Shown here in pieces: positions 1 through 64,000 of a DNA stretch of 64,000 bases. Every line of letters starts with the position of its first letter. The first letter of the stretch is position 1. Location of the stretch: the NCBI GenBank assembly GCA_022750115.1, contig JAKIWI010000006.1, positions 1 through 64,000 of the forward strand, in the 5' to 3' direction. Source of the stretch: Thermoplasmata archaeon. GTDB lineage: Archaea > Thermoplasmatota > Thermoplasmata > Lutacidiplasmatales > UBA184. Made by a program: the position numbers and the translations under genes. Below the pieces are notes generated by a model. That model was not told the DNA's origin. It searched no databases and worked only from the letters and a program-made list of their open reading frames with translations.

Positions 1-2455
1 AGTAGTTCGCCCCGTTGAACGCAAACGAATACACCGACGTGCTCGGGAGACCCACGGATTTGAAGATCTCCTTGTACACCCCGAACGACCCGGCCCATGC
101 GGTCTCGTTGATCGGCGCGATGACCGTCAGGTTGAGCTGGGCCCCACCGCCGGTGTAGCTCCCTAGGCCAGTTCCGTTCCAGTAGGTGATGGGGGGAATT
201 CCACCCGTGGTCACGACGATCGACGCATTCAGCGGGAAGTACCACGGCATCGCGGGGTACGGCATGCCGATCCCGTTGAAAATGAACCAGTCGTAGAACT
301 GGCCGCCATAGTTGATCGTCAGGTCGGATTGCGGAATCACCTGGGGCTCCAGCGAAAACTGGACGCCGAACTCGACCGAATAGTTCACGTCGACCGTCTT
401 AGGACCGGCCAGCTGGAGGTAGGGGTTGGTGCTGAGGATGGGGGACTCGATGGTCCGGTACGCGGAGGCCTGGGGCAACACCGTGAGGAGAACGCCGATG
501 TGCAGGGGCACGTTCGTCACTACGAGCGAGCTCGCGTTGCTCGCCGTCGGGTAGCCGTCGACTGTGACACCCCAGTGTGTCCCCGAGCTCAGGTTGTGTT
601 CGACAAACGTGAGGTTGGTCGTCGGGCCGCTGTAGAGGTAGGAGATCGAAATGTTGGTGCTACTATTGTAGTCGAAGATCGAGGTCGAGCCATTCAACCC
701 ACCGAACGCGTAGGTTTGCTCTTGCGGGAGAGTCGTCGCCGAGACCGGCGATCCCGAGGGCGCGATGGTGACGCTCGAGCTCCAGCCTTCGAACGCCGCG
801 CCAGCGGAGTACGGGCCGGGCATCACCGTGTAGCCAGTGTACTGGCTCGCCCAGTCGACGCCGTTCGTCGAGGTCGCCAACCACGAGCTGTAGCTGTCCA
901 GGAACGGGGCGCACGGCGGGCTGTAGCAGTAGCTATTGTTCAACCAAACAAACGCGACGTACGCAGTGGTTCCCGAGACTTTGATCGCAGGCGAGTAAAG
1001 ATTGTCGAAGTTCGAGGAGCTTCCAGGGGCCGCCACGGTCGAATTGGTCCACGTCGCCCCGCCGTTCGCCGAGTAGGAGGCGAAGATTCCGGTGTCGTAG
1101 TAGTAGACCCCGGCACTGGCGTTCAGGTAGGTTCCTGCGTAAGCCAGGTAGAGTCCCGCGGACCCGTAGGCGATTGAGGTTTCCGGGGTCATCTCCCAGG
1201 GATAGCTGTAGCTGTAGCCGTACTGGTCGTTGTAATCGTCAATGTAGGCGGTCTCGCCGATGCGGGGGGCGACCGTAACCGTCCCGCCCCACGTGGTCCC
1301 GTTTGTCGTCGAGCGTGCGACGACAATGTCCTGACCATAGTAGGCGGCAGGCGGGTAGGCGCAGTACTGGACGCAGGAGCGGTTCGTGGAGTAGGCGACC
1401 GCGACCGTTCCGTTGGCGTTGACCGCGATGCTCGGGGCGGACGACCAGTTCCCCATGCTCGCATTCTGCCCCGCCAACGTGTACGGTCCGTTCCACGTGG
1501 AGCCGCCGTTCGCGGAGTAGACGAGCTGGACGGAAAGCGCCGGAGAGTACTGGTAGGCGCCCGGCGGATACTTGTAGACCCCGGTCGGGTACAGCGCCGC
1601 GGTGGAGCTGTTCGCGGGCACGTGGATGTAGACGACGTAAATCGTCTGCCCGAACACCGCCATCTGAGGTCGGGCCACGCCGACGGCCCCAGGGATGAGG
1701 ACCGCCGGGGACCAGGTGGTGCCGTTGTTGGCGGAGTCTACGAAGGCGAGTGTGGCATTGGCAGAGTCGTTCCAGTCGGGTGGGAAGGACGGTTGTTTGC
1801 CGATAAGTCCAGTGGAATTGACCGTCTGGTTCGAGGCAACAAACGTGCCGTAGACAGCTCCCGATTCCCCCGTCCCGAACGCGGGCTCACTGGTCGACGG
1901 GTAGCGGCAGCTCACGTTTCCGATCAGCAACGGGGAAGTCCAGCTCGTTCCGTTGGTGGCCGAGTTCGACCACGCGATGTTGGTGACGGTCCACGAGGTG
2001 AGGTTGGGGGCGAGGGTCGTGTTGCACATCGGCCCGACCCGGGTGTAGGTGGAGTAGGCGAGTCCGAGGTTCCCGTTCGTGAGGGTCACGATCGACGGGT
2101 TCTGAATCTGGCTGAAACAGTAGTGGTAGTTCGCAAAGGTGTAGTTCGTCCAGTAGCACGGTTCCTGCGAGGGAGGAGCGGCACTGAGCTTCGTAGAATT
2201 GTAGACCGGCCCGACCGTCCCGTTCGACAGCCCGCCGGGGCGGGGTGCCAGGGCCACCGGTGGGGTAGCGTGGGACGGCGTCGGATGAAGACCGACCGAA
2301 TGCATACGGATGGCCGTCGGCTGTCCGACCGCCGGGTGCGAGGCAACGCTGGCGCCCGCGACGGGCAGGACGGAGAGGACCAACGCTAGGATGACCAGCG
2401 AGAGGGCCCAAGGCGCAGTTCGGCTAAGGGAGCTAGCGGGAACCCGGCCAGGCAT
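1..2455 (-). CDS. Secreted/surface protein with six degenerate Asp-box (BNR) repeats, sialidase-like propeller; C-terminus truncated by window edge
   Basis: Open minus-strand frame from ATG at 2455 (MPGRVPASSLSRTAPWALSLVILALVLSVLPVAGA, signal peptide) to the left edge. Asp-box-like motifs SATNGTSW, SANNGTTW, SANGGSTW, STTNGTTW, SANGGATW, STNGVDW. Not in the ORF track because it runs off the edge. Confidence 0.8.
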   Translation of the reverse strand, partial: MPGRVPASSLSRTAPWALSLVILALVLSVLPVAGASVASHPAVGQPTAIRMHSVGLHPTPSHATPPVALAPRPGGLSNGTVGPVYNSTKLSAAPPSQEPCYWTNYTFANYHYCFSQIQNPSIVTLTNGNLGLAYSTYTRVGPMCNTTLAPNLTSWTVTNIAWSNSATNGTSWTSPLLIGNVSCRYPSTSEPAFGTGESGAVYGTFVASNQTVNSTGLIGKQPSFPPDWNDSANATLAFVDSANNGTTWSPAVLIPGAVGVARPQMAVFGQTIYVVYIHVPANSSTAALYPTGVYKYPPGAYQYSPALSVQLVYSANGGSTWNGPYTLAGQNASMGNWSSAPSIAVNANGTVAVAYSTNRSCVQYCAYPPAAYYGQDIVVARSTTNGTTWGGTVTVAPRIGETAYIDDYNDQYGYSYSYPWEMTPETSIAYGSAGLYLAYAGTYLNASAGVYYYDTGIFASYSANGGATWTNSTVAAPGSSSNFDNLYSPAIKVSGTTAYVAFVWLNNSYCYSPPCAPFLDSYSSWLATSTNGVDWASQYTGYTVMPGPYSAGAAFEGWSSSVTIAPSGSPVSATTLPQEQTYAFGGLNGSTSIFDYNSSTNISISYLYSGPTTNLTFVEHNLSSGTHWGVTVDGYPTASNASSLVVTNVPLHIGVLLTVLPQASAYRTIESPILSTNPYLQLAGPKTVDVNYSVEFGVQFSLEPQVIPQSDLTINYGGQFYDWFIFNGIGMPYPAMPWYFPLNASIVVTTGGIPPITYWNGTGLGSYTGGGAQLNLTVIAPINETAWAGSFGVYKEIFKSVGLPSTSVYSFAFNGANY

Positions 2456-2776
2456 AGCGCGCCGACCGTGTTTACCCATAAAAACCTTTATACCAGAATC
2501 CCGGGGCAAGAGTCCGCGCACCGGCCGTCGGAGAGCGGGAGTTCCCGTTGTCGCGAAATGGGCCCGCGGGCGCACCTTGGGGTGTTTATATGGAGTGGGC
2601 GCGGGCGCCTACGCCCAGCTTGGCTCGTAAAATCCCCCCGCGGGGTGCCGGTTGGGCAGGCCCGAGAGCCCGAAAATCGCGGGGGTCCATAGATTGCCGT
2701 CGGAGGACCCCCTCGCCCCGAAGGCGTTCGCCGGGACGCAGCCGTGAGAACGGAATCGATTTGAACGCGGGCCCCC

Positions 2777-3016
2777 GTGGACGCGGTGATGTCGCCCGCG
2801 GTCGCCGCCGCCGCCCATGGGGGTCACGGTATCCACGCGCCCAACTCGATCTCGATTCCCTGGGTTCTCGCGGCCTCGCTGCTGATGGGGCTCGGGGTCT
2901 TCCTGATCAGCGCCTGGATCATCACCTTCGACTACCTCTACTTCGTCGGGTTTGTGGTGTTGGCCGTCGGATTCCTCATGACGTTCGACCAGCGCATGGG
3001 CTCGGACCACGCATAG
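2777..3016 (+). CDS. Small membrane protein (2-3 TM)
   Basis: 79 aa ORF with hydrophobic segments (IPWVLAASLLMGLGVFLISAWIITFDYLYFVGFVVLAVGFLM), just upstream of isopentenyl phosphate kinase. Confidence 0.6.
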   Translation: MDAVMSPAVAAAAHGGHGIHAPNSISIPWVLAASLLMGLGVFLISAWIITFDYLYFVGFVVLAVGFLMTFDQRMGSDHA

Positions 3017-3023
3017 GCGGCCT

Positions 3024-3845
3024 TTGGTGGAGACGCCCGCAGAGCCCCCAGCGCCCGGCCTCAGCGTCGTCAAGCTCGGGGGTTCGGTCCTCACCTGGAA
3101 GCGGGAGCGCGAGTCGCTCCGACCGAAGATCCTCGCGCGACTGAGCGCCGAGCTCGCGACCGCGACGGGGCCCGTGGTGCTCTTGCATGGCGCCGGCTCG
3201 TTCGGCCATCCGGGCGCGCGGAGGTTCCGGCTCGCCGAAGCTCCGGGCGGTTCCGACACGCCTCGCGAACGCGCTCGGGGAGCGGCCGTCGTCTCACGCG
3301 AGGTCCGACGGCTGCACGGCGCCGTCCTCCACGCCCTGGTCGATGCGGGCGTCTCGCCATGGTCGATCCCCGCCGCGGGGGTCGCCCGGAACCGAGGAGG
3401 GGCGCCGGTGCAGATCGACTCCGCCCCGTTCGCCGACGCGCTCGCCGCGGGCGTGACTCCGGTTTCGTTCGGCGACGTCGTCCGGGACGACTCCTGGGAG
3501 TTTTCCATCCTCTCGGCGGACGCGCTCGCGCTCGCGCTCGCGCGCGACCTGCGGGCCGCCCGCGTTCTGTTCGTCAGCGACGTAGGGGGAGTCTTCGAGC
3601 CGACCGCCAAGGGGCGGCGCGTGGCCGTCCCGGTGGTGACCCGCGAGCTCGTTACCCGATTGCGGCCGACCCCGGGAGTCCCGGACGTGACCGGAGGAAT
3701 CCGTGGAAAGGCGGAGGCGATGCTCGCCATCGCCGACGCCGGGGTCGACGCCGGACTTATTAGCGGACTCTCGGATGGGGCGCTCTCGCGAGCGTTGAAG
3801 GGGGAGCGGGTCTACGGGAGCTGGGTCGCGGGCACGCGCCGCTAA
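3024..3845 (+). CDS. Isopentenyl phosphate kinase
   Basis: Amino acid kinase fold: VVKLGGSVLTWK, HGAGSFGH, FVSDVGGVFEP, DVTGGIRGKAEAML. TTG 3024 or GTG 3027 start. Followed by type 2 IPP isomerase. Confidence 0.92.
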   Translation: MVETPAEPPAPGLSVVKLGGSVLTWKRERESLRPKILARLSAELATATGPVVLLHGAGSFGHPGARRFRLAEAPGGSDTPRERARGAAVVSREVRRLHGAVLHALVDAGVSPWSIPAAGVARNRGGAPVQIDSAPFADALAAGVTPVSFGDVVRDDSWEFSILSADALALALARDLRAARVLFVSDVGGVFEPTAKGRRVAVPVVTRELVTRLRPTPGVPDVTGGIRGKAEAMLAIADAGVDAGLISGLSDGALSRALKGERVYGSWVAGTRR

Positions 3846-3888
3846 GGCCCCCGCCCCGCCGCCGGCTCCTCAACCGGGCGGCCTCGAC

Positions 3889-4938
3889 CTGTCGCACCGG
3901 AAGGCCGATCACGTCAAGGTCGTCCTCGGGCAGGATGTCGAGGGACGCTATCGGTACTGGAACGACATCCAGATCGTCCACAACGCCCTTCCCGAGGTCG
4001 ATTTCGACGAGGTCGACCCGTCGATCGAGCTGTTCGGCCACCGACTGCGCGCCCCGCTCGTCATCACCGGGATGACGGGTGGTTTCCCGGATGCGAAGAA
4101 GATCAACGACAACCTCGCCCGCGCCGCCGCGGCCGTCGGCGTCGCGATGGGGGTCGGGAGCGAACGAGCCGCGATCCTGAAAGGCCAGTTCCCGGAGAGC
4201 TACTCGACCGTCTCCCACCACGCCGTCCCGCTCAAGTTCGCCAACATCGGCGCCCCGCAGATCATCCCGCAGGGGGCGGACGAGCCCGTCGTCACGGTCG
4301 AAGAGGCGCGCGCGGCGATGGACTTGATCGGGGCGGACCTCCTCGCGATCCACCTCAACTTCCTGCAGGAGATGGTCCAGCCCGAGGGCGACCGGAAGTC
4401 CCGCGGCGCAACCGCGGAGATCGGCCGTCTCGCGCACTTCCTCCCCGTGTTCGTCAAGGAGACCGGGGCCGGGATCTCCCGATCCGTGGCCGAGCGCCTC
4501 CGCGACCAGGGGGTCCGTGGGTTCGATGTGAGCGGGACGGGGGGCACCTCGTTCGCCGCGGTCGAGCATCACCGGGCCGTCGAGAAAGGAGCCATGCGCG
4601 AAGCGCGGGTCGGCCGAACGTTCTGGGACTGGGGGATCCCTTCCCCGGTGTCGGTTCGCGAACTCGTCCCCCTCGGCCTCCCCGTCATTGCGAGCGGGGG
4701 CATCCGCTCCGGGCTCGACGTCGCCCGTGCGCTGGTCCTCGGAGCATCGGCGGCGGGAACGGCTGGCGGGATCCTCCGCGCCGCCTCCACGGGTTACGCC
4801 GAGACGAAGACCGAGCTCGAGCACATCGTCCACGAGCTGAAGGTCGCGATGTTCCTCAGCGGGTGCCGCACCGTGCGCGAGATGCAACGGGCCCCGTACG
4901 TCCTGACGGGGGAAACGCGTCTTTGGCTCACGCACTGA
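3889..4938 (+). CDS. fni: Type 2 (FMN-dependent) isopentenyl-diphosphate delta-isomerase; start codon uncertain
   Basis: SHRKADHVKVVL, LVITGMTGG, SGTGGTSFAAVE, IASGGIRSGLDVARAL. The conserved N-terminus extends upstream of the first ATG/GTG/TTG (4072); CTG 3889 is the nearest plausible start. Confidence 0.9.
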   Translation: MSHRKADHVKVVLGQDVEGRYRYWNDIQIVHNALPEVDFDEVDPSIELFGHRLRAPLVITGMTGGFPDAKKINDNLARAAAAVGVAMGVGSERAAILKGQFPESYSTVSHHAVPLKFANIGAPQIIPQGADEPVVTVEEARAAMDLIGADLLAIHLNFLQEMVQPEGDRKSRGATAEIGRLAHFLPVFVKETGAGISRSVAERLRDQGVRGFDVSGTGGTSFAAVEHHRAVEKGAMREARVGRTFWDWGIPSPVSVRELVPLGLPVIASGGIRSGLDVARALVLGASAAGTAGGILRAASTGYAETKTELEHIVHELKVAMFLSGCRTVREMQRAPYVLTGETRLWLTH

Positions 4939-6443
4939 CCCCGGCGGAGCGCCGTCAGGCGAAGCTCGATTTCGCCCGCGCCACCGGTTCGGCCGTTCCG
5001 TCGAACGTGGCGTTCGCGCACGACCTGGATGGCGCCGGGCAGTCGAGTTGGAAGGACGGGGGGCCGCTCCGCAAGCCGACCCGCAGCCTGTCCGGTGTCG
5101 CAGTCGTGGCGGTGATGACCGCCCCGGCGGCCTGCCCCCACGGTCGGTGCACCTACTGTCCCGGCGGCCTCGAGCGTGGCACGCCCCAAAGTTACACGGG
5201 GGAGGAGCCGAGCGCGCTCCGCGGGGCCCAGTTCCAGTGGGACGCCCGGCAGATCACCGAGCACCGTCTCGCGACGTTGACCGCCATCGGCCATCCGACC
5301 TCGAAGGTCGAGGTGATCGTGATGGGGGGGACGTTCCCCGCCCGGCCCCGGGCGTACCAGGCGACCGTGTTCCAGGGAATCTTCGACGGCCTGAACGGCG
5401 GCCCGTCGTCCTCGCTCTCGGAGGCTCACGAACGGAACGAGACCGCGGAGCACCGTTGCGTCGGGCTCACCGTGGAAACCCGGCCAGACTGGTGTGGCCC
5501 GTCGATCCTGCCGTGGCTGCTGAGCTCGGGGGTCACGCGGGTTGAGCTCGGCGTGGAGACGCTGACCGATGAGGTCCTGCTGGCGGTCAACCGGGCGCAC
5601 CGGTCGGGCGACGTCCAGACGGCGACCCGGTCGGCGCGCGATGCCGGGCTGAAGGTGGTGTACCACTGGATGCTGGGCCTTCCCGGAATGGATCCCGAGC
5701 GGGACCTCGCGGAGTTCGCTCGCCTGTTCGAGGACCCGTCGTTCCGCCCGGACATGCTGAAGATCTACCCGACCCTCGTGATCGCGGGTACCGAGCTTCA
5801 CGACGACTGGACCGCCGGGCGCTACGAGCCGTACGACACCGAGACCGCGGCGAACCTCATCGCCCGGATGAAGCGGATCGTCCCCCCCTGGGTTCGGATC
5901 CAGAGAATCCAGCGGGACATCCCCGCTCGGCTGATCGCGGCGGGGGTCCGGGCCGGCAACCTGCGGGAGCTCGCGGTCCAGAAGCTCGCCGAAGAGGGTG
6001 GACGCTGTCGCTGCCTCCGATGCCGCGAGCCCGGACGATCCGTGTCCCCCGATCCGGAGAAGTTCACCCCCACCGAAACCTGGTACGATGCGTCGGGCGG
6101 TCGCGAGTGTTTCCTCGCCTTCGAGGACCCGGAGTCCGACACGGTGGCGGGGTTCCTGCGGCTGCGCTTCCCTTCCAACGACCCCGAGCGGATGCTCGAC
6201 GGACCCGTCATCCGGGAGCTGAAGGTCCTGGGCCGGTCGACCCCGGTGGGTCACGAGGCGACCGAGGGCGGCTACCAGCACCGTGGATTCGGGCGCGCGC
6301 TCCTTCAGAGAGCCGAAGCGATCGCGCGGGAAGACGGTGCGAACTCGCTCCGGGTGACCGCGGCGGTCGGGACCCGGCCGTACTACCGGTCGCTGGGTTT
6401 CGGGCCGCAGGGCGCCCATCTCGCGAAACCGCTTTTCCCCTGA
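4923..6443 (+). CDS. elp3: Elp3-like tRNA uridine(34) acetyltransferase / radical SAM enzyme
   Basis: Radical SAM motif CPHGRCTYC, VETRPDW, C-terminal GNAT motif (HRGFGRALLQRAEAIAREDG ... YYRSLGF). TTG 4923 is the likely start. Confidence 0.93.
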   Translation: MAHALTPAERRQAKLDFARATGSAVPSNVAFAHDLDGAGQSSWKDGGPLRKPTRSLSGVAVVAVMTAPAACPHGRCTYCPGGLERGTPQSYTGEEPSALRGAQFQWDARQITEHRLATLTAIGHPTSKVEVIVMGGTFPARPRAYQATVFQGIFDGLNGGPSSSLSEAHERNETAEHRCVGLTVETRPDWCGPSILPWLLSSGVTRVELGVETLTDEVLLAVNRAHRSGDVQTATRSARDAGLKVVYHWMLGLPGMDPERDLAEFARLFEDPSFRPDMLKIYPTLVIAGTELHDDWTAGRYEPYDTETAANLIARMKRIVPPWVRIQRIQRDIPARLIAAGVRAGNLRELAVQKLAEEGGRCRCLRCREPGRSVSPDPEKFTPTETWYDASGGRECFLAFEDPESDTVAGFLRLRFPSNDPERMLDGPVIRELKVLGRSTPVGHEATEGGYQHRGFGRALLQRAEAIAREDGANSLRVTAAVGTRPYYRSLGFGPQGAHLAKPLFP

Positions 6444-6535
6444 CGCAACCGGGGCTCGCCGGAGCGAGTTCCCGGCGAGGTTTCTTTAGTAAGGGTTATC
6501 CCCCCATCCTTCTCCGCCGAACCCGAGTGACCCAC

Positions 6536-7738
6536 ATGCCCCGCAACATCCAGGTCGAACCGCTCCGCACCGTCCACATCGAGGACCAAGAGGTCGAGCT
6601 GGTCGAGCGGAAGGGGCTCGGGCACCCGGACTCGATCGCGGACGGCGTCTCCGAGAGCGTCAGTCGTGCGCTCTCGCGCCTCTACCTCGACGAGTTCGGC
6701 CGGATCCTCCACCACAACACCGACGAGACCCAGGTCGTCGGCGGGGCGAGCGAACCGAAGTTCGGCGGCGGGAAGCTCACGAACCCGATCTACATCCTCC
6801 TCGTGGGCCGCGCGACGACCGAGGTCGACGGCGAGAAGCTCCCCTACCGCCAGGTCGCGGTCGACGCCGCGAAGGCCTACGTCCAGTCGGTCTGCTCCCA
6901 CCTCGACGTGGAGAAGCAGGTCGAGTTCGACTGCCGGATCGGCCAGGGGTCGGTCGACCTGCGCGGGGTGTTCAACGACAAGGAGAAGGCGGTCCTCTCG
7001 AACGACACGTCGTTCGGGGTCGGCTTTGCCCCGTATTCCGACACGGAACGATTGGTCCTCGAGTCGGAGCGGTTCCTCACGACGAAGCTGAAGAAGAAGT
7101 TGAGCGCGCTCGGCGAGGACGTCAAGGTGATGGGCTACCGACAGAAGGACGCCATCCGACTCACCGTCGCGGCCGCGCTCGTCGACAGCGAGATCGCCAA
7201 CCCGAAGGAGTACCAGTCCGTCTGCGACGAGATCCGCGACAAGCTCGCGGACCAGGCGGCGAAGCTGACGAACCGCGAGGTCCACATCGACGTCAACACC
7301 GCCGACGACCCCGAACTCGGCCGCTTCTACCTCACCGTCACCGGACTCTCGATGGAGGCCGGCGACGACGGCTCCGTCGGACGGGGGAACCGCGCGAACG
7401 GCCTCATCACCCCGTGCCGCCCGATGAGCCTCGAGGCGTCGGCCGGGAAGAACCCGGTCAACCACGTCGGGAAGATCTACAACCTGCTCGGCATCCAGAT
7501 CGCGCAAGAGATCGTCAAGGAGGCCGGCGGGAACGTCAAAGAGGTCCACGTCCGGATCCTCTCGCAGATCGGGAAACCGGTCGACCAGCCCCAGGTCGCG
7601 AGCCTCCAGATCCTACCCGCGACCGGGGTCAAGCTCTCGAAGGTCCAGCGCGACGCCGAGGCGTGCGCGCAGCGCTGCTTCGACGAGATCGGCACGATCC
7701 CCCAGAAGCTCCTCACGGGGAAGCTGAGCGTCTTCTAG
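6536..7738 (+). CDS. mat: Archaeal-type S-adenosylmethionine synthetase
   Basis: [76 protein letters not shown]. Confidence 0.96.
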
Positions 7739-7757
7739 GGCCGCCCGGGCTCGCCGC

Positions 7758-8723
7758 CTAGAACTGGTCGCCGCGGTGACAGACGAACCTCGGGTCCGCC
7801 GCGACTTCCGAGGCGGAGCGCTCCCCGCGGGCCATTCGATGGAGCGGCCGCGCCATGAGGGTCAGGTGGCTCAGCGGGTACACCGCGTAGCCCCGCGAGC
7901 TCAGCTCGGCGCGGTGGTCCCAGCCGAAACTCGTTGAGCCGAAGGCGAGCCACTGGCCCGCGGCCTCCCGTTCGATCGCGGCGATCATCGCGCCGGAGTC
8001 CGCAGGGTCCTCGACGACGACCTCGTGGGCTTCGACCGTCGTCAGTTCGGTCGTGAGGTTGGCGTAGCCGACCGCGCGACCGGACTTCATGAGCATACGG
8101 TAGCTCGACGCCGGACGCCAGCCCAGGCGGTGCTTCAGGCGGAACGACCCGGGCCATCGTGGGACGAACCCGAACCGGTCGCGGGTGGCGGCCGACAGGA
8201 TCTGCTCGAGGCGCGCGAAATCTGGGACCTTGGCCCTCCGCCAGGAAACTCCGGGCGGCAGCCGGCGCCGAACGGTCGACGGAATCTTTCGGAGCGACGA
8301 CGGAGCCGAGTAGACGTCCCGGTAGCCGAGTTTCTCGTACAGTCGGTGGGCTCCCCAGGAGCGGCGGGTCCAGAGGAACGACCACGGGCGACCGAGGGCC
8401 GCCTCCCGACGGTGCAACTCGACGAGGAGGCGACGGGCGAGGCCCCGCCCCCCGGCATCGGGGCGGGTGAGGACGTCGGAGATGCCAAGGACCGTCCGGG
8501 TTTCGCCGCCTCCTCGCCAAGGGAGCGCCAGCGTCTCGACGCGGGAGAGGAGTTCGCCGCCCTCGACGGCGTACACTCCGAAATAGTCCGTCGCCGGGAA
8601 CCCCTCCCGCCGAAGCCGCCGCACGAAGGCGACATCCTGAGGGGCTTCCCGGTCGAGCCAACGCATCGCCGCGACCTGAGGATGCAACGCGGAGGGGAGT
8701 TCGTCGAAGTCGAGGATCTGCAA
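7758..8723 (-). CDS. GNAT family N-acetyltransferase
   Basis: Acetyl-CoA binding segment VLTRPDAGGRGLARRLLVELHRRE, followed by RLYEKLGYRDVYSAPSSL. Confidence 0.8.
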   Translation of the reverse strand: MQILDFDELPSALHPQVAAMRWLDREAPQDVAFVRRLRREGFPATDYFGVYAVEGGELLSRVETLALPWRGGGETRTVLGISDVLTRPDAGGRGLARRLLVELHRREAALGRPWSFLWTRRSWGAHRLYEKLGYRDVYSAPSSLRKIPSTVRRRLPPGVSWRRAKVPDFARLEQILSAATRDRFGFVPRWPGSFRLKHRLGWRPASSYRMLMKSGRAVGYANLTTELTTVEAHEVVVEDPADSGAMIAAIEREAAGQWLAFGSTSFGWDHRAELSSRGYAVYPLSHLTLMARPLHRMARGERSASEVAADPRFVCHRGDQF

Positions 8724-8872
8724 CGCCCGCGCCCGGTCGGCCGGACGCCGGGGCGGCTACATAGGCGCTCGGCGGGTCGTCGCGGGAACGCGACTCCGCA
8801 TCGGACCGCAGTCACGCCTCAAATACCGGGAGCCGGCGTACCTTCGGGCACGGGCCCCCGAGGCCCCGTCCC

Positions 8873-9805
8873 GTGGACCCGAACCTCATCGCCGAACTGT
8901 TGGTCGCCGCCATCGGCGTCATCGCGCTCGCCGCGGGGCTCCTTTGGATCTTGCGGCGACGCCTCAACGCGCGGATCGCCGCCCTCCGCTCCCAACTGGG
9001 CGATTCTCCCGAATTCACCGACGACCGGTCGTACAACCTCCTCCGGATCGCGCGGTCCGAGGCGGACGTGCTGGCCCGCCAGGGAGTCGACGTGCAAGCC
9101 GCCCGGGAGATCCTCGCAGAGGCGGACGCGGCGCTCCGCCGCCGCGACTTCGATGGGGCGCTCTCCGCCGCCCGCCGCGCCCACGATCTGCTCGTGCGGC
9201 TGCGCGAGGGGCCCTCGATCCCGAACCGCATGCCGCCGGCCTCCCGCTCCATGACGTCCACTCCCCCGCAACGGGACCCCGCCTCGACGCCGAACGCGCC
9301 GTTTGTCGACGCGTCCCCGGGCCCGGCTCCCTCGGCCGGCGACGCCCCCGTCACGCCGGCGCCGAGACTCGCGAAGAACCGCGCGGAATCCCACTTCCAG
9401 ATCCGCCTGCTCGGCGAGGAGATCGCTCGCGGCGCACCCGAGGGTGCCCCGACGGGCGCCCTCGCCGAAGCCCAACGGGGGGCGGCCGACGCGCAACACG
9501 CCTACGACGCGGGAGAGTACACGGAAGCGCTCAAACTGGCCCTGCGAACCCGACGGCGTCTGGGTGCGCCGATCGAGAGCCTCCCCGCGCCGACGACCCG
9601 GATCCCGCCGACCCCCGCCCCCGTCGCCCCGAGCGGTCCTTCGGGGACCGAGCCGTGCGCCACGTGCGGTCGCCCCCTGAAGCTCTCGGACCGGTTCTGC
9701 CGGGCCTGCGGTGCCACCCGCTCCCCGACCACCTGTCCGAAGTGTTCCACACCGCTCGAGCCGGGGGACCGCTACTGCGCCGGCTGCGGCGCAGCCGTCG
9801 CCTAG
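8873..9805 (+). CDS. N-terminal TM protein with two C-terminal zinc ribbons
   Basis: LIAELLVAAIGVIALAAGLLWIL; coiled middle region; CATCGRPLKLSDRFCRACG and CPKCSTPLEPGDRYCAGCG. Confidence 0.75.
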   Translation: MDPNLIAELLVAAIGVIALAAGLLWILRRRLNARIAALRSQLGDSPEFTDDRSYNLLRIARSEADVLARQGVDVQAAREILAEADAALRRRDFDGALSAARRAHDLLVRLREGPSIPNRMPPASRSMTSTPPQRDPASTPNAPFVDASPGPAPSAGDAPVTPAPRLAKNRAESHFQIRLLGEEIARGAPEGAPTGALAEAQRGAADAQHAYDAGEYTEALKLALRTRRRLGAPIESLPAPTTRIPPTPAPVAPSGPSGTEPCATCGRPLKLSDRFCRACGATRSPTTCPKCSTPLEPGDRYCAGCGAAVA

Positions 9806-11118
9806 CGAGCGGGCTCGCCGAACTCCTCCAACCGACGCTGCGTGCGCGCATCGTGCAGCAACGCGCTCTGGGTTCGCCAGCGATCGAGCGGGATCGCGAA
9901 CGCCTCGGCGATCTTCTGGTGGAGGTCGGCGAGCTCCGTACACCGCTCGGGCGGCAACTCGAGGGCGGCGCGAACATGCTCCCGGACGTTCCACACGCCC
10001 AGCGGCAGGATCTCCCCGGGATGCACCTCACGGAGCACGAGCACGCCGGCCTGGCGACCGACCCGGAGCAGCCCCTCCGATGTGGCGAGACGAGCGGCGT
10101 AGTAGCAGCCGCCGATCGAGGCATACGTCGTCCGGCCGCGGTGCCATTCGTGGTCGCCGATCATGACGATCCGGGTGGTGTCGGGGTTCCAGAACGTGTT
10201 CGGGTACCACGCCTCGATGGACTCGTACCGGTAGGCTCCCGGGAGGAGCGCGATGAGCCAGCGATTGTCGAGGGCGGTGTAGCGGTACACCCAGTACTCC
10301 GAGAGCGTCGGGAGGTCTCGGACGTCGGCGAGGTTCTGCTTGCCGAGGATGTCGTCGACGGCCGTGATCGACCAGCGCGTCGGCACGAGTTTCCGGTGTC
10401 CCCGACGTCCGAGCGTGCCGGCGCTGAACGCCCGCTGGATGCGGCTCACTCGGACCCCCCGGTCGTAGAGCTCGCTCACCGCGGTCGTCGCGAGGGCGTC
10501 GGTGTCGCTGCTCAGCCGCTCGAGACCCTGGTCGACCTTGCGGACATCGAGCCGAAACCGGTCGATCGGGGCGCTCGGTCCGTACGGAGGCGTCGTCTCG
10601 GACAGCGACAGGTGCCCCCGCGGCGGGCGACGGAACTCCGCCTCGGCCTCGACCGACGCTGCGGAAAGAGCGAGGAGCTGGAGCTTCTCGATGAACGAGT
10701 CCGGCCGGTCGGCCTCCTGGACGCGGGCACGGTGGGTGCCCCGCACGAGCATCGTCCGGAACCCGACGACTTCGGAGACCGACCGGCCGACCCACTCCTC
10801 CGGAGTGTCGTACAGCAGGGTGTCGCCGTGCAACGGGCTCATCAACGGACCGATCGAGATCTTCGGGTAACCGAACCGCCCGACGAACACTCCGGGGGGC
10901 GATGAGCCGTCGAGATGGGCCGAGCCGACCATCGGCAGCGTCTTCGCGAACGCGTTGTACCGAACCAGGATCGGGCACACCGGTCGGCCGCAGAGGAGCT
11001 GGGCCGAGCGACACCGGAGGCAGAGCGACGGGTCCTCCGCGAGGCCCGGGATGCTCCAGGAGAGTTGGGGAACCGCGGTGGCTCCGTCGAGCGGGGGCGC
11101 GGGGCTCGCGGCGGCCAT
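9802..11118 (-). CDS. nreA: NreA-like archaeal DNA repair protein
   Basis: N-terminal zinc motif CLRCRSAQLLCGRPVCP, C-terminal PIP-like QRRLEEF. Start placed at MAAASPAPPL because upstream ORF sequence is antisense to a tRNA. Confidence 0.85.
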   Translation of the reverse strand: MAAASPAPPLDGATAVPQLSWSIPGLAEDPSLCLRCRSAQLLCGRPVCPILVRYNAFAKTLPMVGSAHLDGSSPPGVFVGRFGYPKISIGPLMSPLHGDTLLYDTPEEWVGRSVSEVVGFRTMLVRGTHRARVQEADRPDSFIEKLQLLALSAASVEAEAEFRRPPRGHLSLSETTPPYGPSAPIDRFRLDVRKVDQGLERLSSDTDALATTAVSELYDRGVRVSRIQRAFSAGTLGRRGHRKLVPTRWSITAVDDILGKQNLADVRDLPTLSEYWVYRYTALDNRWLIALLPGAYRYESIEAWYPNTFWNPDTTRIVMIGDHEWHRGRTTYASIGGCYYAARLATSEGLLRVGRQAGVLVLREVHPGEILPLGVWNVREHVRAALELPPERCTELADLHQKIAEAFAIPLDRWRTQSALLHDARTQRRLEEFGEPAR

Positions 11119-11240
11119 CGGAAGGAGAGAGCCCGCTGGGGTAGTCTTGCCCGCGGAGGGGTCGGGAAACGCCGTCGGCGCCGCGGACTCCTCCTCTAGC
11201 CTCAAATAAGGTCCCGAGGTGCCGCGTCGCGCCTCGTCTT

Positions 11241-11315
11241 GGGACTGTGGGGTAGCTTGGTCCATCCTTCGGGGTTCGGGACTCCGAGACGCCAGTTCAA
11301 ATCTGGCCAGTCCCA
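11241..11315 (+). tRNA. tRNA-Pro (CGG)
   Basis: Acceptor GGGACTG/CAGTCCC; anticodon arm CGGGG-TTCGGGA-CTCCG; T arm GCCAG-TTCAAAT-CTGGC; no encoded CCA. Confidence 0.93.
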
Positions 11316-11528
11316 CTCGCCGCGGCGCGCCCGAACGGCGCTGGGCGCCCGCTGCTCGATTTTGCGATTCGGTTTCCGGAGACTCGGGTCGGCACGCCTC
11401 GGCGATGACGCGGAACGGAAGCGGGAGCCGGTCGGCCTCGCGACCACGCTCCCGGGCGCCATCCCGGCCCAGTCTCCGGCGTCCCGGAGCCGGACGGGAC
11501 GCTTACGCTCGGCTCGGGCGCCTCGCGC

Positions 11529-12899
11529 CTAGACGGATTCTTCGATCTCGGCGCGTCGAGGTGCGCCCGTCAGCTGGTCCGCGATCTCCTCGAGGGTCTC
11601 CAGATGGAGGTCGACGTCGCGCTCGGTGTGGACGACGCTGACCGTCCACTGCTCGTCGGCCCCGGTCCCGCTCGGAATCAGGCCTTTGTTCAGGCACGCG
11701 AAGTAGTACAGCATCGATCGCTCCGCGTCGACCGTCAGGAACGTGCGCCAGTCGCGGACCTTGTGGTCGGAGAAGAACACGGTCCCGGACACGCCGTCGG
11801 CCGCTACGTAGCCGACGATCTTGTGGTCGCGGATCACGTCCTCGTAGCCCTTCGCGAGGCGCAGGTTGAGCTTGGTCGCGTGCTCGAGGTTCTCGTCCGT
11901 GATGACGTGGTCGAGCGTCGCGAGGCAACAAGCGATCGACACCGGGTTCGAGTTGAACGTCCCCGCATGGGCGACCTTCCCAGGTCCGACCACGTCGAGG
12001 AGCCCCGAGCGGGCCGCGATCGCGGAGAGCGGCGCTCCGCAGGCAATCGACTTCCCGAGGAGCATCATGTCCGGGCGAACCCCCATCCGACCCGCTCCGC
12101 CGTGGGGGTACTTGGCGCCGGTCTTGATCTCGTCGAAGACGAGGAGCGCACCGAGCTCATCGGCGAGCTCGCGGAGCCCGTCGAGGAATCCATTCTCCGG
12201 CAGGATGAACCCCATGTTCATCGGGATCGGCTCGACGATGATCGCGGCGATGTCGTCGGCGTGCTCGCGGCAGATCGCGCGCGTGGACTCGAGGTCGTTG
12301 AACGGGGCGACCAGCGTGCGGTTCGCGACTTCCGGAAGGATCCCCGGGCCGGCCGGAGCGGAGCGGGGCTTGTCCGCGGGCCCCGCCGCTTCCAGTCGGG
12401 GCTTGACGCCGACGAGCAACGTGTCGTGCGAGCCGTGGTAGCCTCCCTCGAACTTGACGAGGTAGCGGTGCCCCGTGACGGCGCGGGCGATCCGCATCGC
12501 GTGGTGGGTCGCTTCGAGCCCGGTCGAGCTGAACCTCAGCTGGCCCATCCCGAACCGTCGGCACAATCGCTCGGCCGCCTCGGGGGTCCGCTCCCACTCG
12601 TATCCGTAGAGCGAGCCGCGCTCGAGCTGCCGGGTGATCGCCTCGACGATCTTCGGATGGGCGTGGCCGCTCGCGAGGCCGCCGAATCCCATGTTGAAGT
12701 CGAGGTACTCGGTCCCGTCCGCGTCCCAGATCGACACGCGGTTCGCCCGGTGGACGTAGAACGGGTACGGGTCGAGGAAGCGATAATTCGAGTGCACCCC
12801 GAGCGGCGTCCACGCCTTCGCGTGGTTCCAGATCGCGGCCGATTTCGGCGTGCGGCGCTCGTGCTCCTTGAGGGCGTCGGCGAGACGAGCGTCCATCAT
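11529..12899 (-). CDS. Class III aminotransferase (glutamate-1-semialdehyde aminomutase-like)
   Basis: FNMGFGGLASGHAHPKI, FSSTGLEATHHAMRIARA, LVFDEIKTG, PLP-Lys context LGKSIACGAPLSA, AGTFNSNPVS. Confidence 0.85.
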   Translation of the reverse strand: MMDARLADALKEHERRTPKSAAIWNHAKAWTPLGVHSNYRFLDPYPFYVHRANRVSIWDADGTEYLDFNMGFGGLASGHAHPKIVEAITRQLERGSLYGYEWERTPEAAERLCRRFGMGQLRFSSTGLEATHHAMRIARAVTGHRYLVKFEGGYHGSHDTLLVGVKPRLEAAGPADKPRSAPAGPGILPEVANRTLVAPFNDLESTRAICREHADDIAAIIVEPIPMNMGFILPENGFLDGLRELADELGALLVFDEIKTGAKYPHGGAGRMGVRPDMMLLGKSIACGAPLSAIAARSGLLDVVGPGKVAHAGTFNSNPVSIACCLATLDHVITDENLEHATKLNLRLAKGYEDVIRDHKIVGYVAADGVSGTVFFSDHKVRDWRTFLTVDAERSMLYYFACLNKGLIPSGTGADEQWTVSVVHTERDVDLHLETLEEIADQLTGAPRRAEIEESV

Positions 12900-12997
12900 C
12901 GGTGTTCCGTCGCGAACGCGCGCGCGCAACGCGCCGCGGCCGCGGGCCAGCGACCCGTGCGGGCTACATAATCGTTGGTCGGGCCCAACGGCCCCGG

Positions 12998-14332
12998 TTA
13001 TACGTCGACGGCCTCGTCGGCGATCCGGAGCGCCTGGTCGAGCGAATCGACGCCCCGGTCGATCTCCTCGCGCGTCACGATGAGCGGGGGAGCGACGACG
13101 AGGTGGGAGACCCAGGGCATCACGTAGACCCCGTCGTCCAGCATCGCCTTCGCGACGCGTTCGACGAGGAGCGGCCGGCCCGCCAGCTTGTCGTCGGGGG
13201 TGTTGAACGGCGTTCGCGCCGTCCGGTTCTTCACGAGCTCGACCGCGGCGAACAGCCCGAGCCCCCGGACGTCCCCCACCGACGGGTGGCGGGCTCCGAC
13301 CTCGCGCAAACGGGCAAGCAGGTATTCTCCGTCTCGCGCGGATTTCTCGAGGAGGCCCAGACGACGGTATTCCCCGATCGCCGCGACCGCGGGCGCGAGC
13401 GTCAGCGGGTGGGCCTCGTAGGTGTGCCCGTGCGGGAAGTAGCGGTCCCGGAAGATCTCGTGGAGCGCGGGCGTCGTGGCGGTGACGCCGAGGGGGACGT
13501 AGGCGCCCGTGACCCCCTTCGCGGTGGTGAGGATGTCGGGCTTCACGCCCCAGTGGTCGACGGCGAACCACCGACCCGTCCGACCCCAGCCGGTCATGAT
13601 CTCGTCGGCGATCAACAGCACGTCGTGGCGCTTCGTGATGGCGCGGATCCTCGGCAGGTACTCGGGCACTGGGACGATCACGCCGTTCGTGCCGACGACC
13701 GGCTCGACGATCATCGCCGCGACGTTTCCCTCGTGCTCGAGCTGGTAGTCGACGTACTCCGCGCAGGCGATCCCGCAGGACGGGTAGGTGAGCCCGAACG
13801 GACACCGGTAGCAGTAGCAGTCCGGTGCGAACACCGTTCCGGGAACCTGGCCGAGCGGCTCGCTCGCGCGCCGTCGCAGGTCCCCCGTGACCGAGATCGA
13901 CGCCGCGGTCGCTCCGTGGTAGGAGCGGTAGCGCGAAACGACCTTCGAGCGGCCGGTCGCGACGCGCGCGATCTTCAGCGCGGCCTCGTTCGCCTCGGTT
14001 CCGGAGGTCGAGAAGAAGTAGCGGTTGAGTCCCTCGGGCATCACCCCCCCGAGCGCCTCCGAGATCTGGGCGCGGGCGGCCGTGGCGAATCCGGGAGCGG
14101 CGTAGGGGAGCTCTCGCGCCTGCCGGGCGATCGCTTCCTGAACGGCCGTGTTGGAATGGCCCAGATTGGTCGCGACGAGTTGGCTCGAGAAGTCGAGGAT
14201 CTCCCGGCCGTCGTCCGTCCAGAACCTCGAACCCTCGCCGCGGGTCACGACGAGGGGAGCCCAGCCGCCCTGGCAGCGCCAGGTGACGTAGTTCGTGGCC
14301 TGCACTTCCGGGGCGATGCGCTCCGGCTCCAC
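12998..14332 (-). CDS. Class III (omega) aminotransferase
   Basis: FFSTSGTEANEAALKIARV, SYHGATAASISVTGD, LLIADEIMTGWGRTGRWFAVDHWGVKPDILTTAKGVTGAYVPLG. Confidence 0.9.
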   Translation of the reverse strand: MEPERIAPEVQATNYVTWRCQGGWAPLVVTRGEGSRFWTDDGREILDFSSQLVATNLGHSNTAVQEAIARQARELPYAAPGFATAARAQISEALGGVMPEGLNRYFFSTSGTEANEAALKIARVATGRSKVVSRYRSYHGATAASISVTGDLRRRASEPLGQVPGTVFAPDCYCYRCPFGLTYPSCGIACAEYVDYQLEHEGNVAAMIVEPVVGTNGVIVPVPEYLPRIRAITKRHDVLLIADEIMTGWGRTGRWFAVDHWGVKPDILTTAKGVTGAYVPLGVTATTPALHEIFRDRYFPHGHTYEAHPLTLAPAVAAIGEYRRLGLLEKSARDGEYLLARLREVGARHPSVGDVRGLGLFAAVELVKNRTARTPFNTPDDKLAGRPLLVERVAKAMLDDGVYVMPWVSHLVVAPPLIVTREEIDRGVDSLDQALRIADEAVDV

Positions 14333-14355
14333 CGCGCGCTCCTTCGGTCCCGAGG

Positions 14356-15024
14356 TCAGAGACTCTGGACGAGCGCCTTCAGTTGCGGTCCGGCGTTCCG
14401 CAGGAACGGCCCGCCGTGGTAGGTGAGCAACGAATCGACGGCGAGCGCGTTCATCCGTCGCGCGGAGACGATCGCGGTCGGCCGGTGGTGCGTGTACTCC
14501 TTCGTCGTCAGGATCGGTTTCGAGCCGTCGCCGAAGAACAGGTCCCCGGAGAACAGGATCTTTCGTTCGGGCTGGTAGTAGCAGGTGTGCCCCGGCGTGT
14601 GTCCTGGCGTATGGTAGGCGACGAGCCCGCCGGCGGCCTCAATCGAGTCGCCGTCCTTCAGCGTCTCGGACACCGCGAACGGCTCCGCGGGGGCAACTCC
14701 CGGGCCGTCGTAGGGCGGGTCACAGGCGATGTACGCCGCTTCGAGCCAATGGGCGTAGGTCTTCGCCTTCGTCAGCCCGGCGACCCGGGCGAGCGCGCCG
14801 ACGTGGTCGCGGTGGAGGTGGGTGATCAGGATCTGGGCAACCGAGCTCGGGGCGATTCCGTGCTGTTTGAAGTAGGCGGCGATCGCCGTCTCCGACCCGG
14901 GAAGGCCCGTATCGATCATGGTCCAGGTCGCTCCCGAGTCCTTCACCAGGTAGACGTGGGTCGAGAAGTCGGGCGACGGGTCGACGCCCTCGACCTGATG
15001 CACGCCGGGTAGGATTTCGGCCAT
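14356..15024 (-). CDS. MBL-fold metallo-hydrolase
   Basis: HxHxDH motif (THLHRDHVGAL), YHTPGHTPGHTCYY, FSGDLFFGDGS. Confidence 0.9.
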   Translation of the reverse strand: MAEILPGVHQVEGVDPSPDFSTHVYLVKDSGATWTMIDTGLPGSETAIAAYFKQHGIAPSSVAQILITHLHRDHVGALARVAGLTKAKTYAHWLEAAYIACDPPYDGPGVAPAEPFAVSETLKDGDSIEAAGGLVAYHTPGHTPGHTCYYQPERKILFSGDLFFGDGSKPILTTKEYTHHRPTAIVSARRMNALAVDSLLTYHGGPFLRNAGPQLKALVQSL

Positions 15025-15048
15025 CGAGGGCGGCCAGCCGCCCGAGGA

Positions 15049-15852
15049 TTATAGACGCTTTGGCGCGCGACCCTTCTTGGCCGAAGTCGTTCGGGCCGAG
15101 GGCGAACGCCCGCCCGATGCGCGATGCGTCTCGAACGCCAGAAATTCGTTCCCATCGGGGTCGGTGAATCGGATGGTCCGACCCCCCCACGGCTCGACAT
15201 GCGCGGGCGCGGGGAGGCGTGTGCCGGCGTTCTCGAGCCGAAGCGCGAGCGCGTCGACGCTGTCGGTCTCGAAGACGATCCCGGTACGGGAACCGATGCG
15301 CGCGAGGGCTTCCGAGTAGAACGGCTCGCCCCATTCGGGCCGGGGGACGACGAGAGAAACGGCGACGACCCCGTTTCCGAGCGAGAGCTCGACGAACCCG
15401 GTTTCCTCGTCCTCGTCGCGGACCTCGAGGCCGAGGACGCCGCGGTACCACGCGAGGGACGAAGCCCGGTCGCGGACGACGACGGCGACGCGCTCGAGGC
15501 GCGTCAAGCGGCCGGAACCGCGGGCTGGGGGTGGGTCCAGGTTGACCCCCGTACCCCGGACGGCCGGGTCCCACACCAGAATTTCGAAGGACGAGTCGGG
15601 AAGCGCGCGGAGCGGGTCCGTGCGGAGCACGCGCTCAGCCTCCGCCCGGTCCCGGGCCCGAAACACGAGGAGATCCCCCGAAGGCTCTGTCAGGCGGCCC
15701 TGCGCCACGAGCCGTCCGGACGTCTCGAGACTGGCCGCGAACCGATGGCACTCCCGACCATTGGGAAGGTCGTCGCGGTCCGGGTCGCCCCAACGGACGA
15801 CCCGCGCGTAGAGCCGCTTCGGCTTCGGTCCAGGCCGTCCTTCTCCTCCCAT
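15049..15852 (-). CDS. YciI-like domain fused to VOC/glyoxalase domain
   Basis: N-terminal YciI-like HRFAASLETSGRLVAQGRLTEPSGDLLVFRARDRAEAERVLRTDPL; C-terminal VOC pattern VAVVVRDRASSLAWYRGVLGLEVRDEDEE ... IRFTDPDGNEFLAFE. Confidence 0.72.
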   Translation of the reverse strand: MGGEGRPGPKPKRLYARVVRWGDPDRDDLPNGRECHRFAASLETSGRLVAQGRLTEPSGDLLVFRARDRAEAERVLRTDPLRALPDSSFEILVWDPAVRGTGVNLDPPPARGSGRLTRLERVAVVVRDRASSLAWYRGVLGLEVRDEDEETGFVELSLGNGVVAVSLVVPRPEWGEPFYSEALARIGSRTGIVFETDSVDALALRLENAGTRLPAPAHVEPWGGRTIRFTDPDGNEFLAFETHRASGGRSPSARTTSAKKGRAPKRL

Positions 15853-15918
15853 CCTCGTATCGCTCCGGCAGCGTGCGGTTCTTTCGACGAAGGCAACGTC
15901 GTGAGGATTGTACGAGAG

Positions 15919-15928
15919 TTATTAAATA
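15919..15928 (+). promoter_or_regulatory. Box A (TATA) of a probably leaderless surface-protein gene
   Basis: TTATTAAATA, ending about 23 nt before ATG at 15951, the spacing expected for a leaderless archaeal mRNA. Confidence 0.6.
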
Positions 15929-15950
15929 CCCCATTCTCCCACGAGCACGC

Positions 15951-18293
15951 ATGCGCCGAGGTGTCGCCATAGCAATCGCCCTAGTCGCCATTCTGACCGT
16001 GTCCGCATTCGTCGCGGTGCCCGCCTCCGTCCGGGCGGCCCCGTCGCATCCGTCGCCCGCAGCGCGACCGGCCGCGACCGACACGATCCAGTCGACCAAC
16101 GCAGGCGGCGGCGGCGTCTCCTCCTACAACGTCGGACTGTCCACCAGCAATGTCTACTTCTACGCGACCGACCCCGTTGACACGACCGCCACCGTCGCGA
16201 TCAACGACTACAACGCGACTCGGGATGGCCTGACGAACCCGGTCGCCTCCACCACCGCTCACTTCACGGCGGGCATCAACTGGAGCTACCTCTCCAACAC
16301 CTACCTGAAGATCCCGCTCACCGTCATCTACCCCGGTACCTGGAACATCACGATCAACGGTGCGTCCGCCGGGTTCGTCTTCCAGAACTTCACGGTCCAC
16401 ACGTACAACGTGCAGTATCTCACGAACCAGTCCCTCCTCCTCCCGGGACACTCCGCGACGATCACCTACTATCTGTTCAGCACGGTCAACGGCGCGCTCT
16501 ACACGCACATCACGAAGGTCTCCGCGACCGGGACCTACGCGACGGGCCTGATCACGTCCGCGAACCTGCCGGGAACCCCGACGACCGTCGGAACGACCCC
16601 GTCGGGAACCTTTACCGTGAACCTTCCGACCAACGCGAGCTCCCTCGGAGAGGTGCAGGTCACCCTCTGGGCGAACACGTCGGGCTGGAGCGAGCAGGCC
16701 TATCCGTACATGTACATCGCCCAGCTCTCGCGACCGATCGTCGAGCTGTCGACGTGCGCGGGCGCGTGCTACACGAGCACGTTCCAGGCGGGCACCCCGA
16801 TCGTCGCGACGGTGTCGGAGTGGCTGCAGTGGCAGGCGGACCCCGCCGTCCACACTGCGGCGCCCGGCATCACCCTGAACATCCTCTACGAGGCCGGCGC
16901 CTCCGTCGTCCACCCCGCAGGGACACCCCCGACGACCCTGACGACGAACACGAACGGACAGGCGCAGTGGCTGTTCACCGCGGACCCGGTCGCCTTCTCG
17001 ACCACGGGGCCGAACGCGCTGAACGTGACCCCCGCCGACCCCGCGATCGCCACCAACAAGGCGAACTCCACCTCCGCGACGTTCTTCGTCCAGAAGACGA
17101 CCGCCGCGGCCCCGCGCATTGAGGTCACCTTCGGAGCGGCCCAGTACTACGGCGGAGACACGATCTTCGCGAACTGGACCCTCACGGGCAACTCGAGCGT
17201 CACTCAGGGCTGGAACGCCACGCTCTGGTACTCCCAGGAGTACGCGACGAACGTCGGCTACATCGGCGTGCTCGGGCAGGGCGTGGCGAACGGCACGTCC
17301 GGCGAGATCATGCTGACGGCGCCGCTCGGCTTGACCGGCACGATCTACGTCATCGTCCTCGCGTCCAACGCGACGGACGAGATCTCGGGCGAATCCAGCG
17401 TCGGCGTGAGCCCGCCGCAGATCCTGCTCAGCTCGAACTCGCCGTACTACCAGGCGGGCGACACGGTGACCGTGACGGTCACGACGCTCGGCTCGGTCCT
17501 TTCGAGCGCGAGCCTGCAGTCGATCGTGACCGACTCCTTTGGGGAGCGATTGAGTTCGGGCGCCCTCAGCGGGACGACGCTCACCGTCACCATCCCGAAG
17601 GTCGCGCCGCCCAGCTACGTCGAGTTCACGGTGTTCGCCGTCGCGACGACGGGCGCCACGATCACCAACGCGACGCTCTACGTCGACCTCGCGAGCGGCT
17701 TCGACCTGACGGTCGGCGTCGCGACGAAGTCGAACTACGTCGATGGCAGCTTCCAGCCGGGCCAGACGATCCAGTTCAGCTACGCCGTCACCGTCCGCGG
17801 CTACTACACGATGCCGAAGGCGTGGACGATCTGGGTCTGGCCATCCAACGCCTGGGAGAACACCGGACTCGGCGCCGAGGAGTTCCAGACGACCGCGGCG
17901 AGCGGCATGGTCTCCTACACGATCCCCTCGGGCAGCCCGAACGGGATCCAGACGTTCTACGTCGAGGCGCAGCCGACGAGCGGTGGCTACGACGCGACCA
18001 ACACCGTCGCGGTGAACGTGCAGTCGAACCCGTCGGGTCTCGGTCTCGAGCTCGGTGCCGGCTCGGGCCTGACGCTCGGTTGGCTGATCCTGCTGATCAT
18101 CATCATCGTGATCGCGATCGTCCTGTTCTTGGCGATCCGCAGCCACGGCCGCCCGAAGATGATGAAGCCGGAATCCGGCTCCCCGCCCTCCGGATCGTCC
18201 GCGCAGGCGTGGCAGGAGTCGAGCCCGCCGCCGTCCGGCGGCTCGCCGCCCTCGGGCGGCAGCCCGCCGACCCCCCCGAGCGGAAGCTCGTAG
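15951..18293 (+). CDS. Large secreted, C-terminally TM-anchored surface protein with Pro/Gly/Ser cytoplasmic tail
   Basis: Signal peptide MRRGVAIAIALVAILTVSAFVAVPASVRA; Ser/Thr/Asn-rich beta-type ectodomain; TM LGWLILLIIIIVIAIVLFLAI; tail PPSGGSPPSGGSPPTPPSGSS. Confidence 0.85.
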   Translation: MRRGVAIAIALVAILTVSAFVAVPASVRAAPSHPSPAARPAATDTIQSTNAGGGGVSSYNVGLSTSNVYFYATDPVDTTATVAINDYNATRDGLTNPVASTTAHFTAGINWSYLSNTYLKIPLTVIYPGTWNITINGASAGFVFQNFTVHTYNVQYLTNQSLLLPGHSATITYYLFSTVNGALYTHITKVSATGTYATGLITSANLPGTPTTVGTTPSGTFTVNLPTNASSLGEVQVTLWANTSGWSEQAYPYMYIAQLSRPIVELSTCAGACYTSTFQAGTPIVATVSEWLQWQADPAVHTAAPGITLNILYEAGASVVHPAGTPPTTLTTNTNGQAQWLFTADPVAFSTTGPNALNVTPADPAIATNKANSTSATFFVQKTTAAAPRIEVTFGAAQYYGGDTIFANWTLTGNSSVTQGWNATLWYSQEYATNVGYIGVLGQGVANGTSGEIMLTAPLGLTGTIYVIVLASNATDEISGESSVGVSPPQILLSSNSPYYQAGDTVTVTVTTLGSVLSSASLQSIVTDSFGERLSSGALSGTTLTVTIPKVAPPSYVEFTVFAVATTGATITNATLYVDLASGFDLTVGVATKSNYVDGSFQPGQTIQFSYAVTVRGYYTMPKAWTIWVWPSNAWENTGLGAEEFQTTAASGMVSYTIPSGSPNGIQTFYVEAQPTSGGYDATNTVAVNVQSNPSGLGLELGAGSGLTLGWLILLIIIIVIAIVLFLAIRSHGRPKMMKPESGSPPSGSSAQAWQESSPPPSGGSPPSGGSPPTPPSGSS

Positions 18294-18353
18294 GGTCACG
18301 GCCGACGCTCGGCCAACCCATTCCCCGACCTTTCAGTCGGTACGCCCATCGGC

Positions 18354-19340
18354 CTACCAGGGGCCGACGAGCGGCCCCAGGGCCGCGACGGACCGTTGGG
18401 CGTCGGACGCGGGGAGTCCCCCGAAGTCGAAGATCCCCAACACCTCGTCCACGCCCGCCGCCCGGAACGCCTGGAGCCGCTGGGCGACGTCGGGGGGTGC
18501 TCCAAACAGAGCGAACCCCGTCCGCTCGATCGTTTCGGCGGACGCATGCGATGGGTCCCGTCGCACCTTGTCCTGGTAGAACGCCGATTGCGTGGCCAGT
18601 CGGCTGTCGAGATACCGCTGGAGGGCCGAGCGGGCGCGCTGCGGATGCGGGCCGGCGTACAGGTGCAGGGCCACGGAAACGGTCGCGCGACTTCCGGACG
18701 GGAGGTGGGAACGGAACTCGGCGATCTCGCTCGCCAGCTCGTCCACGCTCGCGACCGTCGCGTACGGCACCAGCGCGACGTTCACCCCCCGCCGGGCGAC
18801 GAACGGCAGCGCCTCCCGGCGTTGCGCCGCGATCCACACCGGCGGGTGCGGGCGCTGCACCGGGCGGACGTTGAGGGGTCGCTTTCCGTCGGGCCCACTC
18901 GACGGGGCGACCGCCTCGCCCTGCAGCGCGGCGAGGACGGTGAGGAGCGCCGCATCGAACCGCTCCCGCTTGGTCGCCGGGTCGACGCCGAACCCCTCGA
19001 ACTCCATCGGGATGTACCCGCTCCCGACGCCGAGGTTCAGTCGTCCGTGGGACAGCTGGTCGACCATCGCGAACTGCTCGGCGACCTCGATCGGGTTGTG
19101 GAACGGAAGGACGGAGACCAGGACCCCGATCCGGATCCGCGAGGTCCGTGCCGCGATCGCGCCGAGCAAGACCGCGGGGGCGGGACTGATGCCCCCGGAG
19201 TGGAAATGATGCTCCGCGACCCACACCGTGGAGAGGCCCGCCGCCTCGGCCGCGACCGCGAGGTCGAGGAGTTCACCGTACCGGTCGCGCTCGGGCGCGT
19301 CGTCGTAGGAGTCGACGACCGAGAAGACGCTGAGACGCAC
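18354..19340 (-). CDS. LLM-class (luciferase-like) flavin-dependent oxidoreductase
   Basis: GLSTVWVAEHHFHSGGISPAPAVLLGAIAARTSRIRIGVLVSVLPFHNPIEVAEQFAMVDQLSHGRLNLGVGSGY. Confidence 0.9.
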   Translation of the reverse strand: MRLSVFSVVDSYDDAPERDRYGELLDLAVAAEAAGLSTVWVAEHHFHSGGISPAPAVLLGAIAARTSRIRIGVLVSVLPFHNPIEVAEQFAMVDQLSHGRLNLGVGSGYIPMEFEGFGVDPATKRERFDAALLTVLAALQGEAVAPSSGPDGKRPLNVRPVQRPHPPVWIAAQRREALPFVARRGVNVALVPYATVASVDELASEIAEFRSHLPSGSRATVSVALHLYAGPHPQRARSALQRYLDSRLATQSAFYQDKVRRDPSHASAETIERTGFALFGAPPDVAQRLQAFRAAGVDEVLGIFDFGGLPASDAQRSVAALGPLVGPW

Positions 19341-19466
19341 GAGGAAGCCAGGGTTCGGCCCGGCTTAAGCTTCCGTGGTGTCGCACGGATCCACTACGGC
19401 AGGCCGCGACATGTCTTCGCACTTCGCCCGGAAACTCGATAAGGACGGCGCGTGGATGGCCCCGAC

Positions 19467-19540
19467 GGGCCGGTAGATCAGCTCGGAAGATCGCCGGTTT
19501 TGCAAACCGGAGGCCTCGGGTTCAAATCCCGACCGGTCCA
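19467..19540 (+). tRNA. tRNA-Ala (TGC)
   Basis: Acceptor GGGCCGG/CCGGTCC with the G3:U70 Ala identity pair; anticodon arm CCGGT-TTTGCAA-ACCGG; T arm TCGGG-TTCAAAT-CCCGA. Confidence 0.95.
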
Positions 19541-19789
19541 CTCCCGTCGGTGGGGGGTTCGATCCGCCTCCCGCTCGTCGCCCGGGCGAGTCCGCCGGGA
19601 TTCGCCCCCTCGACCGAGAGCTGCTGGTCGACGCGATCGATGTCTCGGAGGCCCTCGTTGCGTCGACGAGGCGGAGGCGATCGCGATTTCGCTCGTCCTC
19701 CAGCGCGGCCCGATGGGCGCAGCCGCGGGACACAACGAGGGGGGCGCTGGAGGCCCCTCGGGGGCCCCCCGGCGAGGCCCGCGGGCCGT

Positions 19790-22744
19790 CTACTGGGTCG
19801 GTGGTGTCCCACCAGGGGGCGAGGACGATCCGTCCATCGCCCCGGGGGGAGGGCTCCCGGATCCCGCCGCACCGGGCGGTGGGGTCCCGGAAGCCGACGG
19901 CCCAGAGCCACCGGGTCCACTGCGGCGGCGCATCATCATGATCCCGGCGATCGCCGCGATGATCAGAACCACCACGACGATCCCGATGATCGCGAGCGTG
20001 GTGCCGCTGAGCCCACCGAGTCCGCTCGAGCCGGAGGAGCTCGACGTGCTCCCCGACGCGGCGGCGGAGGGGTGGCCAGTGCCGACGGAGTTGGTCGCCT
20101 CAACCTGCACATAGTAGGTCTTGCCCGAGGCGAGCCCGCTGAGCGTGAAGGTGAGTCCGCTCCCTCCGGCGACGGACGTCCAGGGACCGCTCGAGCTCGT
20201 CGCGTAGAGCACCGTGTAGCCCGTGACGGCCGCGCCGTCGTTGACGGTGGGCGCGGTCCAGGTCACGACGAGGCTCGAGGAGGTGGCGCTACCGAGGGTG
20301 ACGCCCGAGGGCGGGTACGGGACTCCCGCCGGGACCCCCGAGACGGCCGCGGCGTTGGGGCCGTTGCCCGCTCCGCTCAGCGCCTGGACCGTCACGAAGT
20401 AGGTGGTGCCGTCGGTGAGGCCAATGATCGTGGCCGAGGTGGAGCTCGCCGTGCCGGCCGAGGTCCAGGGGCCTGTCGCGGATGCGCCCGTGTAGAGACC
20501 GTAGCCGGTGACGGGGTACGAGCCGGAGCCGGTGACGGCTCCCCAGCTGACGTTCAAGGTCGTGTTGCCGCCCTTGACGGTGAGGCCGGTGGCGGCCGCG
20601 GGGATCGGGACGAGGTTCCCGATGAGGAGCTGACCATCGGTGGCGCCGACGTCAATCGTCCCGCCGAGCGCGTCGCTGGTCACACCGGTGAGGGGTGTCG
20701 GGGGGAGGAACTCGGCGAGGATCGTACCCGAGGCGGTCCCCAGGAGCGCTGCCGGTCGAGCGCCGAAGCCGCCCACCAGGATGGCGTTCAGTGGGTCGAC
20801 GAACGAGAGGTATTCGACGGGGACGGGCGACGGGATCGATCGGAGGGGCGCCCACGTTCCCGCGGCATAGATCGCAACGCCGTCGACCGAGTCGTTCCCG
20901 ATGTAGAGGGCCCCCGTGGAATTGAACACGGCCGCGTAGCCGCTCGTGCTCCCCGGGTAGGTCGCCACGATGGTGCCGGTCGTGGCATTGCCGACGATGG
21001 CGGAGTTGTGGCCACAGTCGAGCGCGACGACGACCTCCGCGACGGGCGAGGCGGCGAGACTGCAGGGAGCTGAGCCGCCCGGGGTGGTGATCGTGGCCGC
21101 CCAGGTGAGGCTCCCGGCGCCGCCGGCGTTCGAGTAGCCTTGGATCGTCTCATTCGTGGTGTCGACGGCGTAGAGCATGTGGTGGAATCCGTAGGCGATG
21201 TAGCTGGGGCTGTAGCTCAGCACGAAGGTCGCTTGGAGGGTCCCCGAACTCGCCGAGACCGCGTAGATCGTCGCGCCGACGGCGACGTAGAGGATACCGT
21301 CGGCCGTGTCGATGTCCAGCCAGGTGCCGCCCAACCCGCCCGGGGGAGTCCAGGTCCAGGCGGTCGCGCCCGTCGACTCGGTCGTCGCGATGATCTCGGA
21401 CGGGTTGAACTCCATCGAGACGACGAGGTCGTGGCCGGGATACGCGACCAGGGGGAACGGAAGGCTCGGTTGCGCGGTCAGCGTGCCGATCACGGTCGCG
21501 AAGGGGGTCACGGTGCTCGAGGTCTTGATGAGCTGGAGGGGAGAAGGCCCGTACCCTCCCGTCACCGTGTAGTTGGCGGTCGGGGTGCGGAAGAAGGCGA
21601 GGTCCGTGTCGTAGGAGGAGGCGGACAGCGAGAGGTTCGAGAGCGCCCAGCCGTACGCTCCCGTGATCGGGTTCACGCCGTAGACCGTGTCACCGGCCGA
21701 GATGTTGAACACGGTGAGGATCAGCCAGAGCGAGCCGGGGTCGCTCGCGATCGTCTCCGGATACGTCGCCGGGTGGGCCGCCGCTCCGAGGAAGGCCCCC
21801 GTCTGGTTGAACAGGAAAAGGGTGCCGTCCTGGGTGCCGTTCTCAAAGTACTCGGCACCGAAGTTTGGAGAAAACGTCCCGGGCCCGAGAGTGGAGTTCG
21901 GGCTGGGGACCGTGATGCCGGTGACGATGGTGTCGGCGACGGGGTTGGAAGCCGGGAAGATGGCCCACGCGGTGGCGGCGTTCGCGGGGAGGATGATCAG
22001 CGGGCTGAGGGTGTCGTTCATCTCGAACATCCCGAAGTAGGAGGTGCAGCCGCTCGGCGCGAAGCCGGTGCACGGCACCCCGATGACGAGCGCCACGGTG
22101 TGGCTCGTAACGTTGATGGCCGCGACGTCCTGGTTCGTCTCGTTCTCGACGAACAGCTGGTTCGTGTTCCACTCGTAGTACTCGCGGTACGGGATGAACA
22201 GCGGGTCGGAGGAGGTGGTGAAGGTCATGTTCGCGATGAAGGCGAACGTGGTGCCATTCAGGGCGGCGACGAAGGAGGGATGGGAGCCCCCCTCGGTGTA
22301 GATCGCGACGAACACTTGGTTCGTGCGGTTGTCGAACGCGACGTCGTTGAGGGTCCAGGACGTCGACCCGTTCCCGAACTCCACGTGGCGCAGAGCGGTC
22401 CCGGTCATCCCGTCGATCGCCGTGAGGACGGGAACGTAGGTGCTCACCGAGAAGATCGTTTGCGTCGCGTTGTCAGCGGCGACGCGACTGGAGTATTGCA
22501 CTCCCGTCAGCGGAGTGGTGAGCGTCTGGTAGATTCGGCTCCCCGCGTGGACGGCGGCGGCGGGATGCGAGCCGGCGGGGGCGACGGGAACCGCGGGGGC
22601 CAGGAGGGAGTGAGCCGGGGCCACGGTCGGATGGCTGAGCCCATGGGAGATCCCGAGGGAGGACGCCGGCGCAACCATGAGCGCGGCGATCGCCAGGGTG
22701 GTCAGCAACGTGACGGCGCTCAACGTGGTCGGAAAACGGCTCAT
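19790..22744 (-). CDS. Large secreted protein: propeller-like region, two fibronectin type III domains, C-terminal TM and Pro/Gly/Ser tail
   Basis: Signal MSRFPTTLSAVTLLTTLAIAALMVAPASS; FN3-like repeats (TGLTVKGGNTTLNVSWGAVTGSGSYPVTGYGLYTGAS..., SGVTLGSATSSSLVVTWTAPTVNDGAAVTGYTVLYATSS...); TM LAIIGIVVVVLIIAAIAGIMM; tail GTPPPGAAGSGSPPPGAM. Confidence 0.85.
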   Translation of the reverse strand: MSRFPTTLSAVTLLTTLAIAALMVAPASSLGISHGLSHPTVAPAHSLLAPAVPVAPAGSHPAAAVHAGSRIYQTLTTPLTGVQYSSRVAADNATQTIFSVSTYVPVLTAIDGMTGTALRHVEFGNGSTSWTLNDVAFDNRTNQVFVAIYTEGGSHPSFVAALNGTTFAFIANMTFTTSSDPLFIPYREYYEWNTNQLFVENETNQDVAAINVTSHTVALVIGVPCTGFAPSGCTSYFGMFEMNDTLSPLIILPANAATAWAIFPASNPVADTIVTGITVPSPNSTLGPGTFSPNFGAEYFENGTQDGTLFLFNQTGAFLGAAAHPATYPETIASDPGSLWLILTVFNISAGDTVYGVNPITGAYGWALSNLSLSASSYDTDLAFFRTPTANYTVTGGYGPSPLQLIKTSSTVTPFATVIGTLTAQPSLPFPLVAYPGHDLVVSMEFNPSEIIATTESTGATAWTWTPPGGLGGTWLDIDTADGILYVAVGATIYAVSASSGTLQATFVLSYSPSYIAYGFHHMLYAVDTTNETIQGYSNAGGAGSLTWAATITTPGGSAPCSLAASPVAEVVVALDCGHNSAIVGNATTGTIVATYPGSTSGYAAVFNSTGALYIGNDSVDGVAIYAAGTWAPLRSIPSPVPVEYLSFVDPLNAILVGGFGARPAALLGTASGTILAEFLPPTPLTGVTSDALGGTIDVGATDGQLLIGNLVPIPAAATGLTVKGGNTTLNVSWGAVTGSGSYPVTGYGLYTGASATGPWTSAGTASSTSATIIGLTDGTTYFVTVQALSGAGNGPNAAAVSGVPAGVPYPPSGVTLGSATSSSLVVTWTAPTVNDGAAVTGYTVLYATSSSGPWTSVAGGSGLTFTLSGLASGKTYYVQVEATNSVGTGHPSAAASGSTSSSSGSSGLGGLSGTTLAIIGIVVVVLIIAAIAGIMMMRRRSGPGGSGPSASGTPPPGAAGSGSPPPGAMDGSSSPPGGTPPTQ

Positions 22745-22827
22745 CGGAACAACCAGTCGCACGAGGGGTTCTTGAACCGTTCGCTTATCGGGAAACCCGT
22801 TTTCGACGGCGGGTCGGCGAATTCGGA

Positions 22828-23634
22828 CTACACCATCGCCGCCGACTCCCACGAAGAGAGGGGCGACTCGGATCGTTCGTAGAGCGCGAGGATGTCGTCG
22901 CCAAGCTCCCAGCGCCGCCAGAGGGGCCGGTTGAGCATCCGGACGCCGAACCGCTTCACGGCCCCGACGTTCCGCGTTGGCAGTTGCTGGACGACACGGG
23001 CGCGAACCAATCGCATCCGCTCCGAGGCCAGGAGTCGGTCGAGCTCGCCCCGCGTGTACTCGACGACGTGCCCGTAGACGCCCTCCCCCGTGCGGGGATA
23101 CCGGCCCAGCTCCTGGATCGACCGACCCCGGAGCAGACGGAGGCGGTTGCCGAGGCGGGCCACGTTGGGCGTGGTGAGGAACACGCGGCCCTGCGGCGAA
23201 AGATGACCCCGAATCTCCCGGACGAGGAGGAGCGGATTCACGAGGAGATGCTCGAGGACCTCGACGAACAGGATGAGGTCGTACCCCCCCGAAAGCGACT
23301 CGAGCGCGGGCCGCGTCGTGAGGTCGCACCGGTCGGCCCGGTCGATCCCGTGGGCCCGTTGGGCCGCTCGGACGACGTCGGAGACCGGGAGAAAGTCCGC
23401 CACGTCGTACGTCCCGCCGAACGCCGCGTGCAGCGCGACCGCGAGCGAGCCGATCCCCCCGCCGAGGTCGAGCACGCGACTTCCCATCGAGGGAGGGGAG
23501 TCGGCGAGGAAGCGGACGATCGACGGGTAGCGCCGCGCCTGGAACTCCGCGTACGCTTGGCGCTCCGGGGATAGGGCGGCCGCCCTCCAGAACGAGGCGA
23601 GGGCGGCGTTTCCGCGGTCGACCTGCTCGTCCAC
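22828..23634 (-). CDS. Class I SAM-dependent methyltransferase
   Basis: VLDLGGGIGSLAVALHAAFG, YDLILFVEVLEHLLVNPLLLVREI, GRVFLTTPNVARLGNR. Confidence 0.85.
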   Translation of the reverse strand: MDEQVDRGNAALASFWRAAALSPERQAYAEFQARRYPSIVRFLADSPPSMGSRVLDLGGGIGSLAVALHAAFGGTYDVADFLPVSDVVRAAQRAHGIDRADRCDLTTRPALESLSGGYDLILFVEVLEHLLVNPLLLVREIRGHLSPQGRVFLTTPNVARLGNRLRLLRGRSIQELGRYPRTGEGVYGHVVEYTRGELDRLLASERMRLVRARVVQQLPTRNVGAVKRFGVRMLNRPLWRRWELGDDILALYERSESPLSSWESAAMV

Positions 23635-23729
23635 GTCGGCCCTCGCTCGGGGGTACGGCGGGGTCTATGTAACGTCCAAGCGGCCCCGTCGAAGGGTTCA
23701 ACTAGGCGGGACCGACGTTTCCCTCATCG

Positions 23730-24332
23730 ATGTACCCTGGGACCCCTGGGTATCGACCGAAGCCGCCGTCCCAGGAGACGGCGTCGACGCTCACCCTGAT
23801 CGCTTGGGTGATCCAGCTGATCATCAGCCTCGTCTGGATCGGCATCGGCACGCTGTTCGTGCTGAGCGGCGGGGTATTCCTCTTCCTCCCCGCGTTCGGC
23901 GCCCTCGTCCTCCTGCTCGGGGTGCTGCTGATCCTCCTGCCCATCCTGATGCTCTACGTCGGCTTCTCCTACAGCCACGCCCGGATCCGGGACGGCGACT
24001 TCGCCGGCGCCCGGGCCCCCACGCTCCTCCTCGGGATCCTCGGCATCCCGTTCGGGGCGGTCGTTGTCGGCATCCTCTACATCGTCGCCTACGTCAAGAT
24101 CGGCGATGCGGAGAGCGAGTCCCGCGCAATGGGAGGGTGGCCGAGCGCGCCGCTCGGGTCGGCGCCGACGTACAGCTACGCGCCCCACGCGGCCGGCGCC
24201 CCGACCCTCTCGGGCGGGGTCGCCTACGCCCCGCCCGGAAGTCCGAGCAACTGCCCGCGCTGCGGGCGCCTCGCGACGTTCATCCCGCAGTACGGGCGGT
24301 CGTACTGCTACAGTTGCGCCCAGTACGTCTGA
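23730..24332 (+). CDS. Multi-TM protein with C-terminal zinc ribbon
   Basis: Several hydrophobic helices; C-terminal CPRCGRLATFIPQYGRSYCYSCAQYV. Confidence 0.75.
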   Translation: MYPGTPGYRPKPPSQETASTLTLIAWVIQLIISLVWIGIGTLFVLSGGVFLFLPAFGALVLLLGVLLILLPILMLYVGFSYSHARIRDGDFAGARAPTLLLGILGIPFGAVVVGILYIVAYVKIGDAESESRAMGGWPSAPLGSAPTYSYAPHAAGAPTLSGGVAYAPPGSPSNCPRCGRLATFIPQYGRSYCYSCAQYV

Positions 24333-24386
24333 CCGCCTTCCGCCGGGGGCAAAGACCTATAGGCGGCCCGGCTCGGTGCCCGCCCC

Positions 24387-24839
24387 GTGGCCGACGAGCC
24401 GCTCGACCCGATCCTCATCCAGGTATCGGTCCCGCTCCCGCAGCCGATGGTCTTCTCGGGTTTCACCGATTCCGAGAAGGTCCGGGGCTGGCTCTCGGAC
24501 CACGCCCGTGTCGAGCCCCGCGTCGACGGCCTCTACGAGCTCGAGTTTACGGGCGAGACGACGTTCACGAGCCTCGGGCGCGTGAGTCACTTCACCGCCG
24601 ACACGGACATCGGGTTCACCTGGCAACCGCCCCCGCTGTATGCGGACGGAATCGGCCCGGGCCCGAGCCTCGTCTACGTCCGGCTCCAGGATTCGCCCGA
24701 GGGGATCGACGTGACCCTCGAGCACTCGGCCTGGCCCGCCACGCCGGCCGGGGAAGCGGCCCGGTCGTTCCACTTCCACTTCTGGGACGAGCGGCTGCAC
24801 CGGTTCAAGGATTACCTGATGCGGGCGGCGTACGGGTAA
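24387..24839 (+). CDS. SRPBCC (AHSA1-like) domain protein
   Basis: VSVPLPQPMVFSGFTDSEKVRGWLSDHARVEPRVDGLYELEF ... RLHRFKDYLMRAAYG. Confidence 0.65.
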   Translation: MADEPLDPILIQVSVPLPQPMVFSGFTDSEKVRGWLSDHARVEPRVDGLYELEFTGETTFTSLGRVSHFTADTDIGFTWQPPPLYADGIGPGPSLVYVRLQDSPEGIDVTLEHSAWPATPAGEAARSFHFHFWDERLHRFKDYLMRAAYG

Positions 24840-26520
24840 CCGGCGGCGTCCCGATCGTCCCCTCCGACCCGCCCGAACCGCGCTCTTGACGGAGCGTCCG
24901 AAGGTCCATCTCGGGGAGCGGTGGTCGTCGGCGCCGCTCGCGGCGAACCGAGAGCGCGACCGCGATCACGATCACCCCTACCACGGCGAGCGCGACGACC
25001 GGTAGGATGATCGTCGTTCCGTACCGCTGCCAGAACGTCGGGGGTGGGGGTCGGACGTCCACGTGGACGTTCGCGTGGCCCCACGCTCCGAGCGCCGTCA
25101 CGGTCGCAACGAGCGCGAACGCTCCGGCCCCCGGAGGGGCCGTGACGACGATGGTCAGGTTGCCGGAGGCATCGGTGATGCCGGCGTCGGGGGTAGCGGT
25201 CAGCACGAGGTGCGCCCCCGACGCGTTCGGGTCACCCAACTCGGCAGTCCCGAAGGTGAGCGCGACCCCCGGGTAGCTGCGACCCGTCGTGTCGACGGTC
25301 CGGAAAGTCACGCTCGTGCTCCCGCCCGGCCCAATCGCGAGCGTCGGTGGGCTGGGAACCACATCGACGTGAACGGAGGCGGTGACCGTGATCGGGGCCG
25401 ATGCGGACCCGAAATACCCCAGGATCGTCACGGTCGCAACGAGGAGGTCCGCCTCGCTGGCGCTCTCGTTCGGCGCGGTGAGCAGCGTCGCGCCGGACCC
25501 GGAGCTCGACGTCAGGACGGTCGAGGGGCTCGCATTCCCCCCGAGCGTGTCCCCCACGTAGACCGGCACATCGCCGAGAGCGGCGCCGCTCAGGGTCGAC
25601 ACGTTCACCGTCACCCCGATGACGCCGAGGCCCGGCACCGTCGCGGCGGTCGGAGCGACCGCGACCTGGACGGGGACGGGTCCTCCGCTCCATAGGCTCG
25701 AGTTGGTCCGTACCGTGGCGAGGGAGGTCCCCGATTCGACCTCGCCGGGTGCGAGGCTCGGGAGCGAGTTGCGGCCCTCCACGCCCCACGCGGCGCCGGG
25801 GGGGCCCGTGTAGGTCGCCGTGGCGTTCCTCGGGAGGTACCAACCGGTCGTCGGCCGATGGACGTAGAGGGCGGTCGTGGCGATGTAGCTGCTCGGAACC
25901 GTCGTCGTCGTGCTGTAGATCGCGATCTCCGAGAAGCCGACGCCGGCGGCCCAGTCCGCCGTGACCGCGCCATAGTCGAACGTGGCGTTGGCCGATGAGC
26001 CGTCGAAGAGGGCCCCGTTCACGGTGAGCGTCCAGACCGTGCCGCTGGTCTGTTGGATCCGGAAGTCGAACGGCGCCCCGGGGGCAACGGGGAGGGCATT
26101 CCAGTACTCGAGGCGGACGACCTGGTCCGAGGAGTTCGTGAAGATCTCGTAGAAGGCGACGGGCGCCGTCTTGTCGTTCGTGAACAGCCCGAAGACCGCG
26201 TCGAACGCGCCGATCACCTCCTCGGCCCCGGTTTGGAACGACGAGTTCGCCGGGAACGACGCGGTGCCGAACGCCGTCAGGTTCGTCCCCAGGCCGTCGT
26301 TCGGCACGCTCGCCGGATCGCTGGTCGTCACGACCATCCGAGCGGCGGCCCCCAGCGCCGAAGGGGAGATCGGTCGAAGCGGAGCGACGGCGACTCCTGC
26401 GTCGCCCGGTCGCGTCGAGGACCCCCGCGCGGCACCGGCTCCCGACGGCGCGGCGGAGAGGAGGAATCCGGCGACGATGGCGATCGCGAGCGCCGCCGCG
26501 ACGAGCGAGTCGTCTCGCAT
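24805..26520 (-). CDS. Secreted TM-anchored protein with Ig-like repeats
   Basis: Signal MRDDSLVAAALAIAIVAGFLLSAAPSGAGA; internal Ig-like repeats (VTVTASVHVDVVPSPPTL / HANVHVDVRPPPPTF); TM IILPVVALAVVGVIVIAVALSV followed by RRERRRR and a Pro/Gly tail. 3' end overlaps the convergent gene. Confidence 0.78.
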   Translation of the reverse strand: MRDDSLVAAALAIAIVAGFLLSAAPSGAGAARGSSTRPGDAGVAVAPLRPISPSALGAAARMVVTTSDPASVPNDGLGTNLTAFGTASFPANSSFQTGAEEVIGAFDAVFGLFTNDKTAPVAFYEIFTNSSDQVVRLEYWNALPVAPGAPFDFRIQQTSGTVWTLTVNGALFDGSSANATFDYGAVTADWAAGVGFSEIAIYSTTTTVPSSYIATTALYVHRPTTGWYLPRNATATYTGPPGAAWGVEGRNSLPSLAPGEVESGTSLATVRTNSSLWSGGPVPVQVAVAPTAATVPGLGVIGVTVNVSTLSGAALGDVPVYVGDTLGGNASPSTVLTSSSGSGATLLTAPNESASEADLLVATVTILGYFGSASAPITVTASVHVDVVPSPPTLAIGPGGSTSVTFRTVDTTGRSYPGVALTFGTAELGDPNASGAHLVLTATPDAGITDASGNLTIVVTAPPGAGAFALVATVTALGAWGHANVHVDVRPPPPTFWQRYGTTIILPVVALAVVGVIVIAVALSVRRERRRRPPLPEMDLRTLRQERGSGGSEGTIGTPPVTRTPPASGNP

Positions 26521-26551
26521 CGGCGGTCGAGCCGCGGTGCTCCTCATCCCC

Positions 26552-26758
26552 TTATGGTGCGACGGAGCCGGTCCCGACGGGCGCGTACTTCCGACACCCC
26601 GCATCGCCACACACGGCGCAGCCGCCGACCGGTTCGAGCGCAAAGCTCGCCGAACCGCCCGCGGGGACCACGCGCATGTGCGCGCCCGCGAAGTGGCCGC
26701 ACTGGCATCGGCGACCGGCGCGGCTCGCCGCGGGCACTTCCACCGTCCGCGCGACCAT
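26552..26758 (-). CDS. Small Cys/His-rich, putative zinc-binding protein
   Basis: 68 aa: MVARTVEVPAASRAGRRCQCGHFAGAHMRVV...GGCAVCGDAGCRKYAPVGTGSVAP; paired Cys/His motifs; divergent from 26849. Confidence 0.55.
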   Translation of the reverse strand: MVARTVEVPAASRAGRRCQCGHFAGAHMRVVPAGGSASFALEPVGGCAVCGDAGCRKYAPVGTGSVAP

Positions 26759-26848
26759 GGAGGGGACGCCGAGGCGCGAGCCGGGACTAAAAGGTGACGC
26801 GACCCGGCGCACGCGAACCCGTAAATCGGGTCCCGGGCTCGTCGCGCC

Positions 26849-27550
26849 GTGGACGTCGAGGGCTGCCCGCTCCCGGAGGACCGGCGCTACGACCTCGAGA
26901 ACGACGTGTGGGTCGCCGAGTCTCCGGGCACCGACCGACTGACGGTCGGAATGATGGCCCCGCTCGCCTCGTTCGCCGGCAAGTTCATCGCGTTGACATT
27001 CCGAGACCTTTCGGGCCCCCAACCGCGCGGCCGCAGCGTCGCGACCGCCGAGAGCGTCCGGTTCACCGGCGCGGTGCGACTTCCCGTCGCGGGGACGGTT
27101 CACGAGCGGAACGACGCCGTCCGATCGCGGCCGAAGCTCCTGAACGACTTTCCCTACAGCGACGGCTGGGTGGTCCGGGTCGTCCCGTCCGACCGGGACG
27201 AGTTCACCGCTCTCCCGACGGCCGACCAGGTCGCCGCCGAGGTTCGGCGAAAAGTCCGGGAGATGCGGATCCATTGCTTGCCCGCGGCCCCCGATGTCGA
27301 AATGTTCGAGATCGGCGCAGAGTGCCAGGCGATCCTGGTCCGCCTCGACGAGGAGATCGGGGGCCGCGCGGTCGGCGACGTCGTGCACCTGGTGACGGAC
27401 GACCCGACGGCCGCCATCGAGATGGTCCGCTGGTCGGACCGGAGCGGATACCCCGTCCTGCACCAGTGGGTCGAGGATCACCTCAGCCACTTCCTCGTGA
27501 GGAAAATCGCTGACCCGCGCCCGCGGCGCCGAGTCGTTCCGGTCGGCTGA
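26849..27550 (+). CDS. GcvH-like (lipoyl-domain fold) fused to TusA-like domain; lipoyl Lys and CPxP motif both substituted
   Basis: N-terminal half aligns with GcvH (TVGMMAPLASFAGK ... AESVRFTGAVRLPVAGTVHERNDAVRSRPKLLNDFPYSDGWVVRV). C-terminal half aligns with TusA (GAECQAILVRLDEEIGGRAVGDVVHLVTDDPTAAIEMVRW). GTG start. Confidence 0.8.
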   Translation: MDVEGCPLPEDRRYDLENDVWVAESPGTDRLTVGMMAPLASFAGKFIALTFRDLSGPQPRGRSVATAESVRFTGAVRLPVAGTVHERNDAVRSRPKLLNDFPYSDGWVVRVVPSDRDEFTALPTADQVAAEVRRKVREMRIHCLPAAPDVEMFEIGAECQAILVRLDEEIGGRAVGDVVHLVTDDPTAAIEMVRWSDRSGYPVLHQWVEDHLSHFLVRKIADPRPRRRVVPVG

Positions 27551-27559
27551 GGGGGCCGA

Positions 27560-28417
27560 TTAGGGCTTCTCGATCGGGCTACGGACCTGGTTGCCCCACT
27601 CGGTCCACGATCCGTCGTAGTTGCGGACGTCGGGGTAGCCGAGGAGATACTTCAGTACGAACCAGGTGTGGCTCGAACGCTCGCCGATCCGGCAGTAGGT
27701 GATCACCGGCTTCGAGCCGACGATCCCCTTCGCGTGATAGAGCGCTTGCAAGTCGGCGAAACTCTTGAACGTCCCGTCCTCGTTGACGGCCTGCGCCCAT
27801 GGGATGTTCGCGGCGCCCGGGATGTGGCCGCCGCGCTGCGCGTGCTCGTTGGGATACTCGGGGGGCGCGGTCACCTCGCCGGAGAACTCCTTCGGTCCCC
27901 GGACGTCGACCAGGCCGAGCCGGCCGCCCTTCACCTCCGGAAGGGCCGCTTTGACGGTGTCGAAGTAGGCGCGGAGCTTCTCGTCCCCCGCGTGGGCCTC
28001 GGCGGAGCCGGGGGCCGTGTGGGGAACGTCCTTCGTGAGCGGGCGGTCCTCGGCGATCCACTTCTTCCGGCCGCCGTTCATCAGTCGGACGTCCTTGAAC
28101 CCGTAGTACTTCAGCACCCAGAACGCGAACGCCGCGAACCAGTTGTTGAAATCCCCGTAGAGCACCAGCGTGGTGTCCGCGTTCACGCCGGTGCGGTGGT
28201 ACAGCTTGGTGAGCGCCTCGACCGAGAGCAGGTCGCGGGCGACCGGGTCGTTGATGTCGGATTTCCAGTCGATCAGGACGGAGCCCGGCACGTGGCCCAA
28301 CTGGTAGTTCGCCGACGGGTCGTAGTCGACCTCCGCCACGCGGACCTTCGGGTCGTGGAGATGGTCGGCGACCCAGGCGGTCTCGACGAGGGTTTCGGGG
28401 TGGGCGTAGGAACTCAT
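27560..28417 (-). CDS. Two-domain rhodanese (thiosulfate/3-mercaptopyruvate sulfurtransferase)
   Basis: GHVPGSVLIDW, GLVDVRGPKEFSGE, GHIPGAANIPW, active-site loop YCRIGERSSHTWFVLKYLLGYPDVRNYDGSWTEWG. Confidence 0.93.
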   Translation of the reverse strand: MSSYAHPETLVETAWVADHLHDPKVRVAEVDYDPSANYQLGHVPGSVLIDWKSDINDPVARDLLSVEALTKLYHRTGVNADTTLVLYGDFNNWFAAFAFWVLKYYGFKDVRLMNGGRKKWIAEDRPLTKDVPHTAPGSAEAHAGDEKLRAYFDTVKAALPEVKGGRLGLVDVRGPKEFSGEVTAPPEYPNEHAQRGGHIPGAANIPWAQAVNEDGTFKSFADLQALYHAKGIVGSKPVITYCRIGERSSHTWFVLKYLLGYPDVRNYDGSWTEWGNQVRSPIEKP

Positions 28418-28524
28418 GAGAGCCTCCGGCCGCGGACGGGACCTCCGGCGATATAGAGGGAGCGGAGCGCGCATTCGGCGCACACCCGCGCCGGCGGCAC
28501 GCCCGGATGGCCGGATTCGGCCGA

Positions 28525-28842
28525 CTATCCGCGCCGACCGCGCTTGGGCAGCTGGGCGTTCGACACCTCGACCGTCTCGGGGTCGAAGCCGAGCCGCGCG
28601 AGCTCGTCGCGGATCCTCAGGCGGTGGTCGCCCTGCAGGTAGACCTCGCCATCGACGACGGAGCCGCCCGTGGCAAGGCGGTTCTTCAACGAGCGCGTCG
28701 TCTCCGCGAGGTCGACGCCGGGTGGGAAGCCGGAGATCACCGTGGCCGGCTTGTTGTACCGTCGCGGCTCGGCGCGGACGCGGATGCGCGCGGTCTCCCG
28801 GTCGAGCGCGGAGAGGATCTCGTCGAACTCGTTGTTCCCCAT
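28525..28842 (-). CDS. Translation initiation factor aIF1 (SUI1 family)
   Basis: RRYNKPATVISGFPPGVDLAETTRSLKNRLATGGSVVDGEVYLQGDHRLRIRDELARLGFD. Confidence 0.9.
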   Translation of the reverse strand: MGNNEFDEILSALDRETARIRVRAEPRRYNKPATVISGFPPGVDLAETTRSLKNRLATGGSVVDGEVYLQGDHRLRIRDELARLGFDPETVEVSNAQLPKRGRRG

Positions 28843-29011
28843 CGGTGCGATGCTTCCTACCAACTCCCCCGCGGGAAGGGGAGAACCGTGAAAATGGACT
28901 CGACCGGCAACGAACCAGAGCTCGTCGCGTTCGCCGGTTCGGTCCTGTCGAGGGGCACCAGCCGTTCCATGCCGGGGGAACGGATGAACCTTTCCCGGTT
29001 CGTGGAACGGT

Positions 29012-29794
29012 TCACCGCTCGCCCCAGACGTAGATCCGGAGCGCGACGAGCGTGACGACCACCGCGAGGACGACGAGGAGCACCGCATACTCGACGAGGA
29101 CCAGCGGGGGGGCGGGGGTCAGGCCGAACGCACCCTGGACCAGGAGAGCGGCGTACGTGGACGGCACGAAGTGGCAGGCGATCTGCCAGGGCACCGGAAG
29201 GATCGAGAGGGGGTAGTAGAGCGGCGTCAGCATCCCGATGACCGTGAACGCGAGGTTGCCGATCGGCCAAATCTCCCGCTGCGACTTCACCCGGCTCGAG
29301 ACCGCGATGCCGATGGCGCTGAACAGCACCCAGATCACGAGGAGCGCCCCGATCAGGACGAGCCACGGCCCGATGGAGTGGCTCGCCGGGTCGACGTAGA
29401 GTAGGATGCCGGCGAGGACGGCGAGGGCGGGCAACGCCGGGATCAGGTTCGACACCGCGATGCCGATCAGGTAGCGGAACTTCCCGAGCGGGGAGGCGAC
29501 GAACAGGTCCTGGAGCGACGCTTCGATCCGCCACGTGGCGGAGTCGCCGAGCACCCAGTTGCCGATGTTCTGGGTGGTGAACAGCATCGCGCCCACCACC
29601 TCGAGCGGGAAGTAGCTCGCGGGCGAGATCAGGTGGAGAAAGTAGAGGAAGATGAACGGGAGCATGATCGGGGCGATCGTCGACGCCGGGTTGCGGCTGA
29701 TCCACCGCCAGCCGAGGATCCCGAACGCGGGGAGGACGCGGCCCGTGGTCGGGAGCCCGCCGGGGGAGCTCGAGGAGCCGAGCGCGGTCGCCAT
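29012..29794 (-). CDS. ABC-2 type transporter permease
   Basis: Six-TM-type hydrophobic protein, directly downstream of a second permease and an ABC ATPase. Confidence 0.8.
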   Translation of the reverse strand: MATALGSSSSPGGLPTTGRVLPAFGILGWRWISRNPASTIAPIMLPFIFLYFLHLISPASYFPLEVVGAMLFTTQNIGNWVLGDSATWRIEASLQDLFVASPLGKFRYLIGIAVSNLIPALPALAVLAGILLYVDPASHSIGPWLVLIGALLVIWVLFSAIGIAVSSRVKSQREIWPIGNLAFTVIGMLTPLYYPLSILPVPWQIACHFVPSTYAALLVQGAFGLTPAPPLVLVEYAVLLVVLAVVVTLVALRIYVWGER

Positions 29795-30546
29795 CAGTTC
29801 TCCCGGACGGTCCGTCGGGCCCAGTAGATCGCGAACAGGAACACTCCGATGCCCTCAACGAGGAGCGAGCCGACCGCAAGGGCGACCTCGCCCGGGCTGA
29901 GGGTGGCCCAGCCGATCGTCGACTGAACGAGCGCCGTCGCCGCGCTCGGCGGGAGGACGAGGGCGACCGGGGTGAGCGAGGCCGGCCAGAACCCCAGCGG
30001 GTAGAACACCGGCGGGAGCACTCCGAACAGATTGTAGAAGATCGAGGCGTACGGCCAGATCGTCCGCATGTCGCGGAACAGCGTCGAAACGATGTAGCCG
30101 AACGAGGAGGCGAACAGCCAGACGAGGCTCGTCCCGAACAGGAGGACGAGCGCGGTCGTGGCGCTGATCCCGACCACGTACAACGTCACCCCCACGAGGA
30201 CGGCCACCGGGGCGATGTAGCCGCCGAGGACGCCGAGGGACATCCCGAGGAAGTACGCTTCCGGGGCGAGCGGGCCCGCCATGTACAATTCGTTGAGCTT
30301 GTGGTCGATCCGGACGAACGCCGCTTCGTTCTGGACGCGCTGGCCGAGTCCGAACATCGAGAAGACGATCGCTCCGAACAGCGCGACCGGCAACAGGTCG
30401 CGGGCGAGAATGAAAACGAACAGGAGGAGGACGACCTGGACGATCAAGCTCGTGACGACCGCGGTCGACTCGTGGAGCTGGACCCGGAGCTCGGTGAGCG
30501 AGAAGGCGACGGTGCCGCGGAACAGCCGGCTGTGCGTGAGCGCCAT
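29794..30546 (-). CDS. ABC-2 type transporter permease
   Basis: Multi-TM protein in operon between the ABC ATPase and a second permease. Confidence 0.8.
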   Translation of the reverse strand: MALTHSRLFRGTVAFSLTELRVQLHESTAVVTSLIVQVVLLLFVFILARDLLPVALFGAIVFSMFGLGQRVQNEAAFVRIDHKLNELYMAGPLAPEAYFLGMSLGVLGGYIAPVAVLVGVTLYVVGISATTALVLLFGTSLVWLFASSFGYIVSTLFRDMRTIWPYASIFYNLFGVLPPVFYPLGFWPASLTPVALVLPPSAATALVQSTIGWATLSPGEVALAVGSLLVEGIGVFLFAIYWARRTVREN

Positions 30547-30552
30547 CGGCGA

Positions 30553-31482
30553 CTACTCCTCGACGTCGATCGACCGACCAACGACCCGGAGGAACGCCTC
30601 CTCGAGCGTTACGGGCCCCACGGTCGTCGTGAGGTGTTCGCGAACGGCGAGGCCGATCAGCTCGGCCAGCCGCTCGGGCGTCGTGATCACGTGGAGGGTT
30701 CCGTCGTCGAGGAGGACCGAGCCGAACTCCTTCGCCTGGGCTTCCAGCCGGCCGCCGCCGCGGATCGAGACCCGGAGCGTGCCCCCGAGCTCCTGCTTGA
30801 GGGTGGCCGCCGTCCCGTCGACCAGCACCCGCCCGCGCTCGATGATATAGAGGCGCTGGCTGAGCGCCTCCGCCTCGTCGAGATAGTGGGTCGTCAGGAG
30901 GATCGTCGAGCCACGCTTCGTGAGGGTGCGCAGCGACTCCCAGACGGCGCGCCGGGCGAACGGGTCCATGCCGATCGTCGGCTCATCGAGGAACAGGACC
31001 GGCGCTTCGGTTGCGATGACCGTGGCGACCATGGTGCGCTGCCGCTGACCGCCGGAGAGCGTGATCGACAGGCGGTCGGCGACCTCCTGGAGCCCCATCT
31101 GCCCGAGGGCGTCCTCGGTGCGGGCCCGCGCCGAACGGCCATCGTAGCCGCGCGCCCGCAGGTAGGTGAACACCTGCTCGCGGGGTGTGAGGTGGAAGAA
31201 CGGCTTCCCCTCCTGCGGGACGACCGCGATCAACGGTCGCACGTCGTCGGGGCGGGAGCCGACGTCGTGGCCGAAGATCTCGACCGTTCCCCCGGACGGG
31301 CGGAGGAGCGTCGACGCGATCTTCAGGAACGTCGTCTTGCCCGCGCCGTTCCGCCCGAGGAGCGCGACCCGCTCCCCCGGGTGGACGACCATCGAGACGC
31401 CCGCGAGCGCCTCGACGGGGGGAGCCCGGCGGGACGTGTACGTCTTGCGTACGTCCCGGGCGAACAGGGCTTCCGTCGTCAT
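30553..31482 (-). CDS. ABC-2 transporter ATP-binding protein
   Basis: Walker A GRNGAGKTT, signature LSGGQRQRTM, Walker B PVLFLDEPTIGMD. Confidence 0.95.
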   Translation of the reverse strand: MTTEALFARDVRKTYTSRRAPPVEALAGVSMVVHPGERVALLGRNGAGKTTFLKIASTLLRPSGGTVEIFGHDVGSRPDDVRPLIAVVPQEGKPFFHLTPREQVFTYLRARGYDGRSARARTEDALGQMGLQEVADRLSITLSGGQRQRTMVATVIATEAPVLFLDEPTIGMDPFARRAVWESLRTLTKRGSTILLTTHYLDEAEALSQRLYIIERGRVLVDGTAATLKQELGGTLRVSIRGGGRLEAQAKEFGSVLLDDGTLHVITTPERLAELIGLAVREHLTTTVGPVTLEEAFLRVVGRSIDVEE

Positions 31483-31576
31483 GAGGCGGCGCGAGCCGGG
31501 CGGAGGTATTTATGAGCCCGGCCGGGGCCCGACGGAACTCGGGACGGGGCCGTGCGAGCGGCCCGGGGTCCCGAGC

Positions 31577-31975
31577 CTAGTCGCCGCAGCCGCAGCCGCC
31601 GCCGTTCTCGGCGTTCGAGCCGCAGGAGTTGCAGCCGCCCTGGAGGCCCGCCGCGTCCGGTTCCGGGAGCGTCGGGTTGGTGATCTTGAATCCCGACTCC
31701 TCGATCGACTCGACGTAGTCGATCACGGCGCCGTTGACGAACGGGATGCTGGAGGGGTCGACGATGACCGAGAATCCGTCGATGGCGACGACCTCGTCGT
31801 CGCGCCGCGGCTTGGCGAACGCCATGCCGAACTGGACGGCGCTTCCGCCGCCGCAGCATCCGCCCCCGCCCGGCTGGGCGTAGACGCGGACCGCGACACC
31901 GCTCGTCTGACCGGCCATCAGCCGGCGCACCTGCACCATCGCCTCCGGCTTGACCTCGAGCTGAACCGCTGCCAT
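31577..31975 (-). CDS. A-type carrier (HesB/IscA-like) with Cys-rich C-terminal extension
   Basis: MAAVQLEVKPEAMVQVRRLM...GGGGCCGGGSAVQFGMAF ... FVNGAVIDYVESIEESGFKITNP ... GGCNSCGSNAENGGGCGCGD. Confidence 0.8.
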   Translation of the reverse strand: MAAVQLEVKPEAMVQVRRLMAGQTSGVAVRVYAQPGGGGCCGGGSAVQFGMAFAKPRRDDEVVAIDGFSVIVDPSSIPFVNGAVIDYVESIEESGFKITNPTLPEPDAAGLQGGCNSCGSNAENGGGCGCGD

Positions 31976-32110
31976 CCGCATTCCTCCGACCCCTCTAGCC
32001 GCAAGGGGGGGTTTAAGCTCTTTCTCTCCCAAGCTGCCCCCGGGACCAGGGTACCTGCACGCCACTTGGCCGATCGGGGCGGGGGAGACTGGCGGGGAGG
32101 GTGCCCCCCG

Positions 32111-33775
32111 TTAGCGTGGGGGAGCATCCCGCCAACAGAGTCGCCCAAGCGTCCGACCGAACCGGTCCGGAAGCCCCACCGCGCCGCAGACGATCGCGAC
32201 GTCCTCTTTCGTCAGTTCCCCGAACGCGGCGAGGACGACGACGTACACGCTCAGTCCCAGGAGGAGGGCGAACGGGAGGGCGAACCACCGGCTGGGGTTG
32301 ATGTAGCGGTTCAAGAACGCGAGGGCCGCAAAGGCGAGCCCGGCGGCCGCCGCGATCCGGAGGATCGGAACCGGTCGGATCCGGACGCGGAGGAGCATCT
32401 CCATGAAGTAGGCGTTCAGGGCGAGCGCGGCGATCGAGGCGATCAGGACTCCGACCGCGACTACGGCGAGCGTCGGGAAGAAGAGGAACAGCACCACGGT
32501 CGACCCCGCCATCGTCGCGACGACCGTTGCCGAGAGGTAGAGCTCGAGGCGCTGGTAGCCCACGGAGTTCAGGGTCGCGCCGATGACGAGGCTGAGGCCG
32601 TACGGTACGGCGGAAACGGCGAGGATCCCGAGCGATTCGCTCGCTTTCTGCGCGACCGACCCGTTCTGGAGCAGGACGGCGATCGGAACCCGGTACACGA
32701 ACAGCGCGAGGGCGCAGGGAAGCAGGATCAGGGAGGCGAACCGGAGCGCCTCCCAGGTCTTTCGTTGGACCGACTCGAACTCGCCCCGGGCGTGATGGCT
32801 CGCCAAGTAGGGGAACAGCGGCAGGACGACTGCGGCGGGGATCGAGAGGAGCAGGATCCGAAACCCGTTCGCCCAGTTGAACGCGTTGACGAGCTTGGTG
32901 CTCACGAACAGCCCTTCGACGAAGAACACGGGCATGTTGCTCGCGAGGAACTGGAACATCAGGCTCCCCATCAGCGGCCACGAGTAGGCGAGCATCTGTT
33001 TCGCCCGCGCCTTGGAGGCGGCCGAGTACACTCCCAGGAGCTCGGGAAGGCAGTACAGGAACGAGGCGACTCCGCCCGCCACGTAGGCGAGGGTGAACGA
33101 CACGATGCCCGGGGAAGCCCAGGATGGCGCCGCGATGTGGAGCCACGCGACACCGATGACCGCGACGATGAGCGACGAGCGCAGCGCGACCTCGAGCACC
33201 TGCGGGTACTGCGCGGCGATCGAGTCGCCGCGCGCGACCCGAAGCTGCGAAACGACCATCCAGGGCGTCCAGAGCAGCGGGAGGAGCAGCATCGCACCGA
33301 GCGACGTCCATTCGGCGCCGGTGAACGGGGACCCCCGGAGGACCGACCCCAGGTAGATCGCGACGAGCGAGCCGCCGGCGATGGCGTTGACGAGGATCAG
33401 CCGCAGCGTGAGGTAGGTCCCGGTGAGCTCCTGCGCGGGCTGCCCACGGGACACGAAAAACGTGTATGCGGTCCCGATCCGGAGGTCGCCCAGCCAGTTG
33501 ATCGACGACGCGAGGAGGAGGAAGAGGGCGAGTTCGCCGAGGACGGCCTGGCCGGCGTCGTTGATCGAGAAGGTCTTCGCGAGGGCGATGGTCGCGACAA
33601 CGCCCATCACTTGGATCAGGGTCGTGAGGATGAACACGCCGAGCGACGACCGGCCCAGCCCGCGGTGGGTCGTGGGGACATGGCCGGCCGCCGCCGGGGC
33701 CGCCGGAGCGCCGAAGCGAGCGAGGGCCTCGGGCGACGGCTTGTAGCCGTCCGATGACGACGAATCCTGCCCCAC
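32111..33775 (-). CDS. Polysaccharide biosynthesis/flippase-like (MOP superfamily) membrane protein
   Basis: 554 aa, about 12-14 hydrophobic segments, Wzx/MurJ-like layout. Confidence 0.75.
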   Translation of the reverse strand: MGQDSSSSDGYKPSPEALARFGAPAAPAAAGHVPTTHRGLGRSSLGVFILTTLIQVMGVVATIALAKTFSINDAGQAVLGELALFLLLASSINWLGDLRIGTAYTFFVSRGQPAQELTGTYLTLRLILVNAIAGGSLVAIYLGSVLRGSPFTGAEWTSLGAMLLLPLLWTPWMVVSQLRVARGDSIAAQYPQVLEVALRSSLIVAVIGVAWLHIAAPSWASPGIVSFTLAYVAGGVASFLYCLPELLGVYSAASKARAKQMLAYSWPLMGSLMFQFLASNMPVFFVEGLFVSTKLVNAFNWANGFRILLLSIPAAVVLPLFPYLASHHARGEFESVQRKTWEALRFASLILLPCALALFVYRVPIAVLLQNGSVAQKASESLGILAVSAVPYGLSLVIGATLNSVGYQRLELYLSATVVATMAGSTVVLFLFFPTLAVVAVGVLIASIAALALNAYFMEMLLRVRIRPVPILRIAAAAGLAFAALAFLNRYINPSRWFALPFALLLGLSVYVVVLAAFGELTKEDVAIVCGAVGLPDRFGRTLGRLCWRDAPPR

Positions 33776-33784
33776 GGAGCCGCC

Positions 33785-34186
33785 CTAATCGACCGCCTGG
33801 GAGGTCGGAGGTTCGTCCGACCCGACACGCTCGTACACCTCGATCCAAATGCCGTCCGGGTCGGAGAGGAACGCGAGCCGGGTGTCGGCCTCTCGGAAGG
33901 CGGGAATCCGTACGCGAGCCCCCAGTCCGATCAGGCGAGCCACCGTCGCATCGAGCCCCTCCACCCGGAACCCAAGGTGGTCGAGCTCGTCCCCTTCGCG
34001 GTACGGCGGGGCGTCCGGGTAGAAGTTCAACTCCAGCATCGCGTGGGTCGCCGGGTCGGTGAGCTCGAGCCAAACGCCGCCGGCGGCCATGCGACCGGTG
34101 CGGCCGGCAGCGAGCCCGAGACCCTCGGTGTAGAACCGCCGGGACCGGTCGAGGTCGCGGACCCGGATCCCGGTGTACTCCAGCAC
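33785..34186 (-). CDS. VOC/glyoxalase family protein
   Basis: VLEYTGIRVRDLDRSRRFYTEGLGL ... DELDHLGFRVEGLDATVARL ... AFLSDPDGIWIEVYERV. Confidence 0.85.
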   Translation of the reverse strand: MLEYTGIRVRDLDRSRRFYTEGLGLAAGRTGRMAAGGVWLELTDPATHAMLELNFYPDAPPYREGDELDHLGFRVEGLDATVARLIGLGARVRIPAFREADTRLAFLSDPDGIWIEVYERVGSDEPPTSQAVD

Positions 34187-34271
34187 GAACCGTACGGAGA
34201 CCGCAGTTCGTATCACCACTTCGGTGCCGCGCCGAGCGTTCCGTCGCGCGCGCGGCGGTCCCAGCGGTTGG

Positions 34272-35033
34272 TTAGGCGTTGGCCCGCTCGCCCGCACCCC
34301 GATCGATGGATGTCACGCCCAGGCGATCCTGGACGATCTTGGGTGGGAGGTACGCGAGGAGGCTCAGAACGGCCGCCAGGACCTCGAGCCCGCTTTTCGC
34401 AAGGCCGTCCACGTTCGTGCTCGATGGGACCAAGAACGCTACGAGGAACCAGAGAAGGAGGCTCGTCCCCACCAGTAGGATCCGGTACCGTTGGGTCGCC
34501 TCCCGAGCGCGCCGGTACAGGGAGAGGTAGAGGATCGCCCCGATGAACTCGGGGAAGACGAGCGACAGCACAACGAACGCCGCGAGCCCCGGGTTCGGAG
34601 TCGTCCCGTAGAGCAGCGTGATCGAAGCTCCGCGGATGACGACGCCCGACGGGTCCTGCGACCAGACGAAATAGAGCAGCGCCGCGTAGAACAACGAGTA
34701 GAACGCGGCGATCGGGACGAGGTGGTAGCGACCCGAATAGACGTACGTGCAGTAGCTGGCGATCCCCCAGAGGAGACCGACGTCGACGAGCAGCATCACG
34801 AGGTAGGCGGTGATGCCGACGGGAAGCGCGAGCGGACCGGAGGCGGCGATGAACGCCACGAAAGCCGTGATGCAGCTGGAGGCGGCGAGGCCGTACCACC
34901 AGATCGTGAACTGGAGGGACGCGAGGCGCGCTTCCGGCGCCACCCGCCGTTCTTGGATTCGGAAGCCCACGTAAGCGTAAACGCCCGCCGCGCCGAGTTG
35001 GATTCCCCCCACGGCCAGAAGCGTTGCCTCCAT
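34272..35033 (-). CDS. Seven-TM-like membrane protein of unknown function
   Basis: 253 aa with about seven hydrophobic segments. Confidence 0.6.
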   Translation of the reverse strand: MEATLLAVGGIQLGAAGVYAYVGFRIQERRVAPEARLASLQFTIWWYGLAASSCITAFVAFIAASGPLALPVGITAYLVMLLVDVGLLWGIASYCTYVYSGRYHLVPIAAFYSLFYAALLYFVWSQDPSGVVIRGASITLLYGTTPNPGLAAFVVLSLVFPEFIGAILYLSLYRRAREATQRYRILLVGTSLLLWFLVAFLVPSSTNVDGLAKSGLEVLAAVLSLLAYLPPKIVQDRLGVTSIDRGAGERANA

Positions 35034-35287
35034 CGATTACGCGAACGTCGGTCTCCGCGTCGCGCGGGTTCGCGGACTCCCCCGGTCGGGAACCCGAGCC
35101 GACCTCGGAGGCGCGAACAATCGACCTCCGACCCAGGCTGGTCGCTCCCAGCGGAAAAAGCTCGCCTCGGAGTCGACAACCGACCGGCGATGCGCAATCT
35201 TGGGATTCGAGCCAGCCGCGGAGCATGCCCCGGTTTCGAGCGGAAATCCCGGGCGTCGTCCGCGATTTTGAGGTGGGAGGGGAGGGA

Positions 35288-35448
35288 TGGGAGCAGGGGG
35301 ATTTGAACCCCCATATGCGGGTCTCTCCGCGCGCTCCAGTCAATCGTCATCGGGGCGCGACGCGCCCCTCCGCAGACTCTAATTCCAGGGCAGCGAGGAC
35401 GCCGCCCTGACTGGAGCCCGCTGGTCTGCCAAGTTAGCCTATGCTCCC
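35288..35448 (-). tRNA. tRNA-Trp (CCA) with 88-nt intron
   Basis: Acceptor GGGAGCA/TGCTCCC; anticodon stem GCGGG/CCCGC; loop CTCCAG^[intron]^A. BHB-like central helix CTCC/GGAG with 3-nt bulges AG^T and AG^A. Intron at plus coordinates 35323-35410. Confidence 0.92.
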
Positions 35449-35536
35449 TCCGAACCCCCCGGAGGGGTCGCCCAGATATGGTTTGTCGTTCGGGCGCCGG
35501 GTCGCCACGCTCGAGGGGCTCGGCGTTCGCACAACC

Positions 35537-35546
35537 CTTAAGTAAA
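35537..35546 (+). promoter_or_regulatory. Putative box A for the btuFCD-like operon
   Basis: CTTAAGTAAA-type A/T-rich element about 25 nt upstream of ATG 35567, implying a leaderless mRNA. Confidence 0.4.
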
Positions 35547-35566
35547 TCGTGTTTGTCCCAAAACTA

Positions 35567-36649
35567 ATGTCGTTGATTAGCCCCGCCACCCCGGCTTCCG
35601 ACGCCCCGCGATCGCCGCCGTCGTCGCCGCGACGTGGCGCCATCGCACCCGCGGTGTTCGTGATCGTCGTTCTCATCGTGGCCGGGACCGCCGTCGCGGC
35701 CACCGCCGCCTACTTCGAGTTCCGGCCGGCGGCCCCCCACCACGCCGGAGCCTCGGCGACGACCGTCACCGTCGTGGACGACCTCGGGAGGAGTGTGACG
35801 GCTCCTACCAACGCCACTCGCATCGCGGTGCTCGCCCCCAGCGTGATGGACTTCGTGGCTCGACTCGGGCTCCGACCGGACGTCGTGGCGATTGGGTGCC
35901 AACCTACGGCGTCGGGCATCTTGTCCGAGTACTCTCCGAACCAGACCGCAGCGTGGGGCCTCTCGGCCCCGCTCTGCATCCAGGACTTTCCCACGTTGTC
36001 GCTCGAGGGGCTGGTCAACCGATCTCCGCAACTCGTCCTCGCGAGCACGATCACCTCGGCATCGGCCGTCGCCTCTCTGACCAACACGTACGGTGTGCCC
36101 GTGGTGCTGTTCTCGCCCAGCGGGCTCGAAGGGGTGGTGGGCGACGTCGCGCTCCTGGCCCAGCTCTACCCGGGGAACCACCTCGCTCAGCCGCTGATGG
36201 CGGCGCTCCACGACACGATCAACAACGCGACGACGCTCGACGCCAACCTCTCGACGAACGGCGTGGCGGTGCCGACGGTCCTTCTCAGCTACTACTTCGA
36301 CACGGGCGGCTACTACACGTACGGTCCCGGTTCGTTCGGAGAGTCGATGATCGAGCTCGCCGGCGGCGCGAGCATCGCCGGCAGCGCGCCGCTCGTCTAC
36401 TTCGAGATGAACGGATCGACCGTGCTCAACGACCAGCCGACGGTCGTCATCTACGGAACCAGCTGGAACGACCCTGCGCTCGTGTCGGGACAGACTCCGA
36501 CGGTCTGGGGCACGGCCCCCTACTGGGCCCAGCTGAACGGCACGAAGCACGCGATCGACGTCACCAGCCTCACCGAGGCGGACCCGACGCTCATCCTCAC
36601 GTTGCCAACCCTCGAGCACTGGTTCCACCCCGACCTCGTCCCGGCGTAG
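35567..36649 (+). CDS. BtuF/FepB-type ABC substrate-binding protein
   Basis: N-terminal TM; VTVVDDLGRSVTAPTNATRIAVLAPSVMDFVARLGLRPDVVAIG ... FPTLSLEGLVNRSPQLVLAS. Confidence 0.9.
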   Translation: MSLISPATPASDAPRSPPSSPRRGAIAPAVFVIVVLIVAGTAVAATAAYFEFRPAAPHHAGASATTVTVVDDLGRSVTAPTNATRIAVLAPSVMDFVARLGLRPDVVAIGCQPTASGILSEYSPNQTAAWGLSAPLCIQDFPTLSLEGLVNRSPQLVLASTITSASAVASLTNTYGVPVVLFSPSGLEGVVGDVALLAQLYPGNHLAQPLMAALHDTINNATTLDANLSTNGVAVPTVLLSYYFDTGGYYTYGPGSFGESMIELAGGASIAGSAPLVYFEMNGSTVLNDQPTVVIYGTSWNDPALVSGQTPTVWGTAPYWAQLNGTKHAIDVTSLTEADPTLILTLPTLEHWFHPDLVPA

Positions 36650-36652
36650 CGG

Positions 36653-37750
36653 ATGGCCGTGGGCGGGAGCGCCGCCGCGGTCGCGGTCCCGCTCCGGTCT
36701 CGCCGCCGGTGGCTCGCTCTCGCCCTCCTCGCCGGGGGGGCGGTCCTGCTCGCCGTCACACCCGCGGTCGGGCCGGTCCCGATCCCCATCGCCGCGGTCT
36801 TCGCGATCCTGGCGCATGGACCGGGAAACGTCGGGTCGGCGAGCGTCTGCGGTGGGGCTTCGGTCTCGGCCTCCCAGTGTCGGATCTGGGCGGAGATCGT
36901 CTGGCAGGCGCGCCTGCCCGCGATGTTCCTCGCGCTCAGCGCCGGCGCGATCCTCGGCCTCTCGGGGGCCGCGCTGCAGGGAGTGTTCCGCAACCCGCTC
37001 GCCGACCCCTACCTGTTGGGCTTGTCGACGGGAGCCGCGATGGGCGCCGCCCTCCTGTTCGTCTTCAACGTCGGCACCTCGAACGCCGCGCTGCTCCTGC
37101 CGGCCTTCGCGTTTCTGGGCGGGCTGATTCCCGGCATCGTGATCTTCGCCGTCGGCCGGACGGCCCGGCGGTCGGCGGAGACTCTGGTCCTGACGGGGGT
37201 GGCCCTCGGGGCTTTGTTCTCCTCGCTCCTCGCCACGTTCCTCCTCTACAATCCCCTCGGCGACATCCAGGTCAGCTTCTGGCTCCTGGGGGGGATGAGC
37301 GACGCCACCTGGCTCCGCGATGCCCTCCTGGTCGGCGTGGCGCTCGCCGTCGGCGGGACGATCGCCTTGTTGGGCCGGGAGCTGAACCTCCTCCAACTCG
37401 GCGAGGACGTGGCACAGAGCGTCGGCGTCCCGGTGCAGCGGGTGACGCTGCTCCTCGTCCTGCTCACGACCGTGGGCACGGCCGCGGCGGTCGCATTCAC
37501 GGGCGTGATCGGGTTCGTCGGCCTCGTCTCGCCGCACATCGTCCGGCGCGTCGTCGGGCCGGACTACCGGAAGGTCGTCCCCCTCGCCGGGCTCGTCGGC
37601 GCGGGATTCCTGCTCCTGGCCTGGGACCTCGCGCAGACGGCGTTGCCTCCGCTCGTCCTTCCCGTCGGCATCCCGACGTCCTTCGTGGGAGCTCCGTTCT
37701 TCCTCTACCTGCTGTACCGGCGCCGCTCGGCGAGCGGGGCGGCGGCATGA
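36653..37750 (+). CDS. BtuC/FecCD-type ABC permease
   Basis: RLPAMFLALSAGAILGLSGAALQGVFRNPLADPYLLGLSTGAAMGA ... TGVIGFVGLVSPHIVRRVVGPDYRKVVPLAGLVGAGFLLLAW. Confidence 0.95.
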   Translation: MAVGGSAAAVAVPLRSRRRWLALALLAGGAVLLAVTPAVGPVPIPIAAVFAILAHGPGNVGSASVCGGASVSASQCRIWAEIVWQARLPAMFLALSAGAILGLSGAALQGVFRNPLADPYLLGLSTGAAMGAALLFVFNVGTSNAALLLPAFAFLGGLIPGIVIFAVGRTARRSAETLVLTGVALGALFSSLLATFLLYNPLGDIQVSFWLLGGMSDATWLRDALLVGVALAVGGTIALLGRELNLLQLGEDVAQSVGVPVQRVTLLLVLLTTVGTAAAVAFTGVIGFVGLVSPHIVRRVVGPDYRKVVPLAGLVGAGFLLLAWDLAQTALPPLVLPVGIPTSFVGAPFFLYLLYRRRSASGAAA

Positions 37751-39033
37751 CCGGCGCCGGCGGACCGGCCGTGCGCGCGAGCGACCTCACCGTGCGATTC
37801 CGCTCCGTGACCGCGCTTTCGCGCGTCAGCATCTCCGTACAGCCGGGCGAATTCCTCGCGCTCGCGGGACCGAACGGTTCGGGCAAGACGACATTTGTCC
37901 GAGCGGCCCTCGGCCTCGTGGTGCCCTCGGAGGGCTCGGTGACGCTCCACGGGGTCCCCGTCGGAGAGATGGCGCTCGACGCCCGCGCGCGGACGGTCGC
38001 GTGGATGCCCCAGGAGGAATCGGTCGGTGACAACGTCCCGCTCCGGGAGTATGTCCTCTACGGCCGCTACCCGCATGCACGGCGCTTCACCCCGGCCTCC
38101 GAGCAGGACCGGCTCGTCGCCGACCGGGTTCTCGATGACCTCGGGTTCCGGGACCGAAAGGACGTCGGCGTCCAGGAATTGAGCGGGGGCGAACGGCAGC
38201 GGCTGCACCTCGGCCGCGTGCTCGCGCAGCAGACGCCAATCCTCCTGCTCGACGAACCGACCTCGCATCTCGACATGGGCTACCAGCTCGAGATGCTCGA
38301 GCGCGTGCGACGTCTCGCTCACACGAGCGGCGTGGCCGTCGTCGCCGCGCTCCACGACCTCAACCTCGCCGCCCGGTATGCCGACCGGATCGTGGTGCTC
38401 CATCGCGGCCACGTGGTCGCGGAGGGACCGTCGTCGTCCGTCCTCTCTCCGGCCCTTCTCCGGGACGTCTGGGGCGTGGTCGCCGACCTGAAACGTGACC
38501 CGCAGAGCGGCCTCCCCTACCTGATCCCGAGACTCCCGACCGTTGACCCCGTCGCGAGCGAGGTCGCTCGCGGCCTTCGGATCCACGTCGTGGGCGGCGG
38601 CGGCTCGGCGGCGCCGATCCTCCGAGCCCTCGCCGCGGAGGGCCACCGCGTGAGCCTCGGCGCGGTCGCCCTGTTCGACACCGACAGCGAGGTCGCCGTC
38701 GAGCTCGGGATCCCGACCGCGACCGAGATCCCGTTCGTCCCACTCGGCGAGGAGGTTCGGGCGCGCAATCGGCTCCTGATGGCCGAATCGGAGATCGTGG
38801 TCGTCGCGCCGTTCGACGTCGGACCAGGCAATCTCGGCGTGCTCGACGACCTTTTGGCGCTCCCCGAGACGAAATCGGTATTCCTGGTCGGGCCGAGCGC
38901 CCTCGCGCCGCGTGATTTCGCCGCCGGAGCGGGAACGGTCCGACTCACCAACCTCGCGACGCGCAGCCGCCGGGTCGAAGACGACCGCGAACTCCTACGA
39001 GCGATCGCGTCGCCGCCGGCCGCCCACGGGTAG
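37747..39033 (+). CDS. BtuD/FecE-type ABC ATPase with extra C-terminal Rossmann-like domain
   Basis: GPNGSGKTTF, LSGGERQRLHLGRVLAQQTPILLLDEPTSHLD; C-terminal extension LRIHVVGGGGSAAPILRALAAEGHRVSLGAV.... Confidence 0.93.
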   Translation: MTGAGGPAVRASDLTVRFRSVTALSRVSISVQPGEFLALAGPNGSGKTTFVRAALGLVVPSEGSVTLHGVPVGEMALDARARTVAWMPQEESVGDNVPLREYVLYGRYPHARRFTPASEQDRLVADRVLDDLGFRDRKDVGVQELSGGERQRLHLGRVLAQQTPILLLDEPTSHLDMGYQLEMLERVRRLAHTSGVAVVAALHDLNLAARYADRIVVLHRGHVVAEGPSSSVLSPALLRDVWGVVADLKRDPQSGLPYLIPRLPTVDPVASEVARGLRIHVVGGGGSAAPILRALAAEGHRVSLGAVALFDTDSEVAVELGIPTATEIPFVPLGEEVRARNRLLMAESEIVVVAPFDVGPGNLGVLDDLLALPETKSVFLVGPSALAPRDFAAGAGTVRLTNLATRSRRVEDDRELLRAIASPPAAHG

Positions 39034-39834
39034 CCGCCCCACCGTCAACGGTGGGGGGTCGGGCCCCTGGAACGGCTCGAGGAAGCGCGGGAGCTCTTCG
39101 TCGAGCACCACGACCGTGCTCGGGACTCCGACTCCGGAGGCTTCCGAGGCCGCGGCGGCGGCGCCGAAGCGGACGAACGGACGCTCCGTCGCCAAGCGCG
39201 TGAGGTGCGCCGCCTCGCTGCCGTGGGCGACGAGGAGTCCGGCCGTCCGGGAGCGAAGGGCGCGCCGGAGGGCGACGACCGTCTGGGCGGAGTGGATCGC
39301 ATCGACCGGGATCGTGACGACCCGGATCTCCCCGCGCACGATCGGGACGATCCCCTCGAGATCGGTCACGGGAACGAGCTCGCCCACCCGCGCGGCTGCG
39401 GCGGCGCATCCGTGCGACGGGCTCCCGCCCCCCGACCGGGCGGTCAGCATCCCGTCCACGATCGAGAGGGAGACGGGGTCCCCCTCGCGCAGCGCGGTCG
39501 CGGCGACCGCGCGCGCGGACCGGACGACCGGCAGCCGCTCGAGGTGGCGGTCGACGTCCCGCCGAAGGTCCCCGAGAGCGGCGTGGAGCCACGCGGTGCC
39601 GGCGACGGTGGGGCGGTAGAGTCCCCGTCGCATCTCGACGAGTCCACGACGACGCAGCTGCCGGAACGAGTGCGACACCGCTTGGACGGTCACCCCGAGG
39701 CGCTCGGCGATCCCTTTCAGGTTCGGGACGTCGCGGGTCGTGAGGTCGTAGAGGAACAGGAGCTCGGTGACCGCGCCGCGGCGCCGGAGCGCTCCGAGAC
39801 CGCCGGCCGTGGCGGCGACGGCCTGCGTTCCCAT
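38995..39834 (-). CDS. Winged-HTH transcriptional regulator with C-terminal sensor-like domain
   Basis: LTTRDVPNLKGIAERLGVTVQAVSHSFRQLRRRGLVEMRRGLYRPTVAG wHTH pattern; convergent with the ABC operon. Confidence 0.8.
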   Translation of the reverse strand: MGTQAVAATAGGLGALRRRGAVTELLFLYDLTTRDVPNLKGIAERLGVTVQAVSHSFRQLRRRGLVEMRRGLYRPTVAGTAWLHAALGDLRRDVDRHLERLPVVRSARAVAATALREGDPVSLSIVDGMLTARSGGGSPSHGCAAAAARVGELVPVTDLEGIVPIVRGEIRVVTIPVDAIHSAQTVVALRRALRSRTAGLLVAHGSEAAHLTRLATERPFVRFGAAAAASEASGVGVPSTVVVLDEELPRFLEPFQGPDPPPLTVGRLPVGGRRRRDRS

Positions 39835-39872
39835 CGGTCCCGGCGAAGAAGGTCCGCCTTAAAGCGGTCGGC

Positions 39873-41930
39873 TCACGCCGGGGCCGAACGGGGACGCGCG
39901 GAGCGCGAGCGCCCGGCGCCGCTCTTCCGCTCGAGCTCGTGGATCCGGTCGCGGATTCGGGCCGCCTCCTCGAAGTCGAGTCGCTCGGCGGCGAGGTGCA
40001 TCTCCTCCTCCAGGTTCGCGAAGAGGAGTGGGAGCCGCTCCTTCCACTTCGGGCCGAGGCCGGAGATGCTGAGGTCGCCGTTGTCGGCGGTCTCCTCGGG
40101 AGCGAGCAACGAGCGGATCTCTTTGCGGATCGATTCCGGCACGATGTCGTTCGCTTCGTTGTAGGCGAGCTGGAGCGCGCGGCGCCGGCTCATCTCCGCC
40201 ATCGCGCGCGCCATCGAGCCCGTCGTGCGGTCGGCGTAGAGGATCACGCGGCCCATCACGTTGCGCGAGGCGCGGCCGGACGTCTGGATGAGCGACGTCT
40301 CGCTGCGGAGGTACCCTTCCTTGTCGGCGTCGAGGATCGCGACGAGGCTGACCTCCGGCAGGTCGAGACCCTCCCGGAGGAGGTTGATGCCGACGAGGAC
40401 GTCGAACCTCCCGAGCCGCAGGTCGCGGAGGATCTCGATCCGCTTCATCGTCTCCACCTCGCTGTGGAGGTAGCGGACCTGGAACCCCGCGTTCGCGAGG
40501 TAGGTCGACAGCTCCTCGCTCGTCCGCTTGGTGAGGGTCGTCACGAGCGCCCGCTCGCCGCGGGCGATACACGCGTGGAGCTCCTGGATCAGGTCGGCGA
40601 TGTGGCCCTTGATCGGCCGCACCTCGACGACCGGGTCGACGAGACCCGTGGGCCGGATCACCTGCTCGACGATCCCCTTCGACACCTTCCGCTCGAATGG
40701 GCCGGGCGTCGCCGAGACGAACACGAGCTGGCGCATCTTGGCGAGAAACTCCGGGAACTTCAGTGGGCGGTTGTCGCGGCAGGACGGCAGCCGCCAGCCG
40801 AACTCGACGAGGTTGTCCTTGCGGCTGCGGTCGCCCTTGTACATCCCCTCGAGCTGCGGGAGGGTGACGTGCGACTCGTCGAGGAAGACGAGCGCGTCGG
40901 GCGGGAAGAAGTCGAGGAGGGTGTACGGCGGCTCCCCCGCGGCGCGGGCCGCGAAGTACCGGGAATAGTTCTCGATCCCCGAACAGTAGCCGGTCTCGCG
41001 GATCATCTCGAGGTCGTAGTTGACCCGCCCGCGGAGCCGCTGGGCCTCGACGACCTTCTCCCCGCGCAAGAGTTCGGCGACCCGCTCGTCCCGCTCCTTC
41101 TCGATCTCGACGAGAATGCCGCGAAGTCGCTCGTCGACGGTCAGGAAGTGGGTCGCGGGGAACACGGAGACCTGGTCGAGGCTGCGGATCTCTTCCTGGG
41201 TGGTCGGGTCGAGCTCCGCGATGCGGGCGACCTGGTGGCCGTCGAGCTCGACGCGCACCAACGTCTCGCCCGCCCCGAGGATGTCGATCGTGCCGCCGCG
41301 GACTCGGAATCGACCGCGCTTCAGTTCGTAGTCGTTCCGCTGGTACTTCATCCGGACCAGCGAGTCGAGGAGCTCCTGGCGACGGACCTCGCGGCCGACG
41401 CTCAGCTCGACCACCGACGCCCGGTAGTCCTCGGGCGAGCCGAGGCCGTAGATGCAGCTCACCGAGGCGACGATGATCGTGTCGCGCCGGGTCAGGAGCG
41501 CCTGCGTCGCGCGGTGGCGGAGGCGGTCGATCTCCTCGTTGATCGAGGCGTCCTTCTCGACGTAGAGGTCGATCTGGGGGACGTACGCCTCGGGTTGGTA
41601 GTAGTCGTAGTAGCTGACGAAGTACTCGACGGCGTTGTTCGGGAACAGCGCCCGGAACTCGCTCACGAGCTGCGCGGCGAGGGTCTTGTTGGGGGAGATG
41701 ACCAGCGTCGGTCGCTGCAACTGCTGCACAGCGTGGGCCATGGTGAACGTCTTGCCGGAGCCCGTGACGCCGAGCAGCGTCGTGTAGCGCGCCCCCGCGG
41801 CGACCCTTCGGACGATCTCCTCGATCGCTTTCGGCTGGTCCCCCTGGGGGAGCATCTCCGTCTCGAGGGTGAATCGACCCGCGAGCGGAACCACCGGGGT
41901 CGCTTCCGATGCGGTGCCTTTCTCGGTCAT
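39873..41930 (-). CDS. uvrB: Excinuclease ABC subunit B
   Basis: GVTGSGKTFTMA, YYDYYQPEAYVPQ, DLYVEKDASINEEIDRLRH, VDPVVEVRPIKGHIADLI, INLLREGLDLPEVSLVAILDADKEGYLRSETSLIQT, C-terminal UVR motif. Confidence 0.97.
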   Translation of the reverse strand: MTEKGTASEATPVVPLAGRFTLETEMLPQGDQPKAIEEIVRRVAAGARYTTLLGVTGSGKTFTMAHAVQQLQRPTLVISPNKTLAAQLVSEFRALFPNNAVEYFVSYYDYYQPEAYVPQIDLYVEKDASINEEIDRLRHRATQALLTRRDTIIVASVSCIYGLGSPEDYRASVVELSVGREVRRQELLDSLVRMKYQRNDYELKRGRFRVRGGTIDILGAGETLVRVELDGHQVARIAELDPTTQEEIRSLDQVSVFPATHFLTVDERLRGILVEIEKERDERVAELLRGEKVVEAQRLRGRVNYDLEMIRETGYCSGIENYSRYFAARAAGEPPYTLLDFFPPDALVFLDESHVTLPQLEGMYKGDRSRKDNLVEFGWRLPSCRDNRPLKFPEFLAKMRQLVFVSATPGPFERKVSKGIVEQVIRPTGLVDPVVEVRPIKGHIADLIQELHACIARGERALVTTLTKRTSEELSTYLANAGFQVRYLHSEVETMKRIEILRDLRLGRFDVLVGINLLREGLDLPEVSLVAILDADKEGYLRSETSLIQTSGRASRNVMGRVILYADRTTGSMARAMAEMSRRRALQLAYNEANDIVPESIRKEIRSLLAPEETADNGDLSISGLGPKWKERLPLLFANLEEEMHLAAERLDFEEAARIRDRIHELERKSGAGRSRSARPRSAPA

Positions 41931-41940
41931 GGCTCGCTTC

Positions 41941-42756
41941 CTACGCGTTCGGCCGCATCGGGTACCCGGCGGGGTCGATCCGAACTTCGGCGAATCCGAG
42001 CTCGCGGAGTGCGAGGCGCATCCGCGATGCATTCGGCTCCGAACGCAACCGCTCGACCTCGGGAAGATCGACCTCGATGCGTGCGTCCTCGCCCTCGACG
42101 CGGACGCGAACCCTTCGGAATCCCAGCGAACGAACGTGGCGCTCCGCGGCCTCCACGCGGTGCAGGAGCGGCAGGGTGACGGGCTCGCCGTGACGGATCC
42201 GGGACGCTAGGCAAGCGTCGGACGGGGCGTCCCAGTTCGGAAGCGCGGCTTCGCGGGCAAAGGCCCGAACCTCCGACTTGCCCCAACCGGCCCAGACGAG
42301 GGGATGACGGAACCCGGCCTCGTCCATCGCGCGGATCCCCGGGCGATCGTCACCGAGGTCGTCCCAATGGACGCCGTCGAGGAGCGTTTCGACCCCGCGA
42401 CCTTGCGCCCAGGCTCGGATCGCGCTCGACTCGACACGTCGGCAGAAGTAGCAGCGATTCGACCCGTTCGCACGGTACTGATCGTCGGCGAGCGGGTCCA
42501 CGGGCACGAGCTCATGCGCGAGGCCCACCGCCGTCGCGACCTCCCGCGCACGCGCGATCTCTTCACGCGCGACCGCCGGCCCCACGAGGGTGACGGCATG
42601 GGCCGCTGGTCCCAGCGCTCGCGCCGCGAGGGCGGCGACGACCGCCGAATCGACGCCCCCCGAGAGCGCGACGACGCTCGGGCCTCCCGCCCGCAACTCC
42701 TCGAGCAGCTCCGCCTCCCGGCGAGCGCGGGGTCGTGCGCGAACAGAGTCGAACAT
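41941..42756 (-). CDS. larE: LarE-type ATP-dependent sacrificial sulfur transferase
   Basis: PP-loop SGGVDSAVVAALA; RCYFCRR; SDACLASRIRHGEPVT. Confidence 0.88.
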   Translation of the reverse strand: MFDSVRARPRARREAELLEELRAGGPSVVALSGGVDSAVVAALAARALGPAAHAVTLVGPAVAREEIARAREVATAVGLAHELVPVDPLADDQYRANGSNRCYFCRRVESSAIRAWAQGRGVETLLDGVHWDDLGDDRPGIRAMDEAGFRHPLVWAGWGKSEVRAFAREAALPNWDAPSDACLASRIRHGEPVTLPLLHRVEAAERHVRSLGFRRVRVRVEGEDARIEVDLPEVERLRSEPNASRMRLALRELGFAEVRIDPAGYPMRPNA

Positions 42757-42843
42757 GGTCCGGGCGGCCGGCAGGTCCCCGGGACCAATACGGTTTCGGA
42801 CTCGGGCGGTCGGCTTTTCTCTCCCAGCGACCTCGGCCGCGGC

Positions 42844-43293
42844 GTGCAAGAAGTCGGCGTTGGAACGCGATGGATGGTTCGTCTCGATGAGGGCGAGCAG
42901 CTCCCCGAGGCGTTCGTCGACCTCGCCCGACGTCACCAGATCCGGGCGGCGGCGATTCCGATGGGGATCGGCCAACTCGTCCGAGCGAAGGTCGGGTTCT
43001 GGACCGGGACCGAGTACGCTCCCAAGCTGCTGGAGTCGCCGGTCGAACTCGTTTCCCTGTCGGGCTCGATCGCGGAATCCGACGGCGAGCCTTCGGTCCA
43101 CCTCCACGCCACGCTCGGGACGGCGGCCCACGAGACCGTCTCGGGCCACCTTCTCTCGGGGACGGTCGGGCTCCTGGTCGAGAGCCTCGTCGAGGTGTTC
43201 CCGGACCACCGGTTCGCGCGGCCGCTCGACGAATCCGTCGGGCTGCGCCGCCTCGACCTGGGAACGGCGCGGTCCGTCGGGCGCCAGCGTTAG
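42844..43293 (+). CDS. PPC/DUF296-domain protein
   Basis: WMVRLDEGEQLPEAFVDLARRHQIRAAAIPMGIGQLVRAKVGFW ... PSVHLHATLG ... VSGHLLSGTVGLLVESLVEVF. Confidence 0.82.
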   Translation: MQEVGVGTRWMVRLDEGEQLPEAFVDLARRHQIRAAAIPMGIGQLVRAKVGFWTGTEYAPKLLESPVELVSLSGSIAESDGEPSVHLHATLGTAAHETVSGHLLSGTVGLLVESLVEVFPDHRFARPLDESVGLRRLDLGTARSVGRQR

Positions 43294-43332
43294 GGTTCGG
43301 GGCTGCACGCCGCCCTTCCGATTCGTCCGCCC

Positions 43333-46155
43333 ATGACCGCGCCCGAGCCGAACGCATTCGAAACCCTCGACCCGCGCCTTGTCGCGGCGCTCGCCCGCCG
43401 CGGGATCACCGAGCCGACGGAGATTCAACAGCTCGCCATCCGCGTCCTCTCCGGCCCGGACGACGCGCTGCTCGTCTCCCCGACCGGGTCCGGCAAGACG
43501 GAGGCCGCGGTCCTTCCGCTGCTCTCGGAGCGGCTCGCCCGGCCGAGGCCGCCGATCGGTATCCTCTACGTCACGCCCCTTCGCGCGCTCAACCGCGACC
43601 TCGAGCAGCGCCTGGTCTCGGTCGCCGAGGAGGTCGGACTCACGGCCGCGGTGCGGCACGGGGACACTTCGGCGAGCCAACGGGTGCGGCTCTCCAAGCA
43701 CCCGCCCGACCTCCTGTTGACGACGCCCGAAACGCTCCAGCTCCTCCTCGTCGGCCCCCGCCTCCGGTTGGGTCTGAAGGAGGTCCGTACCGTCGTCGTC
43801 GACGAACTCCACGAGCTCGCCCCGTCGGACCGGGGCGCCCAGTTGATGGTCACTCTCGAACGCCTCGACGCTCTGGTGGGCCGCCCCGTCCGACGGGTGG
43901 GTCTGTCCGCCACGATCGGCAACCCCGAGGCCGTCGCCCGCTACCTCTCCCCCGCCCCGCGGCGGGTCCAGGTCCGGCGGGCGGTCCGCCCCCGGCGGGT
44001 CCGCATCACGGCGACCGTCCCCCGCGACGACCGTCCGCCGCTCGACCCCGCGCTCGTCGCCGAGCTGCGCGCCGACCCGATCCAGCTCGCGGCGCTCCGC
44101 AACCTCGAGGAGACGATCCGCGCGCACCGGACGACCCTCATCTTCGTCAACACCCGGCCCACCGCGGAGGGCCTGACGGCGCGACTCAACCGACTCGCGC
44201 CCGACCTCGCCGTGGCGGTGCACCACGGGTCGCTCTCGCGGGAGGTCCGGGAAGACGCCGAACGGATGTTCCGGGAGGGAGGGCTCCGCGGACTCGTCGC
44301 CACCTCGTCCCTCGAGCTCGGCATTGACGTCGGCTTCGTAGACTGCGTCGTCCAGTTCGGCTCCCCCCACCAGGCCGGTCGACTGTTGCAGCGGGTCGGT
44401 CGCTCGGGCCACCGGCTCGACCGGGAGGTCGTCGGCGAGGTGCTCGCGCTGGACGACGAGGACCTCGAGGAGGCCGCGGTCCTCGCGCGCCGGGCGGTCC
44501 ACGGGGAGATCGAGCCGACGACGTGGCGCAGAAGCAATCGCCTCGCGGCCGCGCAGCAGCTCGTCGCCTCCCTTCGCGCCGAACCGTCGGTCGACCTCGC
44601 GGCGGTCGCCCGCACCCTCCGGGCGGCCGAGCCGACCCGGGAGCTTTCCGACGCCGACTGGGAGGCGCTCGTCGACTACCTCGAAGCGATCGGCTCCCTC
44701 CGGAGGGACGGACTCCGGCTCCGCGCCGGACGCGGGACCCTCGAGCGGTTCTACGCGACGCTCTCGCTGATCCCGGACCAGCGCACCTACCGGCTCCGCG
44801 ACATCGCGACCCGGAAACCGATCGGGACGCTCGACGAGCGGTTCGTGCTCACCCAGATCCTCGGGCAACCCGAGCAGATCTTCCTCCTGCACGGGCGGAC
44901 CTGGAAGGTCGTCGAGTTCCGCGACGACGAGCTCCTCGTCGAGACCGTTCGCGAGATCGGGCAGGAGCCCCGCTGGGTCGGCGAGGACCTGCCGGTGCCG
45001 TTCGACGTGGCGCAGGAGATCGGCCGGATGCGGCGCGAGCGCCAGCTCGCTCCGTACAGCCTCGGCGCGGACGCCCGAGCGCGCCTCGAGACCCGCATTG
45101 CCGCGGGGCACGCCGCGGGACCGGTCCCCGACGACCGGACCGTGACCGTCGTCCCGCAGGGTCGACTCGTGACCTACGGGGCGTGCTTTGGGACCCGGAC
45201 CAACGATACGCTTGCGGTCGCCCTCGCGGGCGTGCTCACCGAACGCCTCGGGGCCCGGGTCGAGATCACGGCCGTCGAACCGACCTGGATCGTGCTGGGG
45301 CTCCCCATCGCTCTCGACACCGATGCCCTCGTCCAGGCGATCCGGATCCCACCGGAGGACCTCGAGGGGGCGTTGACCCGCCTCGTTCCGGGCGGCCTCG
45401 AGTACCGTTGGGTATTCCTGACGGTCGCTCGCAAGTTCGGGGCCTTGCCGGCGGGGGCCGACCCGCGCGACGCGCGCCGGCTCGAACCGCTCCTCGACGC
45501 GTCGCAGACGAACCCGCTCGGCCAGGAGGCGCTCGACAAGACGCTCCACGACCGGTTCGACGTCGAGCACGCCCGACGGGTGCTGGAACGGATCCGCGAC
45601 GGCGAGATCTCGGTGGTCGCGGCACCCCGCTCCGACTGGACCGACCTCCCGCTCGCCCGGCTCCGATGGCGCGAGGTCCCGGACATCCCCCCGCCGACGC
45701 TCTTGAAGGCCGTCGAAGAGCGGCTGCGGGCCGAGCCGCTCACCCTGGTCTGCCTGCGGTGCGGCTTCCAGAGGACGACGACCCCGGCCCGCTACGCCGC
45801 CGAGGGGGGCAGTCGCTGCGGGCTCTGCCACGGCGCGCTCTCGGCCGTCATGTCCCCCCGGAGGACGGACGAGATCCAGACGCTGGTCGCCTACGCGAAG
45901 CGGAAATGGAAAGGCCGCAAGGCCCCCCGAACCATCCCCGTCTCGTTGCCACCGCTCGTGCGCGCCGGCTATACCTCTGCCGAGCTCGTCGCCAACTTCG
46001 GGGAGCGGGCCCTGCTCGCGCTCGCGGCGCGGGGCGTCGGTCCCGAGACGGCCCGGCGTCTCCTCTCGCGGCCGTACCGACAGAACAGCGAACTCGTTGC
46101 GGAGATCGTCAAGGCCGAGCGGCGGTACGCCAAGAACCGGGCGTTCTGGGACTGA
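43333..46155 (+). CDS. lhr: Lhr-type DEAD/DEAH-box helicase
   Basis: SPTGSGKTEAAVLPL, VVVDELHELAPSDRG, VGLSATIGNPEAVARYL, FVNTRPTAEGL, ATSSLELGIDVGFVDCVVQFGSPHQAGRLLQRVGRSGHR. Confidence 0.93.
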   Translation: MTAPEPNAFETLDPRLVAALARRGITEPTEIQQLAIRVLSGPDDALLVSPTGSGKTEAAVLPLLSERLARPRPPIGILYVTPLRALNRDLEQRLVSVAEEVGLTAAVRHGDTSASQRVRLSKHPPDLLLTTPETLQLLLVGPRLRLGLKEVRTVVVDELHELAPSDRGAQLMVTLERLDALVGRPVRRVGLSATIGNPEAVARYLSPAPRRVQVRRAVRPRRVRITATVPRDDRPPLDPALVAELRADPIQLAALRNLEETIRAHRTTLIFVNTRPTAEGLTARLNRLAPDLAVAVHHGSLSREVREDAERMFREGGLRGLVATSSLELGIDVGFVDCVVQFGSPHQAGRLLQRVGRSGHRLDREVVGEVLALDDEDLEEAAVLARRAVHGEIEPTTWRRSNRLAAAQQLVASLRAEPSVDLAAVARTLRAAEPTRELSDADWEALVDYLEAIGSLRRDGLRLRAGRGTLERFYATLSLIPDQRTYRLRDIATRKPIGTLDERFVLTQILGQPEQIFLLHGRTWKVVEFRDDELLVETVREIGQEPRWVGEDLPVPFDVAQEIGRMRRERQLAPYSLGADARARLETRIAAGHAAGPVPDDRTVTVVPQGRLVTYGACFGTRTNDTLAVALAGVLTERLGARVEITAVEPTWIVLGLPIALDTDALVQAIRIPPEDLEGALTRLVPGGLEYRWVFLTVARKFGALPAGADPRDARRLEPLLDASQTNPLGQEALDKTLHDRFDVEHARRVLERIRDGEISVVAAPRSDWTDLPLARLRWREVPDIPPPTLLKAVEERLRAEPLTLVCLRCGFQRTTTPARYAAEGGSRCGLCHGALSAVMSPRRTDEIQTLVAYAKRKWKGRKAPRTIPVSLPPLVRAGYTSAELVANFGERALLALAARGVGPETARRLLSRPYRQNSELVAEIVKAERRYAKNRAFWD

Positions 46156-46161
46156 GTTCCA

Positions 46162-46593
46162 TCACTCCAGGAGGTCGATCCCACACGCTGCGGCGCTCGC
46201 CTGGATCCGGTCCGGATCGCTTGGCCCCTCCTGGTGGAGCGCTTCGAGGAACGCCCGAGTCTTCGGACCCATGATCAACAGGTAGCGGGTCGGGACGGAC
46301 GAGGGGTTCCAGAAGGTGTGAACCACCCCCGGTCGGCTCCAGACCGCCGCGCCCGGTCCGGCTCGGACGACACGGTCGTCCAGGCGAACGGCGAGTTCCC
46401 CTTCGAGTACGTACCATGCTTCGTCCTCGTCCCGGTGACGGTGGAGCGGCGCAACGGTCCGGGGCGTTGGGCCGTCCGCCGGACCTTCGACGTACTCGTC
46501 GACTCCGAAGGTGCTCGCCCGCGTTCCGATGGGAGAGTCGCGGAGCGGCCGCGCCGAGGTCGTCGCGGTGGGGGGCGGATTCGAATGCGTCAC
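46162..46593 (-). CDS. Cupin-domain protein
   Basis: APLHRHRDEDEAWYVLEGELAVRLDDRVVRAGPGAAVWSRPGVVHTFWN. Confidence 0.85.
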   Translation of the reverse strand: MTHSNPPPTATTSARPLRDSPIGTRASTFGVDEYVEGPADGPTPRTVAPLHRHRDEDEAWYVLEGELAVRLDDRVVRAGPGAAVWSRPGVVHTFWNPSSVPTRYLLIMGPKTRAFLEALHQEGPSDPDRIQASAAACGIDLLE

Positions 46594-47651
46594 GGTGCCT
46601 CCACTCCCGAGGGCGAACCGGTCCGAGTTCCCGCGGGCGACGGCCGGTGGACGTGAACCGGGAGGGCGGTCGCGACCTCGTAGACGTCGGCTCGGGTCGC
46701 GGTCGTCCGGAAGGCGCCGTCCCTCGCATGGGTGCGGCCCGACGAGTGCCCCCTCGCCCGGAGCGCCTCGATCAATCGGTCGGTGGATGGCGGCGCCGAG
46801 AGCCCATTCTCCTTCGCGATGGTGTTCGGCTCGAAGTAGAACGGCACGTCGGCGACCGACTCGTCCCGAAACCGGCCGAGCAAAGCGGCGAGCGGACCGG
46901 GATGGACCGCCCCGGGCGGGACCTGAAGCCGTTCCAGGAACGCTCGGTCGAACAGCGGACCCAGCCACATCGGCCCGACCGGGGCGCGGGTCCCGAGCGG
47001 CGGACCGTTCCACCGGTCGCCTTCGATCTCGCCGACGGGGATGGGACCGTCGCCGCTGCGGACGACGACGTACGCCCGGACGTAGTGGTCCCTCAGGTAG
47101 GCGAGGAGGGGGTGGATCCTCCGGCCGCGGGCCGCGGACCGGTCGGAAAGGGTCCGAAGCAGGATCCTGAGTCCGCCCTCCGGACCGAGCCGGCCGCGGA
47201 CCGGGGTCGCCCCGTAGCGACGGCGGGTCGCCTCCGCGTCGACGCCGGCGAGGACGATCATGTCGGTCGCCGTGACGGAGAGCAGCCCACCGGGGGCCAG
47301 CGAGTCGAAGGCGGCGTCGAGGAACGGGAGCGGCGAACCGAACGGGTCGAGGTCGACGTGGCCGAACGGCCCCTCGGGTGGCGGGCGGCGAGCGTCCCAG
47401 CGTCGGGAGCTGGCGCCGCATTCGGCGAAGCGGGCGGTGTTCGCCGCGAGCACCGCCGATGCCGGGCCGCCCGAGTCGGTGCTCAACAACCGCGCCAGAG
47501 CGCCCGATTCCACCAACACGCGAAGGCCGCGGACCCCGGTGGCGGCGAGCATTTCCCACCCACTCGCCGGTGCTCCGCGCCCGGAGGCCCACGCCGTCGC
47601 GACGGCGACGTGCAGGTCGCGGTCGAGCGCCATCGCGCCGTTGTAGAACAC
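46590..47651 (-). CDS. trm1: tRNA (guanine-26 N2)-dimethyltransferase Trm1; true N-terminus probably upstream
   Basis: VFYNGAMALDRDL, LAATGVRGLR, VDLDPFGSPLPFLDAAF, LSVTATDM. Conserved EGATPLWLPEP lies upstream of GTG 47651 with no canonical start. Confidence 0.92.
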   Translation of the reverse strand: MFYNGAMALDRDLHVAVATAWASGRGAPASGWEMLAATGVRGLRVLVESGALARLLSTDSGGPASAVLAANTARFAECGASSRRWDARRPPPEGPFGHVDLDPFGSPLPFLDAAFDSLAPGGLLSVTATDMIVLAGVDAEATRRRYGATPVRGRLGPEGGLRILLRTLSDRSAARGRRIHPLLAYLRDHYVRAYVVVRSGDGPIPVGEIEGDRWNGPPLGTRAPVGPMWLGPLFDRAFLERLQVPPGAVHPGPLAALLGRFRDESVADVPFYFEPNTIAKENGLSAPPSTDRLIEALRARGHSSGRTHARDGAFRTTATRADVYEVATALPVHVHRPSPAGTRTGSPSGVEAP

Positions 47652-47737
47652 GGCCCGACGCTTCGCCGGCCCGCGTTCACCGGCCGGCTCGGGCAGCCAG
47701 AGCGGTGTCGCGCCCTCGCGCGAGTCCCGGACGGACG

Positions 47738-48295
47738 CTAGTGCGACTTCCCCGTCAGGAGTCGGACGATCTTGAACGCGAGCAGGTTCTTGTTCACCGG
47801 CGTCACCTCGAGCAGACGTAGTTCGTCCCTCCGCCGGATATCCTGGAGGAGGGGATTGCGCGATTTCTTATGAAGCGTCATCACGATCGACTTGCTGGCG
47901 TCGAGCGTCTCCACGACCGCCGCCGTGAACACCTCGCTCTCGACCTCCATCTTGCCGACCTCGTCGATGACGATGACGTCGGCCGACTCGCGGGCCTCGG
48001 CGAGCGAGCGGGTCCCCAGCCCGTCGAGGGCGGCGAGGTTGACGCCGTAGCGCCCGCTGCGGACGCGCGACTTGAGCCCCTCGTGGGCGAACACCTCATG
48101 CTCCTTCGTCAGCCAGTTCGTGATCCGGAAACCGGTGCGGCGCTGCTTTTCGATGATCGGCTCGGTCACCATGCCGCCGACCTTCACGCCCTCCTGCTCG
48201 AGGAGCTGGATGATGCGGAGCAGCGTCTGCGTCTTTCCCGAGCCCGGTAGCCCGGTGATGCCGATCTTGACAGGGGCGGCGAGCCGGCGTGGCAC
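47738..48295 (-). CDS. THEP1-family nucleoside-triphosphatase
   Basis: KIGITGLPGSGKTQTLLRII, VGGMVTEPI, VIVIDEVGKMEVESEVF. Confidence 0.92.
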   Translation of the reverse strand: MPRRLAAPVKIGITGLPGSGKTQTLLRIIQLLEQEGVKVGGMVTEPIIEKQRRTGFRITNWLTKEHEVFAHEGLKSRVRSGRYGVNLAALDGLGTRSLAEARESADVIVIDEVGKMEVESEVFTAAVVETLDASKSIVMTLHKKSRNPLLQDIRRRDELRLLEVTPVNKNLLAFKIVRLLTGKSH

Positions 48296-48368
48296 GATCG
48301 CAAAACTCCCGAAGGAGACCTCGCATGGCCCGAACGCACAAAAGGCCTCAGGGCGCCTGCGTTCGGCC

Positions 48369-49118
48369 GTGCTAGGCTCCGACAGTCCGAGCCGTGGGGC
48401 GGGAGCGACCGCGATCTACCCGGCTCGCGAAGACACGCGGCTCCTCCAACGGTTCGCCAGCGGCCCCGCTCGTGGCCGGCTGCTCGAGATCGGAACCGGG
48501 AACGGGGAGGTCAGTCTCACCGCCGCTCGATCCGGATGGTCGGTGGTCGCCACCGACCGGAACCGGTCCGCGCTCCGGCGCCTTTCGGAGGCCGCGCGCC
48601 GCGAAGCCCTCCCGCTCGAGGTCGCTGTGGCCGACCTCGCCAAGGGGCTGCGCCAGTTCGACCGCATCCTCGCGAACCCTCCGTACCTGCCCACGACGGT
48701 CCGGCAGCGGGACCCCGACCCGTGGATCAACCTCGCACTGGACGGCGGGCCCGACGGACTGAGGGTCGTGCGAAGGATCCTCCGATCGCTCCCCCAGCAC
48801 CTCCGTCCTCGAGGAGAGGCGTTCGTGCTGGTTTCCTCGCTCTCCCCCGCGGAACGCCGGGCCGCACTCTGGACGACGTGGCGATCGGGGGGCGGCACGG
48901 CCCGCGAGGTGGCCTCTCAGGAGCTGGAGGGCGAGCGGCTCGCCATCTGGCGACTCACCCGGTCCGCTCGGCCTGCCGGAGCATCGCGTCGAGGAACCGG
49001 TGGCCGTCGGACGGGCCCTCCGCCCCGCCGGACCGGGTCCAGTCGGGCGCCTGGGCGCGGAAGAAGTTCCGCTCGGGGTGCGGCATCAGCCCGAAGACGT
49101 TCCCCTCGGGGTTCGTGA
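48369..49118 (+). CDS. HemK2/PrmC-like methyltransferase with long 3' overlap of purQ
   Basis: AIYPAREDTRLL, LLEIGTGNGEVSL, ILANPPYLPT. The frame stays open into antisense purQ. Confidence 0.8.
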   Translation: MLGSDSPSRGAGATAIYPAREDTRLLQRFASGPARGRLLEIGTGNGEVSLTAARSGWSVVATDRNRSALRRLSEAARREALPLEVAVADLAKGLRQFDRILANPPYLPTTVRQRDPDPWINLALDGGPDGLRVVRRILRSLPQHLRPRGEAFVLVSSLSPAERRAALWTTWRSGGGTAREVASQELEGERLAIWRLTRSARPAGASRRGTGGRRTGPPPRRTGSSRAPGRGRSSARGAASARRRSPRGS

Positions 49119-49785
49119 GTCCCGCGACGTCGCCGACCGAGCCGTTCGGGTTCCAGGGGTACGTCGCGGCGCCGCCGTCGGGGGCGACCCATCGGAACAG
49201 GACCTGGCCGGCCGACTCGAGGGCGCGGAGCTTCTCGCCCGGGGGACCGGCGAGGACGAGTTGGCCTTCCCCGTGGGCCGACGGGAACTGGAAGCGGCTC
49301 CCCCGCGGGAGGTGAGAGAGGGCGGCGAAGTTGCCGGAGTCCCAGGCGACGAACGTGGGTCGGCACTCGAAATGGCCCGAGGCGTTGGCAAAGAGCGCGG
49401 CCTCGGGCGGTCCCAGGTGCCCACCGGGTCGTCCGGGGAGGAGCCCCAACTCGGTGAGCACCTGGAACCCGTTGCAGAGACCTCCGACGAGGCGGCCGCT
49501 TCGGACGAACGCCTCGAGCTGCGGGCCGATCGCCGCGCGCACCCGAGCCGCGAAGATCGCCCCGGCCCGGACGTAGTCCCCCGCGGAAAATCCACCGGGG
49601 AAGAGCGCGACCTGGTAGTCCTCGAGGGTGCGGAAGCGCGCGGGCTCCACATCGCGGTGCTCGAGCTGCTTCAGGTGGACGATCTCGGGACGCGCCCCGA
49701 GCGCCTTGAGCGCGAGGTACAGCTCCTCGTCGCAGTTCGTCCCTTCGATGGAAAGGATCGCGACCCGGAGCTCCCCGCGGCGCAC
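48955..49785 (-). CDS. purQ: Phosphoribosylformylglycinamidine synthase, glutaminase subunit
   Basis: FPGGFSAGDYVRAGAI, GLCNGFQVLTELGLLPG, HGEGQL, GLMPHPERNFF. Confidence 0.94.
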   Translation of the reverse strand: MRRGELRVAILSIEGTNCDEELYLALKALGARPEIVHLKQLEHRDVEPARFRTLEDYQVALFPGGFSAGDYVRAGAIFAARVRAAIGPQLEAFVRSGRLVGGLCNGFQVLTELGLLPGRPGGHLGPPEAALFANASGHFECRPTFVAWDSGNFAALSHLPRGSRFQFPSAHGEGQLVLAGPPGEKLRALESAGQVLFRWVAPDGGAATYPWNPNGSVGDVAGLTNPEGNVFGLMPHPERNFFRAQAPDWTRSGGAEGPSDGHRFLDAMLRQAERTG

Positions 49786-49822
49786 GGACCGATCGAGCTC
49801 CCGAGTTCCTTAATCGATTGCG

Positions 49823-50824
49823 CTACGACCGGGCGCGCGCCATCGGCAGGACGACGTCCTCCCCGAACGATGAGGGTACGGGGCTCGGCGTCTCGGGTCC
49901 AACGAAGAACGGGCGACGGCGGTCGACCGCGAGCGCGAATGCGTGGGCGAGCCCCTCCTTCGGCGCACGGCCGCGCAGGATCGGCCGGAGGTCGACGAGA
50001 CCGGCGTTCGTCATCAGGCAGCCCTTGAGCTGGCCGTCGCTGGTCAGTCGGAGTCGCTCGCAGGCCATGCAGAACGACGGGTTCTCGACCGGCTGGACGA
50101 CTTCGAGCGTCACGGGCGGCCCGCCGTCCGAGATCGCGTAGCGGGGCCGATGGTGGAGCGGGTTGAACCCAAGGAGGACCGCGGAGCGCGCCGCCTCCGG
50201 GGTCAGTCGGGCGAGTTCGGAGTGGAGCGAGCGATAGACCTCCGGGTCGACGCGTCCGCGTACGTTCTCGAACTCGATGACCTGGATCCAGGCCCCGACC
50301 TCCCGAGCGAACGCGAGCAGCCGGTCGAACGACGCCGGGTCGGCGGTCGAACCGGCCAGGGCGACCACGTTCAGCTTCACGGGGTCCATCCCCGCGCGCA
50401 CCGCGGCCCGGACCCCCGCCACCGTTCGCTCGAGGCCATCGACACCGGTCAATTGTCGGTAGGTCTCGCGGTCGAGGCTCGGAAGGCTGACGTTCACCCG
50501 GGCGAGGCCGGCGGAGCGGAGCGGTCCGGCGAGCTCCTCCAGCCGGAGGCCGTTCGTGGTCATCGACACCTCCGGGACGATCGCCGAGATCCTCCGGACG
50601 ATCTCGACGATGTCCGAGCGGAGCGTGGGCTCCCCGCCCGTGAGCTTGACGCGCTCGACGCCGGCGTCGACCCCCGCGCGCACGACGGTCTCGATCTCCG
50701 TCGGTGTCAGCTCCTCATGGGAGACCGGCTGGCCCTCCATGTGGCAGAACACGCATCGAAGGTTGCACCGCTGCGTCAGGGAAACGCGCAGGTCGCTGAG
50801 GGCGCGGCCGTAGCGATCGCGCAC
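49823..50824 (-). CDS. moaA: GTP 3',8-cyclase MoaA
   Basis: Radical SAM LTQRCNLRCVFCHMEG, KLTGGEPTLR, C-terminal cluster motif CMACERLRLTSDGQLKGCL. Confidence 0.95.
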   Translation of the reverse strand: MRDRYGRALSDLRVSLTQRCNLRCVFCHMEGQPVSHEELTPTEIETVVRAGVDAGVERVKLTGGEPTLRSDIVEIVRRISAIVPEVSMTTNGLRLEELAGPLRSAGLARVNVSLPSLDRETYRQLTGVDGLERTVAGVRAAVRAGMDPVKLNVVALAGSTADPASFDRLLAFAREVGAWIQVIEFENVRGRVDPEVYRSLHSELARLTPEAARSAVLLGFNPLHHRPRYAISDGGPPVTLEVVQPVENPSFCMACERLRLTSDGQLKGCLMTNAGLVDLRPILRGRAPKEGLAHAFALAVDRRRPFFVGPETPSPVPSSFGEDVVLPMARARS

Positions 50825-50848
50825 GTCTCCGGTACCGCCCGGGCCTCA

Positions 50849-52126
50849 CTAAGCTTTTCGGCGGCCCGTCGCGATTCCCGTGGACGGAACGGAAGCCGCG
50901 AACGGAGGCGGCAGGAGGCGCGCCACGACGACCTCGCCCTTGCGGAGCGCGGGCTTGCCCGGCGGGAGCAGGACGAACGCGTTCGCCGGGACGAGGCTCG
51001 TGATGGCGCTCGAGCCTCGGAACGTCGGCCAGGCGACGCCATCGCGGAGCTCGAGCGGGACGACCGTGGAGAAGTTCGAGGTCGGCACATCGTACGGCGC
51101 GCCGAGCGCGACGGCGCGCTCGCCCCAGGGCTGGGAGGGGCCGTGCGCGAGGCGGGAGAGCACCGGCGCGACGAGCCACAGGCCGTTCGCGAGGCACGAC
51201 GTCGGGTGCCCCGGCATGCCGATGACGAGCGTCGAGGGAGTCCGAACGGCGAGCGTCGGTTTCCCGGGCCGCACGGCGATCCCGTGGAACAGGAGCCGGC
51301 CGAGCCGGGGGAAGATCGTCGGCAGGTAGTCGCGTTCGCCCACCGAACTCCCGCCCGTGACGAGGAGAAGGTCGGAGTTCCGCATCGCGGCGCGGATCAC
51401 GACCTCGATCGCCCGCTCGTCGTCGGGGACCGGGGCGTGGGTGGTGACCTCGGCGCCGAGGGCGCGGGCGAGGGCGCCCAGGGAGGCGTTGTTCGACTCA
51501 TGGATCGTGCCCGGCGAGAGTCGCTCGCCGGGGGCCCGGAGCTCGTTGCCGTTCGGGAGGATCCCGACGCGGGGCCGTCCCCAGACCACGACGGTGGGTT
51601 CGCCCGCGGCCGCGAGCGCGCCGAGGCGGGGCGGCGTGAGAAGCTCGTCGACTTCCACGAGTGTCGTTCCCCGCCGGAAGTCCTCGCCGACGTCGGCGAT
51701 CCGGTCGCCGCGGCGGACCGGCGCGGAGATGACCACCTCCGCCCCCTCGACCCGAACCTCCTCGAAGATCACGACCGCGTCCGCGCCCATCGGGAGCGGC
51801 CCGCCCGTGGCGATCGCGGCCGCTTCCTGCGGCCGCACGGTCCTCCCGGGTCGAGTTTCGGCGAAGACGTCGCCCACCAGGCGGAGCCGAACGGGCGCAC
51901 GCGGCGACGCACCCGCGGTCGAGCGGGACACGACGGCGTACCCGTCCCACGTCGCACGAACGAACGGCGGCACCGCGTGGCGGGACTTCACGCGCCTCGC
52001 GCTCCGACGTCCGACGGCCTCCTCGAGCGGGAGAGTCTCGGTCCGAGCGACCGGAGTTGTCTCGGCGAGGAGGAGCGCGAGCGCCCGGGGAGCCGGGAGC
52101 AGCGCTCCGAACGGTCGCATCTTCAT
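50849..52126 (-). CDS. moeA: Molybdopterin molybdenumtransferase MoeA
   Basis: VRATWDGYAV, ATGGPLPMGADAVVIFEE, GILPNGNELRAPGE, TGGSSVGERDYL, GMPGHPTSCLA. Confidence 0.95.
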   Translation of the reverse strand: MKMRPFGALLPAPRALALLLAETTPVARTETLPLEEAVGRRSARRVKSRHAVPPFVRATWDGYAVVSRSTAGASPRAPVRLRLVGDVFAETRPGRTVRPQEAAAIATGGPLPMGADAVVIFEEVRVEGAEVVISAPVRRGDRIADVGEDFRRGTTLVEVDELLTPPRLGALAAAGEPTVVVWGRPRVGILPNGNELRAPGERLSPGTIHESNNASLGALARALGAEVTTHAPVPDDERAIEVVIRAAMRNSDLLLVTGGSSVGERDYLPTIFPRLGRLLFHGIAVRPGKPTLAVRTPSTLVIGMPGHPTSCLANGLWLVAPVLSRLAHGPSQPWGERAVALGAPYDVPTSNFSTVVPLELRDGVAWPTFRGSSAITSLVPANAFVLLPPGKPALRKGEVVVARLLPPPFAASVPSTGIATGRRKA

Positions 52127-53019
52127 CCGCGTCGCCTTCGCGGGAACTGGGCCGTCTCGATCCACTCCACCGCCGCGGCCACGCCCGCGCTCATCGCATC
52201 GACGAGGGGAGCGCCGCGGAGGTAGGTTGCGTAGAATCCCCCGCGGAACGAGTCCCCGGCCCCGGTCACCTGGTGGAGGCGACGGGGCGTGCGGCCGGCC
52301 ACGTCGACGGTACCCGCCCGGCTGTACGCGCGGGCACCCCGACGGCCGCGCGTGACGATGACCAGCGGGACGAGGCGCGTCAACTTCGACGCGCTGCCGA
52401 CCGACAACAACCGGACGGCCGCCGCGGTCTCGGCCTCGTTCCCAAAGAACACCTCCGACCCCGCGAGCAGCCGGCGGAGCCCCTTCGCGGTCCACCGGTA
52501 GTGGATCTCCTGGGCCGGGTCGGCGGCGATCCGCGCCCCACTCGCCCGGGCGGCCGTCAGGAGCCGGAGCTGGAAGCTCGGGTCGCCGGTGGTGAGGTGG
52601 ACCCACGGGTAGTTCCGGAGCAGGTCGCGCGGGATCTCCGCGTCGGACTCGTCGTCCATCGCCCCCTGGTCGATGAGCGTCATCTGCCCGCCCTTCCCAT
52701 CCTCGACGATCAGGCACGTCGGCGACCGCGCCCCGCGAACCGTCTCGAGCCCATCGAGCACGAGGTGGCTCGCGCGAAGTTCGGCGCGGAACTCCTCGGG
52801 AAAGTCGTCGCCGACCCGACCAACGAGCGCGGTTTGGAGCCCCCGTCCGGCGGCGGCCCGGGCGATGTTGGCGGCGGTCCCGCCGAGCCGGACTCGCACG
52901 CCCTTGACGGGGACGGTGCGATCCCGCAGCGGGAGCGAGGCGACGTCCCAGTAGCGGTCGATGATGGTATGGCCCGCGACGAGCAGGTCCCCCGGCCGAT
53001 GGGGTCGCGCTCGCGTCAC
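52123..53019 (-). CDS. PfkB-family (ribokinase-like) carbohydrate kinase
   Basis: VRLGGTAANIARAAAGRGLQTALVGRVGDD; VTGAGDSFRGGF. Confidence 0.9.
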   Translation of the reverse strand: MTRARPHRPGDLLVAGHTIIDRYWDVASLPLRDRTVPVKGVRVRLGGTAANIARAAAGRGLQTALVGRVGDDFPEEFRAELRASHLVLDGLETVRGARSPTCLIVEDGKGGQMTLIDQGAMDDESDAEIPRDLLRNYPWVHLTTGDPSFQLRLLTAARASGARIAADPAQEIHYRWTAKGLRRLLAGSEVFFGNEAETAAAVRLLSVGSASKLTRLVPLVIVTRGRRGARAYSRAGTVDVAGRTPRRLHQVTGAGDSFRGGFYATYLRGAPLVDAMSAGVAAAVEWIETAQFPRRRRG

Positions 53020-53117
53020 GGTTTTCGGGAACGGGGAGCGGGTTTTGTCGTTTGGCCCGGTACCGCCGCCCGACTTAGATACCGCGCCTCGTACGGGAGC
53101 TGGAGGGTCGACGGGGG

Positions 53118-54209
53118 ATGCTGGTCGAGGGGGCGATCGTGGACCTCGACGGGGTCCGGCCGGGGTACGTCCGGTTCGACGGCGCGACCGTCGTCGAGGT
53201 CGGGACCCTTGGGACGGCCTCTCGCCGCCCGGGCGAGCGACGGGTTCGAGGCATCGTCGTCCCACCTCCGGTGAACGCGCACACCCACCTCGGCGATGCG
53301 AGCGCGACCGTCGAGCCTCCGGCGACGACCGTCGCGGAGATGGTCCAACCGCCCGACGGGTTCAAATTCCGCCTGCTCCGCGACACGCCCCCGACTCGCA
53401 AGGTCGCGGCGATGCGGCGCGCCCTGCTGCGGATGCGCCGGGAGGGGATCGCGGCCGCGATCGACTTCCGGGAGGAGGGCGTGCCCGGGGTCCGTCGACT
53501 GCGCGAGGCCGCGCGGAGCTCCGGCGTCGAGGTTCTCGCCCTCGGCCGTCCTCTCGCTCGGCCGCTCGACGACGCGGAGCTGACCGAGCTGTTGGGCGAG
53601 GCCGACGGCGTGGGACTCTCCGCGGCCCGCGACGAACCGGCCGGCACCCTCGAACGAATCGCGGCCGCCTGCCGAACCGCCGGAAAACGCCTCGCGCTCC
53701 ACGCGAGCGAGGCGGAGCGCGAAGACCCCGAGACCTACCTCCGACTCCAGCCGGACCTACTCGTGCACCTTGCCTGCGCCTCCGTCGCGGACCTCGAGCA
53801 GGTGAAGGCCGCGGGGACGACGGTGGCGGTGTGCGCCCGGTCGAACGCGCTGTTCGGCCGTCGTCCGCCGCTTGCCGAGCTCGCCCGCCTCAGGATTCCG
53901 ACCGTGCTCGGCACCGACAACGCGATGCTGCACGCCCCCTCGATCTGGCGCGAGCTCGAATTCGACTACGTCTCTTCCCGCCTGGCCGCGGCCCCGGTCT
54001 CCGCCGAGTTCCTGGCCCGGGCCGCGTTCGTCGAACCCTGGCGATGGCTCGGCCGCTCCTCGTTCGCCCGCATTGCGCCCGGCACCGAGGCCCGACCGAT
54101 CGTCCTCCGGCTGCCTGCCGATGACCCGTCCTACCAGCTCGTCACCCGCGCCACCGAACACCTTATCGTGCGACCGGGAAGCCGCCGGTCGGGGGGCGGA
54201 CCGGCGTGA
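53118..54209 (+). CDS. Amidohydrolase-family metal-dependent hydrolase
   Basis: VVPPPVNAHTHLGDA, LALHASEAE, LGTDNAMLHAPSIWRELE. Confidence 0.87.
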   Translation: MLVEGAIVDLDGVRPGYVRFDGATVVEVGTLGTASRRPGERRVRGIVVPPPVNAHTHLGDASATVEPPATTVAEMVQPPDGFKFRLLRDTPPTRKVAAMRRALLRMRREGIAAAIDFREEGVPGVRRLREAARSSGVEVLALGRPLARPLDDAELTELLGEADGVGLSAARDEPAGTLERIAAACRTAGKRLALHASEAEREDPETYLRLQPDLLVHLACASVADLEQVKAAGTTVAVCARSNALFGRRPPLAELARLRIPTVLGTDNAMLHAPSIWRELEFDYVSSRLAAAPVSAEFLARAAFVEPWRWLGRSSFARIAPGTEARPIVLRLPADDPSYQLVTRATEHLIVRPGSRRSGGGPA

Positions 54210-55741
54210 AGATCGACGAGCTCTACGCCCTGCTGCGACGTCGCGGGGTCCTCTGGCCGACCGCCGAGATCTACGGCGGCACGCAGGGCCTCTACGACTA
54301 CGGCCCCCTCGGCGCGCAGTTGAAGCGCCAGATCGAGGAGGCGTGGCGGGCCTGGTTCGTCGGCCTCTCGGAGGATTACTACACGATCGAGCCGGCCGAG
54401 ATCCTCCCCGAAGCGGTCGTCCGCGCGTCCGGCCACCTCGAGAACTTCACCGACCCCGAGGTGAGTTGCGGGACCTGCCACAAGAATTTCCGCGCCGACA
54501 CGATGCTCGAGGCGACCCGCCCCGAGGGGATCGACGGGCTCTCGCCGGAGCAAATCGCGGAACTCCTCACGGCGAACAAGGCGAAATGCCCGAGCTGTGG
54601 CTCCACGAACCTCTCCGTGCCCACGCCGTTCCACCTGATGTTCGGCGTCACGCTCGGCGCCGGCGAGGGGGAGCAGGCCTACCTGCGCCCCGAGACCGCG
54701 CAGTCGAGCTACCTCGCGTTCCCCCGGATGTGGGAGGTCGGCCGCAAGGCGCTCCCCCTCGGTGTCGCCGTCGTCGGCAAGGCGTACCGTAACGAGATCG
54801 CGCCGCGCCAGGTCCTGTTCCGGATGCGGGCGTTCACCCAGGCGGAGCTGCAGGTGTTCTTCGACCCGGCGAACTTCCCGGTCCCCCTCGAAACGGTCGC
54901 GTCGCTCGAGCTCCCCGTCGTCCGCGCCGCCCAGCGCGAGGGGGGGGATGAATCCCCGGTCCCGACCTCGGTCGCCGCTCTCGTCGGCGACGGACATCTG
55001 CCCGAGTTCTACGCCTTCCACCTGGCGCATACCTACCGGTTCTACCGCGATGTCCTCGGCGTCCCCTCCGACCGGATCCGGCTGTGGGAGAAGAACGACC
55101 GCGAACGGGCGTTCTACAACCGCATCCAGTTCGACGTCGAGGTCCGGCTCGACTCGCTCGGGGGGTTCAAGGAGATCGGCGCGCTGCACTACCGCGGCGA
55201 CTACGACCTCAATCGGCACTCGGTCGGCTCGACGGAGGACCTGTCGATCGCGAAGCCGGACGGGAGTGGCCGACTGGTCCCCCACGTCCTCGAGATGACG
55301 TTCGGCGTCGACCGCGCGCTCTGGGCGCTCGCCGACCTGGGGATCGCGAGCGACGCGGAGCGGACCGTCTGGCACCTCCCGACCTCGCTCGCGCCCATGA
55401 CGGTGGGAGTCTACCCGCTGATCCGCAAGGCCCACGGAGCGTTCGCCCGCTCGCTCGCGGACCGACTGTTGCGCGAAGGGATCCGCGCGGACCTGGATTC
55501 GGCCGGGACGATCGGCAAGCGCTACGCCCGGGCGGACGAGGCGGGGACCCCGTTCGGGGTGACGATCGACGGCGCGACGGTCGACCCGGCCTCCCCGGAC
55601 CACGGGACGGTCACGCTCCGCGAACGCGACTCGCGCGCGCAGCGGAGGCTACGTCCCGATGACCTGATCCCGGTGTTGCGCGCCGCGCAGCAACCGCAGC
55701 GCCCGGAGCTTCCCGAGCCCGTGGTGACGGGTGCGCCGTAG
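54206..55741 (+). CDS. glyS: Glycyl-tRNA synthetase (archaeal/eukaryal type)
   Basis: RRGVLWPTAEIYGGTQGLYDYGPLGAQLK, RPETAQSSYLAFPRM, GKAYRNEIAPRQVLFRMRAFTQAELQVFF. Confidence 0.96.
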   Translation: MKIDELYALLRRRGVLWPTAEIYGGTQGLYDYGPLGAQLKRQIEEAWRAWFVGLSEDYYTIEPAEILPEAVVRASGHLENFTDPEVSCGTCHKNFRADTMLEATRPEGIDGLSPEQIAELLTANKAKCPSCGSTNLSVPTPFHLMFGVTLGAGEGEQAYLRPETAQSSYLAFPRMWEVGRKALPLGVAVVGKAYRNEIAPRQVLFRMRAFTQAELQVFFDPANFPVPLETVASLELPVVRAAQREGGDESPVPTSVAALVGDGHLPEFYAFHLAHTYRFYRDVLGVPSDRIRLWEKNDRERAFYNRIQFDVEVRLDSLGGFKEIGALHYRGDYDLNRHSVGSTEDLSIAKPDGSGRLVPHVLEMTFGVDRALWALADLGIASDAERTVWHLPTSLAPMTVGVYPLIRKAHGAFARSLADRLLREGIRADLDSAGTIGKRYARADEAGTPFGVTIDGATVDPASPDHGTVTLRERDSRAQRRLRPDDLIPVLRAAQQPQRPELPEPVVTGAP

Positions 55742-55813
55742 GGGCGCGCCCGCCCGTTACCCGACGAATGAAAGCGTTAAGGGAGTAGGGGTCCGTCCTC
55801 GCGACCGGTCGGA

Positions 55814-56440
55814 ATGTCGGGCGATCCGAATCCTCCCCCGTCCGGACCGAGCGTCTCGGGAGCCAGCGTCCACCGCGAGTCCCGCTGGCTCGGTCAGGGC
55901 TACGCGGACATCACCAAGCTCCGCGAGATCGCGGCGAAGCACGAGCGCCTGTCGACGAGGGCGCAGCAGCGGGCCGCGCGCATCCACACCCGCATCGAGA
56001 AGCTCCGCCACCAGGCGGCGATCCTCCGCGAGAAGGCCCAGAAGGTTCTCGCGATGATCCCGGACAAGGAGTCGGAGATCGCCCAGCTCGACCGCGACAT
56101 CAACGCCGCCACTTCCCGCACCGGTGGGGCGCCGATCGGCTCCGACGTCACGAGCCTCCACTACCGCGTGCGGAAGCTCCAGCAGAAGATCGTCGACCTC
56201 CAGCACAAGGCGCGGACCTACGACCACCGGGCCGCGATGCGCACCCAGAAGACCGCCGAGCTCAAGATCAAGGCCGACCGTTACCTCGAGACCTCGAAGC
56301 TCGAGGAGGCGGAGGCCGTCAGCTACCGCCAGCGCGCGGACCGGCTGCAAGCGGCGACCGAGGGCGAGGTCGCGGCGCGGCTCGGGACCTCCTCGGGAGG
56401 CTCCCCCGCCCCGCCGCCCCCGCCCCCGGAGTCGCTATGA
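55814..56440 (+). CDS. Coiled-coil protein of unknown function
   Basis: Long heptad-rich helices; stop codon overlaps the start of the next gene. Confidence 0.7.
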   Translation: MSGDPNPPPSGPSVSGASVHRESRWLGQGYADITKLREIAAKHERLSTRAQQRAARIHTRIEKLRHQAAILREKAQKVLAMIPDKESEIAQLDRDINAATSRTGGAPIGSDVTSLHYRVRKLQQKIVDLQHKARTYDHRAAMRTQKTAELKIKADRYLETSKLEEAEAVSYRQRADRLQAATEGEVAARLGTSSGGSPAPPPPPPESL

Positions 56441-56979
56441 AACTCATCGTCACGGTAGGCATGCCGGGCTCCGGCAAGGACGAGCTCGTCGAGGTCGCGC
56501 GCCACATGGGGCTCGCGACGCTCAAAATGGGCGACCTCGTCCGCGACGAGACGCGGCGTCGGGGACTCCCGATCACGAACGCGAACATCGCCCGCGTCGC
56601 CAACGAGGAGCGGGAAAAGCACGGGCCCGGCGTCTGGGCCCAGCGCGCGGTCCCGAAGCTCATCGAGACGAAGATGCTCGTCGACGGCTGCCGATCCGAC
56701 AGCGAGGTCGGGATCTTCCGCCATAACTTCGGCGACTTGTTCGTCCTCGGGATCTTCGCGCCGCCCGAGGAGCGCTACGACCGACTCATGCGCCGCGGCC
56801 GCGGCGACGACGGGGCGACCCTCCAGGAGTTCTTCGACCGCGACCGTCGGGAGCTCAAGTGGGGGATCGGCAACGCCTTCGCCCTCTGCGACGGGATGCT
56901 CAGCAACGAGGGAAGCCTCGAGGACTTCCGCCGCGCCTCGCGCACGAAGCTCGAAGCGATCCTCGACTCCGAGGACTGA
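56437..56979 (+). CDS. UPF0200-family P-loop kinase
   Basis: LIVTVGMPGSGKDELVEVARHMGLATLKMGDLVRDE. Confidence 0.9.
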   Translation: MKLIVTVGMPGSGKDELVEVARHMGLATLKMGDLVRDETRRRGLPITNANIARVANEEREKHGPGVWAQRAVPKLIETKMLVDGCRSDSEVGIFRHNFGDLFVLGIFAPPEERYDRLMRRGRGDDGATLQEFFDRDRRELKWGIGNAFALCDGMLSNEGSLEDFRRASRTKLEAILDSED

Positions 56980-56989
56980 GGGAAGCCCG

Positions 56990-57499
56990 GTGCGCCTCGT
57001 CGTCGTGCGCCACGGCCCCGCCGAGTCGCGCGACCCCGGTCGGTGGCCGGAGGACGTGCACCGCCCCTTGACCCGCGAGGGACGGCGGACCACGAAGGCC
57101 GCTGCGGAAGGGGTCGCGGTGCTCGAACCCGACGCCCGCACGATCGTGACCTCTTCCGCCGCCCGGGCGCGGTCGACGGCCGCGATCCTCCGCGGGCCGC
57201 TCGGCGCGCCCCGACCGGCGGAGTGGGCCGAGCTGGCCCCCGACGCCCCGGCCGCCCCGGTCCTCGAACGGCTCGCCCGCCACCACGAGCCGAAATCGAC
57301 CGTGGTCGTGGTGGGTCACGAGCCGCAACTCGGTGAACTGATCGGGCTCTCGCTCACGGGCGAGGCGATTTCGGTCACGCGGCTCTCCCGCGCCGGGGCC
57401 GCCGCGATCTCGTTCCCCCGGGCGGTCCGATCCGGCGCGGGCGTCCTTGATTGGCGGCTCGACCGCACCGCGCTCTCCCGCCTCGCCGAGCGGAGCTAG
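56990..57499 (+). CDS. SixA-like histidine phosphatase
   Basis: LVVVRHGPAESRD, TSSAARARSTAAIL, VVVVGHEPQLGEL. Confidence 0.9.
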   Translation: MRLVVVRHGPAESRDPGRWPEDVHRPLTREGRRTTKAAAEGVAVLEPDARTIVTSSAARARSTAAILRGPLGAPRPAEWAELAPDAPAAPVLERLARHHEPKSTVVVVGHEPQLGELIGLSLTGEAISVTRLSRAGAAAISFPRAVRSGAGVLDWRLDRTALSRLAERS

Positions 57500-57627
57500 C
57501 GGCCGGTCCGGCCGATTTTCTACCCTCCGGATCCGGTGTCCTCCCCCCGCCTCGTGGTCCGGCGACCCGCGCCCGCGGAATGGGAGCCGACCCCAACGTC
57601 TAAGACTCGTTCTGAGGTCGGTGGCCG

Positions 57628-58167
57628 ATGGCGACGCCGAGCCCAAGCTCCGAACGCGTGACTCCAACGGCCGCGACGCCCGATACTCTCGCCGCGCTCG
57701 CGGGGCTGCTGCTCCTCGTCGATTTCGTGGTCGCCGTCGTCATGCTGGCGACCGACAAGAACCTCCAGACGAACTTTGGCGCCTCCTCGCCCTACTATGT
57801 GCACTGGTACGGCGTACTCGGCATCGCCGTCGTCACCCTGATCGGGGGGCTCGCCGTGCTGTCCTCGGCCTCGCCGAGCATGGCGGCCCGGATGCCTCGC
57901 GTGCGACCGTCGATGATGCTGTTCGCGGCGCTCGGCTGGTCGGTCCTGGTCGTCCTCGCGATGGTGGGCATCGTCGAGTCCTACTCCCAGGTCGGCTTCC
58001 CGTCCGCGAACGAGTTCGGGAAGTACCTGTTCGGGACGAGCGCCTATCCGGGGGCGCTCTCGTACATCCCGTGGCTCTACGATGCGATGCTCGCGCTGTT
58101 CGTGCTGACCGCCATCGTCGCGGCCGCGGCGGCGTGGCGCGCCCGCAAGATGGCACCGGCGGCCTGA
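57628..58167 (+). CDS. Four-TM membrane protein of unknown function
   Basis: Four strongly hydrophobic segments in 179 aa. Confidence 0.65.
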   Translation: MATPSPSSERVTPTAATPDTLAALAGLLLLVDFVVAVVMLATDKNLQTNFGASSPYYVHWYGVLGIAVVTLIGGLAVLSSASPSMAARMPRVRPSMMLFAALGWSVLVVLAMVGIVESYSQVGFPSANEFGKYLFGTSAYPGALSYIPWLYDAMLALFVLTAIVAAAAAWRARKMAPAA

Positions 58168-58213
58168 GGCGCTCGAACGTAGCCCTCAGAGGGGCGAGCG
58201 GGGCCCTCGGCCG

Positions 58214-60203
58214 TCAGCCGAGGATGGTGAGGGTACCGCCCGTCAAGTCCGCCACGAACAGGAGGTGCGCACGCCCGTCGTACATCGCCGCCGCCGGCCC
58301 CGATCCGACGGAAATCGTCGCCGTCACGTGGCCCGTGGCGGGATTGACCTCGCTCACGGTCGAGTTCCCCAGGTTCGTCACGAACAGCGCGCCGAGGCCG
58401 CGGGCGAACACGATCCCGTCGGGGGACGCCCCGACGGCGATCGTCGCCACGACGAGGTCGGTCGTGGTGTTGATCTCGCTGACATTGTTCGACCCCTCAT
58501 TGGCCACGAAGACTGCCCCAAGGGCCACATCGACCGCGATCGCGTCGGGAGCCGACCCGACCGGGACGCTGGCGACGACCGAGTTCGACGCGAGGTCGAT
58601 CACGCTGACGTTGTCCGAGAATCCGTTGGCGACGAACGCCTCACCGAGCGGCGCGTCGACGGCGACGGCCGAGGGATAGCCGCCGACACCGATCGTCGCG
58701 GTGACGGAGTCGTTGGAGTCCGCCACGACGGTCACGGTGCCCGAGAACCCCCCGGCGACAAGGACTTCGCCGAGCGAAGGCACGTACGCGACCCCGACGG
58801 GACTTCCGCTCGTGGGGATCGTCGCGACGACGGAGTCGGTGAAGTCGGAAATGACGCTGATGTTGCCGGTGACCCCGCTCGTCACGAACAGCTCGCCGCG
58901 TCCGCTGTCGTAGGCGATCCCGTCGGGGTTCCCGAGAAGGGGGATCGAGCCGACGATGCGGTCCGTCGCGGCCGAGATCACGGTGACGTTCTCCGTGTTG
59001 CACACGTAGAGCCGGTTCGTACCCCTGTCGTAGGTCAACGCGTCGGGCTGGTAGCCGAGGCCAACCGTCGCGACCGTGAGGTTCCGGGCGTTGGAGAACA
59101 CGCTGACGTTGTTCGACCCGGTGTTGACGACGAACATCCTCCCCGATGCGGGGTCGTAGGCGCCGCCCCACGGGTAGGTGCCCACCCCAAGCGTCGCCAC
59201 CACGCGAAGCTGCGGCACGCCGATCACCGACATGTTCCGCCCGAGGTAGCTCGAGACGTAGATGCGGTTCGTCCCCGAATCGTACACAATGCCGCCCGGA
59301 GAGGCGCCGACGGGGATCGTCGTGAGGACCACGTGCCGGACGCTCGAGATGACGCTGACCGTATTGCTCCCTTCGTTCGAGACGAACACGTCGCCCGTGC
59401 GCGGGTCGAACTCGGCGCACACCGGACCCGAGCCGACGGGAACCGTCGCAACCACGGTGTGGTTGGCGTCCGAAATTATGCTCACCGTGTCCGAGGCGGC
59501 GTTGACCACGTACACCTCGCCGGCGCGCGGGTCGAATGCCATCCCCCAGGCGAGGTGGCCAACGAGGATGCGCGTCACGACCCGGTTCGTGGAGTCCGAG
59601 ATGACGTCCACGTGGCTGGGACCTCCAAACCGGAAGCCGGCGGAGTCGACGAAGACCTGGCCGGTCCGGTTGTCGTACGCGAGCCCGTACGGGCTCGGTC
59701 CGGTGGAGATGGTCGCGACGACGTGGTTCGTCGTGTCGTTGATGACGACGACCTGGCTGGTGGACGTGCTGGAGACGAACACCTCTCCCTTTCCCGGGTC
59801 GTACGCGAGGAAGAGGCAGAAGCCTCCCACCGGGATGGTCGCGACCACCCGGTCCGTCGCCACCGAGATGACGCTGACGGTGTCCGTCCCGAGGTTTGCC
59901 GTGAACACCTCGTGCTTTGCGGAGTCGAACACCGCCGTGTAGGGTTCCGCGCTGTTCGGGACAGGGTGATTCCCCGGCTGGAGGGAGTCGGCCAGCAGGA
60001 CGAGCGTGGAACGCACCCCGATCGGTGCGGACGTCGCCCCGGCCAGGAAGAGGTCGCCTCCCGAGGGGGCCGTAGTACCGGCGAGTCGATTGAGCAAGCC
60101 TGCCGAACCCGCCGATGGCGAGTGGGCGACCACCGCGGTCCAGCCCGCCAGGATGGTCAGGGCCACGAGGACCAGAATGGAGAGGCGAGGTAGCTCCTGC
60201 ACT
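58214..60203 (-). CDS. Secreted YVTN beta-propeller protein with about 14 repeats
   Basis: N-terminal hydrophobic segment; successive repeats of the type VSVISxxTDxVVATIPVGxxPxGIAYDxxxGxVFVxN; GTG start at 60203. Confidence 0.92.
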
Positions 60204-60306
60204 GGCCTCGAGGGGTCAAGGGAAATCCGGGCGGTGGTACATAACCGTTGAACACAGTGCAGAAGGACGGCGCGGCGTCCCCGGTCGCGCGGGGCCGGCC
60301 GACGGT

Positions 60307-61023
60307 TCAGCGTTGGCGGTCGCGGTTCTGGCGGAACAGGGGCGCCACGAGCTCGCGAGTTTCGCGGTGGACGGCCGCGGGGGGACGGTTCGCGTCGACG
60401 CGCCGGAACCCGTAGCGGCGCTCCATGAAACCGAACTCCTCGCGCAGCAGCGACTGGTACCGGTAGAAACTCTCGAACCGGTCGCGGGAGAGGCAGAGGT
60501 CCATCCCGCTCTCCCAGTAGTCGAGGCTCCCGTACTTCGCGATGGCCCGGTGCAGCAGGATGTCGGTCTTCGCGTCGAGGAAGATCGTGAGATCCGGGAC
60601 GAGCGCGAAGCTGTAAAGGCGCTCGGCCCACGAACGCGTCGCGCCCCGCACGATCGCCCGCGCCATCAGGGTGTAGATGTACCGGTCGGCGAGGACCGTA
60701 CTGCCGGCCGAGAGCGAGGGGAGGATCTTGTTCTCAAGCTGGTCGCCGAAGTCCGCCGCGTAGAGGAGCGCGAGCGTCGTCGAGCTGAGCGTATTGCCCT
60801 TCTTCGCCTCCTCGATCTCCTGGCTCAAGAGGGTCGAGCGACGCAGACCGGTGTCGACGACCGGATGGCCCTCGACCTCGAGCCATTCCTTGAGGAGCTC
60901 GACCTCGGTCGTCCGTCCCGAACCGTCCGCGCCCTCGAGGACGATCAGGCGGCCGAGCACCGGCTCGCGGGGCATCCCCGGGAGGCGAGTGCCGTAGGTC
61001 CCGTACGTCCTAGTCTTCCGCAT
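60307..61023 (-). CDS. Divergent thymidylate kinase-like P-loop protein, Walker A Lys replaced by Arg
   Basis: LIVLEGADGSGRTTEVELLKEWLE; VLADRYIYTLMARA; LDYWESGMDLCLSRDRFESFYRYQ. Confidence 0.82.
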   Translation of the reverse strand: MRKTRTYGTYGTRLPGMPREPVLGRLIVLEGADGSGRTTEVELLKEWLEVEGHPVVDTGLRRSTLLSQEIEEAKKGNTLSSTTLALLYAADFGDQLENKILPSLSAGSTVLADRYIYTLMARAIVRGATRSWAERLYSFALVPDLTIFLDAKTDILLHRAIAKYGSLDYWESGMDLCLSRDRFESFYRYQSLLREEFGFMERRYGFRRVDANRPPAAVHRETRELVAPLFRQNRDRQR

Positions 61024-61750
61024 GCACGAGCGCCTCCGTCTTCGGGAAGCCGGTCATGAGGGGTCGGACCTCGCGCCGAACCTGGCCCAGCACCGTCTCG
61101 ACCGGTTTGTCGGCGTCGATCACGACGAACCGATCGATCGGCACCAGGCGCTCGTACTCGCGCTTCAGCCTCGCCTGGAACTTTTCGTAGCTCGCGATGA
61201 CGTCGTCCGCGAGCCCGAGGTCCATGCCGGCCTCGTAGTAGGAGATCTTCTGGCGGCTCGCGAGTTTCCGCCCGAGGCTCGTCGCGACCGGGACCCGGAA
61301 GTAGAACACCTTGTCCGGGCTCGGCGCGAAGCTGTACAGGTTCCGCACCCACTCCGGGTCGCAGCCGCGTGCCGCGTCGCGCACGAACGCCGTGTAGGTG
61401 TAGCGGTCGCAGACGACGACGTAGCCGGCGCGGAGCGGCGGCAGGATGTGCCGCTCGAGGCGGTCGGCGAAGTCGGTCGCGTGGAGGAGAGAGAACGTGG
61501 TGGGCGTGAGCAGATTCTTCTTCTTGCCACGGCGGATCGTCCCGCTGATCAGTTCCGACGAGTTCCATTCCGTGAAGAACACTCGGTAGCCGCGCGCCTG
61601 CAGCCATTTGACCAGCAGCCGGGCCTGGGTCGACTTGCCCGAGCCGTCCAATCCCTCGAAGACGATGAGGCGCCCGGCGAGGCGCGATCCCGGCGTCGTC
61701 CCCGGCGAGGGCATGCCGGGGTCGGCCGGCGGACCGGACCTACCGTCCAT
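61010..61750 (-). CDS. Thymidylate kinase-like P-loop kinase
   Basis: LIVFEGLDGSGKSTQARLLVKWLQ; VVVCDRYTYTAFVRDAARG; SYYEAGMDLGLADDVIASYEKFQ. Confidence 0.87.
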   Translation of the reverse strand: MDGRSGPPADPGMPSPGTTPGSRLAGRLIVFEGLDGSGKSTQARLLVKWLQARGYRVFFTEWNSSELISGTIRRGKKKNLLTPTTFSLLHATDFADRLERHILPPLRAGYVVVCDRYTYTAFVRDAARGCDPEWVRNLYSFAPSPDKVFYFRVPVATSLGRKLASRQKISYYEAGMDLGLADDVIASYEKFQARLKREYERLVPIDRFVVIDADKPVETVLGQVRREVRPLMTGFPKTEALVHAED

Positions 61751-63269
61751 CGAGTTCCACCTCCAAGCCCAGCGCGCGTCGCGTTGGCTTGCGGAGCCGC
61801 TGCACCGTGCGATCGGAGGGTCGGGCGCCGCGCCCGCTCTGGGGGCGAAGAACGAGACGATCGGTGCCGCGCGGGATCCACATCGCCGGTCGGGCACCGT
61901 CGAGGGCCTCCGCAAAGAAGACGAGGGCCCCGAGGCGGCGGGACGTCTCGAGGTCGTCGTCGTTGAGGATCCCGCGGAACGATACCTTCCAGGCGGCGGG
62001 GAACGGGTCGCCCTCGTGGAGGTAGGCCACGATGCTCGCGATCGCGACCTCGCGCTGCGTCAGGCCGTGGATCGCGGCGTGACGGAGGACGTAGGCGGAG
62101 TGTTTGGAATGCCGCCACGGGTCGATCGTCCAGCCCACATCGTGCATCCACGCGGCGACGCTCAGGGCGAGCCGCTCGCTCGCGCCCCAGCCGAAGCGCG
62201 GCGCGAGCGCCTCGAAGAGCTCGAGAGCAACGGTCCGCACCGCCTCGCCGTGGGGGAGCGAAAAGCCGAGGGCGTTCGCCTCCGCGGTGACCGACCTCCA
62301 CGCGAGCGTTTCGGAGGGGGCCGGGACCCGGACACCGGCATGCTCGAGCGCGATCCCCTCCCGGATCCCGGTCGCGCTGACGATGATCTCGGATGCGCCG
62401 GTGCGGCGCATCAGCGCGTCGACGACGACCACGCCCGCGCCGATGACGTCCGCGCGGTGACCGCCGACGCCCGGGATCCGGCGTCGCTCGTCGGCATCGA
62501 GCTCGAGCAGGAGGCGCTCGACGCGGGCAAGGGTCCGCCGGGTCAGAGGATATCCGTGGACGCGCTCGAGCGGGTAGTTCGTTACATCGACCGCGATCCG
62601 AGCGAGGCACCGGATCGTCCCACCGACGCCGAAGAGGCGACCACGCGTGGCACCGGCTCCGCGGAGTTTTGCGAGCTCCTCGCGCGCGTGACGCCGCAGC
62701 GCTTCGATCTCGCGGCCCTTCGGCGGGTCGTGCTCGAGGAACGCCGCCGTCAGTCGGAGGGCGCCGAGGGGAGCCGTGCCGGCGACGTCGACCAGGCCGC
62801 CCTTCGTGCGGACCGCCTGCAAGGAGCCGCCGCCCAGATCGACGATCGTGTCGGAGCGGAGGTCCCAGGCCCCCGCCACGCCGAGGTAGGCGTAGCGTGC
62901 CTCCTCCTCCCCCGTCAGGACGCGCAGATTGAACCCCGTCGCCGCGCGGACCCGGGCGACGAACTCGGCGCCGTTCGGCGCATCGCGCACGGCACTGGTG
63001 GCGACGGCGATCGCCGGCGGGTCACCCGCGGCGGCAAGCCGTCGGCGGAAACGGGCGAGCGACTCGATCCCGCGTCGGATCGCGCCATCGGAGAGCGACC
63101 GGTCCGGTCCTACGCCCTCGCCGAGACGGGGAACCTCTTTCGACTCGAAGGACGCGCGGAGCCCGCCGGCCGAAGTGACCTCGAACACGGCGAGGCGCGC
63201 CGTGTTGGAGCCGACGTCGACGACGGCGTACGGCCGACTCTCGCGGCCTTCGGACGCCTCGGACGGCAT
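61740..63269 (-). CDS. Ppx/GppA phosphatase with C-terminal HD-type domain
   Basis: AVVDVGSNTARLAVFEV, VATSAVRDAPN, GEEEARYAYLGV, TIVDLGGGSLQ, SATGIREGIAL, C-terminal AWMHDVGW...HSKHSAYVL. Confidence 0.93.
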   Translation of the reverse strand: MPSEASEGRESRPYAVVDVGSNTARLAVFEVTSAGGLRASFESKEVPRLGEGVGPDRSLSDGAIRRGIESLARFRRRLAAAGDPPAIAVATSAVRDAPNGAEFVARVRAATGFNLRVLTGEEEARYAYLGVAGAWDLRSDTIVDLGGGSLQAVRTKGGLVDVAGTAPLGALRLTAAFLEHDPPKGREIEALRRHAREELAKLRGAGATRGRLFGVGGTIRCLARIAVDVTNYPLERVHGYPLTRRTLARVERLLLELDADERRRIPGVGGHRADVIGAGVVVVDALMRRTGASEIIVSATGIREGIALEHAGVRVPAPSETLAWRSVTAEANALGFSLPHGEAVRTVALELFEALAPRFGWGASERLALSVAAWMHDVGWTIDPWRHSKHSAYVLRHAAIHGLTQREVAIASIVAYLHEGDPFPAAWKVSFRGILNDDDLETSRRLGALVFFAEALDGARPAMWIPRGTDRLVLRPQSGRGARPSDRTVQRLRKPTRRALGLEVELDGR

Positions 63270-63308
63270 CGAAGATGACCTAACGGAACGGTCGGGGTGA
63301 GCCGGGTC

Positions 63309-63977
63309 TTAACGGCTCGCCCCGCCTCCCCCGTCGGCGGCAGTCCGGACGAGCGAGGGGCCCTCGGCGAGCAGCTCGACCACGCCCTCGAACCGCTCGC
63401 GGTCGACCACGACGGCGATGCTCGAGAACCGAGCGCGCATCCGTTCGACGCCCTCCGCGACGACGGTGTCGCGCTGCGCCCGCAGCCGGCGCGAGCCAGC
63501 GCCGGGCTCGATGGTGCGACTCCACGCGAGGGCGAACGCGTCCGCGTCGGCCGCTGCGGGTGGCCGCTTTCCGGCGCTCCGTTCGCGCAGCGTCCGTCGG
63601 ACCAGTTCGAAGTAGCCGATCGAGCGCGCGAACATGGTCGAGTACTCGTCGTCCGAAGGGTCGAGCGCCGCGAGGGGGGCGTTGGTCGCGTCGGCCCACC
63701 GGATCGCGGCCAGGACCGACGGGTTGGGGACGCCGACGTCGCCATACCGGGCGAGCGCGCGGATCTCCGCCGCCTCGGTCGGGGCGAGCGGGACGACCGG
63801 CTCGGTGGCGGCGTCGACGAAGTACTCGCGAAGTCCCTTGAGCTCGTCCTCGGATACCGCGAGACCGACGGCGTTTGGTCGGACGGTCTCGAGCCGAGCC
63901 CGCAGCCGCTCGCCGTCGGCGACGAGCCCGCGGACCGGACCGAGGACGGTCACGCTGCCGACGGCCCGCTCGATCAA
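63309..63977 (-). CDS. Conserved-looking protein, function unclear (weak TraB/PrgY resemblance)
   Basis: 222 aa frame, no overlapping better ORF, same strand and spacing as the Ppx operon; SVTVLGPVRGLVADGERLRARLETVRPNAVGLAVSEDELKGLREYF. Confidence 0.45.
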   Translation of the reverse strand: MIERAVGSVTVLGPVRGLVADGERLRARLETVRPNAVGLAVSEDELKGLREYFVDAATEPVVPLAPTEAAEIRALARYGDVGVPNPSVLAAIRWADATNAPLAALDPSDDEYSTMFARSIGYFELVRRTLRERSAGKRPPAAADADAFALAWSRTIEPGAGSRRLRAQRDTVVAEGVERMRARFSSIAVVVDRERFEGVVELLAEGPSLVRTAADGGGGASR

Positions 63978-64000
63978 CCGGCCCCTCGCTCCTCGATCTC

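Follow-up and report, generated by a model that had tools for sequence, protein, structure and literature searches.

We describe a gene of a soil Thermoplasmata archaeon, found in a 64,000-nt stretch of DNA (the window), whose product joins an LbpA-like and a TusA-like domain and probably represents a one-chain sulfur carrier that is widespread in soil archaea and so far undescribed. We propose, with a probability of roughly 0.6, that it is a lipoate-free carrier of sulfane sulfur, fed by the neighboring rhodanese, which merges the TusA and LbpA steps of sHdr delivery. No description of a GcvH/LbpA–TusA fusion was found in the literature searched, which left many subscription papers outside its reach. 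Each half is of an already known kind, and the novelty lies in the joined variant. The features of the locus are as follows.

26849–27550 (+), LbpA–TusA fusion gene, 233 aa (ORF, Pfam, AlphaFold, Foldseek)
26864–26866 (+), Cys6, the N-terminal LbpA signature cysteine (64/64; signature from PMC6067878)
26885–27244 (+), LbpA/GcvH-fold half, residues 13–132 (Pfam GCV_H; domain tree)
27059–27061 (+), Arg71 at the lipoyl-lysine position (variable among 64 members)
27275–27277 (+), Cys143, the C-terminal LbpA signature cysteine, in the linker (64/64)
27320–27505 (+), TusA-fold half, residues 158–219 (Pfam TusA; Foldseek; PF01206 search)
27323–27325 (+), Cys159, the TusA catalytic cysteine, with C[SAQN]A[VTI] in place of CPxP (64/64)
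27560–28483 (-), convergent rhodanese of the thiosulfate sulfurtransferase type, CRIGERS with Cys264 (Pfam, relatives in the PDB, adjacency)

Fusion gene and predicted fold

The ORF starts with GTG, and its boundaries agree with those of the first-pass annotation. A search for sigma-70-type promoters and terminators gave none, which is uninformative for an archaeon. In Pfam, GCV_H matched residues 13–132 (E = 4.5e-18) and TusA residues 158–219 (E = 8.5e-4, below the Pfam cut-off for the window copy); among the relatives, the two families were matched by 64/64 and 61/64, respectively (best TusA E value, 1.2e-10). A genome search with PF01206 also gave the match at 27320–27505. The score against TIGR00527, the NCBIfam gcvH equivalog, was 47 bits, under the cut-off of 115.85. 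The AlphaFold model, calculated with an alignment of 64 relatives, had a mean pLDDT of 96.9 and a pTM of 0.88, and Foldseek matched its first half with GcvH (3a8i, TMt 0.90) and its second half with Escherichia coli TusA (3lvj_C, TMt 0.87). The two halves are thus predicted to take GcvH-type and TusA-type folds, and Pfam, AlphaFold, and Foldseek agree with the earlier proposal, for which a structural check had been suggested, that both occur in one chain. A close homolog (72% identity) is present in the record of Candidatus Lutacidiplasma silvani.

The segment AESVRFTGAVRLPVAG of the fusion and E. coli AESVKAASDIYAPVSG are ungapped in the alignment with PDB 3a8i, and the lipoyl lysine is therefore replaced by Arg71. 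The TusA cysteine is Cys159, within GAECQAI, where CPxP has become CQAI; in the AlphaFold model, the first TusA-domain helix (residues 159–171) begins with it. Both substitutions, with the cysteine kept, had been read correctly in the first-pass annotation. Its heading, that both catalytic attachment motifs are lacking, is right for the lipoyl lysine but wrong for the TusA half, which retains the catalytic cysteine.

The fusion shares the fold and the position of the active cysteine with TusA (PF01206), but its TusA half sits behind an LbpA domain with the conserved Cys143 upstream, and C[SAQN]A[VTI] stands at the CPxP position in nearly all members. CPxP was absent from every fusion homolog examined, which could mean an altered chemistry in this half. 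With GcvH (PF01597) it shares the fold, whereas it differs in the loss of the lipoyl lysine in the window copy, in the extra cysteines, and in its gene context, as no glycine-cleavage context was seen at the fusion.

Cysteines and the lipoyl site

Cys6, Cys143, and Cys159 are invariant across 64 diverse members and are also kept in 18/18 more distant full-length members, so that the "single thiol" of the first-pass annotation has to be given up in favor of three. In contrast to these cysteines, the residue at the lipoyl position varies (Arg in 47 of the 64 members, Lys in 12, Thr in two, and Ile, Asn, and Val in one each). On a tree built without the lipoyl column, at least nine changes among Lys, Arg, and other residues are required, and close relatives differ from each other (Arg in L087 and Lys in L086 and L090; Arg in L095 and Lys in L097). 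Of the two residues whose conservation had been asked about, Cys159 is therefore invariant, but Arg is not. Homologs with an intact Lys and CPxP had been named as the finding that would point to a local decay; Lys occurs in the 12 members and CPxP in none, and local decay is not borne out.

PF21948, the family of LplA-type ligases, had no match in 22 of the 30 Nitrososphaeria fusion carriers tested, including two whose fusion bears Lys (L042 in genome G404 and L086 in G483), while the same search found ligases in 12/14 control genomes. The window genome has two LplA-type matches in this search and a separate canonical GcvH with its Lys intact. Since a modified lysine is not exchangeable with arginine and no ligase was detected in many carriers, the fusion family appears to need no lipoylation, as the first-pass annotation had supposed for this protein. 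As judged from the aligned homologs, constraint on the lipoyl site has been lost family-wide, not by local decay.

Ancestry of the first half

When 50 GcvH-fold domains are placed in a tree, the fusions group as a single clade (100/98), and the sister of this clade is a group of archaeal LbpAs from sHdr-type clusters (96/96); the fusions are sister to these LbpAs and not nested in them. Among single-domain proteins, the first half has its closest relatives at the loci L119–L127, whose clusters contain HdrC-like Fer4, HdrB-like CCG, DsrE, and lipoate ligase genes (annotated in L123 and partly in L125), a gene content that identifies them as the sHdr type. In the LbpAs of these loci, the lysine is retained, and both the N-terminal and the C-terminal cysteine are present. 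Cao et al. 2018 (PMC6067878) characterize LbpA by a lysine and two cysteines, all three strictly conserved, with the cysteines close to the N and the C terminus, respectively. The counterpart of Cys143 is present in the archaeal LbpAs and missing from canonical GcvH. The sister position and the cysteine pair together suggest that the first half derives from an LbpA, whose cysteines it kept and whose lysine came free of constraint. The domain tree thus places its descent next to archaeal LbpA, and "GcvH-like" is not the best name for it. LbpA of the sHdr pathway (PMC6067878) and the fusion have the GcvH fold and both signature cysteines in common; however, LbpA is a single-domain protein with a strictly conserved lipoyl lysine, encoded in shdr clusters with a ligase, whereas the fusion carries an additional TusA domain, varies at the Lys position, and has a rhodanese gene as its partner.

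In other Nitrososphaeria, loci containing HdrB-like CCG genes, checked in L134, have a second GcvH-like gene that also bears Arg for the lipoyl lysine (IESGRRIVLLRAP) and adjoins an LbpA-like gene with an intact Lys (L134, 6332–6730; L135, 3220–3717 and 3717–4094; L136, 3027–3476). This Arg is possibly a parallel loss.

Pairing with a rhodanese

The rhodanese consists of two tandem domains with an active-site cysteine (Pfam Rhodanese, E = 6.8e-34), and its closest solved structures are the Thermus rhodanese 1uar and 3hwi, an entry named thiosulfate sulfurtransferase. The active-site motif CRIGER[SA], including the catalytic Cys, is present in 86/86 rhodanese copies. In the window, the two genes converge, as had been noted, but 9 nt, and not 10 bp, separate their stop codons. 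The rhodanese lies tail-to-tail within 300 nt of the fusion in 66 of 81 distinct loci (2–233 nt between the ORF ends), a set that includes two loci ending right after the gene. Of the 18 more distant members, 11 have the rhodanese immediately upstream and codirectional with the fusion, and two have it in the convergent orientation. Several fusion loci have no rhodanese at the fusion. The occurrence of two different gene arrangements argues for a functional tie and not just shared descent of the locus.

In Thermoplasmata (31 genomes), the rhodanese was found in 15/15 genomes with the fusion versus 1/16 without it (Fisher 6e-8, with kinship ignored), and in Nitrososphaeria, in 40/40 versus 27/40. 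The rhodanese tree splits the fusion-adjacent copies from 14 non-adjacent copies (SH-aLRT 100), and six other non-adjacent copies nest within the adjacent ones. Conservation of the gene pair extends over two archaeal phyla, with the rhodanese active site intact, and is a stronger link than the first-pass annotation had claimed.

Distribution and genomic context

A profile search (E ≤ 1e-50) found the full-length fusion in 97/400 sampled Thermoplasmata genomes, and in Nitrososphaeria it was detected by profile search in 46/300 genomes, with some copies on multi-megabase contigs. Beyond Nitrososphaeria, the sample of that phylum also contained more divergent members. The Thermoplasmata family f25 sits among Nitrososphaeria in the fusion tree (branch support 91), so the gene has likely passed between the phyla. 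The plasmids searched contained no fusion, just ordinary GcvH/LbpA matches. One Nitrososphaeria copy (L103, 5795–6508, the same as L080) has an in-frame TGA between the halves, which may stem from a sequencing error or mark the copy as a pseudogene or a split gene.

No shdr cluster was present in the fusion flanks examined, where the rhodanese was present. The other recurrent neighbors (eIF1/SUI1, ABC transporter, and AHSA1) are local to Lutacidiplasmatales and absent elsewhere; the SUI1/eIF1-domain gene of the window (28525–29088, -) follows the rhodanese, and its homologous ORF recurs at Lutacidiplasmatales loci only. A further candidate neighbor, "C2", was rejected, as it was merely an ORF antisense to the rhodanese. 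The window also encodes an Fe–S biosynthesis protein (31577–32065, -; PF01521, HesB-type) with a C-terminal tail rich in cysteine and glycine.

The search of the window genome gave no sHdr-type LbpA relative. Only some carriers have an sHdr-type LbpA in addition to the fusion, and a requirement for sHdr was rejected. The fusion is the sole TusA-family match in the window genome (G000, assembly ~90% complete), in which no stand-alone TusA was found, and most other carriers have at least one ordinary stand-alone TusA as well. The SUOX-type molybdopterin family PF00174 is present in 31/40 carriers versus 11/40 non-carriers, an incomplete co-occurrence (Fisher 5e-4 and 0.011 in two groups, with kinship ignored). 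Sulfite oxidation from thiosulfate was predicted for Lutacidiplasmatales (Sheridan et al. 2022, PMC9287336). Together, the co-occurrence and this prediction favor an oxidative role of the fusion.

Proposed function

Here, we propose a mechanism based on the variable lipoyl residue beside three invariant cysteines, which supports a lipoate-free carrier, and on the rhodanese pairing and the sHdr-type LbpA ancestry, which support a sulfur carrier made as one chain. The neighboring thiosulfate sulfurtransferase would charge Cys159 with a persulfide, and the sulfur would then move to Cys143 or Cys6 of the LbpA half, unless an acceptor docked on that half takes it over. We infer the persulfide chemistry, the direction of flow, and the order of the cysteines. 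The fate that we favor is oxidation of the sulfane sulfur to sulfite and then to sulfate, because the sulfite oxidase-type molybdopterin protein co-occurs with the fusion. In PMC11582611, the sHdr route is given as rhodanese to DsrE3C to sHdr-LbpA, with TusA possibly involved, and the delivery by rhodanese, TusA, DsrE, and LbpA in Hyphomicrobium is cited. The same kinds of carrier (rhodanese, TusA, and LbpA) appear to be joined here, but TusA and LbpA share a single chain, lipoate is dispensed with, and an shdr cluster is usually lacking. More tentatively, a lipoate-independent sHdr-type delivery by the rhodanese and the fusion, with cysteines replacing the lipoyl arm, might feed the oxidation of sulfane sulfur to sulfite and sulfate in ammonia-oxidizing-type Nitrososphaeria and soil Thermoplasmata; this wider proposal is possible but doubtful.

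The same carrier could instead serve biosynthesis (tRNA thiolation, molybdenum cofactor, or Fe–S), in which case the rhodanese would supply the sulfur and the LbpA half would act as a docking domain. E. coli TusA serves such pathways, according to PMC11582611 and its references, and the fusion, being the only TusA-type match in the window genome, might have assumed the general role of TusA there. We consider this rather unlikely, as most other carriers have their own stand-alone TusA, the patchy presence in Nitrososphaeria is unlike that of an essential biosynthetic step, and the LbpA ancestry points to the sHdr route. That ancestry also speaks against a redox or sensor protein, in which the three cysteines would form a disulfide switch or a metal site and the rhodanese pairing would reflect a response to reactive sulfur. 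Such a role would account for cysteines that are invariant although there is no lipoyl arm, and SoxR of sulfur oxidizers switches via a sulfur bridge between two cysteines (PMC11582611); however, the fusion has no DNA-binding or effector domain, and Cys159, which begins the first TusA-domain helix in the model, aligns with the catalytic cysteine of TusA, which makes the sensor improbable.

A lipoylated carrier that keeps Lys where it is needed and serves the glycine cleavage system or an sHdr complex would fit the Lys-bearing members and the two LplA-type matches of the window genome. It is very unlikely, because the residue swaps even among close relatives, two genomes whose fusion bears Lys gave no PF21948 match (G404 and G483), and the window genome has a separate GcvH with an intact Lys. 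The motif changes at the lipoyl and CPxP sites and the in-frame TGA in one MAG copy might suggest a decaying or misassembled, functionless gene, but this is refuted by residues invariant across two phyla, the confident predicted fold, the conserved rhodanese pairing, and copies on large single contigs. The lipoate-free one-chain carrier is therefore the reading that we prefer.

Lipoate is regarded as the functional group of LbpA. An archaeal family of wide distribution that keeps the LbpA cysteines but drops the lipoyl lysine separates the two roles and makes that of the cysteines testable. It also points to an unrecognized sulfur-handling module, tied to a thiosulfate sulfurtransferase, in soil archaea that are abundant and not counted among the known sulfur oxidizers.
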